Shown here piece after piece: positions 1-64,000 of a stretch of 64,000 nucleotides of DNA. Position numbers and translations under genes: made by a program. Under the pieces are notes generated by a model. The model was not told the origin of the DNA. It did no database searches and worked only from the letters and a program-made list of their open reading frames with translations. Every line of letters begins with the position of its first letter. Within the stretch, counting starts at the first letter, position 1. This DNA is from Photobacterium proteolyticum (GTDB lineage: Bacteria > Pseudomonadota > Gammaproteobacteria > Enterobacterales > Vibrionaceae): contig NZ_MJIL01000087.1 of assembly GCF_001939735.1 (NCBI RefSeq), positions 171,891 through 235,890 on the forward strand. Direction: 5' to 3'.

Positions 1-120
1 TTTCGCAGCAAAGAAACTGCAGGGAAGTTAGTGCCACAAGGTGCCAGCTTCTAAGTTAGCAACCTGTTCCGGCTTGACGCCGTTCAACAGTCAAGTCATG
101 CCCCAGAGGCTAAATCATGA

Positions 121-963
121 TTAGAGTAGCTCTCGGAATAGCTCTTGGGCAAGCTTGTCGGCTTCAGTCTGGTAGCTGTTATCATGCCACACCGTTGCTC
201 CAACGTAATACCAGAGCACTGCCAGATAACGGCACCAAGGCTGCCATGCCGTTACCGCAGCCAGCCAGCGCTCATGCTCCTGGGTGCCCAGTAGCTGGCA
301 GTAAGCCGCAACAGCATGCTCCCGCTCCAAGCCATTGGCAATGATTGTCAGTGCCAGATCAAGGGAAGGATCTCCCGCGGCTGCGTATTCCCAGTCAATC
401 ACCCGATTATGGCCTTCGGGCTGGCAAATAATATTGTAGCGACCCAGGTCGTGGTGGCAGCAAGTATCATCAAACCAGTTCTGCAGGGGAAGGTTCTGAA
501 AATAGTTAACTATCTGCTGCAGTGAGGGGGATTTGTACCTGTCATCGATCTGCTCCCAGTAATGGGCAGTCTTCTGCTTTACATCAAGACGCCAGCGAGG
601 TACTGGCAAGGCATGAATACCAGCCTGGAGCTGAAGCAGCTCCTCATCAGACAGGTTATCAGCAGCCGTCGTCCCTTCAAGCCACTCAACGAGCAAGCCC
701 TTATCTAGCAGCGCAATACTACGAGGGGCCAGGTTTGATGACTCAAGGCTGTTTAGTACCTGATGCTCACGTTCACGAGAGAGCCCGAATGCCAAGCTTG
801 ATTTGGCAATCGGTCGCCATACTGCCTTTGAGCATATGGCCGTACGTTCATCTCGGAGTTCAAGCAACCAGCAACGGTTACTCAGGCCGCCGGTCAGCGG
901 CCTGGCAGAAAGTAACTCGATATCCGGCAAGGCATTCAGTAAAGCGGGATCAAACGTATTCAC
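121..963 (-). CDS. thiK: Thiamine kinase-like phosphotransferase (ThiK/YcfN family)
   Basis: A 280-residue choline/aminoglycoside-kinase-fold protein, close to the 274 residues of E. coli ThiK, which phosphorylates thiamine in salvage. The Brenner-type catalytic segment CHHDLGRYNI is followed about 20 residues on by IDWEYAAAGDPSLDLA, the metal-binding Asp segment of this fold. It is the last gene of a minus-strand cluster in the order COG3014-type lipoprotein, ycfL, lpoB, thiK, matching E. coli ycfL-lpoB-thiK, and starts 42 bases after lpoB ends. Substrate is inferred from family and synteny; choline or ethanolamine kinase activity cannot be excluded. Confidence 0.85.
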   Translation of the reverse strand: MNTFDPALLNALPDIELLSARPLTGGLSNRCWLLELRDERTAICSKAVWRPIAKSSLAFGLSREREHQVLNSLESSNLAPRSIALLDKGLLVEWLEGTTAADNLSDEELLQLQAGIHALPVPRWRLDVKQKTAHYWEQIDDRYKSPSLQQIVNYFQNLPLQNWFDDTCCHHDLGRYNIICQPEGHNRVIDWEYAAAGDPSLDLALTIIANGLEREHAVAAYCQLLGTQEHERWLAAVTAWQPWCRYLAVLWYYVGATVWHDNSYQTEADKLAQELFRELL

Positions 964-1005
964 TCATCGCCTCACGTCTTGACAGAGATCGAGCATATAG
1001 TGCTA

Positions 1006-1599
1006 TTACCAGCCCAGCAGGCTCTTGGCTTCCTGCTTGCGGATTTCAGTTTCGTCCGCCCATTCGACCAGACCGGTTTCCAGATCCATCAGGCGCATTG
1101 TCATCTTGTAGTACACGTCTTTATCGCTACCAGCCTGCTTGACGATACTGGCCAGGTTGCCGTATAGCATGTATTCCGCACCCACCATTTTACCAAACTG
1201 AATCGCAGTGCTCTGATTCACCAGCTCATCGTTATTTTGGAAGTTCAGTTGCTTACGCACATTTTCAACACGCGTCATATCAACGAAACGGAATTTACCC
1301 GAGTTTAGCAGGCGCGTACTGACCGAGTCAGTCACCGATTCGGTATCGATATGCTCGCTGGTTTTATTCTTAATTCCGTCAACAACAATAATTGGTCGGT
1401 TGCCGTTACCGGTGATGTAGGCCACGGAACCTGAGCTCAGCATGCTATCGGTCATTTCCTCAGCAATCTTTTGCAGATCCGTCGAGCCAAACTCGATAGT
1501 CGTGGTTTCAGCAGCCTGTGCATCGCCATAGCTGACCTTCTGCGCACAACCGCCCATCAATGCAGCTACGCCTAATAATGCAATTACGCTTTTTTTCAT
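1006..1599 (-). CDS. lpoB: LpoB-type outer-membrane lipoprotein (PBP activator family)
   Basis: A 197-residue lipoprotein. I choose the internal ATG at 1599 because it gives a clean signal peptide (MKKSVIALLG, lipobox LMGGC) and has AAAGG about 9 bases upstream; the longer frame starting at 1659 adds 20 implausible residues. The body, with DGIKNKTSEHIDTESVTDSV and LNSGKFRFVDM, closely follows E. coli LpoB, which reaches through the periplasm to activate PBP1B. It lacks the long proline-rich linker of the enterobacterial protein. Vibrio species are known to use other activators (LpoA, CsiV), so the partner here is uncertain. Confidence 0.85.
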   Translation of the reverse strand: MKKSVIALLGVAALMGGCAQKVSYGDAQAAETTTIEFGSTDLQKIAEEMTDSMLSSGSVAYITGNGNRPIIVVDGIKNKTSEHIDTESVTDSVSTRLLNSGKFRFVDMTRVENVRKQLNFQNNDELVNQSTAIQFGKMVGAEYMLYGNLASIVKQAGSDKDVYYKMTMRLMDLETGLVEWADETEIRKQEAKSLLGW

Positions 1600-1658
1600 C
1601 TTATTACCTTTCATTACTGTTGTCGCAGAACAGGCCACCGGGGTGGCCTCAATCCCCA

Positions 1659-2048
1659 TTAATAATCCGCTTCGCGGATATAGATACGATACTGTTTGGC
1701 TTCAGGCTTTCTGGCAACCGCCTGCAAAGTGACTGAGTCCCTGCCATGAAGTACAAACTGGCGCCACGGAGTGTCACTGCCGTAGACTTCCAACCCCTGA
1801 GCATCGTACCAGTAGAAGCGGTATTGCAACTTCATATCCGAATCGACTTTACTGGTAACGGGTACACCCGCCTTCATCAACCCATTCGTTTCAGCAACTA
1901 TCGCTTTCTCGATTTCAATCTGACCTGCCAGCGATGAGTTGCCAATCACTACGTTCTGGTTGCTGCTTTCAATACTGATCCCAGATGTTGTCGACGAACA
2001 GGCAGAAAGCGCCAGCGCGAACACCAAGACAGAAATATATTTCATCAT
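1659..2048 (-). CDS. ycfL: YcfL family lipoprotein (DUF1425)
   Basis: A 129-residue lipoprotein with signal peptide MMKYISVLVFALALSAC (lipobox LSAC). It is the family encoded directly upstream of lpoB in E. coli. The start ATG ATG at 2048 overlaps the stop of the preceding gene by one base (TAATG) and has a strong AGGGGAG ribosome site. The mature part is a small beta-rich domain with RFYWYDAQGLEV and a C-terminal YRIYIREADY. Function is unknown; co-transcription with lpoB suggests an envelope role. It ends 59 bases before the lpoB start. Confidence 0.85.
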   Translation of the reverse strand: MMKYISVLVFALALSACSSTTSGISIESSNQNVVIGNSSLAGQIEIEKAIVAETNGLMKAGVPVTSKVDSDMKLQYRFYWYDAQGLEVYGSDTPWRQFVLHGRDSVTLQAVARKPEAKQYRIYIREADY

Positions 2049-3433
2049 TAACTCTCCCCTAACAATACCGACCACCAGCTAAGCTTATTTCCCTGACGGG
2101 AAACCCAGACCATTGTGGTTCGCCCTGCCGCAACCTTGATGTCCAGGCTCTGGCCGCTCCAGCTGAGTTTATGTGTCCCTGCTTGTAAATCAGTATGATA
2201 CATACTGATTGAAGATGGTAGAGATTGCCAGCTTCGGGTATCCGGTTGCTCGGTCAGCGTATTAAAAATGTTGGCGAGCGCATTGCCCAGTTCATTACCA
2301 TTCTTCGCTGCCGACTTCCTGACTTCGTCTTTTGCCAAGACCCGTAACGCCTGGCGAACAACAATCACCGGCAGCTCCTCGTTCAGGCTGTTCCTGGCCA
2401 TATTGTCAACGTTCGCCAACTCACTCCCGTTAACGGGCTCATCATCAAGCACCAATGTACTCATCGGCGGGCGAGAGGAATTCCGGTAGTAAGGCAATGA
2501 CAGGTTATAAATCGCCCCGTCACCTCGACTGTCCTGCAGCCATAGAGGCAAGCGCCATCCGTCTCGGGCCAGAACAACCCCCTGCTCGTCCAGAATGACC
2601 ACCCGGCCTTCTCCCGCCTTAGCCGGCGCGTATGTACCATACCGCGCCTGCAGCCGGGTAAGATCCTCGGTCATCTGCATCTGCGTCGCAAGCCGCAATA
2701 CGGTATTGGCGATGTACATGTTGTTCGGTGCGACCGCCAGTGCCCGCTTATAGTCGATATAGGCACTGTTCAGGTCACCGTCGGCCTCATACAAAATACC
2801 CGACAGATAAAATAAATAGCCATTTTGAACATTGGCAAGCTTCTCCCCGGCATCCGGGTAACGGGCCAGCACGGCACCAAGATTCTGGTTCATCCCCTTG
2901 CGCTGTGCTTCCTGTGCCGCCTGACCAAGTTCGGCCTCGCGCAATTTCCGGGCAGCTTCCTGAACCAGGTTAGCCCTTCGGACCTCTACCAGCGCCCCTT
3001 CCAAGTCCTTTTGCTGGATATAGTTGAGAGCAAGATAAAGGTGCATAAACCCCAGCTCGTAATCCGCGGGCTGGTAGGTGATCATATTATCATTGGTCAG
3101 CAGTGCCCCGGCCTGATTCAGGCCTTCGGACAACTGGATCACGGCCTGCCGCTGCTGCTCTTTGACCGCCATATCTGCACGCTGAAGCGCGGCAAAACTG
3201 TCCGGGTACTGCCCGGCGACAAAATTCACCCGCCCCCGCTCCATCCCGTCAAGGATATCTCCTGCCGGAGCATCAGGGAGGGCTTCGACCGCCTCGGTGT
3301 AATTACCCTGTTGCAAGGCTTGGTGAACCTGCGCATTCGACGCGCTGTAATGACTGAATAAACTCTGAGTCGACAAGTTCGCACAGGCCGTTATGCTCAG
3401 CGATAACATCAGCACTGCGGCACGTTTTAGCAT
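2048..3433 (-). CDS. COG3014-type lipoprotein, unknown function
   Basis: A 461-residue lipoprotein with signal MLKRAAVLMLSLSITAC (lipobox ITAC). Residues 30-240 are helical and TPR-like (YTEAVEAL, SFAALQRADMAV, LYLALNYIQQKDLEGALVEVRRANL, DLNSAYIDYKRALAVAPNN); the C-terminal half is beta-rich. It heads the operon with ycfL, lpoB and thiK and overlaps ycfL by one base. I recognise it as the uncharacterised COG3014 family that sits beside lpoB-like genes in vibrios; no activity is known to me. The TPR part suggests a scaffold in the outer-membrane periplasmic leaflet, which is inference. Confidence 0.8.
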   Translation of the reverse strand: MLKRAAVLMLSLSITACANLSTQSLFSHYSASNAQVHQALQQGNYTEAVEALPDAPAGDILDGMERGRVNFVAGQYPDSFAALQRADMAVKEQQRQAVIQLSEGLNQAGALLTNDNMITYQPADYELGFMHLYLALNYIQQKDLEGALVEVRRANLVQEAARKLREAELGQAAQEAQRKGMNQNLGAVLARYPDAGEKLANVQNGYLFYLSGILYEADGDLNSAYIDYKRALAVAPNNMYIANTVLRLATQMQMTEDLTRLQARYGTYAPAKAGEGRVVILDEQGVVLARDGWRLPLWLQDSRGDGAIYNLSLPYYRNSSRPPMSTLVLDDEPVNGSELANVDNMARNSLNEELPVIVVRQALRVLAKDEVRKSAAKNGNELGNALANIFNTLTEQPDTRSWQSLPSSISMYHTDLQAGTHKLSWSGQSLDIKVAAGRTTMVWVSRQGNKLSWWSVLLGES

Positions 3434-3455
3434 TGTGTTAGTAACCCATATTCAA

Positions 3456-3505
3456 AAACAAAAAAGTCTGAGTGTTCATAGTAAAAGAACATAATCCACT
3501 CAGAC
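3456..3505 (-). terminator. Rho-independent terminator of hinT
   Basis: On the minus strand, perfect 9-bp arms (GTCTGAGTG at 3466-3474 and its complement at 3497-3505) are followed by a T-rich run (3456-3465). It lies between hinT and the lipoprotein operon, so hinT is probably a separate unit. Confidence 0.85.
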
Positions 3506-3555
3506 CTGACCCAGCAATATTAGTTCCCGCGGTTATCACGGCGATCTATTGTTAC

Positions 3556-3906
3556 TTACCCAACCAGCATCGGGCCTAATGGGCGACCGGCAAGAAGGTG
3601 CATGTGAATGTGGTACACTTCCTGACCGCCATGCGGGTTGCAATTGACAATCAGACGGTATCCGTCCTCCGATACCCCTTCTTTCTCTGCCAGCTTACGT
3701 GCAACCGTAAACAGACGCCCCATCATGGCTTCATCATCCGCTTCGACGTCATTGACCGTCGGAATAAGTTTGTTGGGAGTAATTAGGATATGGCTTGGCG
3801 CACGCGGATTAATATCCCGAAATGCAGTCACTAAATCATCCTGATATAGGACATCTGCCGGAATTTCCTTACGAATAATTTTACTGAAGATAGTTTCTTC
3901 TGCCAT
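3556..3906 (-). CDS. hinT: HIT family purine nucleoside phosphoramidase HinT
   Basis: A 116-residue histidine-triad protein that begins [11 protein letters not shown] exactly like E. coli HinT. It hydrolyses AMP-lysine and other phosphoramidates and can remove aminoacyl-AMP intermediates. The catalytic triad HIHMH is at residues 99-103, preceded by GGQEVY. The ATG at 3906 is chosen over the upstream in-frame ATG because it matches the family start and has GGAG upstream. As in E. coli it precedes ycfL-lpoB-thiK, but here a terminator and the COG3014-type gene lie between. Confidence 0.97.
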
Positions 3907-4284
3907 ATCATGCTCCATTTACTATGTTGTGTCTCAGGTTATCTCCTGTCAGTGGAGTATGCTTGAGTCCAAACTATAGAGCAATATTGAACACCGTTTT
4001 AAACCATTAATCCAGTAAATATTTCATAAATTAAGTTATTTTTTGATGCCGCCGTCAAAGTATGTAGCGCTGAATTTCATTTATCATTTGCTGCTACTGC
4101 TCGTCCCCATGGCAAGATGCTAGAGTGGTATGTGTCGATTTTGTCTTTTTCAGTTTGCTTTTTTTGCTACTTAAAATTACAACATCACAATTTATACGAA
4201 GGTCAATAACATAATTACAGCTTCGTATTAATGTACTTTATGTGGGCTTGCTGTCGCTCACGTTTGCCAGAGTTTAGGGATATT
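3907..4284. other. 378-base intergenic region between divergent hinT and chemoreceptor genes
   Basis: AT-rich divergent promoter region for hinT (leftward) and the chemoreceptor gene (rightward). I see no convincing sigma-28 box, operator or hairpin. A plausible ribosome site, AGGGA, lies just before the chemoreceptor start at 4285. Confidence 0.5.
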
Positions 4285-6288
4285 ATGAAGACAACAAGAC
4301 AGACCTCTGTCATTCGACGTATGTACACTGGTTTTGCGGTAATGGTCATACTGTTTGCTGCAACCATTTTTCTGATGCTGGATGGAACAAACCGGATCCA
4401 CAACCAACTAAAAACGGTCACATCTGATGCCCTGCCGCTGGTGTCTACCGCCAACCAGACCAGTGTTCGACTTCTTGCCGCCGACAAAATATTCAAGGAC
4501 TTTCTCACCAGCCAGAATCCGGAACGGATGAAGACCTACGAAGATAACTTCAGTCAGGCCCACATCGCCTTTATCGCAGCACTTGATCAGCTCCGAGAAG
4601 CCGCGTCGGGTAATGATGCCCTAAGCACCCAATTGAACGAGCTTATCGCCCTAGAAGAACGGTATTTTTCCGAAGCCCATGTCGCCATGGACAACTATCG
4701 TGCCCAACTGCTTGCGCAAGAAGCCCGATTGAAGTCAGCACGTCATTTTCAGCAGCTCCACAACGAGCTAAATACACGGATGAAAGAGTACATCGAAGAT
4801 CAGAGCAGTATTTCTGTCAAAATGATCGCGAAAAATTATTTCATCAAGCTTCGCCAGACCGAAACCATCACTTCTGACGCCCTGGCGACAGATAACATCA
4901 CGGTCATCGAAAAAGCGGTCAAAAGCAACAAACGAAACGTCAACCACCTCGGTAACGCCTATCGCTCACTCACCGCCCTGATTCCGGAGCTCAAAGGCAC
5001 CTTCGACAAATCTATTGCCCAGTACACCCTTGATATCGGCAAGTCCGGCGGGGTGCTGGATGTGCATTTTCGCTACATTGAGGCCCGCAACCGCCTCTAC
5101 GACAACATTGCAACACTGGCCACAGAAATCGATCAGGCCACCAACCTGCTCGATACCTTCAGAACCAAGGCCAACGATTACATGGAAAGCGCGATCGCCA
5201 ATGCCGACAATGCCTATAGCCGTGGGCTGACCAATGCCATTCTAATTGGTATCGGTGCGACCCTGTTTGCCGTTTTCATTGGCTGGTATCTGGCGCAAAG
5301 TGTCCGCAAGCCGCTTGAGTCAACGCTGAAGACCCTGGAAGCACTTACCAACGGTGACATGACCAAGCGTAGCGACAACAATAATTTCGTCGAATTCAAC
5401 AAGCTCAGCCGCCATATCAATACGCTGGCCGATAACTTACAAGAAGTACTGGGCAAACTCAGCCAGGCATCTCAGGACCTGACATCGGTTGCCGAGGAAA
5501 ACCAGTCAACAACCACCGAAGCGAAAAACCGTCTCAACGAGCAACGACAGCAAACCGCTTCTGTTGCCACTGCCATGACAGAGATGGAACAATCTGTGAC
5601 GGATGTCTCACACAGTGCACAAAATACCATGGAGCGAGTCCACGAGGTAGAGAAGGCCTCCAACACCGGCCGCGAAGTCATGAGTCGCAATATCAACACC
5701 GCCCATCAGCTTTCCGAGCGCCTGGACGAATCCGTCAATGCGGTATCCAAGCTTCAGGAGATGAGCAGCAGTATCGGCTCAATTCTGGATGTAATTCGTA
5801 ACATCGCCGATCAAACCAATCTGCTGGCACTAAATGCGGCCATTGAGGCAGCACGGGCTGGCGACCAGGGCCGCGGCTTTGCGGTCGTGGCCGACGAGGT
5901 TCGCGTGCTGGCCAAGCGCACCACCGACTCGACAGCGGAAATTGAAACCATGATTCAAAGCCTGCAGTCACGTTCAGGCCAAGCGGTATCGGTGATGCAA
6001 AGCTGTGTTGGCGAGATGGAAAACAGCATTAGCCAGGCGTCGGATGCCAATAGTGCGATGGAGGAAATTCAGGCGATCATCTTCGAAATCAGCCAGATGA
6101 GTTCGCAAATCGCCCAGGCTGCCGAAGAACAGCGTACTACGACAACCTCTATAGCCCGTAGCCTGGAAGATATCAGCCATATTGCTGACTCCAACTACAA
6201 TTCAATGGAAGAAGTCGCCGAAGCCAGCAGCAAGCTCGATAGCCTGGCCCACCAGCAAAACGACCTGGTGATGCGATTTAAGCTGTAA
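4285..6288 (+). CDS. Methyl-accepting chemotaxis protein
   Basis: A 667-residue chemoreceptor. TM1 lies at about residues 12-33, a large helical periplasmic sensor at about 34-310, TM2 at about 313-337 ([17 protein letters not shown]), then a HAMP domain ([21 protein letters not shown]), and a signalling domain with the hairpin tip [20 protein letters not shown]. It couples ligand sensing to CheA/CheW. The start at MKTTRQ is chosen because AGGGA precedes it and it places TM1 at the N-terminus. There is no C-terminal NWETF-like tether. The sensor resembles the long four-helix type; the ligand is unknown. A terminator follows at 6317. Confidence 0.93.
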
Positions 6289-6316
6289 CTTCAATACATC
6301 GACGACAGCAATCACT

Positions 6317-6341
6317 AAAGCCAGCATTATTGCTGGCTTTG
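6317..6341 (+). terminator. Terminator after the chemoreceptor gene
   Basis: A 10-bp perfect stem AAAGCCAGCA / TGCTGGCTTT with a four-base loop (6317-6340). The T-tract is short, so termination may be incomplete. Confidence 0.7.
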
Positions 6342-6382
6342 ATTTATCACCCTGTAGCAACCCGCAACCACGAGCAACAAGA

Positions 6383-6398
6383 GTGCAAACGATTGCGC
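6383..6398. promoter_or_regulatory. PurR-like operator upstream of pyrC
   Basis: The site GTGCAAACGATTGCGC contains the PurR core GCAAACG.TTGCG; the E. coli consensus is ACGCAAACGTTTGCGT, which it matches at 12 of 16 positions, with near-perfect dyad symmetry around the central CG. It lies 98 bases upstream of the pyrC start. In E. coli, pyrC is a PurR target, so repression by a PurR orthologue is a reasonable inference. Confidence 0.75.
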
Positions 6399-6495
6399 TT
6401 TAAATCATCAACTGGTTACTTTGTTTGATCATTGCGCTTTACTTAAGGTAGGGATGCTTTTAGAATCGGGCAAATTTTTTGGGAGGGAAGCAATT

Positions 6496-7530
6496 ATGAC
6501 GACAATTTCGATTACACGTCCTGATGACTGGCACACACACCTACGTGATGGCGAGGTCTTAAAAGATACCGTCCGTGATATCAGTCAGTATATGGGGCGG
6601 GCAATCATCATGCCGAACCTGGTTCCACCAGTCACCGATACTGACGCTGCATTAGCCTACCGCGATCGTATCCTTGCCGAAAAGCCTCAAGGCAACTTCT
6701 CCCCTCTCATGACGCTATACCTCACCGACAACACCTCCCCTGAAGAAATTCGCAAAGCAAAAGCCAGTGGCCACATCTATGCGGCAAAACTCTACCCGGC
6801 AGGTGCTACCACCAACTCCGATTCCGGCGTAACCTCCATCGACAAGCTAATCCCTACGCTTCAGGCAATGCAGGAAGTCGGTATGCTGTTGCTTATCCAT
6901 GGTGAGGTAACCACTCACGATGTCGATATCTTCGACCGCGAGAAAACGTTCCTTGATACGGTACTTGCCCCGATTGTCGAGCAAATGCCGGACCTGAAGA
7001 TTGTTGTCGAGCACATCACAACAAAGGACGCCGTTGAGTTCGTCACCAACGCCGGTCCTAACGTGGGGGCAACCATCACCGCCCACCACCTGATGTTCAA
7101 CCGCAACCATATGCTAGTCGGCGGAATCCGCCCGCATTTTTACTGCCTGCCAATCCTGAAGCGCAACATCCATCAGCAGGCACTGGTTGAAGCGGCGACC
7201 AGCGGCAGCCCTAAATTCTTCCTCGGTACCGACTCTGCCCCTCATGCCCAGGGTCGAAAAGAATCGGCTTGCGGTTGTGCCGGTTCCTACACCGCCCACG
7301 CAGCCATTGAGCTCTACGCGGAAGTATTCGAACAGGCGGGTGCGCTGGATAAGCTAGAAGCCTTTGCCAGCTTTAACGGCCCTGACTTCTACGGTCTACC
7401 ACGCAATACCGACACCATTACCCTTGTCAAAGAGAGCTGGACTGTACCGGAGACGATGTCCTTCGGCAGTGATGTAGTCGTACCTATCCGTGCCGGCGAA
7501 GAGATGAACTGGAAAGTTATCGCCAGCTAA
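6496..7530 (+). CDS. pyrC: Dihydroorotase
   Basis: A 344-residue class II dihydroorotase, the third step of de novo pyrimidine synthesis (carbamoyl-aspartate to dihydroorotate, cytosolic, zinc-dependent). Visible features are the HxH metal motif [10 protein letters not shown] (H13, H15), the carboxylated-lysine segment [13 protein letters not shown] (K98) and the FLGTDSAPH motif with the catalytic Asp. The ATG at 6496 follows a strong GGGAGG site at 6481; 25 extra upstream residues in frame are not family-like. It is monocistronic between terminators and lies behind a PurR-like box. Confidence 0.97.
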
Positions 7531-7580
7531 GCTGTCGTATAACAACGCCTTGTAGCTAAGGCAATACTACAATGCAATAA

Positions 7581-7603
7581 AAAGGGCTCCCGAGGGAGCC
7601 CTT
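7581..7603. terminator. Bidirectional terminator between pyrC and the RND pump gene
   Basis: Stem AAAGGGCTCC / GGAGCCCTTT with a tight loop lies between two convergent genes. A-rich and T-rich flanks allow use on both strands. Confidence 0.85.
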
Positions 7604-7645
7604 TGGTTATCTAACCACTAGTGTTGGATGGATGCCAAACCGTAC

Positions 7646-10600
7646 CTACGCCGCCTGCGGCACTTTCAGGTGATGGAACATCCGGTACAGAACCGGTACC
7701 ACTATCAGTGTCAGCACCGTTGCAAAGCCCAGCCCGAACATAATCGTTACCGCCATCGGCTTGAAGAATACATCAGGCAACAGCGGGATCATCCCCAGCA
7801 CCGTGGTAATGGCCGCCATACATACCGGACGAACACGACTTACGGCCGCATCGACCACCGCCTGATACTTCTCCTTACCGCTGCTGATTTCAATCTCGAT
7901 CTGATCAAGCAGAACGATACCGTTTTTGACCAGCATACCCGACAGACTCAAAAAGCCCAGCAACGCCATGAAGCCAAACGGTGTATTCAGCAACAGCAAC
8001 CCGGTTGTTACACCGATAATCGCCAGCGGCACTGTCGCCCATACAATCACCGCTTCTTTCACCTTGTTGAACAAGAAGATGGTGATCAGGAACATAAACA
8101 GATAACCCATCGGCATGGTCTGGAACAGTGATGCCTTGGCATCGGCTGACGATTCATACTCACCGCCCCATTCCAGCGAGTAGCCCGGAGGGAAGTCCAA
8201 CGCCTCAATTTTAGGCTGGATACGGCCCTGCAGTGTCGCCGCCGTTTCATCACCCAAAGGATCAGGATCGGCCATGATCGTCAGCATTCGCTTACGGTTC
8301 TTACGCACCACCAGCGGATCTTCCCAGACCACATTCACCCCGAGCATCACCTGCTGGATCGGAATATAGCCCTGAATGGCCGGACTCCAAATCTTCATAC
8401 CCTCAATGGTACTGACATCCACACGCTCCTCATCGGGTAAGCGCGCCACAATCGGCATCAGGTTGGTGCCATCACGATAGAGACCGACAGACAAGCCGGA
8501 AAACGCCATCTGCAATAGGTCATCAACATCAGATTTGGTGATGCCGTAACGGCGGGCCTGGCTTTCATTGAAGATAGGCTCGAGCACCTTGGTGCGCTCA
8601 CGCCAGTCATGGCGCACATTGAAGGCGCCGGGATCAGCGCGCATAATATCCACAGTCTGCTGAGCCAGGCCTCGGAGCACCGTCGGATCCGGCCCGACCA
8701 AACGTGCTTCAATCTTAGAGCCTGACGACGGACCAAGCTCAATACGCTTGAGCTTGTATTCAATATCAGGATGTTTGGTGTCGAGCTCATCACTGACTTT
8801 TCTCAGCATCGGCATTACATCTTCATAAGTGTCGACGCGAATTATCAGCTCACCATAGGCCGCATAGCTTTTTTCCGGCGAATAGGTCAGCATAAAACGC
8901 TGTGCCCCTTTGCCGGCACTGGACGAAACATGGCTGACGTTTTCCTGCTGACTGGCCCACTCTTCCAGCTCATGCAACTTATCGTTGGTCGAGCGAATGT
9001 CTGTTCCTTCCGGCAACCACACGTCAACCATGAACATCGGCGTTGTCGACGACGGGAAGAATGACTGTTTCAACTGGGTAAAGCCATACAGACTTGCACC
9101 AAGCATCGCGATCAAGACAATCACAGTCAGCCACGCATTCCTCATGCAGGCTTCCAGCGCTTTCTTGTATATGACAAAAATAAACCCTTTGTACGGGTCA
9201 TCATCCTCGCCATCGCCTTTATTTTTGACGCCCTTAAAGAACAAGTCGGCAAAAAACGGGGTTAGCGAAATAGCCGTAAACCAGCTCAGCATCAGAGAAA
9301 TCAACAGAACACTAAACAGGGTGGCACAATATTCACCAGTCGAGTCTTGCGACAACCCGATAGGCGCAAAAGCGGTAACCGCGATAACCGTGGCCCCCAG
9401 TAGCGGCCATTTGGTCTGAGTCACGATATCGGAGGCCGCCTGCATCCGCGTCCGGCCTTTCTGCACCCCTATCAGGACCCCTTCGACAACGACAATGGCA
9501 TTATCCACCAGCATCCCGAGGGCGATAACCAGAGCTCCGAGCGATATTCGCTGCAAGTCAATCGCCATCCAGCTCATAAAGACAAAGGTTCCCAGCACGG
9601 TTAACAGCAAGATCAAACCGATCAGGATCCCCGAGCGAAGCCCCATAAAGAACAGCAGAACAATGATAACAATCGCTACAGCCTGACCGAGACTGACAAT
9701 GAATCCCTTGACGGACTTATCGACCTCATCAGGCTGGCTGTAGATCACGCCAATATCAATCCCGACAGGCTGTTGCTCTTTCAGCTCGTCCAGACGGCGG
9801 TAGACCCCTTTGCCGATTTCCACTACGTTGACACCTTCGACAAACGATATGCCAACACTCAGCGCTACCTTACCGTTGTAGCTCAACAGGTTATCAGGCA
9901 CCTCTTTGAACCCGCGCTTGATTTCCGCCACATCGCGCAGGTAAATCAGCCCTTCTGCCCCGCTCTCGGTAATAATCAAATCGCCCAGCGCATTGACATC
10001 GGTAAACTCACCTGTCGGATGGACACGAATATACTCAGTACCGATCTTGACTGCACCAGCACTTGAAACTAGGTTTTGTGTCGCTAGGGTATTGTAAATC
10101 GTCTGCGGCGAAATCCCCAGGCTGCTCAGCCGCTGCAGGGAGATTTCGATAAATACCTGCTCTTGCTGGGTTCCCGTAACAGAGACCTTAGCAACCCCGT
10201 CTACCAACTCAACTTCACGGCGAAGATAGTCGACATAGTCATTAAGTTCTTTGTACGAATACCCGTCACCTGTGATCGCCAGCAAAATACCGAACACATC
10301 ACCAAAATCATCAATAACTGACGGCTCTGCGACCCCCGGCGGAAGGTTCGGCTCAAGATCATTCACCTTGCGGCGTAGTTCATCCCAGATCTGCGGCAAG
10401 TCATCAGGGCCATAATTGTTCTTCATGGTCACCGTGATCTGTGACAGTCCACGACTGGAGATGGAGTTGACTTCATCCACATAAGCCAGTTGTTGGATTT
10501 CCTTTTCAATCGGATAGGTGACCTCTTCTTCGACCTGAAGCGGTGTCGCCCCCGGGTAGGCCGTCACTACCATGGCATCCTTAATAGTGAATGCCGGATC

Positions 10601-10714
10601 TTCCAAGCGCCCCAGACCAAAGAAGGCCATGGTCCCGCCGATCAGGAAGATCAGCGACAGCATCCAGCTAATGACTTTGTTTTTAATAAAATAGGCTGCG
10701 ATATCTTGTTTCAT
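7646..10714 (-). CDS. RND family efflux transporter, inner-membrane permease
   Basis: A 1022-residue RND permease with the usual plan: TM1 at the N-terminus (VISWMLSLIFLIGGTMAFF), a large periplasmic loop, TM2-6, a second loop and TM7-12. The TM4 proton-relay segment reads GMLVDNAIVVVEG, so it has Asp-Asn rather than the Asp-Asp of AcrB; this is common in the more distant RND branch. It pairs with two adaptor genes upstream in the same operon and ends in a terminator at 7581. No outer-membrane TolC-type gene is nearby, so a TolC encoded elsewhere is presumed. The two-adaptor arrangement recalls V. cholerae VexIJK, but I do not assign the name. Confidence 0.9.
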   Translation of the reverse strand: MKQDIAAYFIKNKVISWMLSLIFLIGGTMAFFGLGRLEDPAFTIKDAMVVTAYPGATPLQVEEEVTYPIEKEIQQLAYVDEVNSISSRGLSQITVTMKNNYGPDDLPQIWDELRRKVNDLEPNLPPGVAEPSVIDDFGDVFGILLAITGDGYSYKELNDYVDYLRREVELVDGVAKVSVTGTQQEQVFIEISLQRLSSLGISPQTIYNTLATQNLVSSAGAVKIGTEYIRVHPTGEFTDVNALGDLIITESGAEGLIYLRDVAEIKRGFKEVPDNLLSYNGKVALSVGISFVEGVNVVEIGKGVYRRLDELKEQQPVGIDIGVIYSQPDEVDKSVKGFIVSLGQAVAIVIIVLLFFMGLRSGILIGLILLLTVLGTFVFMSWMAIDLQRISLGALVIALGMLVDNAIVVVEGVLIGVQKGRTRMQAASDIVTQTKWPLLGATVIAVTAFAPIGLSQDSTGEYCATLFSVLLISLMLSWFTAISLTPFFADLFFKGVKNKGDGEDDDPYKGFIFVIYKKALEACMRNAWLTVIVLIAMLGASLYGFTQLKQSFFPSSTTPMFMVDVWLPEGTDIRSTNDKLHELEEWASQQENVSHVSSSAGKGAQRFMLTYSPEKSYAAYGELIIRVDTYEDVMPMLRKVSDELDTKHPDIEYKLKRIELGPSSGSKIEARLVGPDPTVLRGLAQQTVDIMRADPGAFNVRHDWRERTKVLEPIFNESQARRYGITKSDVDDLLQMAFSGLSVGLYRDGTNLMPIVARLPDEERVDVSTIEGMKIWSPAIQGYIPIQQVMLGVNVVWEDPLVVRKNRKRMLTIMADPDPLGDETAATLQGRIQPKIEALDFPPGYSLEWGGEYESSADAKASLFQTMPMGYLFMFLITIFLFNKVKEAVIVWATVPLAIIGVTTGLLLLNTPFGFMALLGFLSLSGMLVKNGIVLLDQIEIEISSGKEKYQAVVDAAVSRVRPVCMAAITTVLGMIPLLPDVFFKPMAVTIMFGLGFATVLTLIVVPVLYRMFHHLKVPQAA

Positions 10715-10716
10715 TA

Positions 10717-11802
10717 TTATTCAGCCTCCTTGGCAATCACTTTCACCTGCTGACCTTCCCGCAAACGGTTCCCTCCCGCCACGACGATGGTTTCCCCTTC
10801 CTCAAGTCCCGCCAGCAAACGAACACCTTCAGGGACAACTTTATCTGTCACCACGCGGCGCTTGATTACTGTCTTGCCCTCGTTTACCACCCAAACAAAC
10901 TTGTCTGTTGATGACAGGTTATCGCCATCTTCATTGAAAATGGCCTCCAATGGGATCACAGGCTCACCCTTTCTATATATTTTCAGCTTTTGTGCATCAG
11001 CCCGGACTTCTACGGCCATCCCATCAAGGATGAAGCGGTCTTCGGGCATCGGCATGGTCAAGGTAACCAGGAACGAGCCCGATTCCGGATCCGGCTCAGT
11101 GGTAAATTCCTTAAGGGAAGCCTGATACTCAGCGCCATTGTCAAGCACCACCCTCGCGCCGGGTTTTGATTCCTGAATATCAACAGCAGAGCTTTGGGAA
11201 TAAATGAGGTCCGGTGCCTGGATCAAAATATCGACACTTTTGGCACTATGAATGTTCATCACCTGCTGGCCGACTTGGATGTTCTCGAACTGCTCGATAG
11301 GCACCCGGGAAATCACCCCGTCAAAAGGAGCAACCAGCTTGGTAAATGTGAGGTTCAGCTTGGCTATGTTGAGCCTTGCCCGAGCAATCTTACGCTGTGC
11401 CCTCAACTCATCAAACTGCGACTGGGCCAGGAAGCCTTTGTCAACTAACTTGGCCGAGCGTCGGTACTGACTGTCGGCCACATTGTACTTCGCCTGTGCA
11501 TCATCAACTTCCAGCTGATAGTCCGTAGGATCCAGCTCGGCAAGCAACTGACCCTTTTTGACAAAACCCCCAGGGCGAACAGCAATACGGGTTACCTCAC
11601 CCGGAATTCGAAATGACAGGCTGGATTTATCTGCCGCTGCCGCCACGGCAGGAAAGGTAAGTTGCGGTGCGGCATCGGCCAAGGCAACGACATCCACGCT
11701 GACGGGCTGTACAATTTGCCGCTCTTCTACCACAGGCTTTTCACAGCCTTGCAAAGTAAAGACCGCCCCCAGCGCCAATAAGATCAAGGATAGCTTTTTC
11801 AT
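10717..11802 (-). CDS. RND efflux periplasmic adaptor (membrane fusion protein), second of two
   Basis: A 361-residue HlyD-type adaptor lipoprotein (signal MKKLSLILLALGAVFTLQGC). It has the split lipoyl/barrel-sandwich domain (ITRIAVRPGGFVKKGQLLAELDPTDYQ early, LTFTKLVAPFDGVISR after the alpha-helical hairpin) and a beta-barrel C-terminus. Start MKKLS at 11802 has GAGG upstream and lies one base after the stop of the previous adaptor. It would bridge the RND permease, encoded two bases downstream, to an outer-membrane channel. Tandem adaptors suggest a heteromeric assembly. Confidence 0.9.
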   Translation of the reverse strand: MKKLSLILLALGAVFTLQGCEKPVVEERQIVQPVSVDVVALADAAPQLTFPAVAAAADKSSLSFRIPGEVTRIAVRPGGFVKKGQLLAELDPTDYQLEVDDAQAKYNVADSQYRRSAKLVDKGFLAQSQFDELRAQRKIARARLNIAKLNLTFTKLVAPFDGVISRVPIEQFENIQVGQQVMNIHSAKSVDILIQAPDLIYSQSSAVDIQESKPGARVVLDNGAEYQASLKEFTTEPDPESGSFLVTLTMPMPEDRFILDGMAVEVRADAQKLKIYRKGEPVIPLEAIFNEDGDNLSSTDKFVWVVNEGKTVIKRRVVTDKVVPEGVRLLAGLEEGETIVVAGGNRLREGQQVKVIAKEAE

Positions 11803-11803
11803 C

Positions 11804-12838
11804 TTACAGTCCTCGCTCCTTAACCCAGGCACGCACTTTCTGGCCTTCCTGAAGCTCCCCTACACCAGAAATCGCAATCTGATCGCCATCATTCAACCCG
11901 GCAACCACACGTCCCTTGTCATCCAGTTCAACCTCTATCTTGTGGGCAATACCGGCTTCGTCGACATGCCAGACATAGGTTGCACTTCCCTCTTGTATCA
12001 CCGCGCGTTTGGGAATCGCCCCCGAATTACCCTTCGGAATCGCAATTTTCACCAGCCCCGCCATGCCGGGAAGAATATTCTTCCCTTCAGGGCGTTCCAT
12101 AAACAGCGTCACCTTATAGCTCGACGTTGTGGGATCGGCCTCGGTATCTATCTCTTTAAACTCTGCCGGGTAGACTTCGCCAGGGATCGTATCGAAAATG
12201 ACACTTGGCTGAGTATCTGACTGCCCCTGATAGCGGGCCAAAAGATGTTCGGGTAGTTGAAAGGTGACATTGATCAGACCCGCGCTCTGGATATGCATCA
12301 CCGGCTCTTTGGCCATGATATATTCATAGTTTTCAATCAATGACAGAGAAAGCGTCCCGTCGTAGGGCGCAACCAAAGTAGCATAGCCCAGGTTTGATTT
12401 TTGTTTGCTCAAGGCTGCCTTGGCCTGCTTTAACTCTGCCTTGGAGGTATCGAAATCCAGCTCCGACACCACGTTGGTTTTTCTTAGCTCTTTATCTCGC
12501 TTAAACTGAACATAGGCCAGTTCATAGTTTGCCTGGGCCTGTTCAACCAGCAAGGTAAGCTCATCCGGATTCAGACTGGCCAGCTTTTGTCCCCGCTTAA
12601 CATCTTCACCCGGGCTGACATCCAATGAAACAATCTGCCCCGAGACCCTAAACGCCAGTACTGCCTTGTCTCCTGCCTCAACGGTGGCCGGAAAAGTACG
12701 AAATGTTTCATTGTCACCCACGGATACCGCCTGGAGTTTTACCGGCCTCGATTCCGGCTCAGGTACCTCTACCTCTTTCTCACCGCACCCTGACACTAGC
12801 AAGCCAGTGATGACGGTCGCTAATAGCGCGCGCCCCAT
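11804..12838 (-). CDS. RND efflux periplasmic adaptor (membrane fusion protein), first of two
   Basis: A 344-residue adaptor lipoprotein (MGRALLATVITGLLVSGC). It has the same plan as the neighbour: biotinyl-lipoyl half IVSLDVSPGEDVKRGQKLASLNPDEL, helical hairpin with ELDFDTSKAELKQAKAALSKQ, second half LGYATLVAPYDGTLSL, then the barrel. It is the first gene of the operon adaptor-adaptor-permease; the three genes are separated by one or two bases. Divergence between the two adaptors is substantial, so this is not a recent duplication. Confidence 0.9.
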   Translation of the reverse strand: MGRALLATVITGLLVSGCGEKEVEVPEPESRPVKLQAVSVGDNETFRTFPATVEAGDKAVLAFRVSGQIVSLDVSPGEDVKRGQKLASLNPDELTLLVEQAQANYELAYVQFKRDKELRKTNVVSELDFDTSKAELKQAKAALSKQKSNLGYATLVAPYDGTLSLSLIENYEYIMAKEPVMHIQSAGLINVTFQLPEHLLARYQGQSDTQPSVIFDTIPGEVYPAEFKEIDTEADPTTSSYKVTLFMERPEGKNILPGMAGLVKIAIPKGNSGAIPKRAVIQEGSATYVWHVDEAGIAHKIEVELDDKGRVVAGLNDGDQIAISGVGELQEGQKVRAWVKERGL

Positions 12839-13179
12839 ACAACCTCTCCAAAATTATTTTTGTCTACTCTTGTTTTTTCTTCTGGTGTTAAGCGCAAGAT
12901 CACCAGCCGCTGCTACATTCACAACAAAAAGCCTTTGGCCACAAGGTACTAGTGTAGCCAATAAAACGACACAGAAACCCAACAAACCACGAAAAAGAAG
13001 AAAAAACAATTCATTAAGCCGAGCCGCCGGACCTTACCAAGTCTTTGGGCGATGCTCTATTTACAAGGACAAAATTTCAGAGAAAATCAGGAATGGAGAA
13101 AAATGGCGGAAGCAAAAAACCTCAAAAGATATAAAAAAAGGAGCCATACAGGCTCCTTCTCAAACAGTCAGACGAAATA
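12839..13179. other. 341-base intergenic region upstream of the RND operon
   Basis: Holds the promoter region of the leftward efflux operon and, at its right end, the fumarase terminator. A dyad CTGGTG / CACCAG (12882-12906, 13-base spacer) lies 44 bases upstream of the first adaptor start and could be an operator for a local repressor; no regulator gene is adjacent. Nothing else recognisable. Confidence 0.45.
13133..13158 (-). terminator. Terminator of the fumarase gene
   Basis: On the minus strand the stem AAGGAGCC / GGCTCCTT (13138-13158) with loop TGTAT is followed by a run of seven T (13133-13139). Confidence 0.9.
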
Positions 13180-14688
13180 CTAAGCGTCCATTTCGGCAAT
13201 ATTGACTTTCCAGGTATCCGGACCAGTCTGATGGGCATTGGTCCCTTCAGCATCAACCGCTACCGTCACCGGCATATCTTCGACTTCAAATTCGTAGATT
13301 GCTTCCATGCCAAGATCTTCAAAAGCCACAACACGCGCTTTCTTAATGGCCTTGGCCACAAGGTAAGCGGCACCGCCGACAGCCATCAGGTAAACAGCCT
13401 TGTGCTCCTTGATGGATTCAATCGCAGCCGGACCACGCTCGGCTTTACCTATCATACCGGTAAGCCCTGCCTGACCGAGCATCATTTCGGTAAATTTATC
13501 CATACGGGTCGACGTTGTCGGACCTGCAGGACCAACAACCTCATCACCAACTGCATCAACAGGACCGACGTAGTAGATAAAGCGGTTTTTGAAATCAACC
13601 GGGAAATCTTCCCCTTTGGCCAGCATATCCTGAATACGCTTATGGGCAGCATCACGGCCGGTCAGGATTTTGCCTGACAGCAAAACGGTCTCGCCAGACT
13701 TCCACTCCTGGACATCGTCTTTGGTAACTTCATCAATATTAACGCGGCGAACATTCTCACCCACTTCCCAAGTTACTTCAGGCCAGTCTTCCAGCTTCGG
13801 TGGCGTTAGCTCCGCCGGGCCAGTGCCATCAAGCTTGAAATGAACGTGGCGGGTTGCGGCACAGTTCGGGATCATACAAACTGGCTTGGAAGCGGCATGA
13901 GTCGGCGCTGTTTTGATCTTCACGTCAACAACGGTTGTCAGACCGCCTAGCCCCTGCGCACCGATACCCAGCTTATTTACACGGTTGTAAATATCCAGGC
14001 GAAGCTCTTCCTCGGCATTCTGCGCACCACGTTCCTGCAACTCATGAATATCAACCGATTCCATCAGCGACTCTTTCGCCAGCACCGCCGCTTTCTCGGC
14101 AGTACCGCCGATACCGATACCCAGCATGCCCGGCGGACACCAGCCCGCCCCCATTAGCGGCACTGTTTTTTCAACCCACTCGGCAACATCATCCGACGGG
14201 TTCAGCATTACCATCTTGGTCTTGTTTTCCGAACCGCCGCCCTTGGCGGCAATCTGAATCTCTACCTTGTCGCCCGGTACCATATCGATATGTACCACGG
14301 CAGGGGCATTGTCTTTGGTGTTCTTACGGCTTCCGGCTGGATCCGCAACGACAGAGGCTCGCAGCGGGTTATCCGGGTTGGTATACGCCAGGCGAACACC
14401 TTCATCAATCATTTCCTGTACAGTCAGATCGCTGTCCCACTGTACATTCATACCAATTTTGACAAAACACGTGACAATACCGGTGTCCTGGCAGATTGGG
14501 CGATGGCCTTCGGCCGACATGCGCGAATTGATCAGGATCTGCGCAATGGCATCTTTCGCTGCCTGACTTTGCTCCTTGTTATAGGCTTTTTCCAAGGCCT
14601 GAACAAAATCCAGCGGATGGTAGTATGAAATGTACTGTAGTGCGTCCGCCACACTATCAATCACATCTTGCTTACGAATGACGGTCAT
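13180..14688 (-). CDS. fumA: Fumarate hydratase, class I ([4Fe-4S], FumA/FumB type)
   Basis: A 502-residue class I fumarase: fumarate + water to (S)-malate in the TCA cycle, with an oxygen-sensitive [4Fe-4S] cluster. The cluster cysteines correspond to C66 (HRPICQDTG), C184 (GWCPPGMLG) and C276 (CMIPNCAATRH). The C-terminal beta domain carries VGPAGPTTSTRMDKF. It is about 45 residues shorter than E. coli FumA at the N-terminus, as usual for vibrios. It sits divergently beside pabB, the order seen in V. cholerae. FumA and FumB cannot be told apart by sequence here; the symbol is a convention. Confidence 0.93.
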   Translation of the reverse strand: MTVIRKQDVIDSVADALQYISYYHPLDFVQALEKAYNKEQSQAAKDAIAQILINSRMSAEGHRPICQDTGIVTCFVKIGMNVQWDSDLTVQEMIDEGVRLAYTNPDNPLRASVVADPAGSRKNTKDNAPAVVHIDMVPGDKVEIQIAAKGGGSENKTKMVMLNPSDDVAEWVEKTVPLMGAGWCPPGMLGIGIGGTAEKAAVLAKESLMESVDIHELQERGAQNAEEELRLDIYNRVNKLGIGAQGLGGLTTVVDVKIKTAPTHAASKPVCMIPNCAATRHVHFKLDGTGPAELTPPKLEDWPEVTWEVGENVRRVNIDEVTKDDVQEWKSGETVLLSGKILTGRDAAHKRIQDMLAKGEDFPVDFKNRFIYYVGPVDAVGDEVVGPAGPTTSTRMDKFTEMMLGQAGLTGMIGKAERGPAAIESIKEHKAVYLMAVGGAAYLVAKAIKKARVVAFEDLGMEAIYEFEVEDMPVTVAVDAEGTNAHQTGPDTWKVNIAEMDA

Positions 14689-14993
14689 AATTGCCCTCGT
14701 TATTTATTATCATTCCATGGCGCCCGACTATTTTGCCGTTACAGCATGCTTCCAGTGTAGGGTGTGGTTAGCATTGCTCGAGTCCTGCGTATAGGGAATA
14801 GGATGTGCAGAAAGCAATGCAACCACGTGCCATGATCCTCATGGCTGTGTCCTTTATGAGCTACTCAGACTGAATCAGTAAAAATAAAACACAAAGGATC
14901 GTCCTTGGGCGTCGTATTAAATTCTGCGTTTATGATACTCTTGCCAACAATTTCGCGCCATGCGCCAATCGAACACCTGTCACAAAAAAGAAA
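14689..14993. other. 305-base divergent promoter region, fumarase/pabB
   Basis: Contains the promoters of the leftward fumarase gene and the rightward pabB gene. No operator, hairpin or consensus CRP/FNR/ArcA site could be supported. The pabB start has only an A-rich stretch upstream, a weak ribosome site. Confidence 0.45.
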
Positions 14994-16397
14994 ATGATTT
15001 GTAAATCGCATCCGCTACTCGCAATTGAACAACTCGATTATACCCCAGAAGCAACTCTGTCGTGGTTTGAGCCCTTGTCCACCCACCCCTGGGCTATGAT
15101 ATTACGCTCGGCAGCTCAGGATCACCCTGATAATCGCTTTGATATTCTGGTTGCCGATCCTTTAGCCACTTTAGAGACACATGGTGAAACAACCCGTATT
15201 AAGTTTTCAAATGGCGACGAAAAAGCGAGCAACACCGATCCGTTCAAGCTAGTAGAAGAGCTACAGGCATCATTATTGCCACCGCTTAAACCTATGACAG
15301 ATGTACCATTTATTGGTGGAGCCCTTGGCTACTTCAGCTACGACCTCGGTCGACGGGTGGAAGATCTCCCAGCACTTGCCGAACAGGATATTAATGCTGC
15401 AGACATGGCTGTCGGCATTTACGACTGGGCCCTGATCGCCGATCACCATGCCCAAACGTTGTTTCTCGTATCGCCAAAAGGCAGCGGACGACTCCAATGG
15501 CTTCAGGAGCAACAAAATGCCTTTAAACTGCAACAGGATGGCGCCAGCAAGCAACATAAAAGATCGTTTTCATTAACAACCCAGTGGACCGCCAACATGA
15601 CAAAGGCGGCTTATTGCAACAAATTCGACCGGGTGCAGGACTACCTGCTATCCGGGGACTGCTACCAAATCAACCTTGCCCAGCGCTTCCAGGCAAGCTA
15701 CCAGGGTGATGAATGGACGGCTTACCTGCGCCTTGAACAGACAAATGGCGCGCCGTTCTCCGGTTTTATCCGCACATCGGAATGTACAGTTCTCTCTGTA
15801 TCTCCGGAGCGTTTTCTTCAACATAATCAAGGTTATGTTGAAACGAAACCCATCAAGGGCACACGGCCTCGCTCTGCCGATGAGAAACAAGATGCCGCCA
15901 ACGCCACCGAGCTACGCCATGCCAGCAAGGATCGCTCGGAAAACCTAATGATTGTCGACTTGCTACGAAATGATATCGGCCGGGTGGCCAAGCCTGGTTC
16001 AGTGGCAGTCCCCAAGTTGTTTGAGATCGAAAGCTTTCCGGCCGTCCATCACCTTGTCAGTACAGTCACCGGCGAGCTTGATACACAGTACTCCTCAACC
16101 GATCTGTTGCGCGCCTGTTTTCCCGGCGGTTCAATTACCGGCGCACCGAAAATTCGCGCCATGGAAATCATTGAAGAGCTGGAACCACACCGCCGCAGCA
16201 TCTATTGCGGCAGTATTGGCTACATCAGCCGTTGTGGTCGAATGGATACCAGTATCACCATAAGAACCCTTATTACTCAGCAAAATACCCTGTATGCCTG
16301 GGCGGGTGGCGGGCTAGTTGCAGACAGTGATGCCGACAGCGAATACCAAGAAACACTGGACAAACTGAGTAAAATTCTGCCAATCTTAGAAAAGTAG
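14994..16397 (+). CDS. pabB: Aminodeoxychorismate synthase component I
   Basis: A 467-residue chorismate-utilising enzyme that, with PabA glutamine amidotransferase, makes 4-amino-4-deoxychorismate for folate. Family motifs are visible: GGALGYFSYDLGR, SGDCYQINLAQRF, PERFLQ..GYVETKPIKGTRPR (with PIKGT, the Lys typical of PabB), MIVDLLRNDIGRVAKPGSV and FPGGSITGAPKIRAMEII. Length agrees with E. coli PabB (453). It is followed 23 bases later by the Nudix gene, as in V. cholerae and E. coli (pabB-nudL), so probably one transcript. Confidence 0.96.
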   Translation: MICKSHPLLAIEQLDYTPEATLSWFEPLSTHPWAMILRSAAQDHPDNRFDILVADPLATLETHGETTRIKFSNGDEKASNTDPFKLVEELQASLLPPLKPMTDVPFIGGALGYFSYDLGRRVEDLPALAEQDINAADMAVGIYDWALIADHHAQTLFLVSPKGSGRLQWLQEQQNAFKLQQDGASKQHKRSFSLTTQWTANMTKAAYCNKFDRVQDYLLSGDCYQINLAQRFQASYQGDEWTAYLRLEQTNGAPFSGFIRTSECTVLSVSPERFLQHNQGYVETKPIKGTRPRSADEKQDAANATELRHASKDRSENLMIVDLLRNDIGRVAKPGSVAVPKLFEIESFPAVHHLVSTVTGELDTQYSSTDLLRACFPGGSITGAPKIRAMEIIEELEPHRRSIYCGSIGYISRCGRMDTSITIRTLITQQNTLYAWAGGGLVADSDADSEYQETLDKLSKILPILEK

Positions 16398-16420
16398 ATA
16401 TCAATAACCACGGACGGTTT

Positions 16421-17020
16421 ATGAACTATCAGCAACAATTGCTAGCGCGTTTTCTGCTAGCCCCACAGACCAGCTATGACCAAAGCCACTCGGCTCGGGT
16501 TAGACAGCATGTATCTGCGTCCGGCTCCTTTAAGCGAGCAGCGGTTATGATCCCTCTTGTTCCCCGTCAAAATAGTTTTAACGTTGTTCTGACACGTCGC
16601 GCCAGCCATTTAAAACACCACCCAGGCCAGATTGCCTTTCCTGGTGGCGGATATGAATCACAAGATACTGATTTAATTGAAACTGCCATCCGGGAAACCA
16701 AAGAAGAAACTGGAATTTTATGCAACAGAGAGCGCATATTGGGACAGCTTCCTTCTTTGCCGACAATCAGTGGCTATATCGTTACGCCGTACTTGTCGAT
16801 CATCTCCCCAAACTACAGGCCAGACCTGGACCCAAACGAGGTTGACGACCTGTTTGAAGTGCCTATCAGACACCTATTAAATCCGGTGAATATGCGCACT
16901 GAGAAATTTACTATCGACGGCATAAAACACAATATTTATGCAATTCCATACGGTGATTATGCTATTTGGGGGGCGACTGCCCAGATGATCCGATTGTTAT
17001 CAAAACAGCTCTGGTATTAA
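16421..17020 (+). CDS. nudL: CoA pyrophosphatase-type Nudix hydrolase
   Basis: A 199-residue Nudix hydrolase orthologous by position and sequence to E. coli NudL. The NuCoA signature VVLTRRASHLKHHPGQIAFPGG directly precedes a Nudix box ending RETKEETGI, which predicts cleavage of CoA to phosphopantetheine and 3',5'-ADP with metal bound by the EE pair. The usual Glu early in the box is replaced, as in other NudL proteins. It lies 23 bases after pabB. Substrate preference is inferred from the family. Confidence 0.9.
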   Translation: MNYQQQLLARFLLAPQTSYDQSHSARVRQHVSASGSFKRAAVMIPLVPRQNSFNVVLTRRASHLKHHPGQIAFPGGGYESQDTDLIETAIRETKEETGILCNRERILGQLPSLPTISGYIVTPYLSIISPNYRPDLDPNEVDDLFEVPIRHLLNPVNMRTEKFTIDGIKHNIYAIPYGDYAIWGATAQMIRLLSKQLWY

Positions 17021-17070
17021 TAAACCCACTTCTAACACATCATTTTCCCTAACCTGCCCGCAACATCCTT

Positions 17071-17086
17071 TGTGATCAAGATCACC
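17071..17086. promoter_or_regulatory. CRP-binding site upstream of sdaC
   Basis: TGTGATCAAGATCACC matches the CRP consensus TGTGA-N6-TCACA at 9 of 10 positions. It is 126 bases upstream of the sdaC start, fitting catabolite activation of serine uptake as known in enterobacteria. A possible -10 element TATAAA lies at 17147-17152. Confidence 0.8.
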
Positions 17087-17211
17087 TTTAATTGTATTGC
17101 AATTTGTACCCATTACATAACGGGATCTCGATCAAAGTTTTCCTTCTATAAATCCTCAAAATGCGCGCCGTTCCTAATTTCCGTTCCGTAATTTAACTTA
17201 GGTATATAACC

Positions 17212-18465
17212 ATGCATACCACTTCCAACACAGCAGTAGCTTCAACGGCTAAAGCAAAATGGACGTATAAAGATTTTACTTGGGCCCTTTCACTATTCGG
17301 TACCGCTGTAGGTGCCGGTGTACTTTTCCTTCCGATTAAAGCCGGTGCCGGCGGTTTCTGGCCACTGGTTATCCTAGCCCTGATTGCAGCACCAATGACT
17401 TGGTTCGCACACAAGAGCTTGGCTCGTTTTGTTCTTTCTGCTAAAAACCCAGAAGCTGACATCACCGATACTGTTGAAGAACACTTTGGTAAAGCTGGCG
17501 CAAACATCATCACTTTTGCTTACTTCTTCGCCATCTACCCAATCGTTCTAATCTACGGCGTTGGTATTACCAACACGGTTGATTCTTTCATGGTTAACCA
17601 GATGGGCATGGAATCTGTTCCACGCTGGCTTCTGTCTGGCGGCCTGATCGTTGCGATGACTGCAGGTGTTGTCTTCGGCAAAGAGCTAATGCTTAAAGCC
17701 ACCTCTGCAATGGTATACCCACTGGTATTCATCCTGCTTGCACTGTCTGTATACCTGATCCCTGATTGGAACACATCAATGGTATCGGTAAGCCCTGACT
17801 GGAGTGCAATGCCTGCTATTATCTGGCTAGCAATTCCAATCATCGTATTCTCTTTCAACCACAGCCCAATCATCAGCCAGTTCTCTAAAGAACAGCGTCG
17901 TGTATACGGTGAAGATGCAGCGAAGAAAACTGACATGATCACTGGCGGCGCAGCAATGATGCTGATGGGCTTTGTAATGTTCTTCGTATTCTCTGTTGTT
18001 CTGTCTCTGTCTCCAGAGCAGCTAGCAACAGCAAAATCACAAAACATCAGTGTTCTGTCTTACCTTGCTAACGTTCACGAGTCTCCGCTGATTTCTCTGC
18101 TTGGTCCACTGGTTGCATTCGCTGCAATTACATCAAGCTACTTCGGTCACTTCCTGGGTGCGCACGAAGGTCTTGTTGGCCTGGCTAAGTCTAGCTCAGA
18201 CATGCCTGTTAAGAAGATTGAGAAAATCTCTCTAGGTTTCATCGTAGTAACTACTTGGATCGTTGCGGTTATCAACCCAAGCATCCTGGGCATGATTGAA
18301 ACTATGGGTGCACCAATGATTGCTGCAATCCTGTTCCTGATGCCTGTATTCGCAATGTACAAAGTACCAGCTATGGCTAAGTACAAAACATCTGCACCAG
18401 TACAGATTTTCACAGCTCTTTGTGGTATCGCGGCAATTACTTCTGTAATCTACGGCGCATTCTAA
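17212..18465 (+). CDS. sdaC: Serine/proton symporter (SdaC/HAAAP family)
   Basis: A 417-residue inner-membrane amino-acid permease with about eleven TM segments. The N-terminal signature FTWALSLFGTAVGAGVLFLPIKAG and FSFNHSPIISQFS are those of SdaC. It imports serine for breakdown by the adjacent sdaA product. Codon use is biased toward optimal codons more than in its neighbours, suggesting high expression. It lies behind a strong CRP site and before a terminator that separates it from sdaA. Confidence 0.93.
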   Translation: MHTTSNTAVASTAKAKWTYKDFTWALSLFGTAVGAGVLFLPIKAGAGGFWPLVILALIAAPMTWFAHKSLARFVLSAKNPEADITDTVEEHFGKAGANIITFAYFFAIYPIVLIYGVGITNTVDSFMVNQMGMESVPRWLLSGGLIVAMTAGVVFGKELMLKATSAMVYPLVFILLALSVYLIPDWNTSMVSVSPDWSAMPAIIWLAIPIIVFSFNHSPIISQFSKEQRRVYGEDAAKKTDMITGGAAMMLMGFVMFFVFSVVLSLSPEQLATAKSQNISVLSYLANVHESPLISLLGPLVAFAAITSSYFGHFLGAHEGLVGLAKSSSDMPVKKIEKISLGFIVVTTWIVAVINPSILGMIETMGAPMIAAILFLMPVFAMYKVPAMAKYKTSAPVQIFTALCGIAAITSVIYGAF

Positions 18466-18574
18466 GAGAGCATCACACTTGTTGTGATTAATATGGACTA
18501 CCAGCTTAGCTGTCTGAGAAAATGTGCCACAACGCATAGTCTTCTCAAGCAATTCGGGTAGAATATATGACACC

Positions 18575-18613
18575 AAAGAGCAGGAAGCGTGTGCCGACTG
18601 CTCTTTTGTTTTT
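18575..18613 (+). terminator. Strong terminator between sdaC and sdaA
   Basis: Perfect 9-bp stem AAAGAGCAG (18575-18583) / CTGCTCTTT (18598-18606), 14-base loop, then TTGTTTTTCT. It lies inside what would otherwise be an sdaC-sdaA operon, so sdaA either depends on read-through or has its own promoter. Confidence 0.85.
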
Positions 18614-18619
18614 CTAGTG

Positions 18620-18705
18620 ATCTCGCCAAGGAAGGGGCGAGAGTTTAATACGATGACAGTCTTGGCCGGAGGCAAGAGCGCTTCCTACCGACTGAGGTAA
18701 TTCGC
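18620..18705 (+). promoter_or_regulatory. Structured leader before sdaA
   Basis: Between the terminator and the sdaA start are a hairpin CTCGCC / GGCGAG (18623-18642) and a larger stem CAGTC (18656-18660) / GACTG (18690-18694) enclosing CTTG...CAAG. In addition, CGCTTCCT (18679-18686) is complementary to AGGAAGCG (18582-18589), mostly in the terminator loop, and CCGACTG occurs in both parts. This may be a cis-acting RNA; I do not recognise a known riboswitch class. Confidence 0.4.
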
Positions 18706-20067
18706 ATGATCAGTGTTTTTGATATCTACAAAATTGGTGTGGGCCCTTCCAGTTCGCACACGGTTGGTCCGATGAAAGCAGGTAAGGAGTTTATTGACGA
18801 CCTGCGCTCAATGGGCAAATTACGTGATGTAACTAAAATTACCGTTGACGTTTATGGTTCACTTTCTCTTACCGGTAAAGGTCACCACACAGATATCGCT
18901 ATCATTATGGGACTTGCGGGCAACAGCCCGGAGCATGTTGATATCGATAGTATCCCAGGCTTTATCTCTCGTGTTGAAGAAACCGAGCGCCTTCCTGTTG
19001 GCATGCACTGCCACACTGTAGATTTCCCTCGTGACGGCGGTATGAACTTCCATACTACCAACCTTCCTTTGCACGAAAACGGCATGACCATCAACGCATG
19101 GATTGGTGACGAAGAAGCCTATACGAAAACGTATTACTCCATTGGCGGTGGCTTTATCGTTGATGAAGAAAACTTCGGCAAAGCAGCAGAATCAAGCGTA
19201 AAAGTTCCTTATATGTACACCATGGCTGAAGAGCTGGTTGAGCAATGTAAAGAAAGCGGCCTGTCTATCAGCTCTCTGGTAATGGCTAACGAACGCGCGA
19301 TGAATGCCGAGGAAGAAATTAACACCTACTTCGCCAACATCTGGAAGACCATGCGTGAGTGTATGGAACGCGGTATGAGCGAAGAAGGCATTCTGCCGGG
19401 TCCACTACGTGTTCCTCGCCGTGCAGCAGCACTACGCCAGCAGCTGATGACAACCGAGAAGCTGAGCAATGACCCAATGACAGTGGTTGATTGGGTTAAC
19501 ATGTACGCTTTCGCTGTCAACGAAGAAAATGCGGCTGGCGGCCGTGTCGTGACAGCGCCAACCAATGGTGCGTGCGGTATCATCCCTGCGGTACTGGCGT
19601 ACTACGACAAGTTCATCCAGTCTGTCGGACCGAAAGAGTACACTCGCTACTTCGCCGCTTCTGGTGCAATTGGTGGCCTATACAAGCGCAACGCTTCTAT
19701 CTCGGGTGCCGAAGTAGGCTGTCAGGGTGAAGTTGGTGTGGCATGTTCAATGGCAGCTGCCGGCCTTGCTGAGCTGATGGGCGGTAGCCCTGAGCAAGTA
19801 TGTATGGCCGCAGAAATTGCTATGGAGCACAACCTTGGTCTGACATGTGACCCGGTTGCCGGCCAGGTACAGGTACCATGTATCGAGCGTAACGGTATTG
19901 CAGCGGTTAAAGCAATCAATGCATCTCGCATGGCACTGCGCCGTGCCTCTGAGCCTCGCGTTTCTCTGGACAAGGTTATCGAAACCATGCTTGAGACAGG
20001 TAAGGACATGAACGCCAAGTACCGTGAGACCTCTCAGGGCGGCCTGGCTATCAAGGTTATCTGCTAA
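18706..20067 (+). CDS. sdaA: L-serine ammonia-lyase (L-serine dehydratase)
   Basis: A 453-residue iron-sulfur L-serine dehydratase, serine to pyruvate plus ammonia, single-chain type like E. coli SdaA (454). Motifs: N-terminal [34 protein letters not shown], and the cluster-binding C-terminal part with [44 protein letters not shown]. It works with the SdaC transporter upstream. Codon use is highly optimised. A bidirectional terminator follows at 20141. Confidence 0.96.
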
Positions 20068-20140
20068 GCAGTTAGGCGTTTTGAGTGACGAGTTTCGAGA
20101 AAGTGCCCTTTCTCGTTAAATAACTTGGAAGCTATGTAGT

Positions 20141-20167
20141 AAAAGCTACCCACTGGGTAGCTTTTTT
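20141..20167. terminator. Bidirectional terminator between sdaA and the ADP-ribosylglycohydrolase gene
   Basis: Stem AAAAGCTACCCA / TGGGTAGCTTTT with a T-run after it; it serves sdaA on the plus strand and the convergent gene on the minus strand. Confidence 0.9.
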
Positions 20168-20186
20168 CTTACCTTAACTTCTTTAC

Positions 20187-21155
20187 TTACGACTCGGCAC
20201 TCGAAACCTTCAACAGCTGTTCGATATCTTCTGCCAGCGCTTCGCCACACTGCAGGGTTGTTACCCAAGAGATTGGGATCCCCTTCTCGTCACCAAAACC
20301 GTAGCAGGCTCCGGCCAGCGCACCAACCAGGATCCCGCGGCCGCAGGTATCACCCGAAACCTGGATATTCTTAAGAACAGCCTCGGTATAACTCTCGCTA
20401 TTTTGCAGTATCCAGGCAGCCATCGGCAGGCTGTCAGCAAGGTGGCAAGCCTGGTTAACAATGGCCAGAACATGGCTCAAGTCATTCACATCTCCGCTGA
20501 GCAGCCTGACCTGCTCTATCTTGTCTCGGATAACTTCCGGCGCTTTCACCTTGAGCACATTGAGCACAGGCTCCATCCGCCTTGAGCGTAACGCCTCGTT
20601 GAGGGCACTGGCAAAGGCCTTGGCACATACAAGCGCTATCTCGTTCTGGTGGGTAATACCGACAATGCGCTCAATCTCCTGTTCAAGCTGTTCAGAGGGC
20701 ATTTTCAGTGCCACCAGTGCCGGCACCGAGCACAGGGCCGGATTCTGGTCGTCTTCACTCCCCGAATCTTCGGGCCAATCTTCCGGCGGCAGTGAGAACA
20801 AGGTCAGCAACAGCGCCTTGGTCGGGCTATCGATATAACCAATAAACTCACCGCCCGGTCCGAAATACTCGAGGATCTGCTGCTGGATAGCATGAGTCCC
20901 GGTATCAGAGCCGCCCAGCAAGCGAATATACAGTGCCAGCCATTCTCCATAAGCCGTTAACTCGCCAGCGGTTAACTTGTCATGGGCATAATAACCGTCC
21001 ACCCCTTCGTAGTGTTTGGCATTTGGCTCGATAAAAGGAAAATGCGGCATGGCTGTCAGCTGCTTGATCCGCTCGGGAGAGTATATCCAGTGTGTTCCCA
21101 TGCTGGCGGCATCGGCAACCAATGCGCCCATTAACGCTGCGTAACGTTGCGCCAT
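20187..21155 (-). CDS. ADP-ribosylglycohydrolase family protein
   Basis: A 322-residue all-helical protein of the DraG/ADPRH fold. The N-terminal motif GALVADAASMGTHWIYSPE and the C-terminal GDTCGRGILVGALAGACYG are the two metal-site regions. The second motif has Thr-Cys-Gly where active hydrolases have Asp-Thr-Asp, so catalytic activity is uncertain. ATG at 21155 is chosen with GGTGGGG upstream; a GTG three codons earlier is possible. It is a single gene between terminators. No partner ADP-ribosyltransferase is seen nearby. Confidence 0.82.
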   Translation of the reverse strand: MAQRYAALMGALVADAASMGTHWIYSPERIKQLTAMPHFPFIEPNAKHYEGVDGYYAHDKLTAGELTAYGEWLALYIRLLGGSDTGTHAIQQQILEYFGPGGEFIGYIDSPTKALLLTLFSLPPEDWPEDSGSEDDQNPALCSVPALVALKMPSEQLEQEIERIVGITHQNEIALVCAKAFASALNEALRSRRMEPVLNVLKVKAPEVIRDKIEQVRLLSGDVNDLSHVLAIVNQACHLADSLPMAAWILQNSESYTEAVLKNIQVSGDTCGRGILVGALAGACYGFGDEKGIPISWVTTLQCGEALAEDIEQLLKVSSAES

Positions 21156-21260
21156 TGTCCCCACCCTTTTGCTCAGAAAATACTAATCATAAGCTTATAC
21201 CAATTTCATCCACACCATCGTTCCCTTGCGCCCCGACAACCGGTTACAAATCGCAGGCAT

Positions 21261-21289
21261 AAAAAAACCTCGCCGGAGCGAGGTTTTTT
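21261..21289 (-). terminator. Terminator of satP
   Basis: Stem AAACCTCGC / GCGAGGTTT extended by A/T pairs, with a T-run on the minus strand; it lies 16 bases after the satP stop. Confidence 0.9.
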
Positions 21290-21304
21290 ACAAATTCTGT
21301 CAGA

Positions 21305-21895
21305 TTAAGCAGCTGCTTTCAGGCTTGCTTTCTCTTTTTTCAGTTCGCCAACCGGTAGGATTGTACGGCCGTACTCATTGTTCAGTACTTGAGCCATCGC
21401 GAAGTAGATTGCACTTGCACCACAGATGATACCTTCGAAACCAGCGATAGTACCAATCAGTTCGCTACCTGTGAAATCACGAGCAGCCAACAGGAAGAAC
21501 AACACAGTCAGGGAACCGAATACAAACTGCTTAGCACGTGGGTAACATAGAGAGCCAATGAACATGAAACCCGTGAAGACACCCCAAAGTAGCAGGTACC
21601 AACCCATGAAACTTGCAGGGCTTGCAGGCAGACCCATGTAAGGCATAACAATCAGACCAACCAGCGTCAGCCAGAACAGGCCGTAAGAAGTAAATGCTGT
21701 TGTACCAAACGTATCACCACGTTTAAAGCACATTGTGCCTACGATCACTTGGCTAATACCACCATAGAAAATACCCATCGCCAGGATCATAGAATCAATC
21801 GGGAAGAAGCCCGCATTGTGGATATTCAAAAGGATAGTGGTCATACCAAAACCCATAAGGCCAAGAGGCGCTGGGTTAGCTAGTTTCGTAGACAT
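21305..21895 (-). CDS. satP: Acetate/succinate:proton symporter (SatP, YaaH family)
   Basis: A 196-residue six-TM protein of the GPR1/FUN34/YaaH family. The signature NPAPLGLMGFGMTTILLN near the N-terminus and FYGGISQVIVG in TM2 are diagnostic. It takes up acetate across the inner membrane. The start has AGGGG upstream. A CRP-like site lies about 207 bases upstream of the start, consistent with CRP control of satP in E. coli. Confidence 0.93.
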   Translation of the reverse strand: MSTKLANPAPLGLMGFGMTTILLNIHNAGFFPIDSMILAMGIFYGGISQVIVGTMCFKRGDTFGTTAFTSYGLFWLTLVGLIVMPYMGLPASPASFMGWYLLLWGVFTGFMFIGSLCYPRAKQFVFGSLTVLFFLLAARDFTGSELIGTIAGFEGIICGASAIYFAMAQVLNNEYGRTILPVGELKKEKASLKAAA

Positions 21896-22101
21896 TTAGT
21901 TCCCCTACAGGAGTAATTCAAAAAATGTGATAAAAATTAAAAAATGGGTGCACTTTTGATGCGCGGCGAATTCTAAAGGATGACGGAGGGCAAATCAATC
22001 CAATTTCAGCTCATTTCTTAGTCAAACTCAAAAAAAGTGGAATTATGGGCTAAATATGTAAAGTTTTTTTGTAATTTTTGACTCGGTTTATTGTGTTTAA
22101 A

Positions 22102-22117
22102 TGTAACCAAATTCACA
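22102..22117. promoter_or_regulatory. CRP-like site upstream of satP
   Basis: TGTAACCAAATTCACA matches TGTGA-N6-TCACA at 9 of 10 positions. Control of the leftward satP gene is inferred from its position and from the known CRP dependence of satP in E. coli. Confidence 0.6.
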
Positions 22118-22220
22118 TACCTTGATAGATGCAAAAGGCTTTTTCAGTATAATTATCTGATTTACATTACAAAAACATCTCATCGTAGATTCAGCATTTA
22201 TTTATACAATAAAAACCCAC

Positions 22221-22246
22221 AAAAAAAGCAGCCAGTGGCTGCTTTT
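22221..22246 (-). terminator. Terminator of the coiled-coil lipoprotein gene
   Basis: Stem AAAAGCAGCC / GGCTGCTTTT with a three-base loop and a T-run on the minus strand. Confidence 0.88.
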
Positions 22247-22316
22247 CTGCTCTAAAGATCATTTATCCCGGCTAACGTGCCTTATGCTTCAGACACAACG
22301 ACCGATATCTCGTGTA

Positions 22317-23540
22317 TTACTGACTGACTGTACGCCCCGACTTCAGCCTCTCCGGTACATCTTCAGTTGAAGTATTCAGCTCCAGAGAGCCTGTTCCTGC
22401 TGCAAGCTGCTCAGCATTGGCTGCCGGCAAGCTGTCGGGGTTACCCATGAGACGTGCCTTAAGCTGCTTAATCTGTTTCTGCTGAGCGGTCACCAATGCC
22501 GTTAGGGCGGCAAGCTGCTCATCATCTTTCTGAACACCACCAGCCTTTTGCGAAGCGGCATATAACTGACTTGCATTCGTCACCTCGCCCTTAATCTGCT
22601 CGGCCTGTTTCTTTAGCGACTGATCCCTCAGATCACTGCCATTGAGTGCCATGGATATTTGCAACAGCTTGGTCTCGATATCAAGGATAAAGTTCTCGTA
22701 TTCATCTTTGCTTCGATCACGAAGTGCTTTTACTTCCAGTGCTATATGCTTGGCATGGGCAAGTTCGAACTGAATTTCAGAAACAATTCGCTTTATATCA
22801 TCAAAGGCTCTGGGGGCTCGTTCAATCAGCTCCTTACTTTTCAAAATCTCCGCCTCGACTCTGGCATAACTCACAGGCGCATAATATTTAACATCTTCAC
22901 GCCGCAGCTTTCGCAGCGCATCTTCCTGGGGAGAAATATAGATCTTCTTAATTGTCCGTATTTCCAAACTATGCGCACGCTCTAGAAATTCTTCCTGCTC
23001 TTCTTTGGCATCGCTTAATTCACTGTTTTCCACCAAGCGGAATAACTTGGCGTAAAACCGGGTCAGCCTGACATACTCACTGCGATAATACTGACGGGCA
23101 TCGATCGAGTTCAAATAATCCAGCTGAGTGATTGCAGGCTCGAGAACATCATCCGCCACACGTTTTAAGTGCTCGAGTTCCTTTAAGGTCTGCTCCAGCA
23201 CGATGACCTCTTCATAAAAGCGATCAAGGTAGGTCGATGATGAAAACAGCGAATAGCTTTTGGATGCCATCTCTGGCGAGTCTTTAAATTCCTGGAAAAT
23301 TGAATCCGCCTTTTCCCAGCTCGACATCATTAAGGCATATTTATCGGGTGAATAGACTTTCAGCTGTTCGGTGCCCTCCAGCTTTTTTAGCCAGATCTGG
23401 TGCGCTTTCAGGGCTCCCTGAAAGAGATTTTCGGTATGTATCTGAGATGAAACTCCTTCTCCACCCTCTGGTGTGCTTTGGCAAGCACTCAGTAAAGCGG
23501 CCAGGCATATAATACAGGCCGCTTTCCCAAATTGTTTCAT
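22317..23540 (-). CDS. Lipoprotein with long helical/coiled-coil body, unknown function
   Basis: A 407-residue lipoprotein (signal MKQFGKAACIICLAALLSAC). Most of the mature chain is charged alpha-helix: heptad-like stretches at about residues 95-190 (VIVLEQTLKELEHLKRVADDV) and 240-330 (IVSEIQFELAHAKHIALEVKALRDRSKDEY), then AALTALVTAQQKQIKQLKARL at about 345-365 and a low-complexity Ser/Thr/Glu tail. I do not recognise a characterised family; coiled-coil proteins of this kind are often mis-annotated as DNA-repair ATPases. It has its own terminator and stands alone, convergent with nothing. Confidence 0.75.
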   Translation of the reverse strand: MKQFGKAACIICLAALLSACQSTPEGGEGVSSQIHTENLFQGALKAHQIWLKKLEGTEQLKVYSPDKYALMMSSWEKADSIFQEFKDSPEMASKSYSLFSSSTYLDRFYEEVIVLEQTLKELEHLKRVADDVLEPAITQLDYLNSIDARQYYRSEYVRLTRFYAKLFRLVENSELSDAKEEQEEFLERAHSLEIRTIKKIYISPQEDALRKLRREDVKYYAPVSYARVEAEILKSKELIERAPRAFDDIKRIVSEIQFELAHAKHIALEVKALRDRSKDEYENFILDIETKLLQISMALNGSDLRDQSLKKQAEQIKGEVTNASQLYAASQKAGGVQKDDEQLAALTALVTAQQKQIKQLKARLMGNPDSLPAANAEQLAAGTGSLELNTSTEDVPERLKSGRTVSQ

Positions 23541-23740
23541 ATCTCATTCCGCTGTTAAAATTTGCAAAGCACAATATTGATTAAATCGACCAACAGATAA
23601 TAAATAATCACTCTCGGCGATTGGCTGCGACATCCCCAGCCAACGCCAAAAAGTGTGGCTGAATGGATCGATCAGCACCTAAGCATATACGCTAATTAGT
23701 ATATTGGACTCAAATTGAGTCTTTTAGTTCTATCTTGTTA

Positions 23741-24466
23741 TTATTTAACACTAAAGCCTTTAGTATTGATAAATTCCTTCATAAATGGTCGAGCTTCTTT
23801 ATTCAAGGTTGCCGTAATTTGCTCAGACCACGAAGTCTCTTTGTTACCACCAGTACGGGTTCGATAATACTCACGTACCTCATTGTCATAATGCGCCAGC
23901 TGTACGCTATCAAGCTCGGCCTGATAGCTATTTTGGTGAACAATCATTGATTGAGGCAATCTAGGCTTCAATTCTGGATGTTGTGCCGGATATCCCAAGC
24001 ATAATCCAAATAATGGGATCACGTGGTGCGGAAGTGACAATAATTTCGAAACGCCTTCAGGATTGTTACGAATTCCGCCTATATACACCCCGCCTAACCC
24101 CAGAGACTCGGCTGCCACCATGGCATTTTGCGCCATCAGCGCGGCATCCACCGCGCCAATCAGAGTCTGCTCCGTAAACCCCAGTTGCGCCTCGGGATGA
24201 ATTTGCTGATGACGCTGGAAGTCAGCGCAAAACACCAAAAACTCGGCTGCCGAGGCAACATAGGGCTGACCACCGGCAAATTCGACCAATTGCTCGCGTT
24301 TGTCAGTTTCGGTAATCCGAACAATACTGACACACTGAATGAAACTAGACGATGAGGCCGCAATCGCACAGTCAAGAATTGCCGATAACTGCTGAGCAGA
24401 AATAGCCTGCTCCGTAAACTTACGGATTGAACGGTGCTGGAGAATAGTCTCGATGGTCTGATTCAT
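23741..24466 (-). CDS. nfsA: Oxygen-insensitive NADPH nitroreductase (NfsA/FRP type)
   Basis: A 241-residue FMN-dependent flavoprotein, equal in length to E. coli NfsA and Vibrio harveyi FRP (flavin reductase P). Identity is evident throughout: HRSIRKFT at the N-terminus, SSSFIQCVSIVRIT, AAEFLVFCADFQRH, AMVAAESLGLGGVYIGGIRNN, PLFGLCLGYPA and KPRLPQS. It uses NADPH to reduce nitroaromatics, quinones or flavin. The ATG at 24466 has AAGGA upstream at good spacing; the five extra residues of the longer frame are rejected. Confidence 0.94.
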   Translation of the reverse strand: MNQTIETILQHRSIRKFTEQAISAQQLSAILDCAIAASSSSFIQCVSIVRITETDKREQLVEFAGGQPYVASAAEFLVFCADFQRHQQIHPEAQLGFTEQTLIGAVDAALMAQNAMVAAESLGLGGVYIGGIRNNPEGVSKLLSLPHHVIPLFGLCLGYPAQHPELKPRLPQSMIVHQNSYQAELDSVQLAHYDNEVREYYRTRTGGNKETSWSEQITATLNKEARPFMKEFINTKGFSVK

Positions 24467-24572
24467 GGATATCCTTATCACACTTGAGATTATTTAAAAT
24501 TGCTGCGCAATGTAACACAAATTCACCGTCTCTATCATTAAGCTTCTGTCAAGATGGAACCAAGTCTGCCGG

Positions 24573-25775
24573 TTAATTATCCAACTTGTCAGCAGAATCA
24601 AGTTCAGGTGACCGCTTGTTGGGACAACAGTTACATATTTGCTCTAGGATGCTTAATAGGCGCTCCTTATTTAATGGTAGCGGATTGCCTTTGATCGCAT
24701 TCGATAACAGCGCATCTTCGGCAACGTCATTGAACATGACATCGCACAGACCGTATTCCGAAATTGGGGGGAGATTCAACCGTTTCAGGGTACGCTTGGT
24801 CCACAAAATGCCGTCGATGATTTCGGCATTCATCCTCCCCGTCAGGATACACGCAAGCTGACGATAACGGTTGAGTACATCTGCCCTGCCGGCTTCTCTG
24901 GCTGCCAGTACATTTTCCTGCATCACGTAGGGAGACAACTGAGCGGTGATCAAGCCATGGGGCGCATTAAGACGCCCACCAAGTGCAGAGGCAAGCCCGT
25001 GGGCAGCACCCAGTTTGGCGTTTGCCAATGCCATTCCGCCCAGCATGGCCGCAAACGACATATCAGCACGAGCGCGTGGATCATCATCCTCGCTGGCCGC
25101 AAGGATCGCCCCGGACAGGCGCCGCAGCCCTTCTTCACACACCATATCGGTCAACGGGTTAGGCTCTCCGCACACATAGGCTTCCATCAAGTGACTGAAG
25201 GCATCCATCCCGCAACAACCCGACATAACCGGATCCATCCCATAGGTAAGCGTCGGGTCGACTATCGCCAGATCAGCCAGCATCTCCGGGCTTCGCAGGC
25301 TGACCTTGACGTTTTCCTGGGCCGACCGGAGCACCGCATTCTTGCTGACTTCCGAGCCGGTTCCGGCAGTGGTCGGAACCGCAATAAACGGAATGGGTTT
25401 GGCCTGCAACGGTACGTTTCGCCCGACTACCTCGACATAATCATAAACGCTGCCCTGGTTCGGGATCATCGCCGCCAGCGCCTTACCGGCATCCAGCACA
25501 CTACCACCACCAATCGCCAGCACCATATCCGGTCGGAACTTCCGTCCCATCGCGGCCATTTCTTCGATCATGGCTATCAGAGGCTCGCCATGAACAGCAA
25601 CCTGCTGATAGCGCATATTTTGCTGCTTGAGATAACTAATCACAGGATCGGCCCGCTGGCTGTCTCTGCCGGTCACCAGCAAGACGCTATAGCCAAACTG
25701 ATTGAGCGAGGACAGTGAATTATTCAGGGCTCCTTCTCCGAATATGATCCGAGTAGACGTCATAAACTGGAACAT
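24573..25775 (-). CDS. Iron-containing alcohol dehydrogenase
   Basis: A 400-residue group III metal-dependent alcohol dehydrogenase. N-terminal Rossmann-like NAD(P) domain with GGGSVLDAGKA and PTTAGTGSEVS; C-terminal helical domain with iron-ligand motifs DAFSHLMEAYV, AAHGLASALG and NAPHG. Start ATG at 25775 is chosen with GGAG upstream; GTG at 25781 is the alternative. The C-terminal tail CNCCPNKRSPELDSADKLDN is longer than usual. Substrate (ethanol, butanol, lactaldehyde or other) cannot be told. Confidence 0.9.
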   Translation of the reverse strand: MFQFMTSTRIIFGEGALNNSLSSLNQFGYSVLLVTGRDSQRADPVISYLKQQNMRYQQVAVHGEPLIAMIEEMAAMGRKFRPDMVLAIGGGSVLDAGKALAAMIPNQGSVYDYVEVVGRNVPLQAKPIPFIAVPTTAGTGSEVSKNAVLRSAQENVKVSLRSPEMLADLAIVDPTLTYGMDPVMSGCCGMDAFSHLMEAYVCGEPNPLTDMVCEEGLRRLSGAILAASEDDDPRARADMSFAAMLGGMALANAKLGAAHGLASALGGRLNAPHGLITAQLSPYVMQENVLAAREAGRADVLNRYRQLACILTGRMNAEIIDGILWTKRTLKRLNLPPISEYGLCDVMFNDVAEDALLSNAIKGNPLPLNKERLLSILEQICNCCPNKRSPELDSADKLDN

Positions 25776-26051
25776 AGGCACTCCATTACACTATTGAATT
25801 ATTTCATTATCATCGAGTGTGCCCGCTAGACGGAGTGCAATGTTGATTCTGAGCAACATTTTGCCGAGAACGTGGTACTTGTCAGCCATAATCACTACCT
25901 CATCACACTTCGTTCGATTCCGCCTTTTTCACCCTTGCTAGCGAAAACTCGCTATCAATCGGTTTTATCTATCACAGCAAGAGATAAATCCCACTTTCTC
26001 ATCACATCCAGTCACGATATAGTTACCGCATCAGAATAAAGGAGAGAGATT

Positions 26052-26315
26052 ATGTTCGTTGTTATTTTCGGTCGTCCGGGCTGCCCATTCTGTGTTCGTG
26101 CCAAAGAGCTGGCAGACACGCTGAAAGAAGATCGTGAAGACTTCAACTACCGTTATGTCGACATCCACGCCGAGGGCATCAGCAAGGCTGATCTTGAAAA
26201 AACAGTCGGAAAACCAGTAGAAACCGTTCCTCAGATCTTCATCGACCAGGAACATGTCGGCGGCTGCACTGAATTTGAAGCATACGCAAAAGAAAACTTG
26301 GGTCTTTTCCAGTAA
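26052..26315 (+). CDS. grxA: Glutaredoxin 1
   Basis: An 87-residue GrxA-type glutaredoxin with active site CPFC (residues 11-14), cis-Pro loop TVPQIFID and GGCTEFEAY. It reduces disulfides, including those of ribonucleotide reductase, at the expense of glutathione. The ribosome site AAAGGAGAG is strong. It is followed by its own terminator and then ybjL, the same neighbour as in E. coli. Confidence 0.97.
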   Translation: MFVVIFGRPGCPFCVRAKELADTLKEDREDFNYRYVDIHAEGISKADLEKTVGKPVETVPQIFIDQEHVGGCTEFEAYAKENLGLFQ

Positions 26316-26340
26316 AACCTAGTTTTAACAAACACTTAAA

Positions 26341-26367
26341 AAAGGCTGACTATTCAGCCTTTTTTTG
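26341..26367 (+). terminator. Terminator of grxA
   Basis: Stem AAAGGCTGA / TCAGCCTTT with loop CTAT, followed by seven T. Confidence 0.92.
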
Positions 26368-26471
26368 TGATTTATTGTGCTGATATGCGATTTTTCAGTA
26401 TAACCGTCGCCTAAAATCAGCTAGAATTCCACCACTCTTGTTGCTGTCTTTCTTCACCGGAAAATGTTGTT

Positions 26472-28154
26472 GTGAACATTGATGTAGCCGCCCTTCTCCA
26501 TCAGAATGATATTCTGTTGCTTTTTGTTGTACTCGCCGTTGGTCTCAGTGTCGGAAAACTCCGAATCGCCAACCTTCAAATCGGTAATTCCATCGGTGTG
26601 CTGCTCACGGCATTACTCTTTGGCAATGCCGGGTTTACGTTCAATGCCGAGTCCCTGAATATCGGCTTTATGCTGTTTATTTTCTGCGTCGGTATCGAAG
26701 CCGGGCCGAACTTTTTCGGCATCTTCTTCCGCGACGGCAAGCATTATCTAATGCTGACACTGGTCGTGCTGCTTTCAGCGATTGCCATCACCATGAGCAT
26801 GGCTAACTACCTCAATCTTGAGCTGGGATTAGCCACCGGTTTGATGGCCGGATCTCTGACAGCCACCCCGGTCCTGGTAGGTGCGAAAGACGCGCTAAAT
26901 AGCGGCCTGTCAGGCATTATCGACAGCAACATGATCAAGCATATGGTTGATAGCCTCAGCGTCGGCTATGCCATGTCCTATCTGGTTGGTCTGGTGAGCC
27001 TTATCGTACTGGCCAAGCTGATGCCGAAACTTCAGAAGCAAAATCTGGCCGAATCTTCACAGCAAATCGCCCGTGAACGCGGCATTGGCGAAGTCGGCCA
27101 GCGCAAGGTCTATCTGCCGATTATCCGTGCCTACCGGGCCGGTCCTGAGCTGATTAACTGGATTGACGGCCGTAACCTGCGTGAGCTGGGTATTTACCGC
27201 CAAACAGGTTGTTATATCGAGCGGGTTCGCCGTAACGGTATCCTGGCCAACCCTGACGGCGATGCCATTTTGCAAGAGGGCGATGAAATCGCCCTTGTCG
27301 GCTACCCGGACAGCCATGCCCGTCTGGATCCCAGCTTTCGAAACGGGAAAGAGGTCTTTGACCGTGACCTGCTCGATCTGCGGATTGTCGAAGAAGAGAT
27401 CGTGGTTAAAAATGACAGCATTGCCGGCAAGCGCTTGTCTGATCTGAACCTGTCTGAATACGGCTGTTTCCTGAACCGCGTCGTTCGCGCCCAGATCGAA
27501 ATGCCAATGGACCACAATATTCTGCTCGACAAAGGGGATATCCTGCAGGTCAGCGGTGAGAAAAGTCGGGTACTCGGCCTGGCAGAACGTATCGGTTTTA
27601 TCTCGGTACACAGCCAGATTGCCGATCTGCTTGCCTTCTGCTGCTTCTTCATCATTGGCTTGTTGGTAGGAACTATCACCATGACCTTTGGCCAGATTGC
27701 ATTCGGCCTGGGTAGCGCAGCCGGCCTGCTGGTCGCCGGTATCACCCTGGGTTTCCTGAGGGCCAACCACCCGACTTTCGGCTATGTTCCGCAAGGCGCA
27801 CTGAACATGACCAAAGATCTCGGCCTCATGGTATTTATGGTGGGTATCGGTCTGAGTGCCGGCTCCAACCTGTTCGAATCACTGGCCCAGGTCGGCCTGG
27901 CCGTATTTGCGACCAGTTTGATGGTTAGCGTGATCCCGGTCGTACTGGCCTACCTGTTCGGTGCCTATATCCTGAAGATGAACCGGGCATTGCTGTTTGG
28001 TGCCATCATCGGTGCCCGTACCTGTGCCCCTGCCATGGATATGATCAACGAGCATGCCCGCAGTACCATTCCGGCCCTTGGTTATGCCGGCACCTATGCT
28101 ATTGCCAACGTACTGCTGACCATAGCCGGTACCCTCATCATCATCCTCGGCTAG
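26472..28154 (+). CDS. ybjL: YbjL-type putative transporter (AAE/AspT family with two TrkA-C domains)
   Basis: A 560-residue inner-membrane protein, colinear with E. coli YbjL (561). Five or six TM helices at residues 12-185, two RCK/TrkA-C domains in the middle ([42 protein letters not shown]; then [24 protein letters not shown]), and a second TM bundle ending [16 protein letters not shown]. Related to the aspartate:alanine exchanger AspT; substrate unknown. The start is GTG at 26472, matching the family N-terminus MNIDVAALL. Ribosome site is weak, and a three-codon ATG frame (26464) overlaps the start. Confidence 0.9.
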
Positions 28155-28171
28155 ACTGATACAACAGTCCC

Positions 28172-28217
28172 AGACACTGACTCGCAATCTCTGAATTATG
28201 ATTGACGAGTCAGCGTC
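28172..28217. repeat. Imperfect inverted repeat after ybjL
   Basis: CTGACTCG (28177-28184) pairs with CGAGTCAG (28206-28213), extended by flanking AGAC/GTCT and AAT/ATT. There is no T-run, so a Rho-independent terminator is not certain. Confidence 0.55.
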
Positions 28218-28367
28218 TATTCAGTCCTCTTACCTATAGTGATACCAATACAAGCATTTTTAAGCGAATAGTGCGGTTTGAGCACACATTTCATCAGCCC
28301 GATATTCGCCAGTCCCTTTTGTATTCAGTATATTGAATTAATACTTTTATTTTTGGTAATCAGAATT

Positions 28368-29042
28368 ATGCGTATCCTTATCGTCGAAGATGACCCAATT
28401 CTCAGTCATCACCTAAAATCTCAGCTCAGTGAACTAGGCCACCAGGTACAATGTGCAGGCACTGCAGAGGAAGGCCTGTTCTTTGCCCAAAATTACCCCA
28501 ATGACGTTGCGATCGTTGATATTGGCCTGCCGGATCGCGACGGCATCAGCCTGATCAAAGATATCCGCAAAAAAGGACTTCGGTTACCGATACTGATCCT
28601 GACAGCCCGCTCGAACTGGCAAGACAAAGTGACCGGCCTTGAAGCAGGCGCCGATGACTACCTGGTCAAGCCATTCCAGAAAGAGGAAATGGTTGCTCGC
28701 CTAAGTGCCCTGGTTCGCCGCAGCGCCGGGTTTGTTAAGCCCGAGATGACTGCTGGTGAAATCCGCGTCGATTTGCTGGCCAAGCAAGTGTTCATCGGCG
28801 AGACCCAGCTAGAGCTGACCGCCTTTGAATATGATCTGCTGGAGTACCTGATGCGCCACAGCCGTCAAGTGGTATCTAAGCAGCGCCTGCTTGATGTACT
28901 TTATGAAGATCAGGAAGGCGATCCGAACACCATTGAGGTGATGATCAGCCGCCTGCGCAAGAAATTCACCACCAACGGTCAGGAGAACCCAATCTCGACG
29001 ATCCGTGGCCAGGGCTATATTTTCGAGTTGCAAGCTCAATGA
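28368..29042 (+). CDS. OmpR-class response regulator, PhoP/CarR (VprA) type
   Basis: A 224-residue response regulator. Receiver domain with acidic pocket EDD at 7-9, phosphoacceptor D51 (VAIVDIGLPDRDG), T79 and K101 (DDYLVKPF); DNA-binding winged helix with KLTAFEY-like LELTAFEYDLLEYLMRH and RGQGYIFEL. The N-terminus MRILIVEDDPILSHHLK and residues such as ARSNWQDKV make it a PhoP relative. In V. cholerae the corresponding pair is CarRS/VprAB, which controls lipid A modification. Start at 28368 chosen by alignment to the family. It overlaps the kinase gene by four bases (ATGA). Confidence 0.9.
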   Translation: MRILIVEDDPILSHHLKSQLSELGHQVQCAGTAEEGLFFAQNYPNDVAIVDIGLPDRDGISLIKDIRKKGLRLPILILTARSNWQDKVTGLEAGADDYLVKPFQKEEMVARLSALVRRSAGFVKPEMTAGEIRVDLLAKQVFIGETQLELTAFEYDLLEYLMRHSRQVVSKQRLLDVLYEDQEGDPNTIEVMISRLRKKFTTNGQENPISTIRGQGYIFELQAQ

Positions 29043-30382
29043 GTCAGATCCTGAAGCCAAGACTACGCCGCCGGGTACTGGTTACCTCGGTGGCAATCAT
29101 TGTCCTGATCACCTCGGCACTGGCTGGCGTGATCAATCAGCTCTACAGCCAGAGTTACATGGCTGCCTATTCGTCGGAACTGGTGGCGCAGATGCCGATG
29201 GTGGTAGCCCAGCTCAACCGGGCAGGTCTTATCAAGGATGTTGATAAATGGATTGATTCTGTCGATCCTTCCGATACAGACTACATGTCCGTCGTCTGTG
29301 ATATGAAAGATCATACGATCTGGCTGTCTGACGAGGCCAAGGAAGCCAACATCGGCAACATCTGTAGCGAGCTGCCGGATGATATTCCGGTACCGACCTT
29401 AATCGAAACGGCGAATGACGAGAGCTATATTGCCTACAACATGAGCCGGGACCGTGAAGGCGGTAATATCTACCAGCTGGTTGTGTTGCGTTCGGGCGAG
29501 TCCTACCAGTCATCACTGAACCAGTTGCACAAGCGCACCACCTTTTACCTCGGGCTGTTTGTCCTGATTGCGATTGCTTTTCTGATTGCGGCCTTTCACT
29601 GGAGCTTCCAGCCACTGCGGAAACTGGCGGCACAGCTGGATCAGATGACCGAAGCCAAGCGGAACAAGCTTGATGATGATTTTCCGATGGAGCTTCAGGA
29701 CGTTACTCTGGCGCTAAACCGACTTATCCAGATCAGTAACGACCAAAAGGGCCGCTACCGTCATGCGATGGACGATCTGGCCCACAGCCTAAAAACACGA
29801 CTGGCCGCCACCAATGCCCTGCTGGATGACAAGGACATCGCCCGTCCCGATCTCAACCAGCGGATCATGGAGCAAATCAGCCAGATGGATGAACTGGTTC
29901 AGTACCAGCTCAAACGCGCCATGATGGGCCAGCAAGGCCTGCAAAAAGATCAAACCGAGCTAAAGCCAGCCGTAGACAGCTTCAGCCGTTTGCTAAGCAA
30001 AGTCTACAACGATAAGAACGTGAATCTCAGATACTTTTTCGATCTTAAGCTCAAGTTGCCGATCAACCGTACCGACCTGATGGAGCTGCTAGGCAATCTG
30101 CTCGAAAACGCTTACCGCTTCTGTATTAGTGAAGTGCGGGTATGTGTCGATGAACATAATGATTGCTATATGATCCGGATTGAAGATGACGGCCCGGGTG
30201 TGTGCGAAGAGATGCGCGAGGCGATTTTCCAGCGTGGAGTCCGCGCCGACCAGCTCAACCCCGGTCAGGGCATCGGCTTGTCAGTCTGCCACGAGATCGT
30301 CAAAAGCTATCAGGGCACAATCCATGTCGAAACAGCCAGCATCGAGGGCGCGGCATTTGTGATTCGCATACCCAAGCACTAA
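29039..30382 (+). CDS. PhoQ/CarS (VprB)-type sensor histidine kinase
   Basis: A 447-residue membrane kinase. TM1 at about 14-33, periplasmic sensor at about 34-168, TM2 at about 169-187, HAMP, then a H-box DDLAHSLKTRLAAT with phospho-acceptor H249, N-box NLLENAYRFC, G1 box DDGPGV and G2 box GQGIGLSVC. The HSLKT box is that of PhoQ; however, the Pro of the usual HSLKTPL is Arg254 here. The sensor lacks the long acidic patch of enterobacterial PhoQ. It forms an operon with the upstream regulator and ends in a terminator shared with fabV. Confidence 0.9.
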   Translation: MSQILKPRLRRRVLVTSVAIIVLITSALAGVINQLYSQSYMAAYSSELVAQMPMVVAQLNRAGLIKDVDKWIDSVDPSDTDYMSVVCDMKDHTIWLSDEAKEANIGNICSELPDDIPVPTLIETANDESYIAYNMSRDREGGNIYQLVVLRSGESYQSSLNQLHKRTTFYLGLFVLIAIAFLIAAFHWSFQPLRKLAAQLDQMTEAKRNKLDDDFPMELQDVTLALNRLIQISNDQKGRYRHAMDDLAHSLKTRLAATNALLDDKDIARPDLNQRIMEQISQMDELVQYQLKRAMMGQQGLQKDQTELKPAVDSFSRLLSKVYNDKNVNLRYFFDLKLKLPINRTDLMELLGNLLENAYRFCISEVRVCVDEHNDCYMIRIEDDGPGVCEEMREAIFQRGVRADQLNPGQGIGLSVCHEIVKSYQGTIHVETASIEGAAFVIRIPKH

Positions 30383-30409
30383 GCCTGTTCTTTAGCTAAT
30401 CCAATAAAA

Positions 30410-30429
30410 AAACCGCCCTCGGGCGGTTT
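30410..30429. terminator. Bidirectional terminator between the kinase gene and fabV
   Basis: Stem AAACCGCCC / GGGCGGTTT with a two-base apex and A- and T-runs on the two sides, between convergent genes. Confidence 0.92.
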
Positions 30430-30464
30430 TTGTCTTTCTGGTGTTACCGGCTAAGGTAGCTTGA

Positions 30465-31667
30465 TTAGATATTCTCTACATCAAACTCAACCAGCGGGTT
30501 TACATCTGCATCGTAGTCTACAGACTCAATACCGAAACCGAACAGCTTCAGGAATTCATCTTTGTATTCCTGATAATCCGCAACCTCAAACAGGTTTTCG
30601 TTCGTTACATTTGGCCACAGATCACGGCAGTGCTTCTGGATATCTTCACGCAATTCCCAGTCATCCAGACGCAGACGATTTTCTGCATCAACTTCTGGTG
30701 CTGTACCGTCAGCCTTGTATAAACGCTGAGTAAACATACGGTGGATCTGCTCCATGCAGCCCTCGTGTACGCCTTCTTCACGCATTTTCTTAAATACCAT
30801 GGCGATATACAGTGGCATTACCGGAATGGCAGAGCTTGCCTGAGTGACGACACTCTTCAGTACAGCAACATTTGCCGCGCCGCCAGTTGCAGACAGCTTG
30901 TTGTTAAGCTCTGTCGCTGCTCGGTCTAGGTCCATTTTCGCCTGACCCAGCGCACCGTGCCAATAAATTGGCCAAGTGATCTCAGTACCAATGTAGCTGT
31001 AGGCAACAGTTTTACAGCCGTCAGCCAGTACACCAGCTTCTGACAATGCATTAATCCACAGTTCCCAGTCCTGGCCGCCCATTACGGTTACTGTGTCAGC
31101 CACTTCCTGCTCGTTCGCAGGCTCAATGCTCGCTTCAATCAGCACGTCTTTGTTTGTATCAACGGCTGTTGCAGTGTAAGTATCGCCCATAGGTTTCAGG
31201 GTAGAGCGAACCACTTCACCGGTTTCCGGCATCTTACGCACTGGAGACGCCAGTGAGTAAACCACCATATCAATCTGACCAAGATCTTCTTTAATCAGAT
31301 CAATAACTTTTTGTTTTGCTTCGTGAGAGAAAGCATCGCCGTTCAGGCTTTTCGAGTAAAGGCCTTCTTCTTTGGCTAACTTGTCGAATGCAGCTGAGTT
31401 GTACCAACCTGCTGTACCTGGCTTTTTCTCTGTACCTGGTTTTTCAAAGAACACACCAATGGTCGCCGCACCGCCGCCAAATGCTGCAGCAATACGAGAA
31501 GACAGGCCGTAGCCGCTTGAAGACCCCACAACAAGTACACGCTTTGGTGCATCAGCAATTGGGCCCTGAGCCTTGGTGTAAGCAATCTGCTCTTTTACGT
31601 TCTCTTCACAACCCACCGGGTGAGTTGTTGTACAAATAAATCCACGAATTTTAGGTTTGATGATCAT
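30465..31667 (-). CDS. fabV: Trans-2-enoyl-ACP/CoA reductase (NADH)
   Basis: A 400-residue FabV enoyl reductase, the triclosan-tolerant isoenzyme of the last step of fatty acid elongation. N-terminal [23 protein letters not shown]-binding [11 protein letters not shown] at 48-58 and active-site Tyr-X8-Lys (Y235, K244; [10 protein letters not shown]) are all seen. The ATG at 31667 is chosen because the frame upstream begins with TTG and AAGGGAAG sits at good spacing. Neighbours fadE and psrA are the same as in V. cholerae, linking synthesis and breakdown of fatty acids. Confidence 0.96.
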
Positions 31668-31969
31668 TTTCAACTTCCCTTACATAGTTGACTGTAGGAT
31701 AAAAGGTTAATGACAAATTCGCATTAAATTTATGAGCGTAAACGCTAAAAAGGGTAGTGGTTGGAGGTGTTGATCACCACTTTTCGACTCATGCTGCCGA
31801 TTTTTTCACCAAACTTTATTCTCTGTAGTCGTCGAAAAAGTGAAAAAAGAAGGGAGGAAGTTCGTCATGCTATTGCGGGAGATCGGAAAACTGCAGATAA
31901 AAAAGTGCCACGCAATTGCGTGGCACATGGGAGACACCAGGTTTATCGTTCGTTAGAGAGCAATCGCTC
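31668..31969. other. 302-base region between fadE and fabV
   Basis: Contains the fabV promoter region and the fadE terminator at its right end. A 70-codon frame on the plus strand starts at TTG, crosses the terminator and is not credible. No operator recognised. Confidence 0.45.
31899..31926 (-). terminator. Terminator of fadE
   Basis: An 11-bp perfect palindrome GTGCCACGCAA / TTGCGTGGCAC (31905-31926) followed on the minus strand by a T-run. Confidence 0.92.
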
Positions 31970-34246
31970 TTAGGCAGCCTTTCCCGGTTGCAAACTACCT
32001 TTTTTAAACTGAGCAGCAGCAAAGTGATCAACCTGAATCGCTTTCTGTCTTAGCTGGTCAGCATTGTGCATTTTTTCGACATCCTGATCTGTGACGATCC
32101 CCGCACTCAAGGCAATTTGTAATTTCTCTGTTAACGAAACCTTGCGCGGGATCTCACCAGACTTGGTTGCCTTGGCCAATTTACGCTCAATATCCTTTAC
32201 ACCGTGCATGGCAATAAAGGCACGTTCCATAATCGCTACGGGATCGTTTTCTTTCTCACCGACATAGCACATATGGGTCAAGCGTTCACGGTGTGCGCCG
32301 GGAGTCATTAACAGCTCGGCAATCTTCACTGTAATCTCATCTTTCGGCGCCTGGTAGCGAATCCCCAGCGGGAACAACAAAGTGCGTAGCAGGCGACCAA
32401 CGCCCTTACGCGGGAAGTTGCTCAGCACTTCGTCAAAGGCCACACCGCATTGGTGCAGACAATGCTGCAACGCGTAATGTACCATCGGCAAATCATCCTG
32501 CTGACGACCTTCGTCTTCGAACCGCTTCAACGTTGCCGAAGCCAAATATAAATGGCTAAGCACATCGCCCAATCGCGCCGATACCAGCTCGCGCCGTTTC
32601 AGCTCACCGCCCAGGCTCAGCATGGCAAAATCAGCGGCAACGGCCAGTGCCCGGCTCATCCGCGACAAGTGACGGTAGTAAACCGCCGTTTCACCGCTGA
32701 CCGGTGATCGGTTAAATCGGGAACCGCTGAAAGCGTTAAGCAGGGATTTCGACACATTACCAATTGCAAAACCGATATGCTTCGACAGCAACGTATCGAA
32801 CTCTTTAGCTCCCTGTTCGGCATCCGGGTTAGCCGCAGCCTCCATTTCGCTCAGGACATACGGATGGCATCGGGTTGCTCCCTGACCGAAGATCATCAGG
32901 TTGCGTGTCAGGATATTTGCCCCTTCAACCGTAATTGCCACCGGCATGCCGAAATAATGATGGCCCAGGTAGTTCATCGGCCCCAGCTGAATTGCCCGCC
33001 CGGCATGGATATCCATGGCATCGTTAAGGATTGTCCTGGCCATTTCAGTCATGTGGTACTTGGCTATCGCAGTGACGATACCCGGTTTTTCCCCCATATC
33101 CAGCGAACTGGTTGTCAGGGTACGGGACGCTTCGAGCATATAGGTATAGCCACCGATACGGCCCATGGCTTGGGCAACCCCTTCAAAGTTACCAATCGAC
33201 ATACCGAACTGCTTGCGCACATAGGCGTACGCCCCGGTTGTTTTAGCCGTCAGGTGACCAACTGCAGTCCCCAGTGCCGGTAATGAAATACCGCGACCAG
33301 CCGACAGACATTCCACCAGCATTCGCCAGCCGCGTCCGACATAATCCTGACCGCCAATGACCCAATCCATCGGGATAAAAACATCCTCTCCGCGAGTCGG
33401 GCCATTCATAAAGGCAAGATTCAGGGGATCATGGCGCTCACCGATTTCGACTCCCGGGTGATCTGCAGGGATCAGCGCACAGGTAATACCGATATCAGTC
33501 TTGTTGCCAATCAGGCCATCCGGATCGTGAAGCTTGAAGGCAAGTCCGAGCACGGTAGCAACAGGCGCTAAGGTAATGTAGCGTTTGTTCCAGCTCACAC
33601 GGATACCCAGCACTTCCTCGCCTTGATATTCGCCATAACAGACCACTCCCTTATCAGGGATACCGCCGGCATCAGAACCCGCTTCCGGTCCGGTGAGGGC
33701 AAAACATGGAATATCATCACCGTGGGCAAGACGTGGCAACCAGTAGTCTTTCTGATCCTTAGTACCGTAATGAGACAGCAGTTCACCTGGCCCGAGCGAG
33801 TTCGGCACCATGACACACACCGCGGCACTCAGGCTACGAGTCGCGATACTGGTAACAATTGTTGAGTTGGCGTGGGCGGAAAAATTCAACCCACCGTACT
33901 CTTTACCAATAATTAATGAGAAGAACTTTTCTTTACGCAAGTATTCCCAGACGTCAGGCGGCAAGTCTCGGTCTTCCTGAACAATCTGGTAGTCATCAAG
34001 CATATCAAGCAGGGTTTTCAGCTTGGTGTCGATAAAAGCCTGCTCTTCATCGCTGAGCGATGGCTTCGGGTAGTTCAGCAACGTATTCCAGTTGGGAGAA
34101 CCGCTGAATAGCTCCCCATCCCACCATACGCTTCCGGCCTCCATGGCCTCGCGTTCGGTATCAGATAGTGGCGGCAGTACTTTCTTAAACATCTTAAATG
34201 CGGGATCACTGAGGTAGCGTTTTCGCATGTTGGTTAACGTGCTCAT
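31970..34246 (-). CDS. fadE: Acyl-CoA dehydrogenase FadE
   Basis: A 758-residue acyl-CoA dehydrogenase, the first oxidation step of beta-oxidation, FAD-dependent. It aligns along its length with E. coli FadE (814): DPAFKMFKKVLPPLSDTEREAMEAG, VPNSLGPGELLSHYGT, CFALTGPEAGSDAGGIPD, NKRYITLAPVATVLGLAFKL, ITVEGANILTRNLMIFGQGA. It lacks the N-terminal membrane segment of the E. coli protein. It lies 46 bases downstream of psrA on the same strand and is probably co-transcribed. In V. cholerae the same trio fabV-fadE-psrA is found. Confidence 0.96.
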   Translation of the reverse strand: MSTLTNMRKRYLSDPAFKMFKKVLPPLSDTEREAMEAGSVWWDGELFSGSPNWNTLLNYPKPSLSDEEQAFIDTKLKTLLDMLDDYQIVQEDRDLPPDVWEYLRKEKFFSLIIGKEYGGLNFSAHANSTIVTSIATRSLSAAVCVMVPNSLGPGELLSHYGTKDQKDYWLPRLAHGDDIPCFALTGPEAGSDAGGIPDKGVVCYGEYQGEEVLGIRVSWNKRYITLAPVATVLGLAFKLHDPDGLIGNKTDIGITCALIPADHPGVEIGERHDPLNLAFMNGPTRGEDVFIPMDWVIGGQDYVGRGWRMLVECLSAGRGISLPALGTAVGHLTAKTTGAYAYVRKQFGMSIGNFEGVAQAMGRIGGYTYMLEASRTLTTSSLDMGEKPGIVTAIAKYHMTEMARTILNDAMDIHAGRAIQLGPMNYLGHHYFGMPVAITVEGANILTRNLMIFGQGATRCHPYVLSEMEAAANPDAEQGAKEFDTLLSKHIGFAIGNVSKSLLNAFSGSRFNRSPVSGETAVYYRHLSRMSRALAVAADFAMLSLGGELKRRELVSARLGDVLSHLYLASATLKRFEDEGRQQDDLPMVHYALQHCLHQCGVAFDEVLSNFPRKGVGRLLRTLLFPLGIRYQAPKDEITVKIAELLMTPGAHRERLTHMCYVGEKENDPVAIMERAFIAMHGVKDIERKLAKATKSGEIPRKVSLTEKLQIALSAGIVTDQDVEKMHNADQLRQKAIQVDHFAAAQFKKGSLQPGKAA

Positions 34247-34292
34247 GTTTCAGGTCCTTTTGTCTCATTTGTCGTTATTGGTTTTATGTCAC

Positions 34293-34967
34293 TTATCGTG
34301 TTCCTGTCGGCTCTTCTTGCACAAGCAAGAGCGGTTGTTCAATGGGTGCAGCAACGCCGGCAGCCAGATAAGGCACCAGTCGTTCAATCAAGTCTTCAGT
34401 CGTTACCGTGCGGGAGAAGTCACTTTCGGCAATTTCGCACAAGGCGGTTGTCGAGGCCATGGTGAAAACAGAAGCTCCCAGGGTGAAATGCAATCGCCAG
34501 AATAAGGTTTCGGGATCCAAAGAGGGGTTGGCGCGGCATACTGCCGTGGTAAACAATTGCAGCACGTCTTCATAGCGGGTAAGAATGAACCAGCGTAGGT
34601 GTCCCTGAACATCGGTATACCCCCGGCCGATAAGAGACATGAAGATTGTTGCGCCTTTCTGACGGTACTCGTTCAGGTTGATCAACGGTGTTTTCACGCA
34701 ACGAAAGACATCTTCCATTGAAAAATCATCACGTGTCAGCAGCACTTCCAGCTCGGCTTTCAGGGCAGGCATAAACTCTTCCAGATAACGGCTCAGCACC
34801 GCTCTGACCAAGGTTTTCTTATCACCGTAATGATAATTTACCGAAGCCAGGTTAACACCTGCCTTGCTGGTTATGGTACGCAATGACGTTTCCTTGAAGC
34901 CATGTTCAGCAAACAACAGCTCTGCCGCATCAAGGATACGGCTCTTGGTTTCTCCTTTTCCCGCCAT
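34293..34967 (-). CDS. psrA: TetR family regulator of fatty-acid metabolism (PsrA type)
   Basis: A 224-residue TetR regulator. N-terminal HTH at about 8-55 (TKSRILDAAELLFAEHGFKETSLRTITSKAGVNLASVNYHYGDK) and a larger ligand-binding domain. The position upstream of fadE and sequence style fit PsrA, which senses long-chain fatty acids or acyl-CoA. Two starts are possible, ATG 34973 and ATG 34967; AGGTG is too close to the first, so the second is preferred. A 12-bp dyad AAAC-N4-GTTT just upstream matches the PsrA consensus and suggests autoregulation of psrA-fadE. Confidence 0.85.
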   Translation of the reverse strand: MAGKGETKSRILDAAELLFAEHGFKETSLRTITSKAGVNLASVNYHYGDKKTLVRAVLSRYLEEFMPALKAELEVLLTRDDFSMEDVFRCVKTPLINLNEYRQKGATIFMSLIGRGYTDVQGHLRWFILTRYEDVLQLFTTAVCRANPSLDPETLFWRLHFTLGASVFTMASTTALCEIAESDFSRTVTTEDLIERLVPYLAAGVAAPIEQPLLLVQEEPTGTR

Positions 34968-34984
34968 TTTCATTCACCTGTATT

Positions 34985-34996
34985 AAACACATGTTT
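34985..34996. promoter_or_regulatory. PsrA-type operator upstream of psrA-fadE
   Basis: AAACACATGTTT fits the published PsrA pattern (G/C)AAAC-N2-4-GTTT(G/C) in its core. It is 18 bases upstream of the chosen psrA start, a position suited to autorepression. It is a single site read by eye. Confidence 0.6.
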
Positions 34997-35249
34997 AAAC
35001 TTTACATCTCATTAATATTTTTAACAAGACACAAATAAATTCGAATGAGTCATTTGGGGCTCAAACCCCACGTGAATCGGCCAGTCTGTGACGCTGATCG
35101 CCAATTTTTGTAGAATGAGAAAAGAGAAGTACCACACCCATCCAGGTTAAATACTTGTTAAATCAACAACTAATAGACTACCAGAATGTTGAAGGCATAA
35201 TTACTTGGGCAGCAGAGAAAAAATAATGAGAAAAAATGCCATTTGACGG

Positions 35250-35276
35250 GAACAAAAAAACAGATCGTGGGTCATA
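35250..35276 (+). promoter_or_regulatory. Sigma-E-type promoter of sRNA A
   Basis: GGAAC at -35 (GAAC 35250-35253), 18 bases, then TCATA (35272-35276). Transcription is predicted six bases further on, at G35283, the first base of the RybB-like seed. Confidence 0.7.
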
Positions 35277-35282
35277 TATTAT

Positions 35283-35346
35283 GCCACTGCTTTTTCTTAG
35301 AAGACTTTCTTCAAAGCCCGTCCCCTAATGGAGATGGGCTTTCTTT
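35283..35346 (+). ncRNA. sRNA A: RybB/MicV-like sigma-E-dependent small RNA
   Basis: Predicted 64-nt RNA. Its 5' end GCCACTGCTTTTTCTTAG is nearly the 5' seed of E. coli RybB (GCCACTGCTTTTCTTTG), the part that pairs with outer-membrane protein mRNAs. A terminator stem AAAGCCCGTC / GATGGGCTTT (35313-35342) with CTTT follows. The predicted start lies exactly where RybB starts relative to its sigma-E promoter. In V. cholerae, MicV carries the same seed; whether this is its orthologue or a locally derived relative is not clear. Confidence 0.78.
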
Positions 35347-35598
35347 ATTCTGGCAGCCGATCACCATAACCGAACTGAACGTTCAGAGGCTACAACCTAA
35401 TTTCCCTCCCCCCCATCACTGCTAGAAATGAGCACAACACAGCTCCGCCCCACCTTGTGACCTAGAAACCTTATATATGGAAACCTTGGTAGCTAGTAAC
35501 ATCGCTCCTTCCCACAGTTTCTCAGCCTGTCACTCCGCGATGTAAAAAACTTCAAATCAGACACTTATAAAAAAATGATAGATTTTTCGAAATTTAAG

Positions 35599-35625
35599 GA
35601 ACCAACGCAAAAATGATCAGTCATA
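35599..35625 (+). promoter_or_regulatory. Sigma-E-type promoter of sRNA B
   Basis: GGAAC (GAAC 35599-35602), 18 bases, TCATA (35621-35625). The spacing is identical to that of the other three sRNA genes. Predicted start G35632, in GACATTGAGATTAA. Confidence 0.7.
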
Positions 35626-35631
35626 TATAGT

Positions 35632-35772
35632 GACATTGAGATTAAAGACACCTTATTTTGTTAGCTGGCCGCCAAGCAAGCCTTCTTTCTTTAATCTAAA
35701 AATGCCACTGCTGCTAAACTCCTAATTGTGTAAATAGAGCCTTTGCCCGCTGACTTTCAGCGGGCTTTTTTT
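35632..35772 (+). ncRNA. vrrA: sRNA B: VrrA-like small RNA, copy 1
   Basis: Predicted 141-nt RNA, agreeing with the roughly 140 nt known for V. cholerae VrrA. It starts GACATTGAGATTAA, has the internal block GCCACTGCTGCTAAACTCC (35704-35722) and ends in a terminator GCCCGCTGA / TCAGCGGGC (35745-35765) with seven T. The block contains ACTCCT, complementary to Shine-Dalgarno sequences. The middle part differs from the other copies. A MITE begins 14 bases after the T-run. Confidence 0.75.
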
Positions 35773-35785
35773 ATACATCGTGATA

Positions 35786-36094
35786 TATACCCAAGCTACC
35801 TCAAGATGCTCGTTTCAGCGAGAATTACTTGGGTTGTGGCCGTGCCGCGCAGGCTAGGCATCGATTAGAAAATCTAGTGGCTCTAAATTAATAATCGGTA
35901 ACAACGCATAGAAGCCCCTATCTACTTAAAAGAACTGGAACTCGCCCTTTGGGAGTGAGCCAGTTGGTTCGGCATTCCGACGCCCATTTCTGTGTCAAAT
36001 AACGTTGAAAGGGAATACATTCCTACCGTCATTTTCCTTGAACCGGCTCGCTGGTCTCACTCTGAATCCTGCATCTTGAGGTAGCTTGGGTATA
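35786..36094. mobile_element. MITE-like element, copy 1 (309 bp)
   Basis: Bounded by 24-bp perfect terminal inverted repeats starting TATACCCAAGCTACCTCAAG. No coding capacity. The second copy at 36743-37007 is the reverse complement with several short indels. The ends read TA-TACCC...GGGTA-TA, compatible with a TA target duplication as in elements moved by IS630/Tc1-type transposases; this last point is inference. Confidence 0.85.
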
Positions 36095-36212
36095 AAACTG
36101 GCATCGTTGCAGTTATGCTCCCGGCAAACACTGTACTGCTCTTAACTACTACTATTCCCGGTTGCTATTGAGTTTTAGCTCTATTAAAAAACAAAAAAAT
36201 TAATCTTTTTTT

Positions 36213-36239
36213 GAACCATTCCTTTTTATGCCAGTCATA
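36213..36239 (+). promoter_or_regulatory. Sigma-E-type promoter of sRNA C
   Basis: TGAACC (GAAC 36213-36216), 18 bases, TCATA (36235-36239) preceded by CAG as in copies B and D. Predicted start G36246, in GACATTCACATTAA. Confidence 0.7.
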
Positions 36240-36245
36240 ACTAAT

Positions 36246-36363
36246 GACATTCACATTAATGGAGAGTTAACCAACACTTTTCATTAATCAACAATGCCAC
36301 TGCTGCTAAACTCCTAATTGTGTTAAGGATTTAACCCGCTGAATTTTCAGCGGGCTTTTTTTT
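36246..36363 (+). ncRNA. vrrA: sRNA C: VrrA-like small RNA, copy 2
   Basis: Predicted 118-nt RNA. It starts GACATTCACATTAATGG, similar to copy B. The 28-base block beginning TGCCACTGCTGCTAAACTCC (36295-36322) is identical to that in copy B. Terminator CCCGCTGA / TCAGCGGG (36335-36354), C, then eight T. The spacer between the 5' end and the block is shorter than in B and unrelated in sequence. Confidence 0.75.
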
Positions 36364-36564
36364 GCTTATTGAGCAAGCTTGAAATACGACCATCGTTCTC
36401 ACTTTTTACCCACTTCTTGCAATTAAGACAGAAGCTAGCCTGATATGTATTAATAATCACGCTAGCAATTACATCTGAGCAAATTCAATTCTGACCATAA
36501 ATCACACTAACTGTAAGTAAATAAAGCGCTTATAGGAAGCCGATACTTTTTTTTGATTTTTTTT

Positions 36565-36591
36565 GAACCTTACTGAATTGGCACAGTCATA
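36565..36591 (+). promoter_or_regulatory. Sigma-E-type promoter of sRNA D
   Basis: TGAACC (GAAC 36565-36568), 18 bases, TCATA (36587-36591), again with CAG before it. Predicted start about 36598. Confidence 0.68.
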
Positions 36592-36597
36592 TTAAGT

Positions 36598-36729
36598 AAG
36601 ATTAATGTTATCGGCTCTGTATATGTAAGGTCATATCTCAAGCTGGTAATTATTGATTGCCACTGCTGCTTAAACTCCTATTCATATAATGGAATGTTGC
36701 GCTGAGCCTTTTCTCAGCGCTTTTTTTTT
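36598..36729 (+). ncRNA. vrrA: sRNA D: VrrA-like small RNA, copy 3
   Basis: Predicted 132-nt RNA starting near AAGATTAATG. The block GCCACTGCTGCTTAAACTCC (36659-36678) has one extra T compared with copies B and C and is the most divergent. Terminator GCGCTGAG / CTCAGCGC (36699-36720) with nine T differs in sequence from B and C. The second MITE begins 14 bases after its T-run. Confidence 0.73.
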
Positions 36730-36742
36730 GCGTAATTTCTAG

Positions 36743-37007
36743 TATACCCAAGCCACCTCAAGATGCAGGATTCAGAGTGAGACCAGCGAGCCGGTTCAAG
36801 GAAAGTAACGGTAGGAATGGTAGTCCCTTTCAACGTTATTTGACACAGAAATGGGCACGCTGGCTCACTCCCAATGGGCGAGTTTACTTGGCTTCTATGC
36901 GTTGTTACCGATTATTAATTTAGAGCTACTAGATTTTCAAATCGGTGCCTAGCCTACAAGCCAAGTAATTCTCGCTGAAACGAGCATCTTGAGGTAGCTT
37001 GGGTATA
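36743..37007. mobile_element. MITE-like element, copy 2 (265 bp, inverted)
   Basis: Same family as copy 1 in opposite orientation: its reverse complement follows copy 1 with small deletions (for example about 20 bases near each of two internal sites). Terminal inverted repeats are 24 bp with one mismatch (GCCACC for GCTACC at the left end). It separates the sRNA array from the epimerase gene. Confidence 0.85.
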
Positions 37008-37030
37008 AATCACGCCAACACTATGTTGCA

Positions 37031-37879
37031 TCAGTCGTACTCGGGACTCATCGCCATCAGATCGGGATGTGTCACCTCTAGCCCTAATACAGCGAATGTC
37101 TGCTCTGCGTTGATCTCCTTTCCCTGCACTACAACCGAAGGTGCAAAATCAGGCAAAGGCAAACCTGCCAGCATCGCCATTTTGGTATAATAGGCTTGCC
37201 GGGAAGGATGACTCGGCGCAGCCAGATGCAACACTGGCTGAGTTGGCCAGCACGCAATTGCGCAGCTGATTGCCTGGATACAATCATCAAGATGCACCAG
37301 ATTCACAGGCTCAGCACCATTAGCCAACGCTGTGCGGCCTGACAGGAATTTCACCGGATGACGATCCGGACCAATCAAGCCCGCAAGCCGTAGGACAACA
37401 ACCTCTTCCCCCCACTGCTCATGAAGCCACTGTTCAAGTAACCGGTGCGCCTTGCCGCTCGCAGTGTCCGGCACAGGTGCCGTAGATTCCGTAATCTCTC
37501 CTGCTACGCTGCCATAAACGGAGGTTGTACTGATGAATACTATCCGCTTGCAGCCATATGCCTGAGCGGCAGCCGACAAGCTTTTTATCTTCGCTACAAA
37601 TGCAGCATCTGCGTCTTCGCCCCGACCGGGCGGTACATTGATAACTAATACGTCTGTATTGAAAAAGTCAGCATATTGACCCTGTCTTCCATCACAGCTT
37701 TCAGCCTGTGGGTTTTCGATCGGAAGCGATAATTCAACACCATGAATGCCTGCTGCTGCGAGCTGGCTAATCCGGTTCCGATCCCGGCTGCTACCATATG
37801 TCTCATAGCCAATTTGGACCAAATGCTTTGCCAGAGGCAATCCGAGCCACCCGCAGCCGCATATACTCACCCTCATCAT
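37031..37879 (-). CDS. NAD-dependent epimerase/dehydratase family protein, YeeZ type
   Basis: A 282-residue extended SDR-like protein related to E. coli YeeZ. Rossmann motif GCGWLGLP near the N-terminus, RIVFISTTSVYGSVAGEITESTAP with the YG of the active site region, ILRLAGLIGPDRHPVKF-like VLRLAGLIGPDRHPVKFLSGR, NLVHLDDCIQAI. Function of the family is unknown; a nucleotide sugar substrate is often presumed without proof. Start chosen at tandem ATG 37879 with GAGGG upstream. It is convergent with the sRNA array and lies just beyond MITE copy 2. Confidence 0.85.
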   Translation of the reverse strand: MMRVSICGCGWLGLPLAKHLVQIGYETYGSSRDRNRISQLAAAGIHGVELSLPIENPQAESCDGRQGQYADFFNTDVLVINVPPGRGEDADAAFVAKIKSLSAAAQAYGCKRIVFISTTSVYGSVAGEITESTAPVPDTASGKAHRLLEQWLHEQWGEEVVVLRLAGLIGPDRHPVKFLSGRTALANGAEPVNLVHLDDCIQAISCAIACWPTQPVLHLAAPSHPSRQAYYTKMAMLAGLPLPDFAPSVVVQGKEINAEQTFAVLGLEVTHPDLMAMSPEYD

Positions 37880-38114
37880 CGTTCCCTCTTCAAATGCAAC
37901 AAAAGACATAAAATAACTACGGTTATTTATTTCGATCTGTAAATTAATTCCTTACAAATGAAAATAAACAACACAAATCCCCGCATAATTCGCGCATAAC
38001 AGGCATTTTGCTAAAAAAATTTTTCAGAACTGAAAGGAAAAATTCGATCCCTGTCAAACTATAATAAAAAGTAAAAGCTATATTCATCGATTTGCTAGGA
38101 GCATATCCATAAAA

Positions 38115-38129
38115 AGTAGTATAGTTTCA
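38115..38129. promoter_or_regulatory. HexR-like box upstream of hexR
   Basis: AGTAGTATAGTTTCA resembles the HexR consensus TGTARTWWWAYTACA and shares GTAGTAWAGTTTCA with the box before pykA. It is 67 bases upstream of hexR, suggesting autoregulation. Confidence 0.55.
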
Positions 38130-38195
38130 CCAAATTGGCTTCGTGAACCCATGAAGGCCTCTAATGAAATTCAGTAACGAAGCGCGGTAATCGCT

Positions 38196-39050
38196 ATGAA
38201 TACCCTAGAGAAAATTCAAAAGAACTTAGATAACTTCAGCAAATCCGAACGTAAGGTTGCTGAAGTAATCATCGCGTCACCACAGACAGCGATTCACTCC
38301 AGTATTGCGACACTGGCCAAAATGGCTGATGTCAGTGAGCCTACCGTGAACCGTTTTTGCCGTCGCCTTGATACCAAAGGTTTTCCGGACTTTAAACTGC
38401 ACCTCGCACAAAGCCTTGCAAACGGAACACCTTACGTTAATCGTAACGTTGAAGAAGACGACGGGCCAGACGCCTATACATCGAAAATTTTTGAATCAAC
38501 CATGGCTTGCCTGGATGTTGCCAAAAATAGCCTTGATCCGATGCAGGTTAACCGTGCCGTTGACTTGCTGACCCAAGCGAAGAAAATTTCTTTCTTCGGG
38601 CTCGGCGCCTCGGCTTCTGTTGCCCACGATGCCCAGAATAAGTTCTTCCGCTTTAACATTCCTATCGTCTGTTTCGATGATATTGTTATGCAACGCATGA
38701 GTGTAATCAACTGCACTGACGGCGATGTGGTTGTGATGATTTCGCATACCGGTCGCACAAAGAGCCTGGTAGAAATCGCGCGTATGGCACGTGAGAACGG
38801 TGCAACAGTAATTGGTATTACAGCCAAAGACTCGCCACTGGATCGTGAGTGCTCGCTCTCTATCTGTCTTGATGTACCGGAAGATACTGACATCTACATG
38901 CCAATGGCTAGCCGAGTGGTTCAGATGACTGTCATTGATGTGCTGGCGACCGGCTTTACTCTACGCCGAGGCGCCGGATTTCGCGAAAACCTCAAGCGAG
39001 TGAAAGAGTCCCTGAAGGACTCACGTTTCTCGAAAGAAGGCATCGCGTAA
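38196..39050 (+). CDS. hexR: HexR, MurR/RpiR family regulator of central carbon metabolism
   Basis: A 284-residue regulator, nearly colinear with E. coli Hex[33 protein letters not shown] segment [40 protein letters not shown], then a SIS sugar-phosphate-binding domain from about residue 125 ([43 protein letters not shown]). It responds to KDPG and controls glycolytic and Entner-Doudoroff genes. The gene lies upstream of pykA on the same strand, as in many gammaproteobacteria. A strong terminator follows. Confidence 0.96.
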
Positions 39051-39086
39051 CGGCTGCATAACTCCACCAGCCTGCATACCCTAAAA

Positions 39087-39116
39087 GCATGAGCCGAAAC
39101 CGGCTCATGCTTTTTT
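39087..39116 (+). terminator. Terminator of hexR
   Basis: Stem GCATGAGCCG / CGGCTCATGC with an AAAC-type loop, followed by six T. Confidence 0.93.
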
Positions 39117-39379
39117 ATTCATCCTGCTCCCCAGAAAACCAGCACGTCCTTCAACTCAACGAGCAACACACTACACTTATTACAGTTCAGCAATCCCCCC
39201 GTAAGCCCGTGTGAATGGCATCAGTTCACGCCAAAACGGCCTAACTGGTAATTCTTACGGCCCCGGGAAGCAAACACAACAACTTGAATGACAATGAAAA
39301 TTTATTCATAAACTTTTCATCTTGACTTGGTAGTTTCTTACAAATACTTGATTGAGAACAGCGCCGTAAAGCGCTATCG

Positions 39380-39394
39380 TGTAGTAAAGTTTCA
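39380..39394. promoter_or_regulatory. HexR-like box upstream of pykA
   Basis: TGTAGTAAAGTTTCA matches TGTARTWWWAYTACA at 13 of 15 positions; it sits 76 bases before the pykA start. Control of pykA by the neighbouring HexR is inferred. Confidence 0.6.
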
Positions 39395-39469
39395 TCCACA
39401 TTCAATGTGGCTTGATTATCTAAAAATCATCGTTTCATTGTCTTCCACAACATAAAGATGGAGTTTCCA

Positions 39470-40915
39470 ATGTCTGAAAGGCTAAGACGTACAAAAATCG
39501 TGACGACCCTGGGTCCTGCGACTGATCGCGATAACAATCTAGAGAAAATTATCGCAGCCGGTGCCAACGTCGTTCGAATGAACTTCTCGCATGGTAGTCC
39601 TGAGGATCATATCCAGCGGACTAAAACTGTACGTGAAATTGCCGCGAAGCTTGGTAAACATGTCGCGATCCTTGGCGATCTTCAAGGTCCGAAAATCCGG
39701 GTTTCTACTTTCAAAGATGACAAAATCGAGCTGGCCATCGGCGATGCTTTTACCCTCGACAGCGACCTGCCAAAAGGCGAAGGCAATCAGCAAGCCGTTG
39801 GTCTGGACTATAAGGAATTACCCAAGGACGTTATCCCGGGCGATATCCTGCTCCTTGACGATGGCCGTGTTCAACTACGAGTGACAACCGTAGATGGTAA
39901 CAAAGTTCATACCGAGGTAACTGTAGGCGGTCCGTTGTCCAACAACAAGGGCATCAACAAAAAAGGCGGCGGTCTGTCTGCCGAGGCGCTGACCGACAAA
40001 GACAAAGCCGATATCGTAACCGCTGCGGCAATGAAAGTTGACTATCTGGCCGTTTCTTTCCCGCGCAACGGCGAAGACATGAAATACGCCCGCCTGCTGG
40101 CGACTGAGGCAGGTCTGGAAGCGAAACTGGTGGCCAAGGTGGAACGTGCCGAGTCCGTTGCGACTACCGAGGCAATGGATGACATCATCATGGCTTCCGA
40201 TGCCGTAATGGTTGCACGTGGTGATCTCGGTGTAGAGATTGGCGACCCGGAACTTGTCGGCGTCCAGAAGAAACTGATCCGCCGCGCTCGCAGCCTGAAC
40301 CGTACTGTGATCACAGCCACACAGATGATGGAGTCAATGATCACCAGTCCTATGCCAACACGTGCAGAGGTCATGGACGTAGCGAACGCCGTGCTTGACG
40401 GGACAGATGCGGTAATGTTGTCAGCCGAAACCGCAGCAGGCCAATACCCGGAAGAAACTGTCAAGGCAATGGCAAGCGTGTGTGTCGGTGCCGAGAAAGA
40501 GCCAAGTATTAACGTGTCTAACCATCGCCTGGCCCGTACGTTTGCCTCGTCGGAAGAAACCATTGCCATGTCTACCATGTATGCAGCCAACCACATGGAA
40601 GGTGTCAAGGCGATGATTACCATGACGGAATCAGGCCGTACACCGCTGATGATGTCACGTATATCATCTGGTTTGCCTATCTATGCTATGTCACGCAACG
40701 AAAGCACGCTAAACCGCTCTGCCCTATACCGAGGTGTTACCCCGATCTATTTCGATCGTGACAGCGATGCCGGACTGGCGGCTGCAAAACATGCCATCGC
40801 GGTACTGAAAGAGCAAAACTACCTGACAGAAGGCGATCTGGTCATCATCACTCAAGGTGACGAAATGGATATTGTTGGCTCGACCAACAACATGCGTATT
40901 CTGACAGTAGAATAA
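39470..40915 (+). CDS. pykA: Pyruvate kinase (PykA type)
   Basis: A 481-residue pyruvate kinase: phosphoenolpyruvate + ADP to pyruvate + ATP. Motifs [26 protein letters not shown], the catalytic segment [23 protein letters not shown] and TATQMMESM are present. It is the AMP-activated PykA type by likeness and by linkage to hexR. Start ATG at 39470 (MSERLRR) follows GGAG at ideal spacing; the in-frame ATG at 39458 overlaps that ribosome site and is rejected. Confidence 0.97.
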
Positions 40916-40936
40916 ACTCTGCCAACCGTGTTCGCC

Positions 40937-41025
40937 CCCTCCCCTTTATGGGGAGGGAACAGGACCACACGCACGCGATAGCTGTATGTGGTCCCCACCC
41001 TTTCAGATAATGAAACCAGGTGGGA
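40937..41025. repeat. Three tandem inverted repeats after pykA
   Basis: CCCTCCCC / GGGGAGGG (40937-40957), GGACCACA / TGTGGTCC (40962-40994) and CCACC / GGTGG (40996-41023) follow each other. None has a T-run, so they may be RNA-stabilising 3' structures or an unusual terminator region between convergent pykA and rimJ. Confidence 0.55.
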
Positions 41026-41044
41026 TTATTCCTGTCGCAAGCGG

Positions 41045-41629
41045 TTACTGCTTAGGCGGGATCCAGTTGGGGTTAATGCGCGAGGTCAGAACATGGTCTT
41101 CCCAACGGCCATTAATCAACAAGTAGTCCTTCGCCTCACCTTCTTTTCTAAAGCCGGCAGCATCGAGCACCGCAGCACTTTTTTGATTCCTCGGCATATA
41201 GGCAGCCATGACCCGATGGAAATGCTGCTGCTCGAACATCCACTCCACCGTTGCCTCAAGCGTTTTCCGCATTATTCCTTGCCCCTGGCAGCGCTCATCA
41301 AGTGAGTAGCCGACATGGCAGGCAAAGAACGGATGTCTGACCAAATTGCTGTAGTTGATCACTCCGCAGATATCATCAGACCCCGGTTTCACGATAATAA
41401 AATAATAAGCCAGTTTGTGCTTATGTAGCTCCGCAAGCTGACCGAGGCGCTTATCCCAGCCTGCCTCGGTGAAGAAAGCCTCCTCGCGTAGCGGCTCCCA
41501 AGGCTGCAGAAATGCCCTGTTCCTTTGATAGTAGGCAGCAATCAAGGGAGCATCCCTGGTGGTGATAAGTCGTACCTTAAGCTCATCCACCGTGATGCTC
41601 GGAGAACGATTAATAATTGAATGAAACAA
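41045..41629 (-). CDS. rimJ: RimJ-type N-acetyltransferase (ribosomal protein S5 alanine)
   Basis: A 194-residue GNAT acetyltransferase, same length as E. coli RimJ and colinear with it: VRLITTRDAPLIAAYYQRNRAFLQPWEP, HKLAYYFIIVKP, VGYSLDERCQGQGIMRKTL (acetyl-CoA loop), HFHRVMAAYMPRNQKSAAVL, GFRKEGEAKDYLLINGRWEDHVLTS. It would acetylate the N-terminal Ala of S5. It stands alone, convergent with pykA. Confidence 0.9.
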   Translation of the reverse strand: MFHSIINRSPSITVDELKVRLITTRDAPLIAAYYQRNRAFLQPWEPLREEAFFTEAGWDKRLGQLAELHKHKLAYYFIIVKPGSDDICGVINYSNLVRHPFFACHVGYSLDERCQGQGIMRKTLEATVEWMFEQQHFHRVMAAYMPRNQKSAAVLDAAGFRKEGEAKDYLLINGRWEDHVLTSRINPNWIPPKQ

Positions 41630-41832
41630 CAGTACCTCACCTTAGATTAGGGCCCAATAATAAAACGTTACCACACGCATCGTGCCGACAACATACTTTT
41701 AGTCATTTCATAAATGAATGACCAGCATAACATTTTGCCCGCAAAGCCAACTTGTATACGGTTTTCTGAGCTATGATTGGATCAGCTAGCGCTTCCGCCA
41801 AGTAGTAATTCTTCAAATGACAGTGATTGATT

Positions 41833-42318
41833 ATGTATTATGACTACCTTGATACGGTATTAGGAAAAATCTATTTACTTGCAGACAACCAGGGGCTCAG
41901 GCAACTAACAGTAGGGAGCGGTGGCTTTTGCCCTGATTCCAGCTGGGAACACAGTCCGGAATTCATGCAACAATTCACCTCCCAGCTCAAGGAATACCTT
42001 CAAGGACAACGCAAAACCTTCACCCTTTCCCTCGCCCCCCAAGGCACATCCTTTCAACAACAAGTCTGGCAAGCAATCACCGAAATCCCGTTTGGCACAT
42101 GCCTCTCTTACCAGCAAATTGCCGATAAAATTCACCAACCCGCAGCGGTGCAGGCCATCGGCATGGCCAGGAACGTCAACCCGATCCCTATTATTATCCC
42201 CTGTCACCGGGTTCAGGGAGACAACCACCAGCAAACTAATTGCCGCTACGGTCAAGATATGACACTGCAGTTACTGGCACTCGAGTCGGGCAAGTTGACA
42301 TTATTGCAGCCCATATAA
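41833..42318 (+). CDS. ogt: Methylated-DNA--protein-cysteine methyltransferase
   Basis: A 161-residue O6-alkylguanine DNA repair protein. The suicide cysteine is C124 in IPIIIPCHRVQG, with the upstream wing motif GTCLSYQQIADKI and the Arg finger segment AIGMARNVNPIP. The downstream stretch NHQQTNCRYGQDMTLQLLALE departs from the usual LTGY.GGL..K..LL.LE pattern, losing the Gly pair. ATG at 41833 is used; a TTG two codons upstream also opens the frame. Ribosome site is weak. A terminator follows. Confidence 0.92.
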   Translation: MYYDYLDTVLGKIYLLADNQGLRQLTVGSGGFCPDSSWEHSPEFMQQFTSQLKEYLQGQRKTFTLSLAPQGTSFQQQVWQAITEIPFGTCLSYQQIADKIHQPAAVQAIGMARNVNPIPIIIPCHRVQGDNHQQTNCRYGQDMTLQLLALESGKLTLLQPI

Positions 42319-42320
42319 GA

Positions 42321-42342
42321 AAAGGAGGCAAACGCCTCCTTT
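42321..42342. terminator. Terminator between ogt and tyrR
   Basis: Stem AAAGGAGGC / GCCTCCTTT with loop AAAC, between convergent genes. T-runs are short. Confidence 0.8.
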
Positions 42343-42369
42343 AATATTAAGTCGTTAAGGTATACCTAA

Positions 42370-43905
42370 TTAGTGCTTGCCAATGCCGTATTCACGCAGT
42401 TTATTGGCAACAGCAGTATGCGAAACCCCCAGCCGTTTCGCCAGTTTACGGGTCGACGGATAGCTGCGGTAAAGATTGTTCAGGATCCCCGACTCATAGC
42501 GCTTCATGATCTCGTCCAAAGAGCCATCTAGCGTCTCGTCACTAATAACACTGGCCGTTTCGTTTTCCGGTAGCTGGACATCGTCCACAGTCACTTCGGT
42601 ACCGTCGACCTGCGTCATGGCACGGAACAAAACATTTCGTAACTGCCTGATATTCCCCGGCCATGCATACTGGCTAAGGTATTGCGCCAGTTCATCCGAA
42701 ATAACCGGCTTCGGCTGTTGCATCTCCTGTGCAAACTGGGCAAGAAACAGCTCGGCCAGCGAGACAATATCACCGGTACGCTCACGCAGCGGCGGCACGA
42801 CAAGAGCCAGTACATTCAGGCGGTAATACAAATCTTCCCGGAACTCACCACTGGCAACCAAATCAGGCAACTTCTTCTGTGTCGAGCAAATTACCCGGAC
42901 ATCAACCTTCATTTCTTTTTCTTCGCCTACCCGGCGGAACGTGCCGTCCTGCAGGAAGCGAAGCAGCTTGATTTGCAGATGCGCCGACATTTCGCCCACT
43001 TCATACAGGAAAACGGTACCGCCGTCTGCCTGCTCGAATATCCCCTTCTTGCCCGGCTCTGTGGCACTGCCTGCAAAACCAAACAATTCGGTTTCGGCGG
43101 CGTTATCCGGCATCGAAACACAATTCACCAGCAAAAATGGTTTGTCACGTCTCAGAGAGCGACGGTGACAGGCGCGAGCCAGCATTTCCTTACCGGTGCC
43201 AGTTTCTCCCTGGATCAGCAAGGGAGCGTCCAGCAGTGATAGTTTCTTGGCCTGGGCAAGCAAATGCTTGAATCGAGAAGACTGTCCGACAAAGTGCTCA
43301 AAGCCGTTGTCGCTGCTGATCTCCCGCATCGCGACAGGCATTTTCGCTTCAGACAAAGACTTGAGCAGGATAACAGCGCTAGCCAGTACCTGCTTTTCAC
43401 TTTCGTCGGCAACATACACCGGCATGATCTCCATCATGTAGTCCAGTCCGGAGAGCACGATCATTTCACTACGCTTGGCCGCCTCTTCTTTTTCCAACCA
43501 GCGATGGAAATTAAAGCCAAGCAGCGTCTGAATGCCTTCACCAAGAATGTCACCGCGAGTTTTGCCCATCAGCAACTCGGCAGCATCATTGGCAAGATCA
43601 ACCTTACCTTGCAAGTTAATTGAGAAAAACGGATCAGGCAGGGTCTCCAGCAATGCCTTCAGCTCTTTGTGCTCGCGCTCGCTCGGCATAAACTGGATCT
43701 TGCGGACATCGGTCACACCGTCCAGCTGGCGGATTTGCGACATCAGCTGACTAAACTGCTCGAACTCGATCTCCGGGCAGTTGAGGTAGATAATCCCTAT
43801 TCGATCAATTTCAATACCCCGTAAATCTATCTGCTGACTGGTCAGAATATCCAGTAGCTCGCGGGTCATACCAAGTCGGTCTTCACAATTGACTTGTAGC
43901 CTCAT
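42370..43905 (-). CDS. tyrR: TyrR, aromatic amino acid regulator
   Basis: A 511-residue regulator colinear with E. coli TyrR (513): ACT domain (1-70, MRLQVNCEDRLGMTRELLDIL), PAS domain (about 78-130, LETLPDPFFSINLQGKVDLANDAA), AAA+ domain (about 205-425, Walker A GETGTGKE at 233-240) and C-terminal HTH (KLAKRLGVSHTAVANKLREYGI). As in other TyrR proteins, the GAFTGA loop is missing (ELFGFAGSATEPG). Unusually, the Walker B Asp is Tyr301 (TVFLYEVGEMS), a single-base change from the usual DE. It controls aromatic biosynthesis and transport genes. Confidence 0.95.
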   Translation of the reverse strand: MRLQVNCEDRLGMTRELLDILTSQQIDLRGIEIDRIGIIYLNCPEIEFEQFSQLMSQIRQLDGVTDVRKIQFMPSEREHKELKALLETLPDPFFSINLQGKVDLANDAAELLMGKTRGDILGEGIQTLLGFNFHRWLEKEEAAKRSEMIVLSGLDYMMEIMPVYVADESEKQVLASAVILLKSLSEAKMPVAMREISSDNGFEHFVGQSSRFKHLLAQAKKLSLLDAPLLIQGETGTGKEMLARACHRRSLRRDKPFLLVNCVSMPDNAAETELFGFAGSATEPGKKGIFEQADGGTVFLYEVGEMSAHLQIKLLRFLQDGTFRRVGEEKEMKVDVRVICSTQKKLPDLVASGEFREDLYYRLNVLALVVPPLRERTGDIVSLAELFLAQFAQEMQQPKPVISDELAQYLSQYAWPGNIRQLRNVLFRAMTQVDGTEVTVDDVQLPENETASVISDETLDGSLDEIMKRYESGILNNLYRSYPSTRKLAKRLGVSHTAVANKLREYGIGKH

Positions 43906-44145
43906 ATCACACGCCTTCTCAATTACTTTTCTTACAAGGTGTCAGGAATTGTTGACACTGAAGAAGTGTGCGCCTTCACTGTAAACGAGTCAAGTTCGCA
44001 ATGGTGCATGATGAGAGATTGGACAATAGCGGGAGGCGAGTTTGACCATTTAGTCGCCACATCGGCAATATATCTCGGGAAATATCCCGCAGTTAGGACA
44101 GGTTTAGCCATGCGGAAGGGCCCACATGGCTATCTACTTTACTGG

Positions 44146-45177
44146 TTACTTCGCGTCTTTCTGCTGACGAGTCAGGCGCAAAACCAAATCTTTGCGGATT
44201 TCACTTAATTTCGGCTGCTGATCAGGCTGCCAAGGCAGCGGTCGCATCAAGCTGATCGCTTTGAGGCCCAGGCGTCCGGTCAGCAGTCCGACACCGACAC
44301 CTTGCGCAACCCGTGTCGACATCCGGCCGGCTAAATCCATCGACAACATATCCATACCGGTATCGGCAATCATCTCGCTGGCACCGGCAACGGCCATGTT
44401 GGCAAGTACCAACTTAACAAGCTTGATCCTCGACCAATACCCCAGCTCGACGCCATAGACAGCCGAGACCTGATCAATCAATTTGAAGTTCCGCCACGCC
44501 ACCAGCAGCATATCGGCAACGGCCAGCGGGCTCACCGCCACCATCACCGCCGCCTCGCTGGCATATTTGGCCACCAGACGACGAGCCAGCTTATCCTGAT
44601 GGGTCAGCACCATCTGATCATAAAGCTGCAACACCTCACGGTCGTTATGCGTCGCCGCCAGCGACTGCATCCAGCGATCGTAGCCGACATGGTCGTCGCG
44701 AATTGCACTCTGCCGAGCCAACTTGGTACAGAACGCCTTACCCTGACCAATGCTGTCAGCCTCCAGCAACGCTTCCGCCTGCTCCCGCTCAGACTGGCGG
44801 TTCTTCAGGCGGCGAAGCTTGAGCAACTCACTGCCAATAGCCGTAATACCGGTAGCGGCGACAGCAGCAATAATCGTGCTCCAGCCAAGTGCCAGCCAGT
44901 CGGCACTTTGATAGGCAGTGACCACATAGTCCAGCGTCTGCCAGCCAGCCATTGCCGCCGCGGCAACCAGGAGCCCCTTGAACCAGCGACCGCTTCGCTT
45001 GGGCTTGCTGGCAAGAGTCTGTGCCAACTGCTCCTCGACATCAGGCTCAGAGGCCGTGTCCGGCAAGAAAGCCTCATCCTCGGCAAACTGCTGCTGGGCA
45101 GTCAGCTCCTGCTCCGCTGTCGATGCCGCCTGTTCAGGCTCATCAAATAATATTTTCGCTTTATAAGGTTGAGTCAT
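44146..45177 (-). CDS. ycjF: YcjF family inner-membrane protein (UPF0283/TIGR01620)
   Basis: A 343-residue membrane protein. An acidic N-terminus (about 1-60), two TM segments at about 67-120 (GLLVAAAAMAGWQTLDYVV, TIIAAVAATGITAIGSELL), then a conserved C-terminal domain with YWSRIKLVKLVLANMAVAGASEM and RMSTRVAQGVGVGLLTGRLGLKAISLMRPLPW. It follows ycjX with a 4-base overlap, as in E. coli, where both are part of the psp regulon. Molecular function unknown. Confidence 0.93.
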   Translation of the reverse strand: MTQPYKAKILFDEPEQAASTAEQELTAQQQFAEDEAFLPDTASEPDVEEQLAQTLASKPKRSGRWFKGLLVAAAAMAGWQTLDYVVTAYQSADWLALGWSTIIAAVAATGITAIGSELLKLRRLKNRQSEREQAEALLEADSIGQGKAFCTKLARQSAIRDDHVGYDRWMQSLAATHNDREVLQLYDQMVLTHQDKLARRLVAKYASEAAVMVAVSPLAVADMLLVAWRNFKLIDQVSAVYGVELGYWSRIKLVKLVLANMAVAGASEMIADTGMDMLSMDLAGRMSTRVAQGVGVGLLTGRLGLKAISLMRPLPWQPDQQPKLSEIRKDLVLRLTRQQKDAK

Positions 45178-46571
45178 CGCAATTTATCTCCCAACAGATA
45201 TTCCAGTGCTTTATCCATTCTGATGTGAGGCAAAGGCTCATCGCTCTGGATGTCCAACGGACGGAAATTAACAAAATCAAAACCATACTGCTGCCAGTAG
45301 GCGTCATTCGGCAAACGGCGCGGCACTTCCCCCGGAAACAGCATCTGTGCCTGTCCACTCAGAGTATGCCCCCGCAATGCAGGCACCTGCTGCCCCTGAT
45401 GGGAGACAAATCCCGGCTCTGTGGCCTGAATCGACGACAAGCTCACACAGTCCATTTTGATCCCTTCAAACGACGCCGTCTGCCAGGCATCGTTGACTAT
45501 CTGCTGGAGCAAGCTGACCAGGTTGGGATGCTGCTCCGGTGTAACGTGATCAGCCTTGGTCGCAGCAAACAGCACCTTGTCGATTCGCGGTGAAAACAGC
45601 CTGCGCAACAACGAACTGCGGCCGTACTTGAAGCTCTGCATCAGCTGATCCAACGCCTGGCGCATATCATTGAATGACTCCGGTCCGGCATTCAGTGGCT
45701 GCAGGCAATCAACCAGAATGATCTGGCGATCAAACTTGGAAAAGTGCTCGCGATAAAACGCTTTGACGACATGTTGCTGATAATACTTATAGCGGCTCTT
45801 TAGCATGCCGAAATTGCTATGCTCGTCAGCCTGCTGCAGTTGGGCCTCTGAATATTTATCGGCCCAGACAAACGGGAAGAACTGCAAAACCGGCGCACCG
45901 GCCAGCTCGCCGGGCAGCACAAACCGCCCCGGCTGTACCCAATGCAATCCCCCTTCGGCCTTGCACTTGTACAGGTATTCGGTAAAAACGGCTGACAGCC
46001 GCTCAATCAAGGCCTCGTCAGCCGGTGCCAGCGGGTCAAATTCTTCAGCCATCTCTAGCCAGCTTTGCGCCAGTTCGCTACGCTTGCCCTTTAACAGTTT
46101 AGCCTGCTGCTGCGACCAGCTAAGATAGTCCATCTCCAGCAGGGGCAGGTCCAGCAGCCACTCTCCCGGGTAATCGACAATATCCAGATACAGGGTCGCG
46201 GTATCCTGCAGCAGTTTCATTGGCCCCTTTTGCGGCTTGTAGCGCAATGCCAGCCGGGTCTGGCTGACATCCCGAGTGGGGTCCGGCCACACCGGCGGAG
46301 ACTCCAGCAGCGCACTCATCCCTTCGTCATAACCAAACTTGGGGACGTGCATGTCTATCTGAGGTACTCGCTTGGCACCGAGCAAATGTCCTTCACGCAC
46401 CGCTGAAAACAAAGGAAGCCTCGGATTGGTACTCACATGAAGCAACTGATTAACAAGCGACGTTATAAAAGCTGTCTTACCCGCACGAGACAATCCCGTC
46501 ACCGCCAGACGCACGTGGCGATCCAGGCTGCGGTTCACTAACTTGTTTAACTCGTTACCAATTCGATTCAT
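45174..46571 (-). CDS. ycjX: YcjX family P-loop protein (DUF463)
   Basis: A 465-residue predicted nucleotide-binding protein, same length as E. coli YcjX. Walker A GLSRAGKTAF at 26-35, YLDIVDYPGEWLLDLPLL as switch/Walker B region, and FAATKADHV at the NKxD-like position. It belongs to a GTPase-like stress family linked to phage shock. It is co-oriented with pspCBA, 166 bases after pspC, and overlaps ycjF; a weak hairpin at 46682 lies between. Confidence 0.93.
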   Translation of the reverse strand: MNRIGNELNKLVNRSLDRHVRLAVTGLSRAGKTAFITSLVNQLLHVSTNPRLPLFSAVREGHLLGAKRVPQIDMHVPKFGYDEGMSALLESPPVWPDPTRDVSQTRLALRYKPQKGPMKLLQDTATLYLDIVDYPGEWLLDLPLLEMDYLSWSQQQAKLLKGKRSELAQSWLEMAEEFDPLAPADEALIERLSAVFTEYLYKCKAEGGLHWVQPGRFVLPGELAGAPVLQFFPFVWADKYSEAQLQQADEHSNFGMLKSRYKYYQQHVVKAFYREHFSKFDRQIILVDCLQPLNAGPESFNDMRQALDQLMQSFKYGRSSLLRRLFSPRIDKVLFAATKADHVTPEQHPNLVSLLQQIVNDAWQTASFEGIKMDCVSLSSIQATEPGFVSHQGQQVPALRGHTLSGQAQMLFPGEVPRRLPNDAYWQQYGFDFVNFRPLDIQSDEPLPHIRMDKALEYLLGDKLR

Positions 46572-46681
46572 ATTTCTTCCTAACTCATTACTCTATAAAT
46601 AGAATACCAACCCCAAAATTAACCACCGATGAATACCTTCGTCCGGGTAGATTCAGCTCAGGGGAATAAGCAAACAGTAAA

Positions 46682-46702
46682 AAGCAGGCATAAGGCCTGC
46701 TT
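46682..46702 (-). terminator. Possible attenuating terminator between pspC and ycjX
   Basis: Stem AAGCAGGC / GCCTGCTT with a five-base loop and a moderate T-rich tail on the minus strand. It may only partly stop psp transcription, leaving some read-through into ycjXF. Confidence 0.65.
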
Positions 46703-46737
46703 CAGGAATGACTTTTCGGCAAGGTGTCAGCACGCAC

Positions 46738-47124
46738 TCAGAGATTTTTAAACTCTCTGGCAACCTTAAATGCCGAAGAGGTGACATAGGCCTCCATGTG
46801 ACGCAAATCCTTTTCCATGCCATCCAGTTCGGCTTCGACATTGCTTAAGATCTGCTCAGGAGAAAGCCCGGCCTGCCAAGGCTTCTGCTTGACGGTATGT
46901 TCCCGGTAGATGTATTGCTGCTCTCTACGCTCCTCCGGCATTTTATCCAGAATCAAGCTTGCCGCGATATACGCCACGATGGCAAAGAACCCGAACCCTA
47001 GCAAGAAAGCGGACACAGCCAGGATCCTAACCAACCAGATTTCCATACCGAAGTACTCAGCAATACCCGCACAAACCCCGCTTATCTTTCCGTTCTGCGG
47101 ATCTCTATACAAGGTTTTACTCAT
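46738..47124 (-). CDS. pspC: Phage shock protein C
   Basis: A 128-residue inner-membrane protein with a PspC domain: LYRDPQNGKISGVCAGIAEYFGMEIWLVRI followed by one TM segment (FLLGFGFFAIVAYIAASLIL). With PspB it relays membrane stress to PspA/PspF. The start ATG at 47124 overlaps the pspB stop (ATGA) and has GGAGG eight bases upstream; the five extra residues of the longer frame are rejected. Confidence 0.95.
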   Translation of the reverse strand: MSKTLYRDPQNGKISGVCAGIAEYFGMEIWLVRILAVSAFLLGFGFFAIVAYIAASLILDKMPEERREQQYIYREHTVKQKPWQAGLSPEQILSNVEAELDGMEKDLRHMEAYVTSSAFKVAREFKNL

Positions 47125-47345
47125 CGGCGTTGCCTCCACTGCGGTGCTTCCGCATCCAGAATCTGCTCCAGCGTTTTGATGCGCTCCTGCATCTGTTCTG
47201 CACGCATCACAAGGGTTTGCAGCTGTTCATGTTCTTCGCCAGATAGCCCCTGAGTAGCATTACGTTGGCCACGGTAGTGCAGAATCAACCATAGCGGCGC
47301 AACAAAAATTAAGAACGCCATCAACGGCCATACTATCCAACCCAT
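47121..47345 (-). CDS. pspB: Phage shock protein B
   Basis: A 74-residue bitopic protein: one TM helix (WIVWPLMAFLIFVAPLWLIL) then a leucine-zipper-like helix (LSGEEHEQLQTLVMRAEQMQERIKTLEQIL). It acts with PspC as a sensor of inner-membrane damage. It lies 48 bases after pspA and overlaps pspC by four bases. Confidence 0.96.
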   Translation of the reverse strand: MGWIVWPLMAFLIFVAPLWLILHYRGQRNATQGLSGEEHEQLQTLVMRAEQMQERIKTLEQILDAEAPQWRQRR

Positions 47346-47393
47346 AAATTACCTCCATCCTCGTTTCGTGCAGAACCCAATATTGTCACTATC

Positions 47394-48059
47394 TTACTCT
47401 TTATCCTTGATATTTGCCTTCATACGTTCAAGTTCTTTCTCAATTTCATCCTGCGCCTGAAGATCGGCAAACTCCTGCTCCAGGTTTTTACCACGACCAA
47501 TGCTGTAGCTATCGGCTTCGGCTTCCATTTCATCAATACGACGCTCGTACTGTTCAAACTTAGACAGGGCCTCGTCTACCTTACCGGTATCTAGCTGACG
47601 GCGGACTTCGCGACGGTTGCCTGCTGCCTGATGGCGAGTCACCAACGCCTGCTGACGGGCGCGGGTTTCCTGCAGCTTACGCTCCAGCTCGGCCACTTCG
47701 CCGCTTAGCTTGTTGATGGTCTCTTCAACCAATTTATACTCTTCGTTTAGCGTCAGTACCACGTCACTGAGTTTTTGCTTTTCGATCAACGCGGCACGCG
47801 CCAGATCGTCACGGCCTTTCTGTAGCGCAAGGCTCGCTTTCTGCTGCCAGTCATCAATCTGTACCTGCAGTGAGTCAATACGACGCTGCAGCTCTTTTTT
47901 GTCTGCCAATGCCCGAGCTGACGAAGTGCGTACTTCAACCAGCGTATCTTCCATTTCCTGGATGATTAGGCGGATCATTTTCTGCGGATCCTCAGCCTTA
48001 TCCAGCAATGAGTTGACGTTTGCATTGACGATATCTGCAAAGCGAGAAAAAATGCCCAT
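47394..48059 (-). CDS. pspA: Phage shock protein A
   Basis: A 221-residue coiled-coil protein of the PspA/IM30 family (E. coli 222): N-terminal [44 protein letters not shown] amphipathic part, then long helices. It binds and inhibits PspF, and at stress forms oligomers that support the inner membrane. It is first in the minus-strand operon and lies behind a sigma-54 promoter. Confidence 0.97.
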
Positions 48060-48143
48060 ATTGAATCTCCTTAATACGTTAATCCGCGTTGTTTCCTAGG
48101 CCTACATGCTAGGTTGTTGTAATTACTCTACACCAAGCACTGT

Positions 48144-48160
48144 ATCAAGCTCTGTGCCAA
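48144..48160 (-). promoter_or_regulatory. Sigma-54 promoter of pspABC
   Basis: On the minus strand TTGGCAC-AGAGC-TTGAT matches the -24/-12 consensus TTGGCAC-N5-TTGCW except for one base. It lies 85 bases before pspA, and the activator PspF is encoded divergently next to it. Confidence 0.88.
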
Positions 48161-48176
48161 CTTTTTGTCTTATATT

Positions 48177-48189
48177 TATCAATAGCTTA
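48177..48189. promoter_or_regulatory. IHF-binding site between pspA and pspF
   Basis: TATCAATAGCTTA is a full match to WATCAANNNNTTR. It lies just upstream of the sigma-54 promoter, where IHF bends DNA to bring PspF to the polymerase in the E. coli psp system. Confidence 0.75.
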
Positions 48190-48256
48190 GCTTTGCAATC
48201 CCTAATACTCAATGCTATGGTGTGAACAAGTACGCCAATAGTTAGCGAGATTGACC

Positions 48257-49264
48257 ATGCAAAAAACAGATAATCTTATCGGTGAGTCAGAATCATTTCT
48301 TGCCGTGCTCGATCAGGCCTCCCGCCTCGCCCCGCTCAACCGCCCTATCCTTGTCCTGGGTGAACGGGGCACAGGTAAAGAGCTTATTGCCCAGCGCATT
48401 CACTACCTGTCCAAGCGCTGGGACCAGCCGCTAGTCACACTAAACTGTGCCGCATTGAGTGAAGGGGTTATCGACTCCGAGCTGTTTGGCCATGAAGCCG
48501 GCTCCTTTACCGGTGCAAAAGGTCGCCACCAGGGACGCTTCGAGCGTGCCGAGGGCGGCACCCTGTTTCTCGACGAGCTGGCCACGGCACCACTTGGCGT
48601 ACAAGAAAAACTGTTACGCGTTATCGAATACGGCGAATACGAACGTGTCGGCGGCAGCAAAACCTGCCAGGCCAACGTGCGCCTTATCTGCGCGACCAAC
48701 GAAAACCTGCCCCAGTTGGCCGAAGAAAGAAAATTCCGCGCCGATTTGCTTGACCGGCTTGCCTTCGACATTATTCATTTACCGCCGCTTCGCGAACGTC
48801 GCGAGGATATTTTGCCGCTGGCCGAATACTATGCGGTCCGCATGTGCCGGGAGCTCGACTATAGCTTCTTTGCCGGCTTCACCCCGGCCGCGAAACAGGA
48901 ACTGCTCGATTATCACTGGCCGGGCAATATTCGCGAGCTAAAAAACGTCATTGAGCGCTCGGTTTTTCGGCATGCTCTGGAAGGAGAGGCCGTTAATCAC
49001 ATCGTTATCGATCCTTTTCATGCCCCCTGGCACGACAAGCCCGTCGAGAAACCAGCCGAGGAACCGTCTGCGCTTGCAACAGCAGCAGTGGACTTTCCGC
49101 TCGACTTTCGCCAGTGGCAGCAGGATCAGGAAATCGCAGTGATTCGCCAAGCCTTGGAACAGGCTAAATTTAATCAGCGAAAAGCCGCTGAGCTATTAGG
49201 TTTAAGCTACCATCAACTTAGAGGACTACTGCGCAAATACCAGCTGGTTGGCAATTCGGAGTAA
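48257..49264 (+). CDS. pspF: PspF, sigma-54-dependent activator of the phage shock operon
   Basis: A 335-residue enhancer-binding protein without a regulatory N-domain, as PspF. Walker A GERGTGKE (35-42), sigma-54 loop GSFTGA (82-87, Ser for the usual Ala), Walker B GGTLFLDELA, arginine finger region and a C-terminal HTH (FNQRKAAELLGLSYHQLRGLLRKY). ATG at 48257 is preferred over the in-frame TTG two codons upstream. It is divergent from pspABC; sapA follows as in E. coli. Confidence 0.95.
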   Translation: MQKTDNLIGESESFLAVLDQASRLAPLNRPILVLGERGTGKELIAQRIHYLSKRWDQPLVTLNCAALSEGVIDSELFGHEAGSFTGAKGRHQGRFERAEGGTLFLDELATAPLGVQEKLLRVIEYGEYERVGGSKTCQANVRLICATNENLPQLAEERKFRADLLDRLAFDIIHLPPLRERREDILPLAEYYAVRMCRELDYSFFAGFTPAAKQELLDYHWPGNIRELKNVIERSVFRHALEGEAVNHIVIDPFHAPWHDKPVEKPAEEPSALATAAVDFPLDFRQWQQDQEIAVIRQALEQAKFNQRKAAELLGLSYHQLRGLLRKYQLVGNSE

Positions 49265-49411
49265 GCGAAAAAAGTCCTTTCGCCCCCTGGCAAACGACAG
49301 CCGCACAGGCAATAGCACTAAGTAATAGAAGGTTATTTTAGGAGATAGCTTGGTGACAGTGATGGATAATGTTAAATTTAGCCACTTGTTTTCAAAAAAA
49401 TCCTTTTCTTT

Positions 49412-51031
49412 ATGAGCGCCTATACTCGTCTACTGCTTGCGTGCTTTGGACTGTTCAGCCTGATCGGCTGCTCGGAGCCACACCAAGACAGCAATATTCG
49501 TAGCCGCGGCTTCGTTTATTGCGGGCAAGATACGCCGACGACCTTCAATCCCCAGCTTATTGATGGCGGACTGACCGCGGATACGCTGGCAGCACAGATC
49601 TTCGATCGTCTGTTACTGCTTGATCCGATCAGCCACCAGCCGCTTCCGTCGCTTGCCCGCAGCTGGTCTGTCAGTGATGATGGCCTCGAATATACATTCA
49701 ACCTGCGTAAAGGTATCGAGTTTCAGAGCACGGACTGGTTCAAGCCAACCCGCCAGCTTAATGCCCAGGATGTCGTATTCAGTTTCAGGCGCATTATCGA
49801 CCCCGGCCACCCCTTCCACAAGGTCTCCGGTGGCCGCTACCCCTGGTTCGAGAGCCAGGGCTTTAGTAGCCTGGTTGATAACATCGAGGTCGTAGACTCT
49901 CATACAGTGAGGTTTACCCTTGCCCGCCCGGACAATGCTTTCCTGTCTAACCTGGCGACCACCTATGCGGTTATTCATTCGCAAGAATATGCCCAGAGCC
50001 TGTTAAAAGCAGGTAAACTGCATCAGCTGGACATGAAGCCAATCGGCACCGGACCGTTTTACCTGTCGCAATATTTGCCCAACGACCTGATCCGGTTGGT
50101 CCGCCATTGGGGCTACTGGCAAGGCGCTGCCCCTATGGAGCAGGTAGTCTTTGACATCTCCTCTCGAGGTACCGGCACCCTGGCGAAACTGCTTAGCAAA
50201 GAGTGTGATGTCCTCTCGTCCCCTGTTGCCAGCCAACTGCCGGTGATCAGCAATAGCGAGGAGTTTGAACTTATTGCTCAAACCGGGATGAATGTGGCCT
50301 TTGTTGCCCTCAATAACAACAAATCCGAACTGAAAGATCCGCGGGTCCGCAAGGCTATCAACCTGGCCATCAACCGTGAGAATTTGCTCAACTCGGTTTA
50401 CTACGGTACCGGCACCAAAGCGAAGAGCATTCTGCCGCCAATGTCCTGGGCCTATAACCACAGCAGCAAAGCATTGGATTACAACCCGGTTAAATCTCTG
50501 GCACTGCTCAAGCAGGCCGGTTTTGACAAAAACCTTAGCCTGACGATGTGGGTACCGCTCGAACCGAGGCCTTATAACCCAAGTCCGAGAAAAACCGCCG
50601 AGCTGATACAAGCCGATCTCAATGCCGTAGGTGTTCAGCTGAAAATTTTATCGCAAGACACCCTGAGCAGGCTGAGCTCAACGGTTGCAACGAACAGCGA
50701 CATGGTGCTCACCGGCTGGATTGCCGACAATGGTGATCCGGACAACTTCCTTCGCCCACTGCTGTCATGCAGTGCCAAAAGCGCCGGGTTAAACGTTGCC
50801 AATTGGTGCAACCTCGGATTCGATAATCTGCTCGAGCTGGCGTCGCGCACCAACAAGCTCGAACAGCGCGTCGACTACTACCATCTGGCACAGGATATCT
50901 TAGATACAGAGGTTCCCATTATTCCACTGGCTCACGGTGTCCACTTCCAGGTTCACCATCAGTCTCTGGGTGGGTTACAAATGAGTCCTTTTGGTACTCG
51001 CTCATTCTCCAGTGTTTACCGCAGCGAGTGA
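49412..51031 (+). CDS. sapA: SapA, peptide ABC transporter substrate-binding lipoprotein
   Basis: A 539-residue family 5 extracellular solute-binding protein. Its N-terminus MSAYTRLLLACFGLFSLIGC has a lipobox (LIGC), so it is probably membrane-anchored, unlike the soluble E. coli SapA. Body with DTPTTFNPQLIDGGLTADTLAAQIFDRLL, DGLEYTFNLRKGIEF, MNVAFVALNNNKSELKDPRVRKAINLAINRENLL. In Salmonella and Haemophilus, Sap is linked to antimicrobial peptide tolerance; E. coli SapBCDF exports putrescine. It starts the sapABCDF operon. Confidence 0.93.
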   Translation: MSAYTRLLLACFGLFSLIGCSEPHQDSNIRSRGFVYCGQDTPTTFNPQLIDGGLTADTLAAQIFDRLLLLDPISHQPLPSLARSWSVSDDGLEYTFNLRKGIEFQSTDWFKPTRQLNAQDVVFSFRRIIDPGHPFHKVSGGRYPWFESQGFSSLVDNIEVVDSHTVRFTLARPDNAFLSNLATTYAVIHSQEYAQSLLKAGKLHQLDMKPIGTGPFYLSQYLPNDLIRLVRHWGYWQGAAPMEQVVFDISSRGTGTLAKLLSKECDVLSSPVASQLPVISNSEEFELIAQTGMNVAFVALNNNKSELKDPRVRKAINLAINRENLLNSVYYGTGTKAKSILPPMSWAYNHSSKALDYNPVKSLALLKQAGFDKNLSLTMWVPLEPRPYNPSPRKTAELIQADLNAVGVQLKILSQDTLSRLSSTVATNSDMVLTGWIADNGDPDNFLRPLLSCSAKSAGLNVANWCNLGFDNLLELASRTNKLEQRVDYYHLAQDILDTEVPIIPLAHGVHFQVHHQSLGGLQMSPFGTRSFSSVYRSE

Positions 51032-51035
51032 CATC

Positions 51036-51998
51036 ATGTTTATTTATACTATTCGCCGTTTGAATCTGTTCATGATCACCATGGCTATTTTGACCATGGT
51101 CGGTTTCAGCATTCTCCGCCTCGATCACGGCTCGCTCTGGAGCAACCTGCCATTCTGGAGTGGTTGGTTCACCTATATCGACAACCTGCTCGTGGGCAAC
51201 CTGGGGCTGAATCAACATGGTTCGCCGGTACTGCTTGACGTGCTGACGGTCTTCCCGGCTACGCTCGAGCTGTGTTTCTTTGCCTTTACCCTGTCGCTGC
51301 TGGCAGGTATCCCACTAGGAACCCTGGCTGGCGTGAAACGTGGCCGCTTTATTGATACCTCAATTTCATCCATGGCCCTGGTCGGCTACTCCATCCCGCT
51401 ATTCTGGCTGGCAGTATTGCTGATCATGCTCTTTTCGCAGCAACTTGGCTGGCTGCCCGTGGCCGGACGCTACAGCGTCCTATATGAAATTGACCATGTG
51501 ACCGGCGTTGCCCTGATTGATGTCCTGCTCTCTGACAAGCCGTATCGCTCGGAAGCCCTGATGGACACTATCCGCCATCTGATCCTACCAACCTTGGTAC
51601 TGGCAATGGCACCGACCACCGAAGTGATCCGCCTGACCCGCACCTCGGTGGCCGAAGTGATGAACCAGAACTTCATTAAAGTCGCACAGACCAAGGGCCT
51701 GTCGATGTTCGAAATTATCATGCGCCATGTCCTGAAGAATGCGATTCCGCCGATCATCCCGAAACTCGGCATGCAGTTTTCGACCATGATGACGTTTGCG
51801 ATGCTGACCGAGTCAATCTTCAACTGGCCGGGCATTGGCCGCTGGCTGCTCAATGCTATCTCCGAGCAAAATTATGTCGCAATTCAGGCCGGTGTCATTA
51901 CTGTCGGTAGTTTTATCCTGATTGCCAACATTCTGTCAGATCTCACTGGCGCCGTTGTTAACCCGCTTGTCAGAAAGGAATGGTATGCTATCAAATAA
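51036..51998 (+). CDS. sapB: SapB, ABC transporter permease
   Basis: A 320-residue DppB-type permease with six TM segments and the EAA-like motif VAQTKGLSMFEIIMRHVLKNAIPP. The start ATG at 51036 (MFIYTIRRLNLF) lies four bases after the sapA stop; the longer frame overlapping sapA is rejected. E. coli SapB has 321 residues. Confidence 0.94.
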   Translation: MFIYTIRRLNLFMITMAILTMVGFSILRLDHGSLWSNLPFWSGWFTYIDNLLVGNLGLNQHGSPVLLDVLTVFPATLELCFFAFTLSLLAGIPLGTLAGVKRGRFIDTSISSMALVGYSIPLFWLAVLLIMLFSQQLGWLPVAGRYSVLYEIDHVTGVALIDVLLSDKPYRSEALMDTIRHLILPTLVLAMAPTTEVIRLTRTSVAEVMNQNFIKVAQTKGLSMFEIIMRHVLKNAIPPIIPKLGMQFSTMMTFAMLTESIFNWPGIGRWLLNAISEQNYVAIQAGVITVGSFILIANILSDLTGAVVNPLVRKEWYAIK

Positions 51999-52872
51999 CA
52001 TCTACCAGGAGCAGAAAATCCCGACTCAGTGGGAGCGGGCCTGGCAAAACTACCGGGGCAATTCGCTGGCCATGTTCGGGCTGTGGTGCCTGCTTTTCCT
52101 GCTGATTGTTACCCTCAGTGCACACTTTATCATCCCCTACGCACCCAACCAGCAGGTAGGCGAACTCTTGATGCCGCCATCGTGGGATCCGAGCGGCCAT
52201 GTCGAGTTTTTCTTCGGTACCGACGATCTCGGCCGTGACATACTGAGCCGCTTGCTACTGGGCACCCAGCTAACCTTCGGCTACGCACTGCTCATTGCCC
52301 TGGCATCCAGTGTAATCGGTATTGTCATCGGTGTGATGGCAGGTATGACCCGCGGGCTCAAGTCGAGCTTTCTGAACCATATTCTCGATACTGTACTATC
52401 CATTCCGTCGCTGCTGTTGGCCATCATTGTCGTGGCCTATATGGGCCCGGGCGAAGTCAATATCCTGCTGGCTATCTGGCTGGCGCTGATCCCTCGTTTC
52501 ATTCGTGCTATCTACACGGCAGTGCACAACGAGGTTGAAAAAGACTACATCATCGCTGCCCGCCTGGACGGTGCCAACGATTTCTATTTGCTCTATAACT
52601 CTATCCTGCCCAATATTCTGACGGCCATTACCAATGAGCTTACCCGGGCCATCTCGATCGCCATCCTTGATATTGCGGCACTGGGTTTTCTTGGCCTCGG
52701 CGCCCAGGCACCGTCCTCAGAGTGGGGAGCGATGCTGGGCGATTCCATCGAGCTGATTTACCTTGCGCCCTGGACTGTCACCTTGCCCGGGCTGGCAATC
52801 ACCTTCAGTGTATTGGTAGTAAACTTAGTAGGAGAAGGACTCCGCCAAGCAATCAATGCGGGGATTGATTAA
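51985..52872 (+). CDS. sapC: SapC, ABC transporter permease
   Basis: A 295-residue DppC-type permease with N-terminal cytoplasmic segment ([24 protein letters not shown]), TM helices, [27 protein letters not shown] and EAA motif [25 protein letters not shown] at 51985 has AAGGA upstream and overlaps sapB by 14 bases, typical of translational coupling. Confidence 0.94.
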
Positions 52873-53873
52873 TGCCTTTATTAGATATCCGTAACCTGAC
52901 CATTGAAATCGAGACCCCGCAAGGGTTGGTCAAAGCCGTCGACCGTATGAGCCTTACGCTCAACGAAGGCGAGATCAGAGGGCTCGTGGGTGAGTCAGGT
53001 TCAGGCAAAAGTCTTGTCGCCAAGGCCATCGCCGGGGTCACCAAAGACAGCTGGCGTGTCACGGCCGACCGTTTGAGGCTGGGCGACGTTGATCTGCTCT
53101 CACTATCCACCCGTGAGCGCCGGAAGATAGTCGGTCGCGAAATAGCCATGATTTTCCAGGAGCCTTCCTCCTGTCTGGATCCGTCTGAACACGTGGGTGA
53201 ACAGCTGGAAGAGGCGATCCCCCAGGTATCATTCAGCGGCCATTGGTGGCAGCGCTTTCAATGGCGCCAGAAGCAAGCAATTGCCCTACTGCACAAAGTG
53301 GGGATCAAAGATCACAAGCGGGTAATGAAAAGCTACCCGTATGAACTGACAGACGGTGAGTGCCAGAAAGTCATGATTGCCATGGCAATTGCCAACCGCC
53401 CCCGCCTATTGATTGCCGATGAACCGACCAACGATTTGGATCCGATCACCCAGGCGCAGATCTTCCGCCTGCTTAGCCGGATGAACCAACTCGGCAATAC
53501 CACTATCTTGCTGGTCAGCCACGACCTGACGACGGTGACCCAGTGGGCAGACAGGATAACCGTGATGTATTGCGGCCAGTCGGTCGAATCCGGCAGCCGT
53601 AAACAGCTGCTGCAATCACCGCATCACCCTTATACCGAAGCGCTGCTCCGTGCCATGCCTGACTTCAATCTGGATGTGCTGCCCCACAAATGTAAGCTGG
53701 AAACGCTGCCTGGCTCTATTCCTCCTCTGCAGCATTTGCCCATCGGCTGTCGACTTGGCCCGCGCTGCCCCCATGCCCAGCGCAAATGCGTCGAAGTACC
53801 GAAGCGAAGAAAGATAAAAAACCATAAATTCAGCTGTCATTTTCCGCTGAATATGGAGGAAACGAATAAGTGA
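52872..53873 (+). CDS. sapD: SapD, ABC transporter ATPase
   Basis: A 333-residue ATPase of the oligopeptide type. Walker A GESGSGKS, Walker [14 protein letters not shown]-terminal Cys-rich [15 protein letters not shown] as in DppD/OppD. The signature reads LTDGECQK, not LSGGQ, a known SapD feature. Start ATG shares one base with the sapC stop. It pairs with SapF and has been linked to Trk potassium uptake in E. coli. Confidence 0.95.
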
Positions 53874-54694
53874 GTGCGCTACTAGAAGTCGAACACCTGA
53901 AAAAAGACTATCACTACCGCTCGGGCCTGTTCCGCCGCCGGACGATAGAGGCCGTCAAGCCGGTATCATTCACCCTGGAAGCCGGTGAGACTATCGCATT
54001 TATGGGCGAAAACGGTTCAGGCAAGTCGACGCTGGCCAAAATGCTGTCAGGGGTTGTCGAGCCGACCGAGGGGGTCATTCGCGTCAACGGCGAGCCATTG
54101 GCCCCCAATGACTTTCAGACCCGCTGCAAGCTGATCCGGATGATCTTTCAAGATCCCAATACCTCGCTGAATCCACGGATCCAGATTGGTAAAATTCTGG
54201 AAGGGCCGCTGAAACGAAATACCAATATGACGCCACAGGCCCGCGAGCGCAGGATCATGATGACCCTCAAACGCGTCGGCCTGCTGCCCGAGCACGCCTA
54301 TTTCTACCCGCAAATGCTGGCAACCGGCCAGAAGCAGCGTGTCTCCCTTGCCCGCGCCCTGATCCTCCAGCCTTGTATTATCGTAGCTGATGAAGCCCTT
54401 AACGGTCTCGACATGTCGATGCGCTCCCAGATCCTCAACCTGTTACTGGAGCTGCAGGAAGAAATGGGACTGTCGTATGTCTACGTGTCGCAGCACATGG
54501 GTGTTATCAAACATTTCACCGACAAGGTGATGGTTATGCAAAATGGCGAAGTGGTTGAGCAAGGCCTGACAGCGGATGTTTTCGCCAATCCCCAGCACCC
54601 GCTGACGCAAAAACTGCTCGATAGCCATTTCTCGGCACCGTCGCACGACCGAACCAACCGTATAAGCAGCGCGACGCCTAAAATTGAGTGCTAA
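53870..54694 (+). CDS. sapF: SapF, ABC transporter ATPase
   Basis: A 274-residue ATPase. Walker A GENGSGKS, signature LATGQKQ, Walker [14 protein letters not shown]. Start is GTG at 53870, overlapping the sapD stop (GTGA), with GGAGG ten bases upstream. The N-terminus [28 protein letters not shown] aligns with E. coli SapF. It is the last gene of the operon; a stem CGGGCTG / CAGCCCG (54718-54735) without T-run follows. Confidence 0.95.
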
Positions 54695-54765
54695 GCGTGT
54701 GAAAACAATCTACCTGGCGGGCTGACTTCAGCCCGTCTATCTATGGGTAACAATCCCTGGTCCAA

Positions 54766-56037
54766 TCAGCCAAATGTCACCCACACCGAGCCTGCCCCTA
54801 ATAGCACAGAGCCCAAAATCGGTACGATAATAAACTTACGTAATGACTTAGCACCAATAACACTCGCCATGCCCATTTTAATCAGGCTGTTAACGGAAGC
54901 GGCAATAAAGATTCCCAGCATGGCCGTATTCACCAGCAAACCATTAGCACTCTGCCTGCCCAGAGCCAGGGTAATGGCATCGACATCGGTAATGCCTGAG
55001 ATCGCCGCGAGCAGCAGCGTACCCGTACTCCCAAACCAGTCTTGCAGCAAATTAGCCAGCAACATGATCGCCAGTAGCACGATGCCGAAAAAGAATGCCG
55101 AGGACAACGCCAGCGGATTTTGTTTTACCTGCGGTGATTCATCCGTCTCAATCTTGTAGTGGGTCCAGATCCAATAGGCTGGAAGGTAAAAGCCCAGCAT
55201 CATCAACAACATTGGTAGCCATAGCATTTCGACCAGGGTGTAGTTCACAACAGAGCAGACAAATAAGATACGCGGGAACATAGTTCCGCAGCTGATCAGG
55301 ATCCCGCTAGCCAGCAAGCCGCTGAGATGCGCCTGCTGTTTGGAAAGGTGTGAAAACTGCAGTGTCAGTGCGGTCGAAGAGCTCAGCCCCGCAAAGAGAC
55401 AGGTAAATAAGATCCCCTTTTCGGCGCCGCCAATTTTGATTGCAAAATAGCCGACAAAAGAAATACCGGCAATCAGCACCACCATCCACCAAATCTCATA
55501 GGGATTGACGGCCTGCCATGGCCCCATTCCCTGATTGGGCAGCAGTGGCAGCATCACAACAGAGATCAGTAACAAGCGCAGGGCAGCATCCAGTTCGTAC
55601 TCCTGAAGCTTCATCAGTGCGGTATGCAGCTCTTTCTTGTTATCGAGAATAATGGCAGTGATCACCGCCGCCGAGGCTGCAATCACCGGCTCGCCGACAA
55701 CTGCTAGGCTACCCAGCAAAAAGGTGATCAGCATGCCGACCAAGCCAGTAATGCTGAGGTTTACTTTTACCTTTTGGCTCTTGATGTAGGCGACGATAAT
55801 CAGGACAGAAAAGGCAAGGAGAGAAAAGCCGAGAAAAAGTTCTGAAAAGAACGATGCCAACAAGCCACATATACCTCCCAGCAGGCCAATCAGCGAGTAG
55901 GTACGAATACCGGCGATACGTGATCCCGCGGCTTCATTACGATCGACCCAGCCACGTTGGATACCTATAATAGCGCCTAGCATCAAAGCAATGAACAAAC
56001 GCCAGAACGATGAATCAAAATCGAATGCCACATCCAT
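54766..56037 (-). CDS. MgtC/DUF4010 family membrane protein
   Basis: A 423-residue hydrophobic protein with about eleven TM helices. The N-terminal 130 residues are MgtC-like (FIALMLGAIIGIQRGW, GIRTYSLIGLLGGICGLL, VGMLITFLLGSLAVVGE) and the rest is the DUF4010 part (LFAGLSSSTALTLQFSHLS, AAISGITDVDAITLAL). Function unknown; a transport role is suspected for the family. It stands alone, convergent with sapF. Confidence 0.88.
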   Translation of the reverse strand: MDVAFDFDSSFWRLFIALMLGAIIGIQRGWVDRNEAAGSRIAGIRTYSLIGLLGGICGLLASFFSELFLGFSLLAFSVLIIVAYIKSQKVKVNLSITGLVGMLITFLLGSLAVVGEPVIAASAAVITAIILDNKKELHTALMKLQEYELDAALRLLLISVVMLPLLPNQGMGPWQAVNPYEIWWMVVLIAGISFVGYFAIKIGGAEKGILFTCLFAGLSSSTALTLQFSHLSKQQAHLSGLLASGILISCGTMFPRILFVCSVVNYTLVEMLWLPMLLMMLGFYLPAYWIWTHYKIETDESPQVKQNPLALSSAFFFGIVLLAIMLLANLLQDWFGSTGTLLLAAISGITDVDAITLALGRQSANGLLVNTAMLGIFIAASVNSLIKMGMASVIGAKSLRKFIIVPILGSVLLGAGSVWVTFG

Positions 56038-56172
56038 TTTCGAGCTCCTCTGCCTACTCCAACCACGGCCGACATGATGAACAACAAATCCCTGTTTAAT
56101 CTAAGTGTATGAAAAAATACGTTGCTGAACCTCGATATCCATCGAAACTTTGATCGACCCCGGCCCAAAAGA

Positions 56173-56196
56173 AACGCCCGGCATTAACCGGGCGTT
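56173..56196 (-). terminator. Terminator of pyrF
   Basis: Stem AACGCCCGG / CCGGGCGTT with a six-base loop and a TTCTTTT tail on the minus strand. Confidence 0.88.
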
Positions 56197-56221
56197 ATTA
56201 GACATTATCACGGCAAATTGT

Positions 56222-56917
56222 CTATGCCAGAGATTGGTTGATCTCGGTGAGCACGGCTGCAGGATCGGCCGCTTTGGTTATCGGGCGCCCAATGACCAGA
56301 TAATCCGAACCGGCCTGAACCGCCTCGACCGGTGTCATCACCCGGCGCTGATCTCCGGCGGCACTGCCTGCAGGGCGGATACCCGGAGTAACCAGTTTGA
56401 ATTCTTTGCCCAGCTCAGCCTTCAGCATACCCGCTTCCCGGGCCGAGCATACCACTCCGTCCAGGCCGCTGTTCTTGGTCAATCGCGCCAGGTTCAGCAC
56501 ATGTTCCTGCGGCTCAGCCTGGATACCGATGCCACGCAGATCGGCCGCCTCCATACTGGTAAGCACTGTCACGCCAATAAGCAGTGGGCGGTCCTTGCCA
56601 TACGGCTCGAGAATGTCACGCGAGGCCGCCATCATACGTTCGCCACCGCTCGCATGGACATTGACCATCCACACCCCGAGATCCGCCGCTGCCGCAACCG
56701 CACGGGAGCAGGTATTCGGAATATCATGGAACTTCAGGTCCAGAAATACAGAATGGCCCCGATCATGCAGTTTACGCACAAAGTCAGGGCCAAAATAAGT
56801 AAACATCTCTTTGCCAACTTTCAGTCGACAACTTCCCGGTTCAATACGGTCGACGAACGCCAGGGCTTCGTCTTGGCTTGGGTAGTCGAGAGCGACAATC
56901 ACTTTTGGGTCTAACAT
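56222..56917 (-). CDS. pyrF: Orotidine 5'-phosphate decarboxylase
   Basis: A 231-residue OMP decarboxylase, final step of UMP synthesis. Beta-barrel motifs [14 protein letters not shown], the catalytic [12 protein letters not shown] (Asp-Lys-Asp arrangement), [22 protein letters not shown] and [16 protein letters not shown]. In E. coli and V. cholerae pyrF directly follows lapB; here an oppositely oriented AEC transporter gene lies between. The start follows a GGAG-type site. Confidence 0.97.
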
Positions 56918-57291
56918 GGCATCTCCTGCTTAGTTATTGTTCAATCCTCCCCAGCGTGCTGAGGGCGGTCAGGATTGTACAGTAAAATCATTTTTTTTCG
57001 AGCATTAATTGAATATTGAACCGAAGCCACTAAAAGCAGCACTCTTCTTTGCCAGCCAATCGTTTTACCCCAGTAGCAAACATATCAGGGTTTGATAAAG
57101 TGGTATCCGGCAAGGACTGAACGACTAACCTGTCAAGCCAATCTCCAGGTTGGCTTTTTCATGCCAGCCTCACCGCTTTCTCAACGCTCTGCATTTGGGT
57201 ATATTGACCTGACGATTTGTACGATAAAGGGTGAGGCCCGTTTTCATCACCGGTCCCCCCCAACCCACTGAAACTTTGCAAGGATGCGAGT
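56918..57291. other. 374-base divergent region between pyrF and the AEC gene
   Basis: Contains the promoter regions of both genes and a terminator-like hairpin on the plus strand at 57135-57159 without any reading frame before it. It could be the end of an unrecognised small RNA or a leader attenuator for the AEC gene. No PurR box was found upstream of pyrF. Confidence 0.45.
57135..57159 (+). terminator. Orphan terminator-like hairpin
   Basis: AAGCCAA / TTGGCTT with an eight-base loop followed by TTT. There is no protein gene upstream on this strand, so it marks either a small RNA or a leader terminator. Confidence 0.5.
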
Positions 57292-58173
57292 GTGTTTGAG
57301 AAAGTCATCGGTATATTATTCCCCGTCTTTGCGATTGTGCTTATCGGCTACGTGATAACCCGCCGTCTCAAGCCCGACTTCAAACCAATCAACCGCATCA
57401 ACATGGATGTGTTTGTCCCGGCTCTGATCTTCTCATCACTGGTAACCATGAAGCCTGATGCAACTCAGGTTACCCTGCTCGCTGCCGCCGCCTGTGCCGT
57501 CTTGCTCCCCGGGCTGCTGATGTTCGCCCTGTGCCGGTTCAGGAAAATCACCTTCAAGGCCTGGGGGCCGCCACAGATGTTTCGTAACAGTGGCAACCTC
57601 GCGATCCCGCTCTTTAGCTATACCTTTGGTGATACCGCCATCGGATCTGCTGTCTTGCTGTTTGTAGTCTCGACCACCTTACATATCACCGTCGGGATGG
57701 CCCTGCTCAGCAAGAAGGGCCCCCTGTCGATACAGCAGCTAGTTAAAACCCCTCTGTTACTGGCCACACTGGCTGCTCTTGCCTTTAACCTGCTGGAGAT
57801 TCCGGTCTGGCGGCCCGTTTACGAGGCAACCAAACTTCTGGGCCAGGCATCGATCCCGGTAATGTTGTTATCCCTGGGCGCACAGATGGTCAATCTGCAC
57901 CTGGCAGGATTGCGTATCGGCCTGATGACGACCCTGTTCAGTCTTGGCACTGGCGCCATCACCTTTGCCGTGATTTACCTCTTCATCCCGCTTCCCCACC
58001 AACAGCTGCAAATGATGGTGCTGTTTACCATGTTACCGCCGGCCGTCATGAACTACCTTTTTGCCGAGCGGTTTGACGTCGAGCCGACCAACGTGGCGTC
58101 GATGGTGCTGTTTGGCAACTTCTTCGCGGTAGTCACCCTGCCGGTCTTATTGTGGGGTGCACTGGCGCTATGA
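57292..58173 (+). CDS. AEC (auxin efflux carrier) family transporter
   Basis: A 293-residue membrane protein with about ten TM helices, family of MdcF/YfdV-type transporters: FAIVLIGYVITRRLKPDF, RNSGNLAIPLFSYTFGD, TKLLGQASIPVMLLSLGAQM, LPPAVMNYLFAERFDV. Start is GTG at 57292 with AAGGA eight bases upstream. Substrate unknown. It interrupts the lapAB-pyrF order conserved elsewhere and has a bidirectional terminator at its end. Confidence 0.9.
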   Translation: MFEKVIGILFPVFAIVLIGYVITRRLKPDFKPINRINMDVFVPALIFSSLVTMKPDATQVTLLAAAACAVLLPGLLMFALCRFRKITFKAWGPPQMFRNSGNLAIPLFSYTFGDTAIGSAVLLFVVSTTLHITVGMALLSKKGPLSIQQLVKTPLLLATLAALAFNLLEIPVWRPVYEATKLLGQASIPVMLLSLGAQMVNLHLAGLRIGLMTTLFSLGTGAITFAVIYLFIPLPHQQLQMMVLFTMLPPAVMNYLFAERFDVEPTNVASMVLFGNFFAVVTLPVLLWGALAL

Positions 58174-58207
58174 TCAGATTGTCGCCCTGATAAGGTTGAA
58201 GCCAAAA

Positions 58208-58234
58208 AAAAGCCCATTCACAGAACGGGCTTTT
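58208..58234. terminator. Bidirectional terminator between the AEC gene and lapB
   Basis: Stem AAAAGCCC / GGGCTTTT with an 11-base loop; strong T-run on the minus strand for lapB. Confidence 0.88.
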
Positions 58235-58239
58235 CAGCA

Positions 58240-59409
58240 TTATTCACCATCAAGGCCGCGGATCGGTTTGACAGCTCCCCAGCTTTTACATGACGGGCAC
58301 TGCCAATACAGAGAATGGGTCGCGAATCCGCATTTGCGGCAACGGAAATGCGGCTTAATCTTCAACTGCTCACCGACCAGCGAGCGCAAAGTTGTCAGGC
58401 TGTCTTTCGCCCGTCCTTCTTCCGCCTCGTCCAGGTGGTAATCCATCAATTGATAGAACCCCTTCATTGTCGGGTTCTTGGTTAGCTGGCGGGTCATGAA
58501 TGTCTGGGCCATCACAGAGCCTTCATGTTTGGAGATCTCATCGGCCAGCATTAGCTCAGCCGTTGCCCCGGCCTTCTGCTCGACACATTGGCGAAGGTAT
58601 TTCAGCCAGCCAGTCTCATTGTTGGTGGCTTCGTAGCACTGCAAAAGCATAGGCAGCGTTTCGCTGACATAATCGATATCCTGCTCGACCACCCGCTCCA
58701 GCTGTTTGGCGGCCGTCTTATAGTCTTCGGTACTGATCAGAATTTTCGCCATCATTATCGATGCTCGAACACAGGTTTTATCCGCTGACAATGCTTTTTT
58801 CAGAAACTGTTTGGCTTTATCCGAGTTAAGGGCACTCATTTCGAGCATAGCCATCTCGCACCAGTAATGGGCGATGTCATGCTTCAGCTTGGTTTTGCCC
58901 ATTTTCACCAACTGAGAGGCCACCTCGATGGCTTTTTCCCATTCTCGGGTCTGCTGGTAAATTGTCAGTAGCTGCTGCAGCGCCCCTTTGCGGTGATCGG
59001 GTTCATCCAATAGTTGTTCGAAAATTTTTTCGGCACGATCAAAAAAGCCGGCAGCCATGTAATCTTTTGCCAGTTGCTGTAGCGCCAGATTTCGCTGATC
59101 TATGGTTAGGTTGGGGCGGGCAATTAAATTCTGGTGAATACGAATGGCGCGATCAACCTCACCCCGGCTGCGGAAAAGGTTTCCCAGAGCAAGGTGAGTA
59201 TCAATGGTTTCGCTATCAACCTGGAGCAGCTCTATAAACACGTCAACCGCTTTATCTGACTGATCAGATAACAGCAGGTTCAAGCCAGTCACATACTGGC
59301 GCGACATGTGGTGAGACTGCTCCTGTTGTTTGTTACTAGCGCTCCTGTTACCCATATACCAGCCATAAGCAGCGGCAATCGGGAGTAACAGGAACAACAG
59401 CTCTAGCAT
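58240..59409 (-). CDS. lapB: LapB (YciM), lipopolysaccharide assembly protein B
   Basis: A 389-residue protein, same length as E. coli LapB: N-terminal TM helix (LLFLLLPIAAAYGWYMGNRSA), nine or so TPR units in the cytoplasm (DQSDKAVDVFIELLQVDSETIDTHLALGNLFRSRGEVDRAI) and a C-terminal rubredoxin-like zinc site (CRKCGF...CPSCKSWG). It recruits FtsH to degrade LpxC, setting the rate of LPS synthesis. It lies six bases after lapA. Confidence 0.97.
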   Translation of the reverse strand: MLELLFLLLPIAAAYGWYMGNRSASNKQQEQSHHMSRQYVTGLNLLLSDQSDKAVDVFIELLQVDSETIDTHLALGNLFRSRGEVDRAIRIHQNLIARPNLTIDQRNLALQQLAKDYMAAGFFDRAEKIFEQLLDEPDHRKGALQQLLTIYQQTREWEKAIEVASQLVKMGKTKLKHDIAHYWCEMAMLEMSALNSDKAKQFLKKALSADKTCVRASIMMAKILISTEDYKTAAKQLERVVEQDIDYVSETLPMLLQCYEATNNETGWLKYLRQCVEQKAGATAELMLADEISKHEGSVMAQTFMTRQLTKNPTMKGFYQLMDYHLDEAEEGRAKDSLTTLRSLVGEQLKIKPHFRCRKCGFATHSLYWQCPSCKSWGAVKPIRGLDGE

Positions 59410-59415
59410 TAACGA

Positions 59416-59700
59416 TTATTCCTTAACAGGCTCAGCACGTAGCTGGTTCAGCTCTTGCTGTTGTTTGGCTACCTTTTTGCTTAGGCGGTTTCTTGAGAAA
59501 CGGGTTTTCAGATACAGCAGGCCACAAATCAACCAACCAATCGCAAAACCGGAACCGAATGCAATACCAAGCAAAGTAGATAGTTGGAACTCACCCTGAG
59601 CTACAAGAAAATCGAAATTTACCAGCTGCTGGTTCTGGGCACCAAGAGCCAGCGTGAGCAAAAAGCAAACAGCTAAAATCAGAAAGCTAATTATCTTCAT
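59416..59700 (-). CDS. lapA: LapA (YciS), lipopolysaccharide assembly protein A
   Basis: A 94-residue protein with two TM helices (ISFLILAVCFLLTLALGAQ and LLGIAFGSGFAIGWLICGLLYL) and a C-terminal coiled coil (RLSKKVAKQQQELNQLRAE). Partner of LapB in regulating LpxC turnover. It lies 131 bases after ihfB, beyond a strong terminator. Confidence 0.94.
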   Translation of the reverse strand: MKIISFLILAVCFLLTLALGAQNQQLVNFDFLVAQGEFQLSTLLGIAFGSGFAIGWLICGLLYLKTRFSRNRLSKKVAKQQQELNQLRAEPVKE

Positions 59701-59782
59701 CGTAAATCCTTCTCACTTGATCAAAAGTTTGATGGGTTGATTATGCAAGATTTTGACACATCAGACCATGATCAATAGACAT

Positions 59783-59817
59783 AAAAAAACGGCATACTAT
59801 CAGCATGCCGTTTTTTT
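59783..59817 (-). terminator. Terminator of ihfB
   Basis: Stem of seven A/T pairs plus ACGGCAT / ATGCCGT with a loop of nine bases and a seven-T run on both sides. Confidence 0.9.
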
Positions 59818-59830
59818 GTTCTAATCACGC

Positions 59831-60124
59831 TTAACCAGCAGCAATTGCCGAGTTAACTCGATCGCGCAATTCCTTACCAGGCTTGAAGTGCGGGACGTAC
59901 TTGCCGTCCAGCTCAACTTTGTCGCCTGTCTTAGGGTTACGACCGACGCGTGGAGCACGGTAATGCAATGAGAAGCTACCAAAGCCACGGATTTCAATAC
60001 GATCGCCCTCAGAGAGAGTGGTCGCCATGTGCTCAAGGATTTCCTTGATTGCATCTTCTACCTGTTTGGCAGAAAGATGTGTTTGTTGACTACACAGTCT
60101 TTCAATTAATTCAGACTTTGTCAT
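59831..60124 (-). CDS. ihfB: Integration host factor beta subunit
   Basis: A 97-residue HU/IHF-fold protein, starting [10 protein letters not shown] as in E. coli IhfB. The intercalating loop [30 protein letters not shown] is intact. With IhfA it bends DNA at sites such as the one noted at pspA. ATG at 60124 is chosen over an ATG two codons upstream by family match. It lies 72 bases after rpsA. Confidence 0.97.
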
Positions 60125-60196
60125 AAACACCCCGTTTTTAGTATGTTTCTCAATAGTATAACCGCTTAGGGGGAAAAGTGATCCCCCTTAGCTCAA

Positions 60197-61867
60197 TTAT
60201 TCGCCTTTAGCCGCTTTGAAAGCGTCAGCCATAGCGTTACCGAAAGAAGCATCTTCTTGCTTGTTCAGGTTAGCCATTGCTTCTTGCTCTTCAGCAACGT
60301 CTTTAGCACGAACAGATAGGTTGATTACGCGGTTCTTACGGTCAACGCCTGTGAACTTAGCTTCAACAGAATCGCCAACAGAAAGAACTAGAGTTGCGTC
60401 TTCAACACGGTCAACAGATGCTTCAGAAGCACGTAGGTAACCTTCAACACCTTCAGCTAGCTCGATAGTTGCGCCTTTCGCGTCAACTGCAGAAACAGTA
60501 CCAGTAACTAGAGCACCTTTCTTGTTAACTGCAACGAAACCGTTGAATGGGTCTTCTTCGATCTGCTTAACGCCAAGAGAGATACGCTCACGCTCTGCGT
60601 CTACTGCTAGAACTACTGCAGAGATTTCGTCGCCTTTCTTGAAGTCACGAACTGCTTCTTCACCTGAAACATTCCAAGAAATGTCAGATAGGTGAACTAG
60701 ACCGTCGATGCCGCCTTCTAGACCGATGAAGATACCGAAGTCAGTGATAGACTTGATCTTACCAGTTACGCGATCGCCCTTAGCTTGCATTTCTGCAAAT
60801 GACTGCCATGGGTTAGCTTTACACTGCTTAAGACCTAGGCTGATACGACGACGCTCTTCGTCGATATCAAGAACCATAACTTCAACTTCGTCGCCCACGT
60901 TAACAACTTTAGATGGGTGGATGTTCTTGTTAGTCCAATCCATCTCAGAAACGTGAACAAGACCTTCAACGCCTTCTTCGATTTCAACGAAGCAGCCGTA
61001 GTCAGTTAGGTTAGTTACGCGGCCAGAAAGCTTAGTACCTTCAGGGTAACGCTTAGCGATTGCTACCCATGGATCTTCGCCTAGCTGCTTAAGACCTAGT
61101 GATACGCGAGTACGCTCACGGTCGAACTTAAGAACTTTAACGTTGATTTCGTCGCCAACATTAACGATTTCGCTTGGGTGCTTAACGCGTTTCCAAGCCA
61201 TATCAGTGATGTGTAGAAGACCGTCAACACCGCCAAGATCAACGAATGCACCGTAGTCAGTAAGGTTCTTAACGATACCTTTAACTTCCATGCCTTCTTG
61301 TAGAGAAGCAAGTAGCTCGTCACGCTCAACGCTGTTTTCAGATTCGATAACTGCGCGGCGAGAAACAACAACGTTGTTGCGCTTCTGGTCAAGCTTGATT
61401 ACTTTGAACTCTAGCTCTTTGTTTTCTAGGTGAGCAGTGTCACGAACTGGACGTACGTCAACTAGTGAACCAGGTAGGAACGCACGGATACCGTTAAGTT
61501 CAACTGTGAAGCCACCCTTAACTTTACCGTTGATGATACCAACAACTGTTTCAGCATCTTCGTAAGCTTTTTCAAGCTGGATCCAAGCTTCATGACGCTT
61601 AGCTTTTTCACGAGAAAGTTTAGTCTCACCGAAACCGTCTTCGATTGCGTCAAGTGCTACGTCTACTTCTGCACCGATTTCGATTTCAATTTCGCCAGCA
61701 GCGTTTTTGAATTCGTCAGCAGGGATAGAAGACTCAGACTTAAGGCCAGCGTCTACAAGAACGTAACCGTTCTCGATAGCTACTACAGTACCTTTAACGA
61801 TCGCACCTGGGCGAGTTTCGATTTCGTTTAGAGACTCTTCAAAGAGTAAAGCAAAAGATTCAGTCAT
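60197..61867 (-). CDS. rpsA: 30S ribosomal protein S1
   Basis: A 556-residue protein with six S1 repeats, one residue shorter than E. coli S1. Repeat cores are evident ([61 protein letters not shown]). It melts mRNA and docks it on the 30S subunit. Codon use is strongly optimised, unlike the genes around it. It lies between cmk and ihfB, the common gammaproteobacterial order. Confidence 0.98.
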
Positions 61868-61966
61868 TATTTAATCTTCAATATGATTAACAACCATGGG
61901 TATCCTACCGCATGGGGTTGGTAGTAATGTCAGTATTCATCCGTGACACCGACGCCATCATGCTGA

Positions 61967-62650
61967 TCACTCAGCAGATAATTTTTTTTCAACATAAGCC
62001 AATGCCTGGGCAGTAACTTGCTCTATTGACATCTCAGTAGAGTCTAGCACCAAAGCATCAGCAGCGGGACGCAACGGAGCCACCGCGCGGTTGCGGTCGC
62101 GATCGTCGCGTTCCTGAATTTCGCTTAAAAGACTGTCAAAGTTAACATCTAAGCCTTTCTGTTGCAACTGGTTCATGCGGCGATTTGCACGCTCTTCCGC
62201 ACTGGCATCAAGGAAGATTTTCACTTCGGCACCCGGAAAGACCACGGTCCCCATATCACGACCGTCGGCAACCAGTCCTGGCGCCTCGCTAAATGCACGC
62301 TGACGACGCAGCAGTGCTTCGCGCACGCGTGGCAATGCGGCTACTTTTGATGCCGCCATGCCTGTTTCTTCTCGACGAAGCTCGCCGGACACATCCTCGC
62401 CTTCAAGAATAACCTTGACCAACTCGCCTTCGGCCTTGAACTGAACATCAAGGTGTGCCGCTAGCGGAACCAGCGCATCTTCAGATTCAAGATCAACACC
62501 ATGGTGAATCGCTGCCAGTGCCAGTACGCGGTAGATCGCACCGGAATCAAGCAGTTTCCAGCCCAGTTTATCTGCCAATAGCATACATAGCGTCCCCTTG
62601 CCGGCGCCGCTTGGCCCATCAACAGTGATCACTGGAGCATGAGTAGACAT
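61967..62650 (-). CDS. cmk: Cytidylate kinase
   Basis: A 227-residue CMP/dCMP kinase, same length as E. coli Cmk. P-loop [48 protein letters not shown] and [22 protein letters not shown]. It forms CDP/dCDP in pyrimidine recycling. Order aroA-cmk-rpsA is conserved. Confidence 0.97.
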
Positions 62651-62848
62651 AGGTTTTCTCCGAATTCGTTCAAATATCGAGCTTTAATACCAAACATTTA
62701 GCCAATGGCGCTGGCCAATAGGTTTGGTATTACAGCTCACAAACGGGGGCGTATTATACGGGAAAAAAATCGTGAGTACTATCAAATCGAATTACTCAAA
62801 CCACCGAATGTTTGTTATCTGGCATTGTTGCTGGCCCACAGAAGACAA

Positions 62849-62870
62849 AAACCCGCCAGGTAGCGGGTTT
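62849..62870 (-). terminator. Terminator of aroA
   Basis: Stem AAACCCGC / GCGGGTTT with a six-base loop and a TTTTGTC tail on the minus strand, separating aroA from cmk. Confidence 0.88.
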
Positions 62871-62904
62871 CTCTAATAACAGAATGACTTAGCGGTTTGT
62901 CAGC

Positions 62905-64000
62905 TTAGCAACTTAGCTCGGCCAGCTTGTCAAAATAGTCCGGGAAGGTCTTCGAGGTACATTTGGGATCATTAATGGTCACCGGAGTATCGCTCAATGC
63001 CACCAGCGAGAAACACATCGCCATCCGGTGATCATCATAGGTGTCAATCGCCGCATGCTTGAGTTGCGCCGGCGGGGTAATGATAATGTAGTCACTGCCC
63101 TCCTCGACCTCGGCACCGACCTTTCGTAGCTCGGTAGCCATTGCAGCAAGGCGATCGGTTTCCTTGACCCGCCAGTTATAGACATTGCGGATTGACGTCA
63201 CCCCGTCAGCAAACAGCGCTGCCGTCGCAATGGTCATTGCCGCATCCGGGATATGGTTGAAGTCCATATCGACAGCCTTTAGCTCACCACGGCGGGCAAT
63301 GACATAATCGTCGCCCCACTCAATCTCAGCACCCATCGCTGCCAGTGCATCGGCAAACTGAACATCACCCTGGATACTCTTCTTGCCAATACCGGTTACT
63401 TTTACTTGCCCGCCCTTGATAGCAGCCGCTGCCAGGAAGTAAGATGCCGACGAGGCGTCGCCCTCGACCAAAAACTCGCCCGGTGCCTGGTAGATCTGAC
63501 CTGCCGGAACAACAAACTCCTGGTAGTCACGGTTCTCTACGGTTACTCCGAACTGGGCCATGATATGCAGAGTGATATCAATATAGGGCTTGGAAACCAG
63601 CTCGCCTTTAATTCGGATTAAGGTATCGGTCTTGGCCATGGGTGCCGACATCAAAAATGCGGTCAGAAACTGGCTGGAGATAGAGCCATCGATTTCGACT
63701 TCTCCACCCTGAAGGCCCGTTCCCTTGATTTTAAGCGGTGGATAGTTGTCATTTTCCAGGTAGGTAATCTCAGCACCGGCAGTGCGAAGCGCCTCGACCA
63801 AGTGGCCGATCGGACGCTCCTTCATACGGGGTTCACCAGTCAGAACAAACTCTCCCTCACCGAGACATAATGCCGCGGCTAACGGACGCATCGCGGTACC
63901 GGCATTACCCAGGAAGAGTTCAAGCGCCTGCTCGGGTTTAAACGCCCGCCCCAACCCGGTGACTTCGCAGACTGTTTTGTCATCGGACAACTGATAGCTC
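62905..64000 (-). CDS. aroA: 3-phosphoshikimate 1-carboxyvinyltransferase (EPSP synthase), 5' end outside window
   Basis: The last ~365 residues of EPSP synthase; the frame stays open to the window edge, and about 60 N-terminal residues are missing. [84 protein letters not shown] and [25 protein letters not shown] are typical. It joins shikimate-3-phosphate and PEP in aromatic synthesis; it is the class I, glyphosate-sensitive type by GNAGTAMRP. Confidence 0.97.

Follow-up and report, generated by a model that had tools for sequence, protein, structure and literature searches.

What two inverted copies of a short repeat are doing among the small-RNA (sRNA) genes of Photobacterium proteolyticum, and whether they shape those genes, is the question raised by this locus. 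Within the window (the whole stretch of DNA that was analysed, 64,000 nucleotides), the copies flank two of four predicted sRNA genes, and the initial annotation saw in them MITE-like elements able to flip the enclosed segment. We consider it very likely, for the account as a whole, that the elements arrived by two insertions, later exchanged a tract, and have little effect on their neighbours.

The two elements and the sRNA array

The features of the locus are as follows.
34293..34973, minus strand: PsrA, a TetR-family repressor, left flank of the array (NCBIfam NF053516, 361.7 bits, cut-off 300)
35283..35349 (ends approximate), plus strand: sRNA A, RybB/MicV-like, with a sigma-E-type promoter at 35249-35276
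35626..35772 (start set at the base after the -10 match), plus strand: sRNA B, VrrA-like, with a sigma-E-type promoter at 35598-35625
35786..36094, plus strand: MITE copy 1, 309 bp, of the 309-312 bp class, from repeat search and alignment
36240..36363 (start predicted), plus strand: sRNA C, VrrA-like paralogue, with a sigma-E-type promoter at 36212-36239
36592..36729 (start predicted), plus strand: sRNA D, VrrA-like paralogue, with a sigma-E-type promoter at 36564-36591
36743..37007, minus strand: MITE copy 2, 265 bp, of the 265-267 bp class, inverted relative to copy 1
37031..37909, minus strand: NAD-dependent epimerase-like protein, right flank, convergent with the array (PF01370, 35.5 bits, cut-off 20.9)

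The coordinates and lengths given in the initial annotation for a 309-bp and a 265-bp element, inverted, differing by indels and bounded by 24-bp terminal repeats, were confirmed; the 24-mer is perfect at either end of copy 1 and has one mismatch at one end of copy 2. The copies lie 648 bp apart (36095-36742) in opposite orientations and share inverted arm pairs of 77, 66, 59, 37 and 25 bp (identity 95-97%), the longest exact inverted matches being 50, 47, 37 and 33 bp. Each begins, as the annotation had also stated, 14 bases past the final T in the terminator of an sRNA (35772 for sRNA B and 35786 for copy 1; 36729 for sRNA D and 36743 for copy 2). Three internal indels, also seen in other copies, separate the length classes of the two elements, and because these classes differ, copy 2 is unlikely to be a simply diverged copy 1. 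By chance, 0.27 copy pairs within 960 bp are expected genome-wide, or 2.2 if copies are restricted to an assumed 12% of the genome, therefore the closeness of the two elements needs no special cause. The largest open reading frame within either element encodes 48 aa. As RNA, copy 2 forms a near full-length hairpin (z -11.4) and copy 1 also folds well (z -6.0), each better than every shuffle made. Outward sigma-70-type promoters were dismissed as a feature of the elements (five seen, 4.5 expected in shuffles).

The array reads as one RybB/MicV-like and three VrrA-like sRNAs at the vrrA locus. For sRNA A, the RybB model RF00110 ranked first by bits among 10 matches in the stretch (17.4 bits, E 0.087), which is below its gathering score (cut-off 40), and no Rfam match in the window reached a gathering score. 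No match of B-D to the Rfam VrrA model RF01456 appeared at E ≤ 1, the model was absent from the 20 matches of B at E ≤ 10, and it found nothing in the P. proteolyticum genome; it reached its gathering score nowhere, with sub-threshold matches at the array locus in G002, G010, G025 and G006. In these four genomes (L071-L073 and L079, from G002, G025, G010 and G006, respectively), the best sub-threshold Rfam VrrA match there is an extra VrrA-like sRNA downstream of the array genes. The naming of B, C and D as VrrA-like draws on psrA synteny, a sigma-E-type promoter, an internal seed and a conserved 3' region. The promoter pattern [TG]GAAC-N(17-18)-GTCNNA, which matches the sigma-E consensus and was composed after some of these promoters had been seen, precedes every one of the 65 seed-bearing sRNAs from 21 genomes (base shuffles predict 0.21). 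Terminators of B, C and D were detected by scan, which missed the terminator-like hairpin of sRNA A that is visible by eye.

In a VrrA-type alignment of 41 of 60 copies (A1; 19 removed by hand to limit redundancy), an 8-pair 5' stem showed both-sided changes at seven pairs and 89.3% of cells paired; none of 500 shuffles, which ignore relatedness, scored as high, and slid controls gave 33-49%. RNAalifold recovered from the VrrA-type alignment the 5' stem (-1.3 kcal/mol) and not the terminator. Among the candidates scored (40 per genome, out of roughly 770-2,300 first-look candidates), a VrrA-type model found 1-4 copies in each of 17 genomes of the genus, and in other genera of the family one copy in 13 of 64 genomes and none in 51. 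This search is insensitive outside the genus, because vrrA is known in several Vibrio species, as stated in PMC2628432. By pattern, the tandem row of VrrA-like genes in P. obscurum (L236) reaches five. The VrrA-like expansion is likely specific to Photobacterium, and no description of tandem vrrA was found in the titles or abstract starts of the partly covered VrrA/MicV literature.

An IS630-type MITE family and its targets

In the P. proteolyticum genome (6.48 Mb, 101 contigs), at least 43 places match the 309-bp element at E ≤ 1e-22 (a lower bound, with 40 of 86 first-look candidates scored); the other 56 of the 99 matches are short terminal-repeat cross-hits. The terminal-repeat pattern, allowing up to two mismatches, matched 94 times and its reversed control not once, an abundance far above chance. 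Paired ends define lengths of 309-312, 297, 280-286, 265-267 and 358 bp, short forms span 49-164 bp, and single ends are many. All except one of 29 copies lie outside gene-like frames, as judged by open frames. The MITE nature proposed at first has thus been borne out: the elements are short, present in many copies (the 43 or more places and 94 terminal-repeat matches), bounded by terminal inverted repeats and free of a transposase ORF. The annotation had named a lack of further genomic copies as part of the counter-evidence, which did not materialise because other copies exist. Five hairpins of 49-73 bp in this genome (L086:506-563, L095:994-1042, L109:963-1035, L110:992-1047 and L111:970-1027) comprise barely more than two terminal repeats, which suggests further reduction of the family. 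Related copies occur in seven of 72,556 plasmid-collection records, from Vibrio and Photobacterium, and one relative (G028) has 318 terminal-repeat matches with at most one mismatch. Terminal-repeat matches 2.8 kb apart in G028 turned out to belong to adjacent MITEs. No description of the family was found in titles or abstract starts of the MITE and repeat literature on Vibrio and Photobacterium, which was partly covered.

To characterise the target site, we looked for the flanks of 18 P. proteolyticum copies in the sister genome (G022, taken as P. alginatilyticum P03D4), where 14 aligned and four did not. Four of the 14 sites are cleanly empty, with a single TA where P. proteolyticum has TA-element-TA; one is empty with TA plus a 3-nt difference, three have local deletions or changes and are uninformative, one keeps a partial remnant, and five are occupied in both species. 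The four clean empty sites show that the MITE duplicates its target TA on insertion, and the mobile unit is probably best written TACCC...GGGTA inside the duplicated TA. Such TA targeting suggests the IS630/Tc1-mariner group.

A parent insertion sequence (IS) was rejected for the P. proteolyticum genome, which has no DDE_3 transposase match, and in whose fetched loci no terminal-repeat pair stands at IS length. Elsewhere in the genus, 25 of 52 genomes have a DDE_3 match; G028 has 35, including 355-aa IS630 transposase frames, and its transposase matches the IS630-family model NF033545 (235.7 bits, cut-off 100). With 318 terminal-repeat and 35 DDE_3 matches together, G028 is possibly a genome with an active partner of the MITE. 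Both ends are of the TACCC type in four of 30 IS loci from the genus search, most others having different or unrecognisable ends, and of nine IS loci taken from 295 genomes drawn from the order, six had both ends; all 10 IS with both ends, from these 39 loci, have TA on each side. Of 22 MITE end bases, the best IS right ends share 18; the left ends are less alike. Both MITE ends resemble the IS right end, whereas most IS left ends belong to the TACCCGTGATCATTGAAGATGC type. Likeness is confined to the ends (25-31 bp, 80-88%), reaching the BLAST limit in two of the 10 IS tested, with no IS-derived internal MITE sequence among them; none of the 39 loci has an IS with an exact MITE end match. The MITE therefore shares the TA target and its ends with IS630-family IS of the TACCC...GATGC type in Photobacterium and other genera of the order, but differs from them in having no transposase gene and no internal likeness. 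Of the two things the annotation had proposed to look for, further copies came to light, and for the parent IS only IS630-family relatives with similar ends, in other genomes. Taken together, the ends, like those of TA-inserting IS630-family elements, and the copy number mark the repeats as what appears to be an ordinary IS630-type MITE family.

The equal 14-base offsets in the window might reflect a preference for intrinsic terminators as targets and not chance. A terminator-like site lies within 40 bp of, or overlaps, eight of 29 copies, compared to 31 of 403 control non-ORF TA sites (Fisher one-sided p 0.002), and six of 27 without the window pair (p 0.02), although the terminator definition was home-made, the control TA sites came from the same loci and the test was post hoc. 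The enrichment of MITE copies near terminators is suggestive. One of the eight near copies (L081:4325-4610, contig C99) apparently sits in the loop of a terminator-like hairpin, between flanks AAGCCCGTGG and CCACGGGCTT, as targeting would allow. Selection against insertions elsewhere, however, yields an equal enrichment, and we regard terminator targeting as unlikely.

Age of the array, inversion and exchange between the copies

We compared the array with those of relatives. P. alginatilyticum has A-B-C-D in an arrangement collinear with that of the window; of the MITEs it retains only TATACCCA at site 1 and TACACCCAAGCTACCT at site 2. In P. chitinilyticum, B, C and D stand in the same order with no MITE end within the 8-kb locus. 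A MITE end (up to six mismatches allowed) is absent from 19 of 20 relatives' loci, the 20th being the P. alginatilyticum remnant, and the MITE-free loci carry arrays of two to five sRNAs. Because relatives have the array without MITEs, the array is older than the MITEs. Eighteen Photobacterium loci, two of them from P. jeanii, were scanned for end-like matches, which turned up in three species: as the remnant in P. alginatilyticum, in P. lipolyticum and, outside the array, in P. lutimaris. One P. lipolyticum match (L210) is part of a mini-palindrome of about 50 bp with ends TATACCCAAAC...GTTTGGGTAT between the first two VrrA-like genes (1401 and 1668), which seems to be a related element that landed independently in the same array.

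These comparisons bear on the suggestion that MITE-mediated duplication built the array, in which recombination between MITE copies would have duplicated a vrrA gene to give B-C-D. MITEs do stand between gene copies in P. proteolyticum, and the P. lipolyticum mini-palindrome, with its similar ends, also lies between vrrA-like copies; against this, the same gene order exists free of MITEs in P. chitinilyticum, 19 of 20 relatives' loci lack the ends, and the inverted placement and unlike length classes of copies 1 and 2 disfavour tandem duplication. We reject this origin as extremely improbable. Instead, we favour two independent insertions of the abundant non-autonomous IS630-type MITE just downstream of the terminators of B and D, which would have taken opposite orientations by chance. 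Both insertions would postdate the split from P. chitinilyticum and, because truncated end remnants are kept at both sites, predate the split from P. alginatilyticum, which would later have reduced both MITEs to these ends; the remnant at site 1, being no more than TATACCCA, counts against this timing.

Inverted repeats this close could also act on the genes between them. Inversion of the C-D block is mechanically possible and found no support. Within 36095-36742, both C and D come with a sigma-E-type promoter and a terminator of their own, so an inversion would move complete units, and no phase switch is expected. The phase-like variation put forward in the initial annotation consequently fared poorly. 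The insertions most likely have little effect on expression of C and D, as far as these predicted units tell. In none of 25 loci, of which 18 have at least two copies, are VrrA-type genes found on both strands; as only the window has a MITE pair, this uniformity says little on MITE-driven flipping. Recombination of the MITEs at appreciable frequency, flipping 36095-36742 and producing orientation variants, could draw on the 50- and 47-bp exact inverted matches 648 bp apart, on the probable exchange described below, and on the inversion of Correia elements in gonococci mentioned in PMC10969869. Yet the orientation is the same in P. alginatilyticum, where the MITEs are remnants, and in MITE-free P. 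chitinilyticum, and the self-contained C and D units predict no switch. We therefore hold frequent flipping to be improbable, and two insertions with little effect to be the better account.

The copies do appear to have exchanged sequence, as seen in the following tracts.
36033..36082, plus strand: 50-bp exact inverted tract of copy 1 with the private shared variant AACCGGCTCGC, a probable gene-conversion tract
36755..36804, minus strand: counterpart 50-bp tract of copy 2, an exact match to the copy 1 tract

By alignment, copy 1 belongs with the 309-312 bp class, copy 2 with shorter copies. In their inner arms, however, both carry AACCG-GCTCGC, whereas in the other 24 aligned copies AACTGAGCTCGC, or a variant that lacks the deletion, stands in its place. 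The compound CCGG variant is found in two of 26 motif matches in P. proteolyticum, exactly the two neighbours, and in none of 16 in P. alginatilyticum, where the ancestral state is unreadable because both orthologous copies are lost; in G028 and G029 the pattern search found the motif in no form at all. Five of 84 long-short class pairs share an exclusive allele, and only copies 1 and 2 share two columns, one of them an indel; the four among the other 83 pairs share one exclusive base, either by homoplasy or by other exchange elsewhere. Gene conversion is the simplest reading, because the appearance of one new variant in both copies would not follow from a reciprocal crossover alone. The copies thus probably carry a gene-conversion footprint, left by homologous recombination of a short tract after both insertions, as judged from one compound variant spotted after the fact. 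This variant shows contact between the copies, not inversion. A further step, that the pair is an active cassette whose arms are kept alike by conversion and whose C-D segment is occasionally inverted in part of the population, seems to us very improbable; if true, two envelope-stress sRNAs would there have other neighbours and a different read-through context.

Elsewhere in the P. proteolyticum genome, L012 (C96, 283 bp) and L101 (C94, 266 bp) share two exclusive columns and group in the tree. Exchange between distant copies is one possibility for this pair, in which class and substitutions disagree without neighbourhood. Due to the L012/L101 pair and the weak orientation test, our certainty in the overall account is slightly reduced.

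Meaning and comparison with known systems

As a family, the MITE is a useful marker of Photobacterium genome dynamics, as its 318 terminal-repeat matches in G028 illustrate, and the window pair offers a natural case of probable gene conversion between inverted repeats of 265-309 bp less than 1 kb apart. The host vrrA locus is the more biological point, with up to five tandem VrrA-like genes and a RybB/MicV-like gene, each with a sigma-E-type promoter, and the tandem array may be a better story than the MITEs.

Among known repeats, Correia elements and RUP duplicate TA and are linked to IS630. Described as small intergenic palindromic elements in PMC10969869, the Correia elements (CREE) of Neisseria and RUP of Streptococcus resemble the Photobacterium MITE in these respects but differ in sequence and host, a likeness drawn from description. 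We assembled an ERIC core from ERIC primers, and its score against the MITE (15) was no better than that of shuffles (mean 15.07; 107 of 200 as high), thus ERIC membership was rejected. ERIC are listed as MITEs of Enterobacteriaceae and Vibrionaceae in the same source (PMC10969869); unlike them, the Photobacterium MITE lacks the ERIC core sequence.

For the array, the closest setting is that of VrrA and MicV in Vibrio cholerae, in which vc1741 is psrA. There, vrrA is sigma-E dependent and lies between vc1741 and vc1743 (PMC2628432), and a seed-pairing domain is common to VrrA and MicV (PMC7602753). The PsrA on the left and the epimerase-like neighbour on the right of the Photobacterium array resemble this location, whereas the Photobacterium locus differs in holding one RybB/MicV-like and three VrrA-like genes in tandem.
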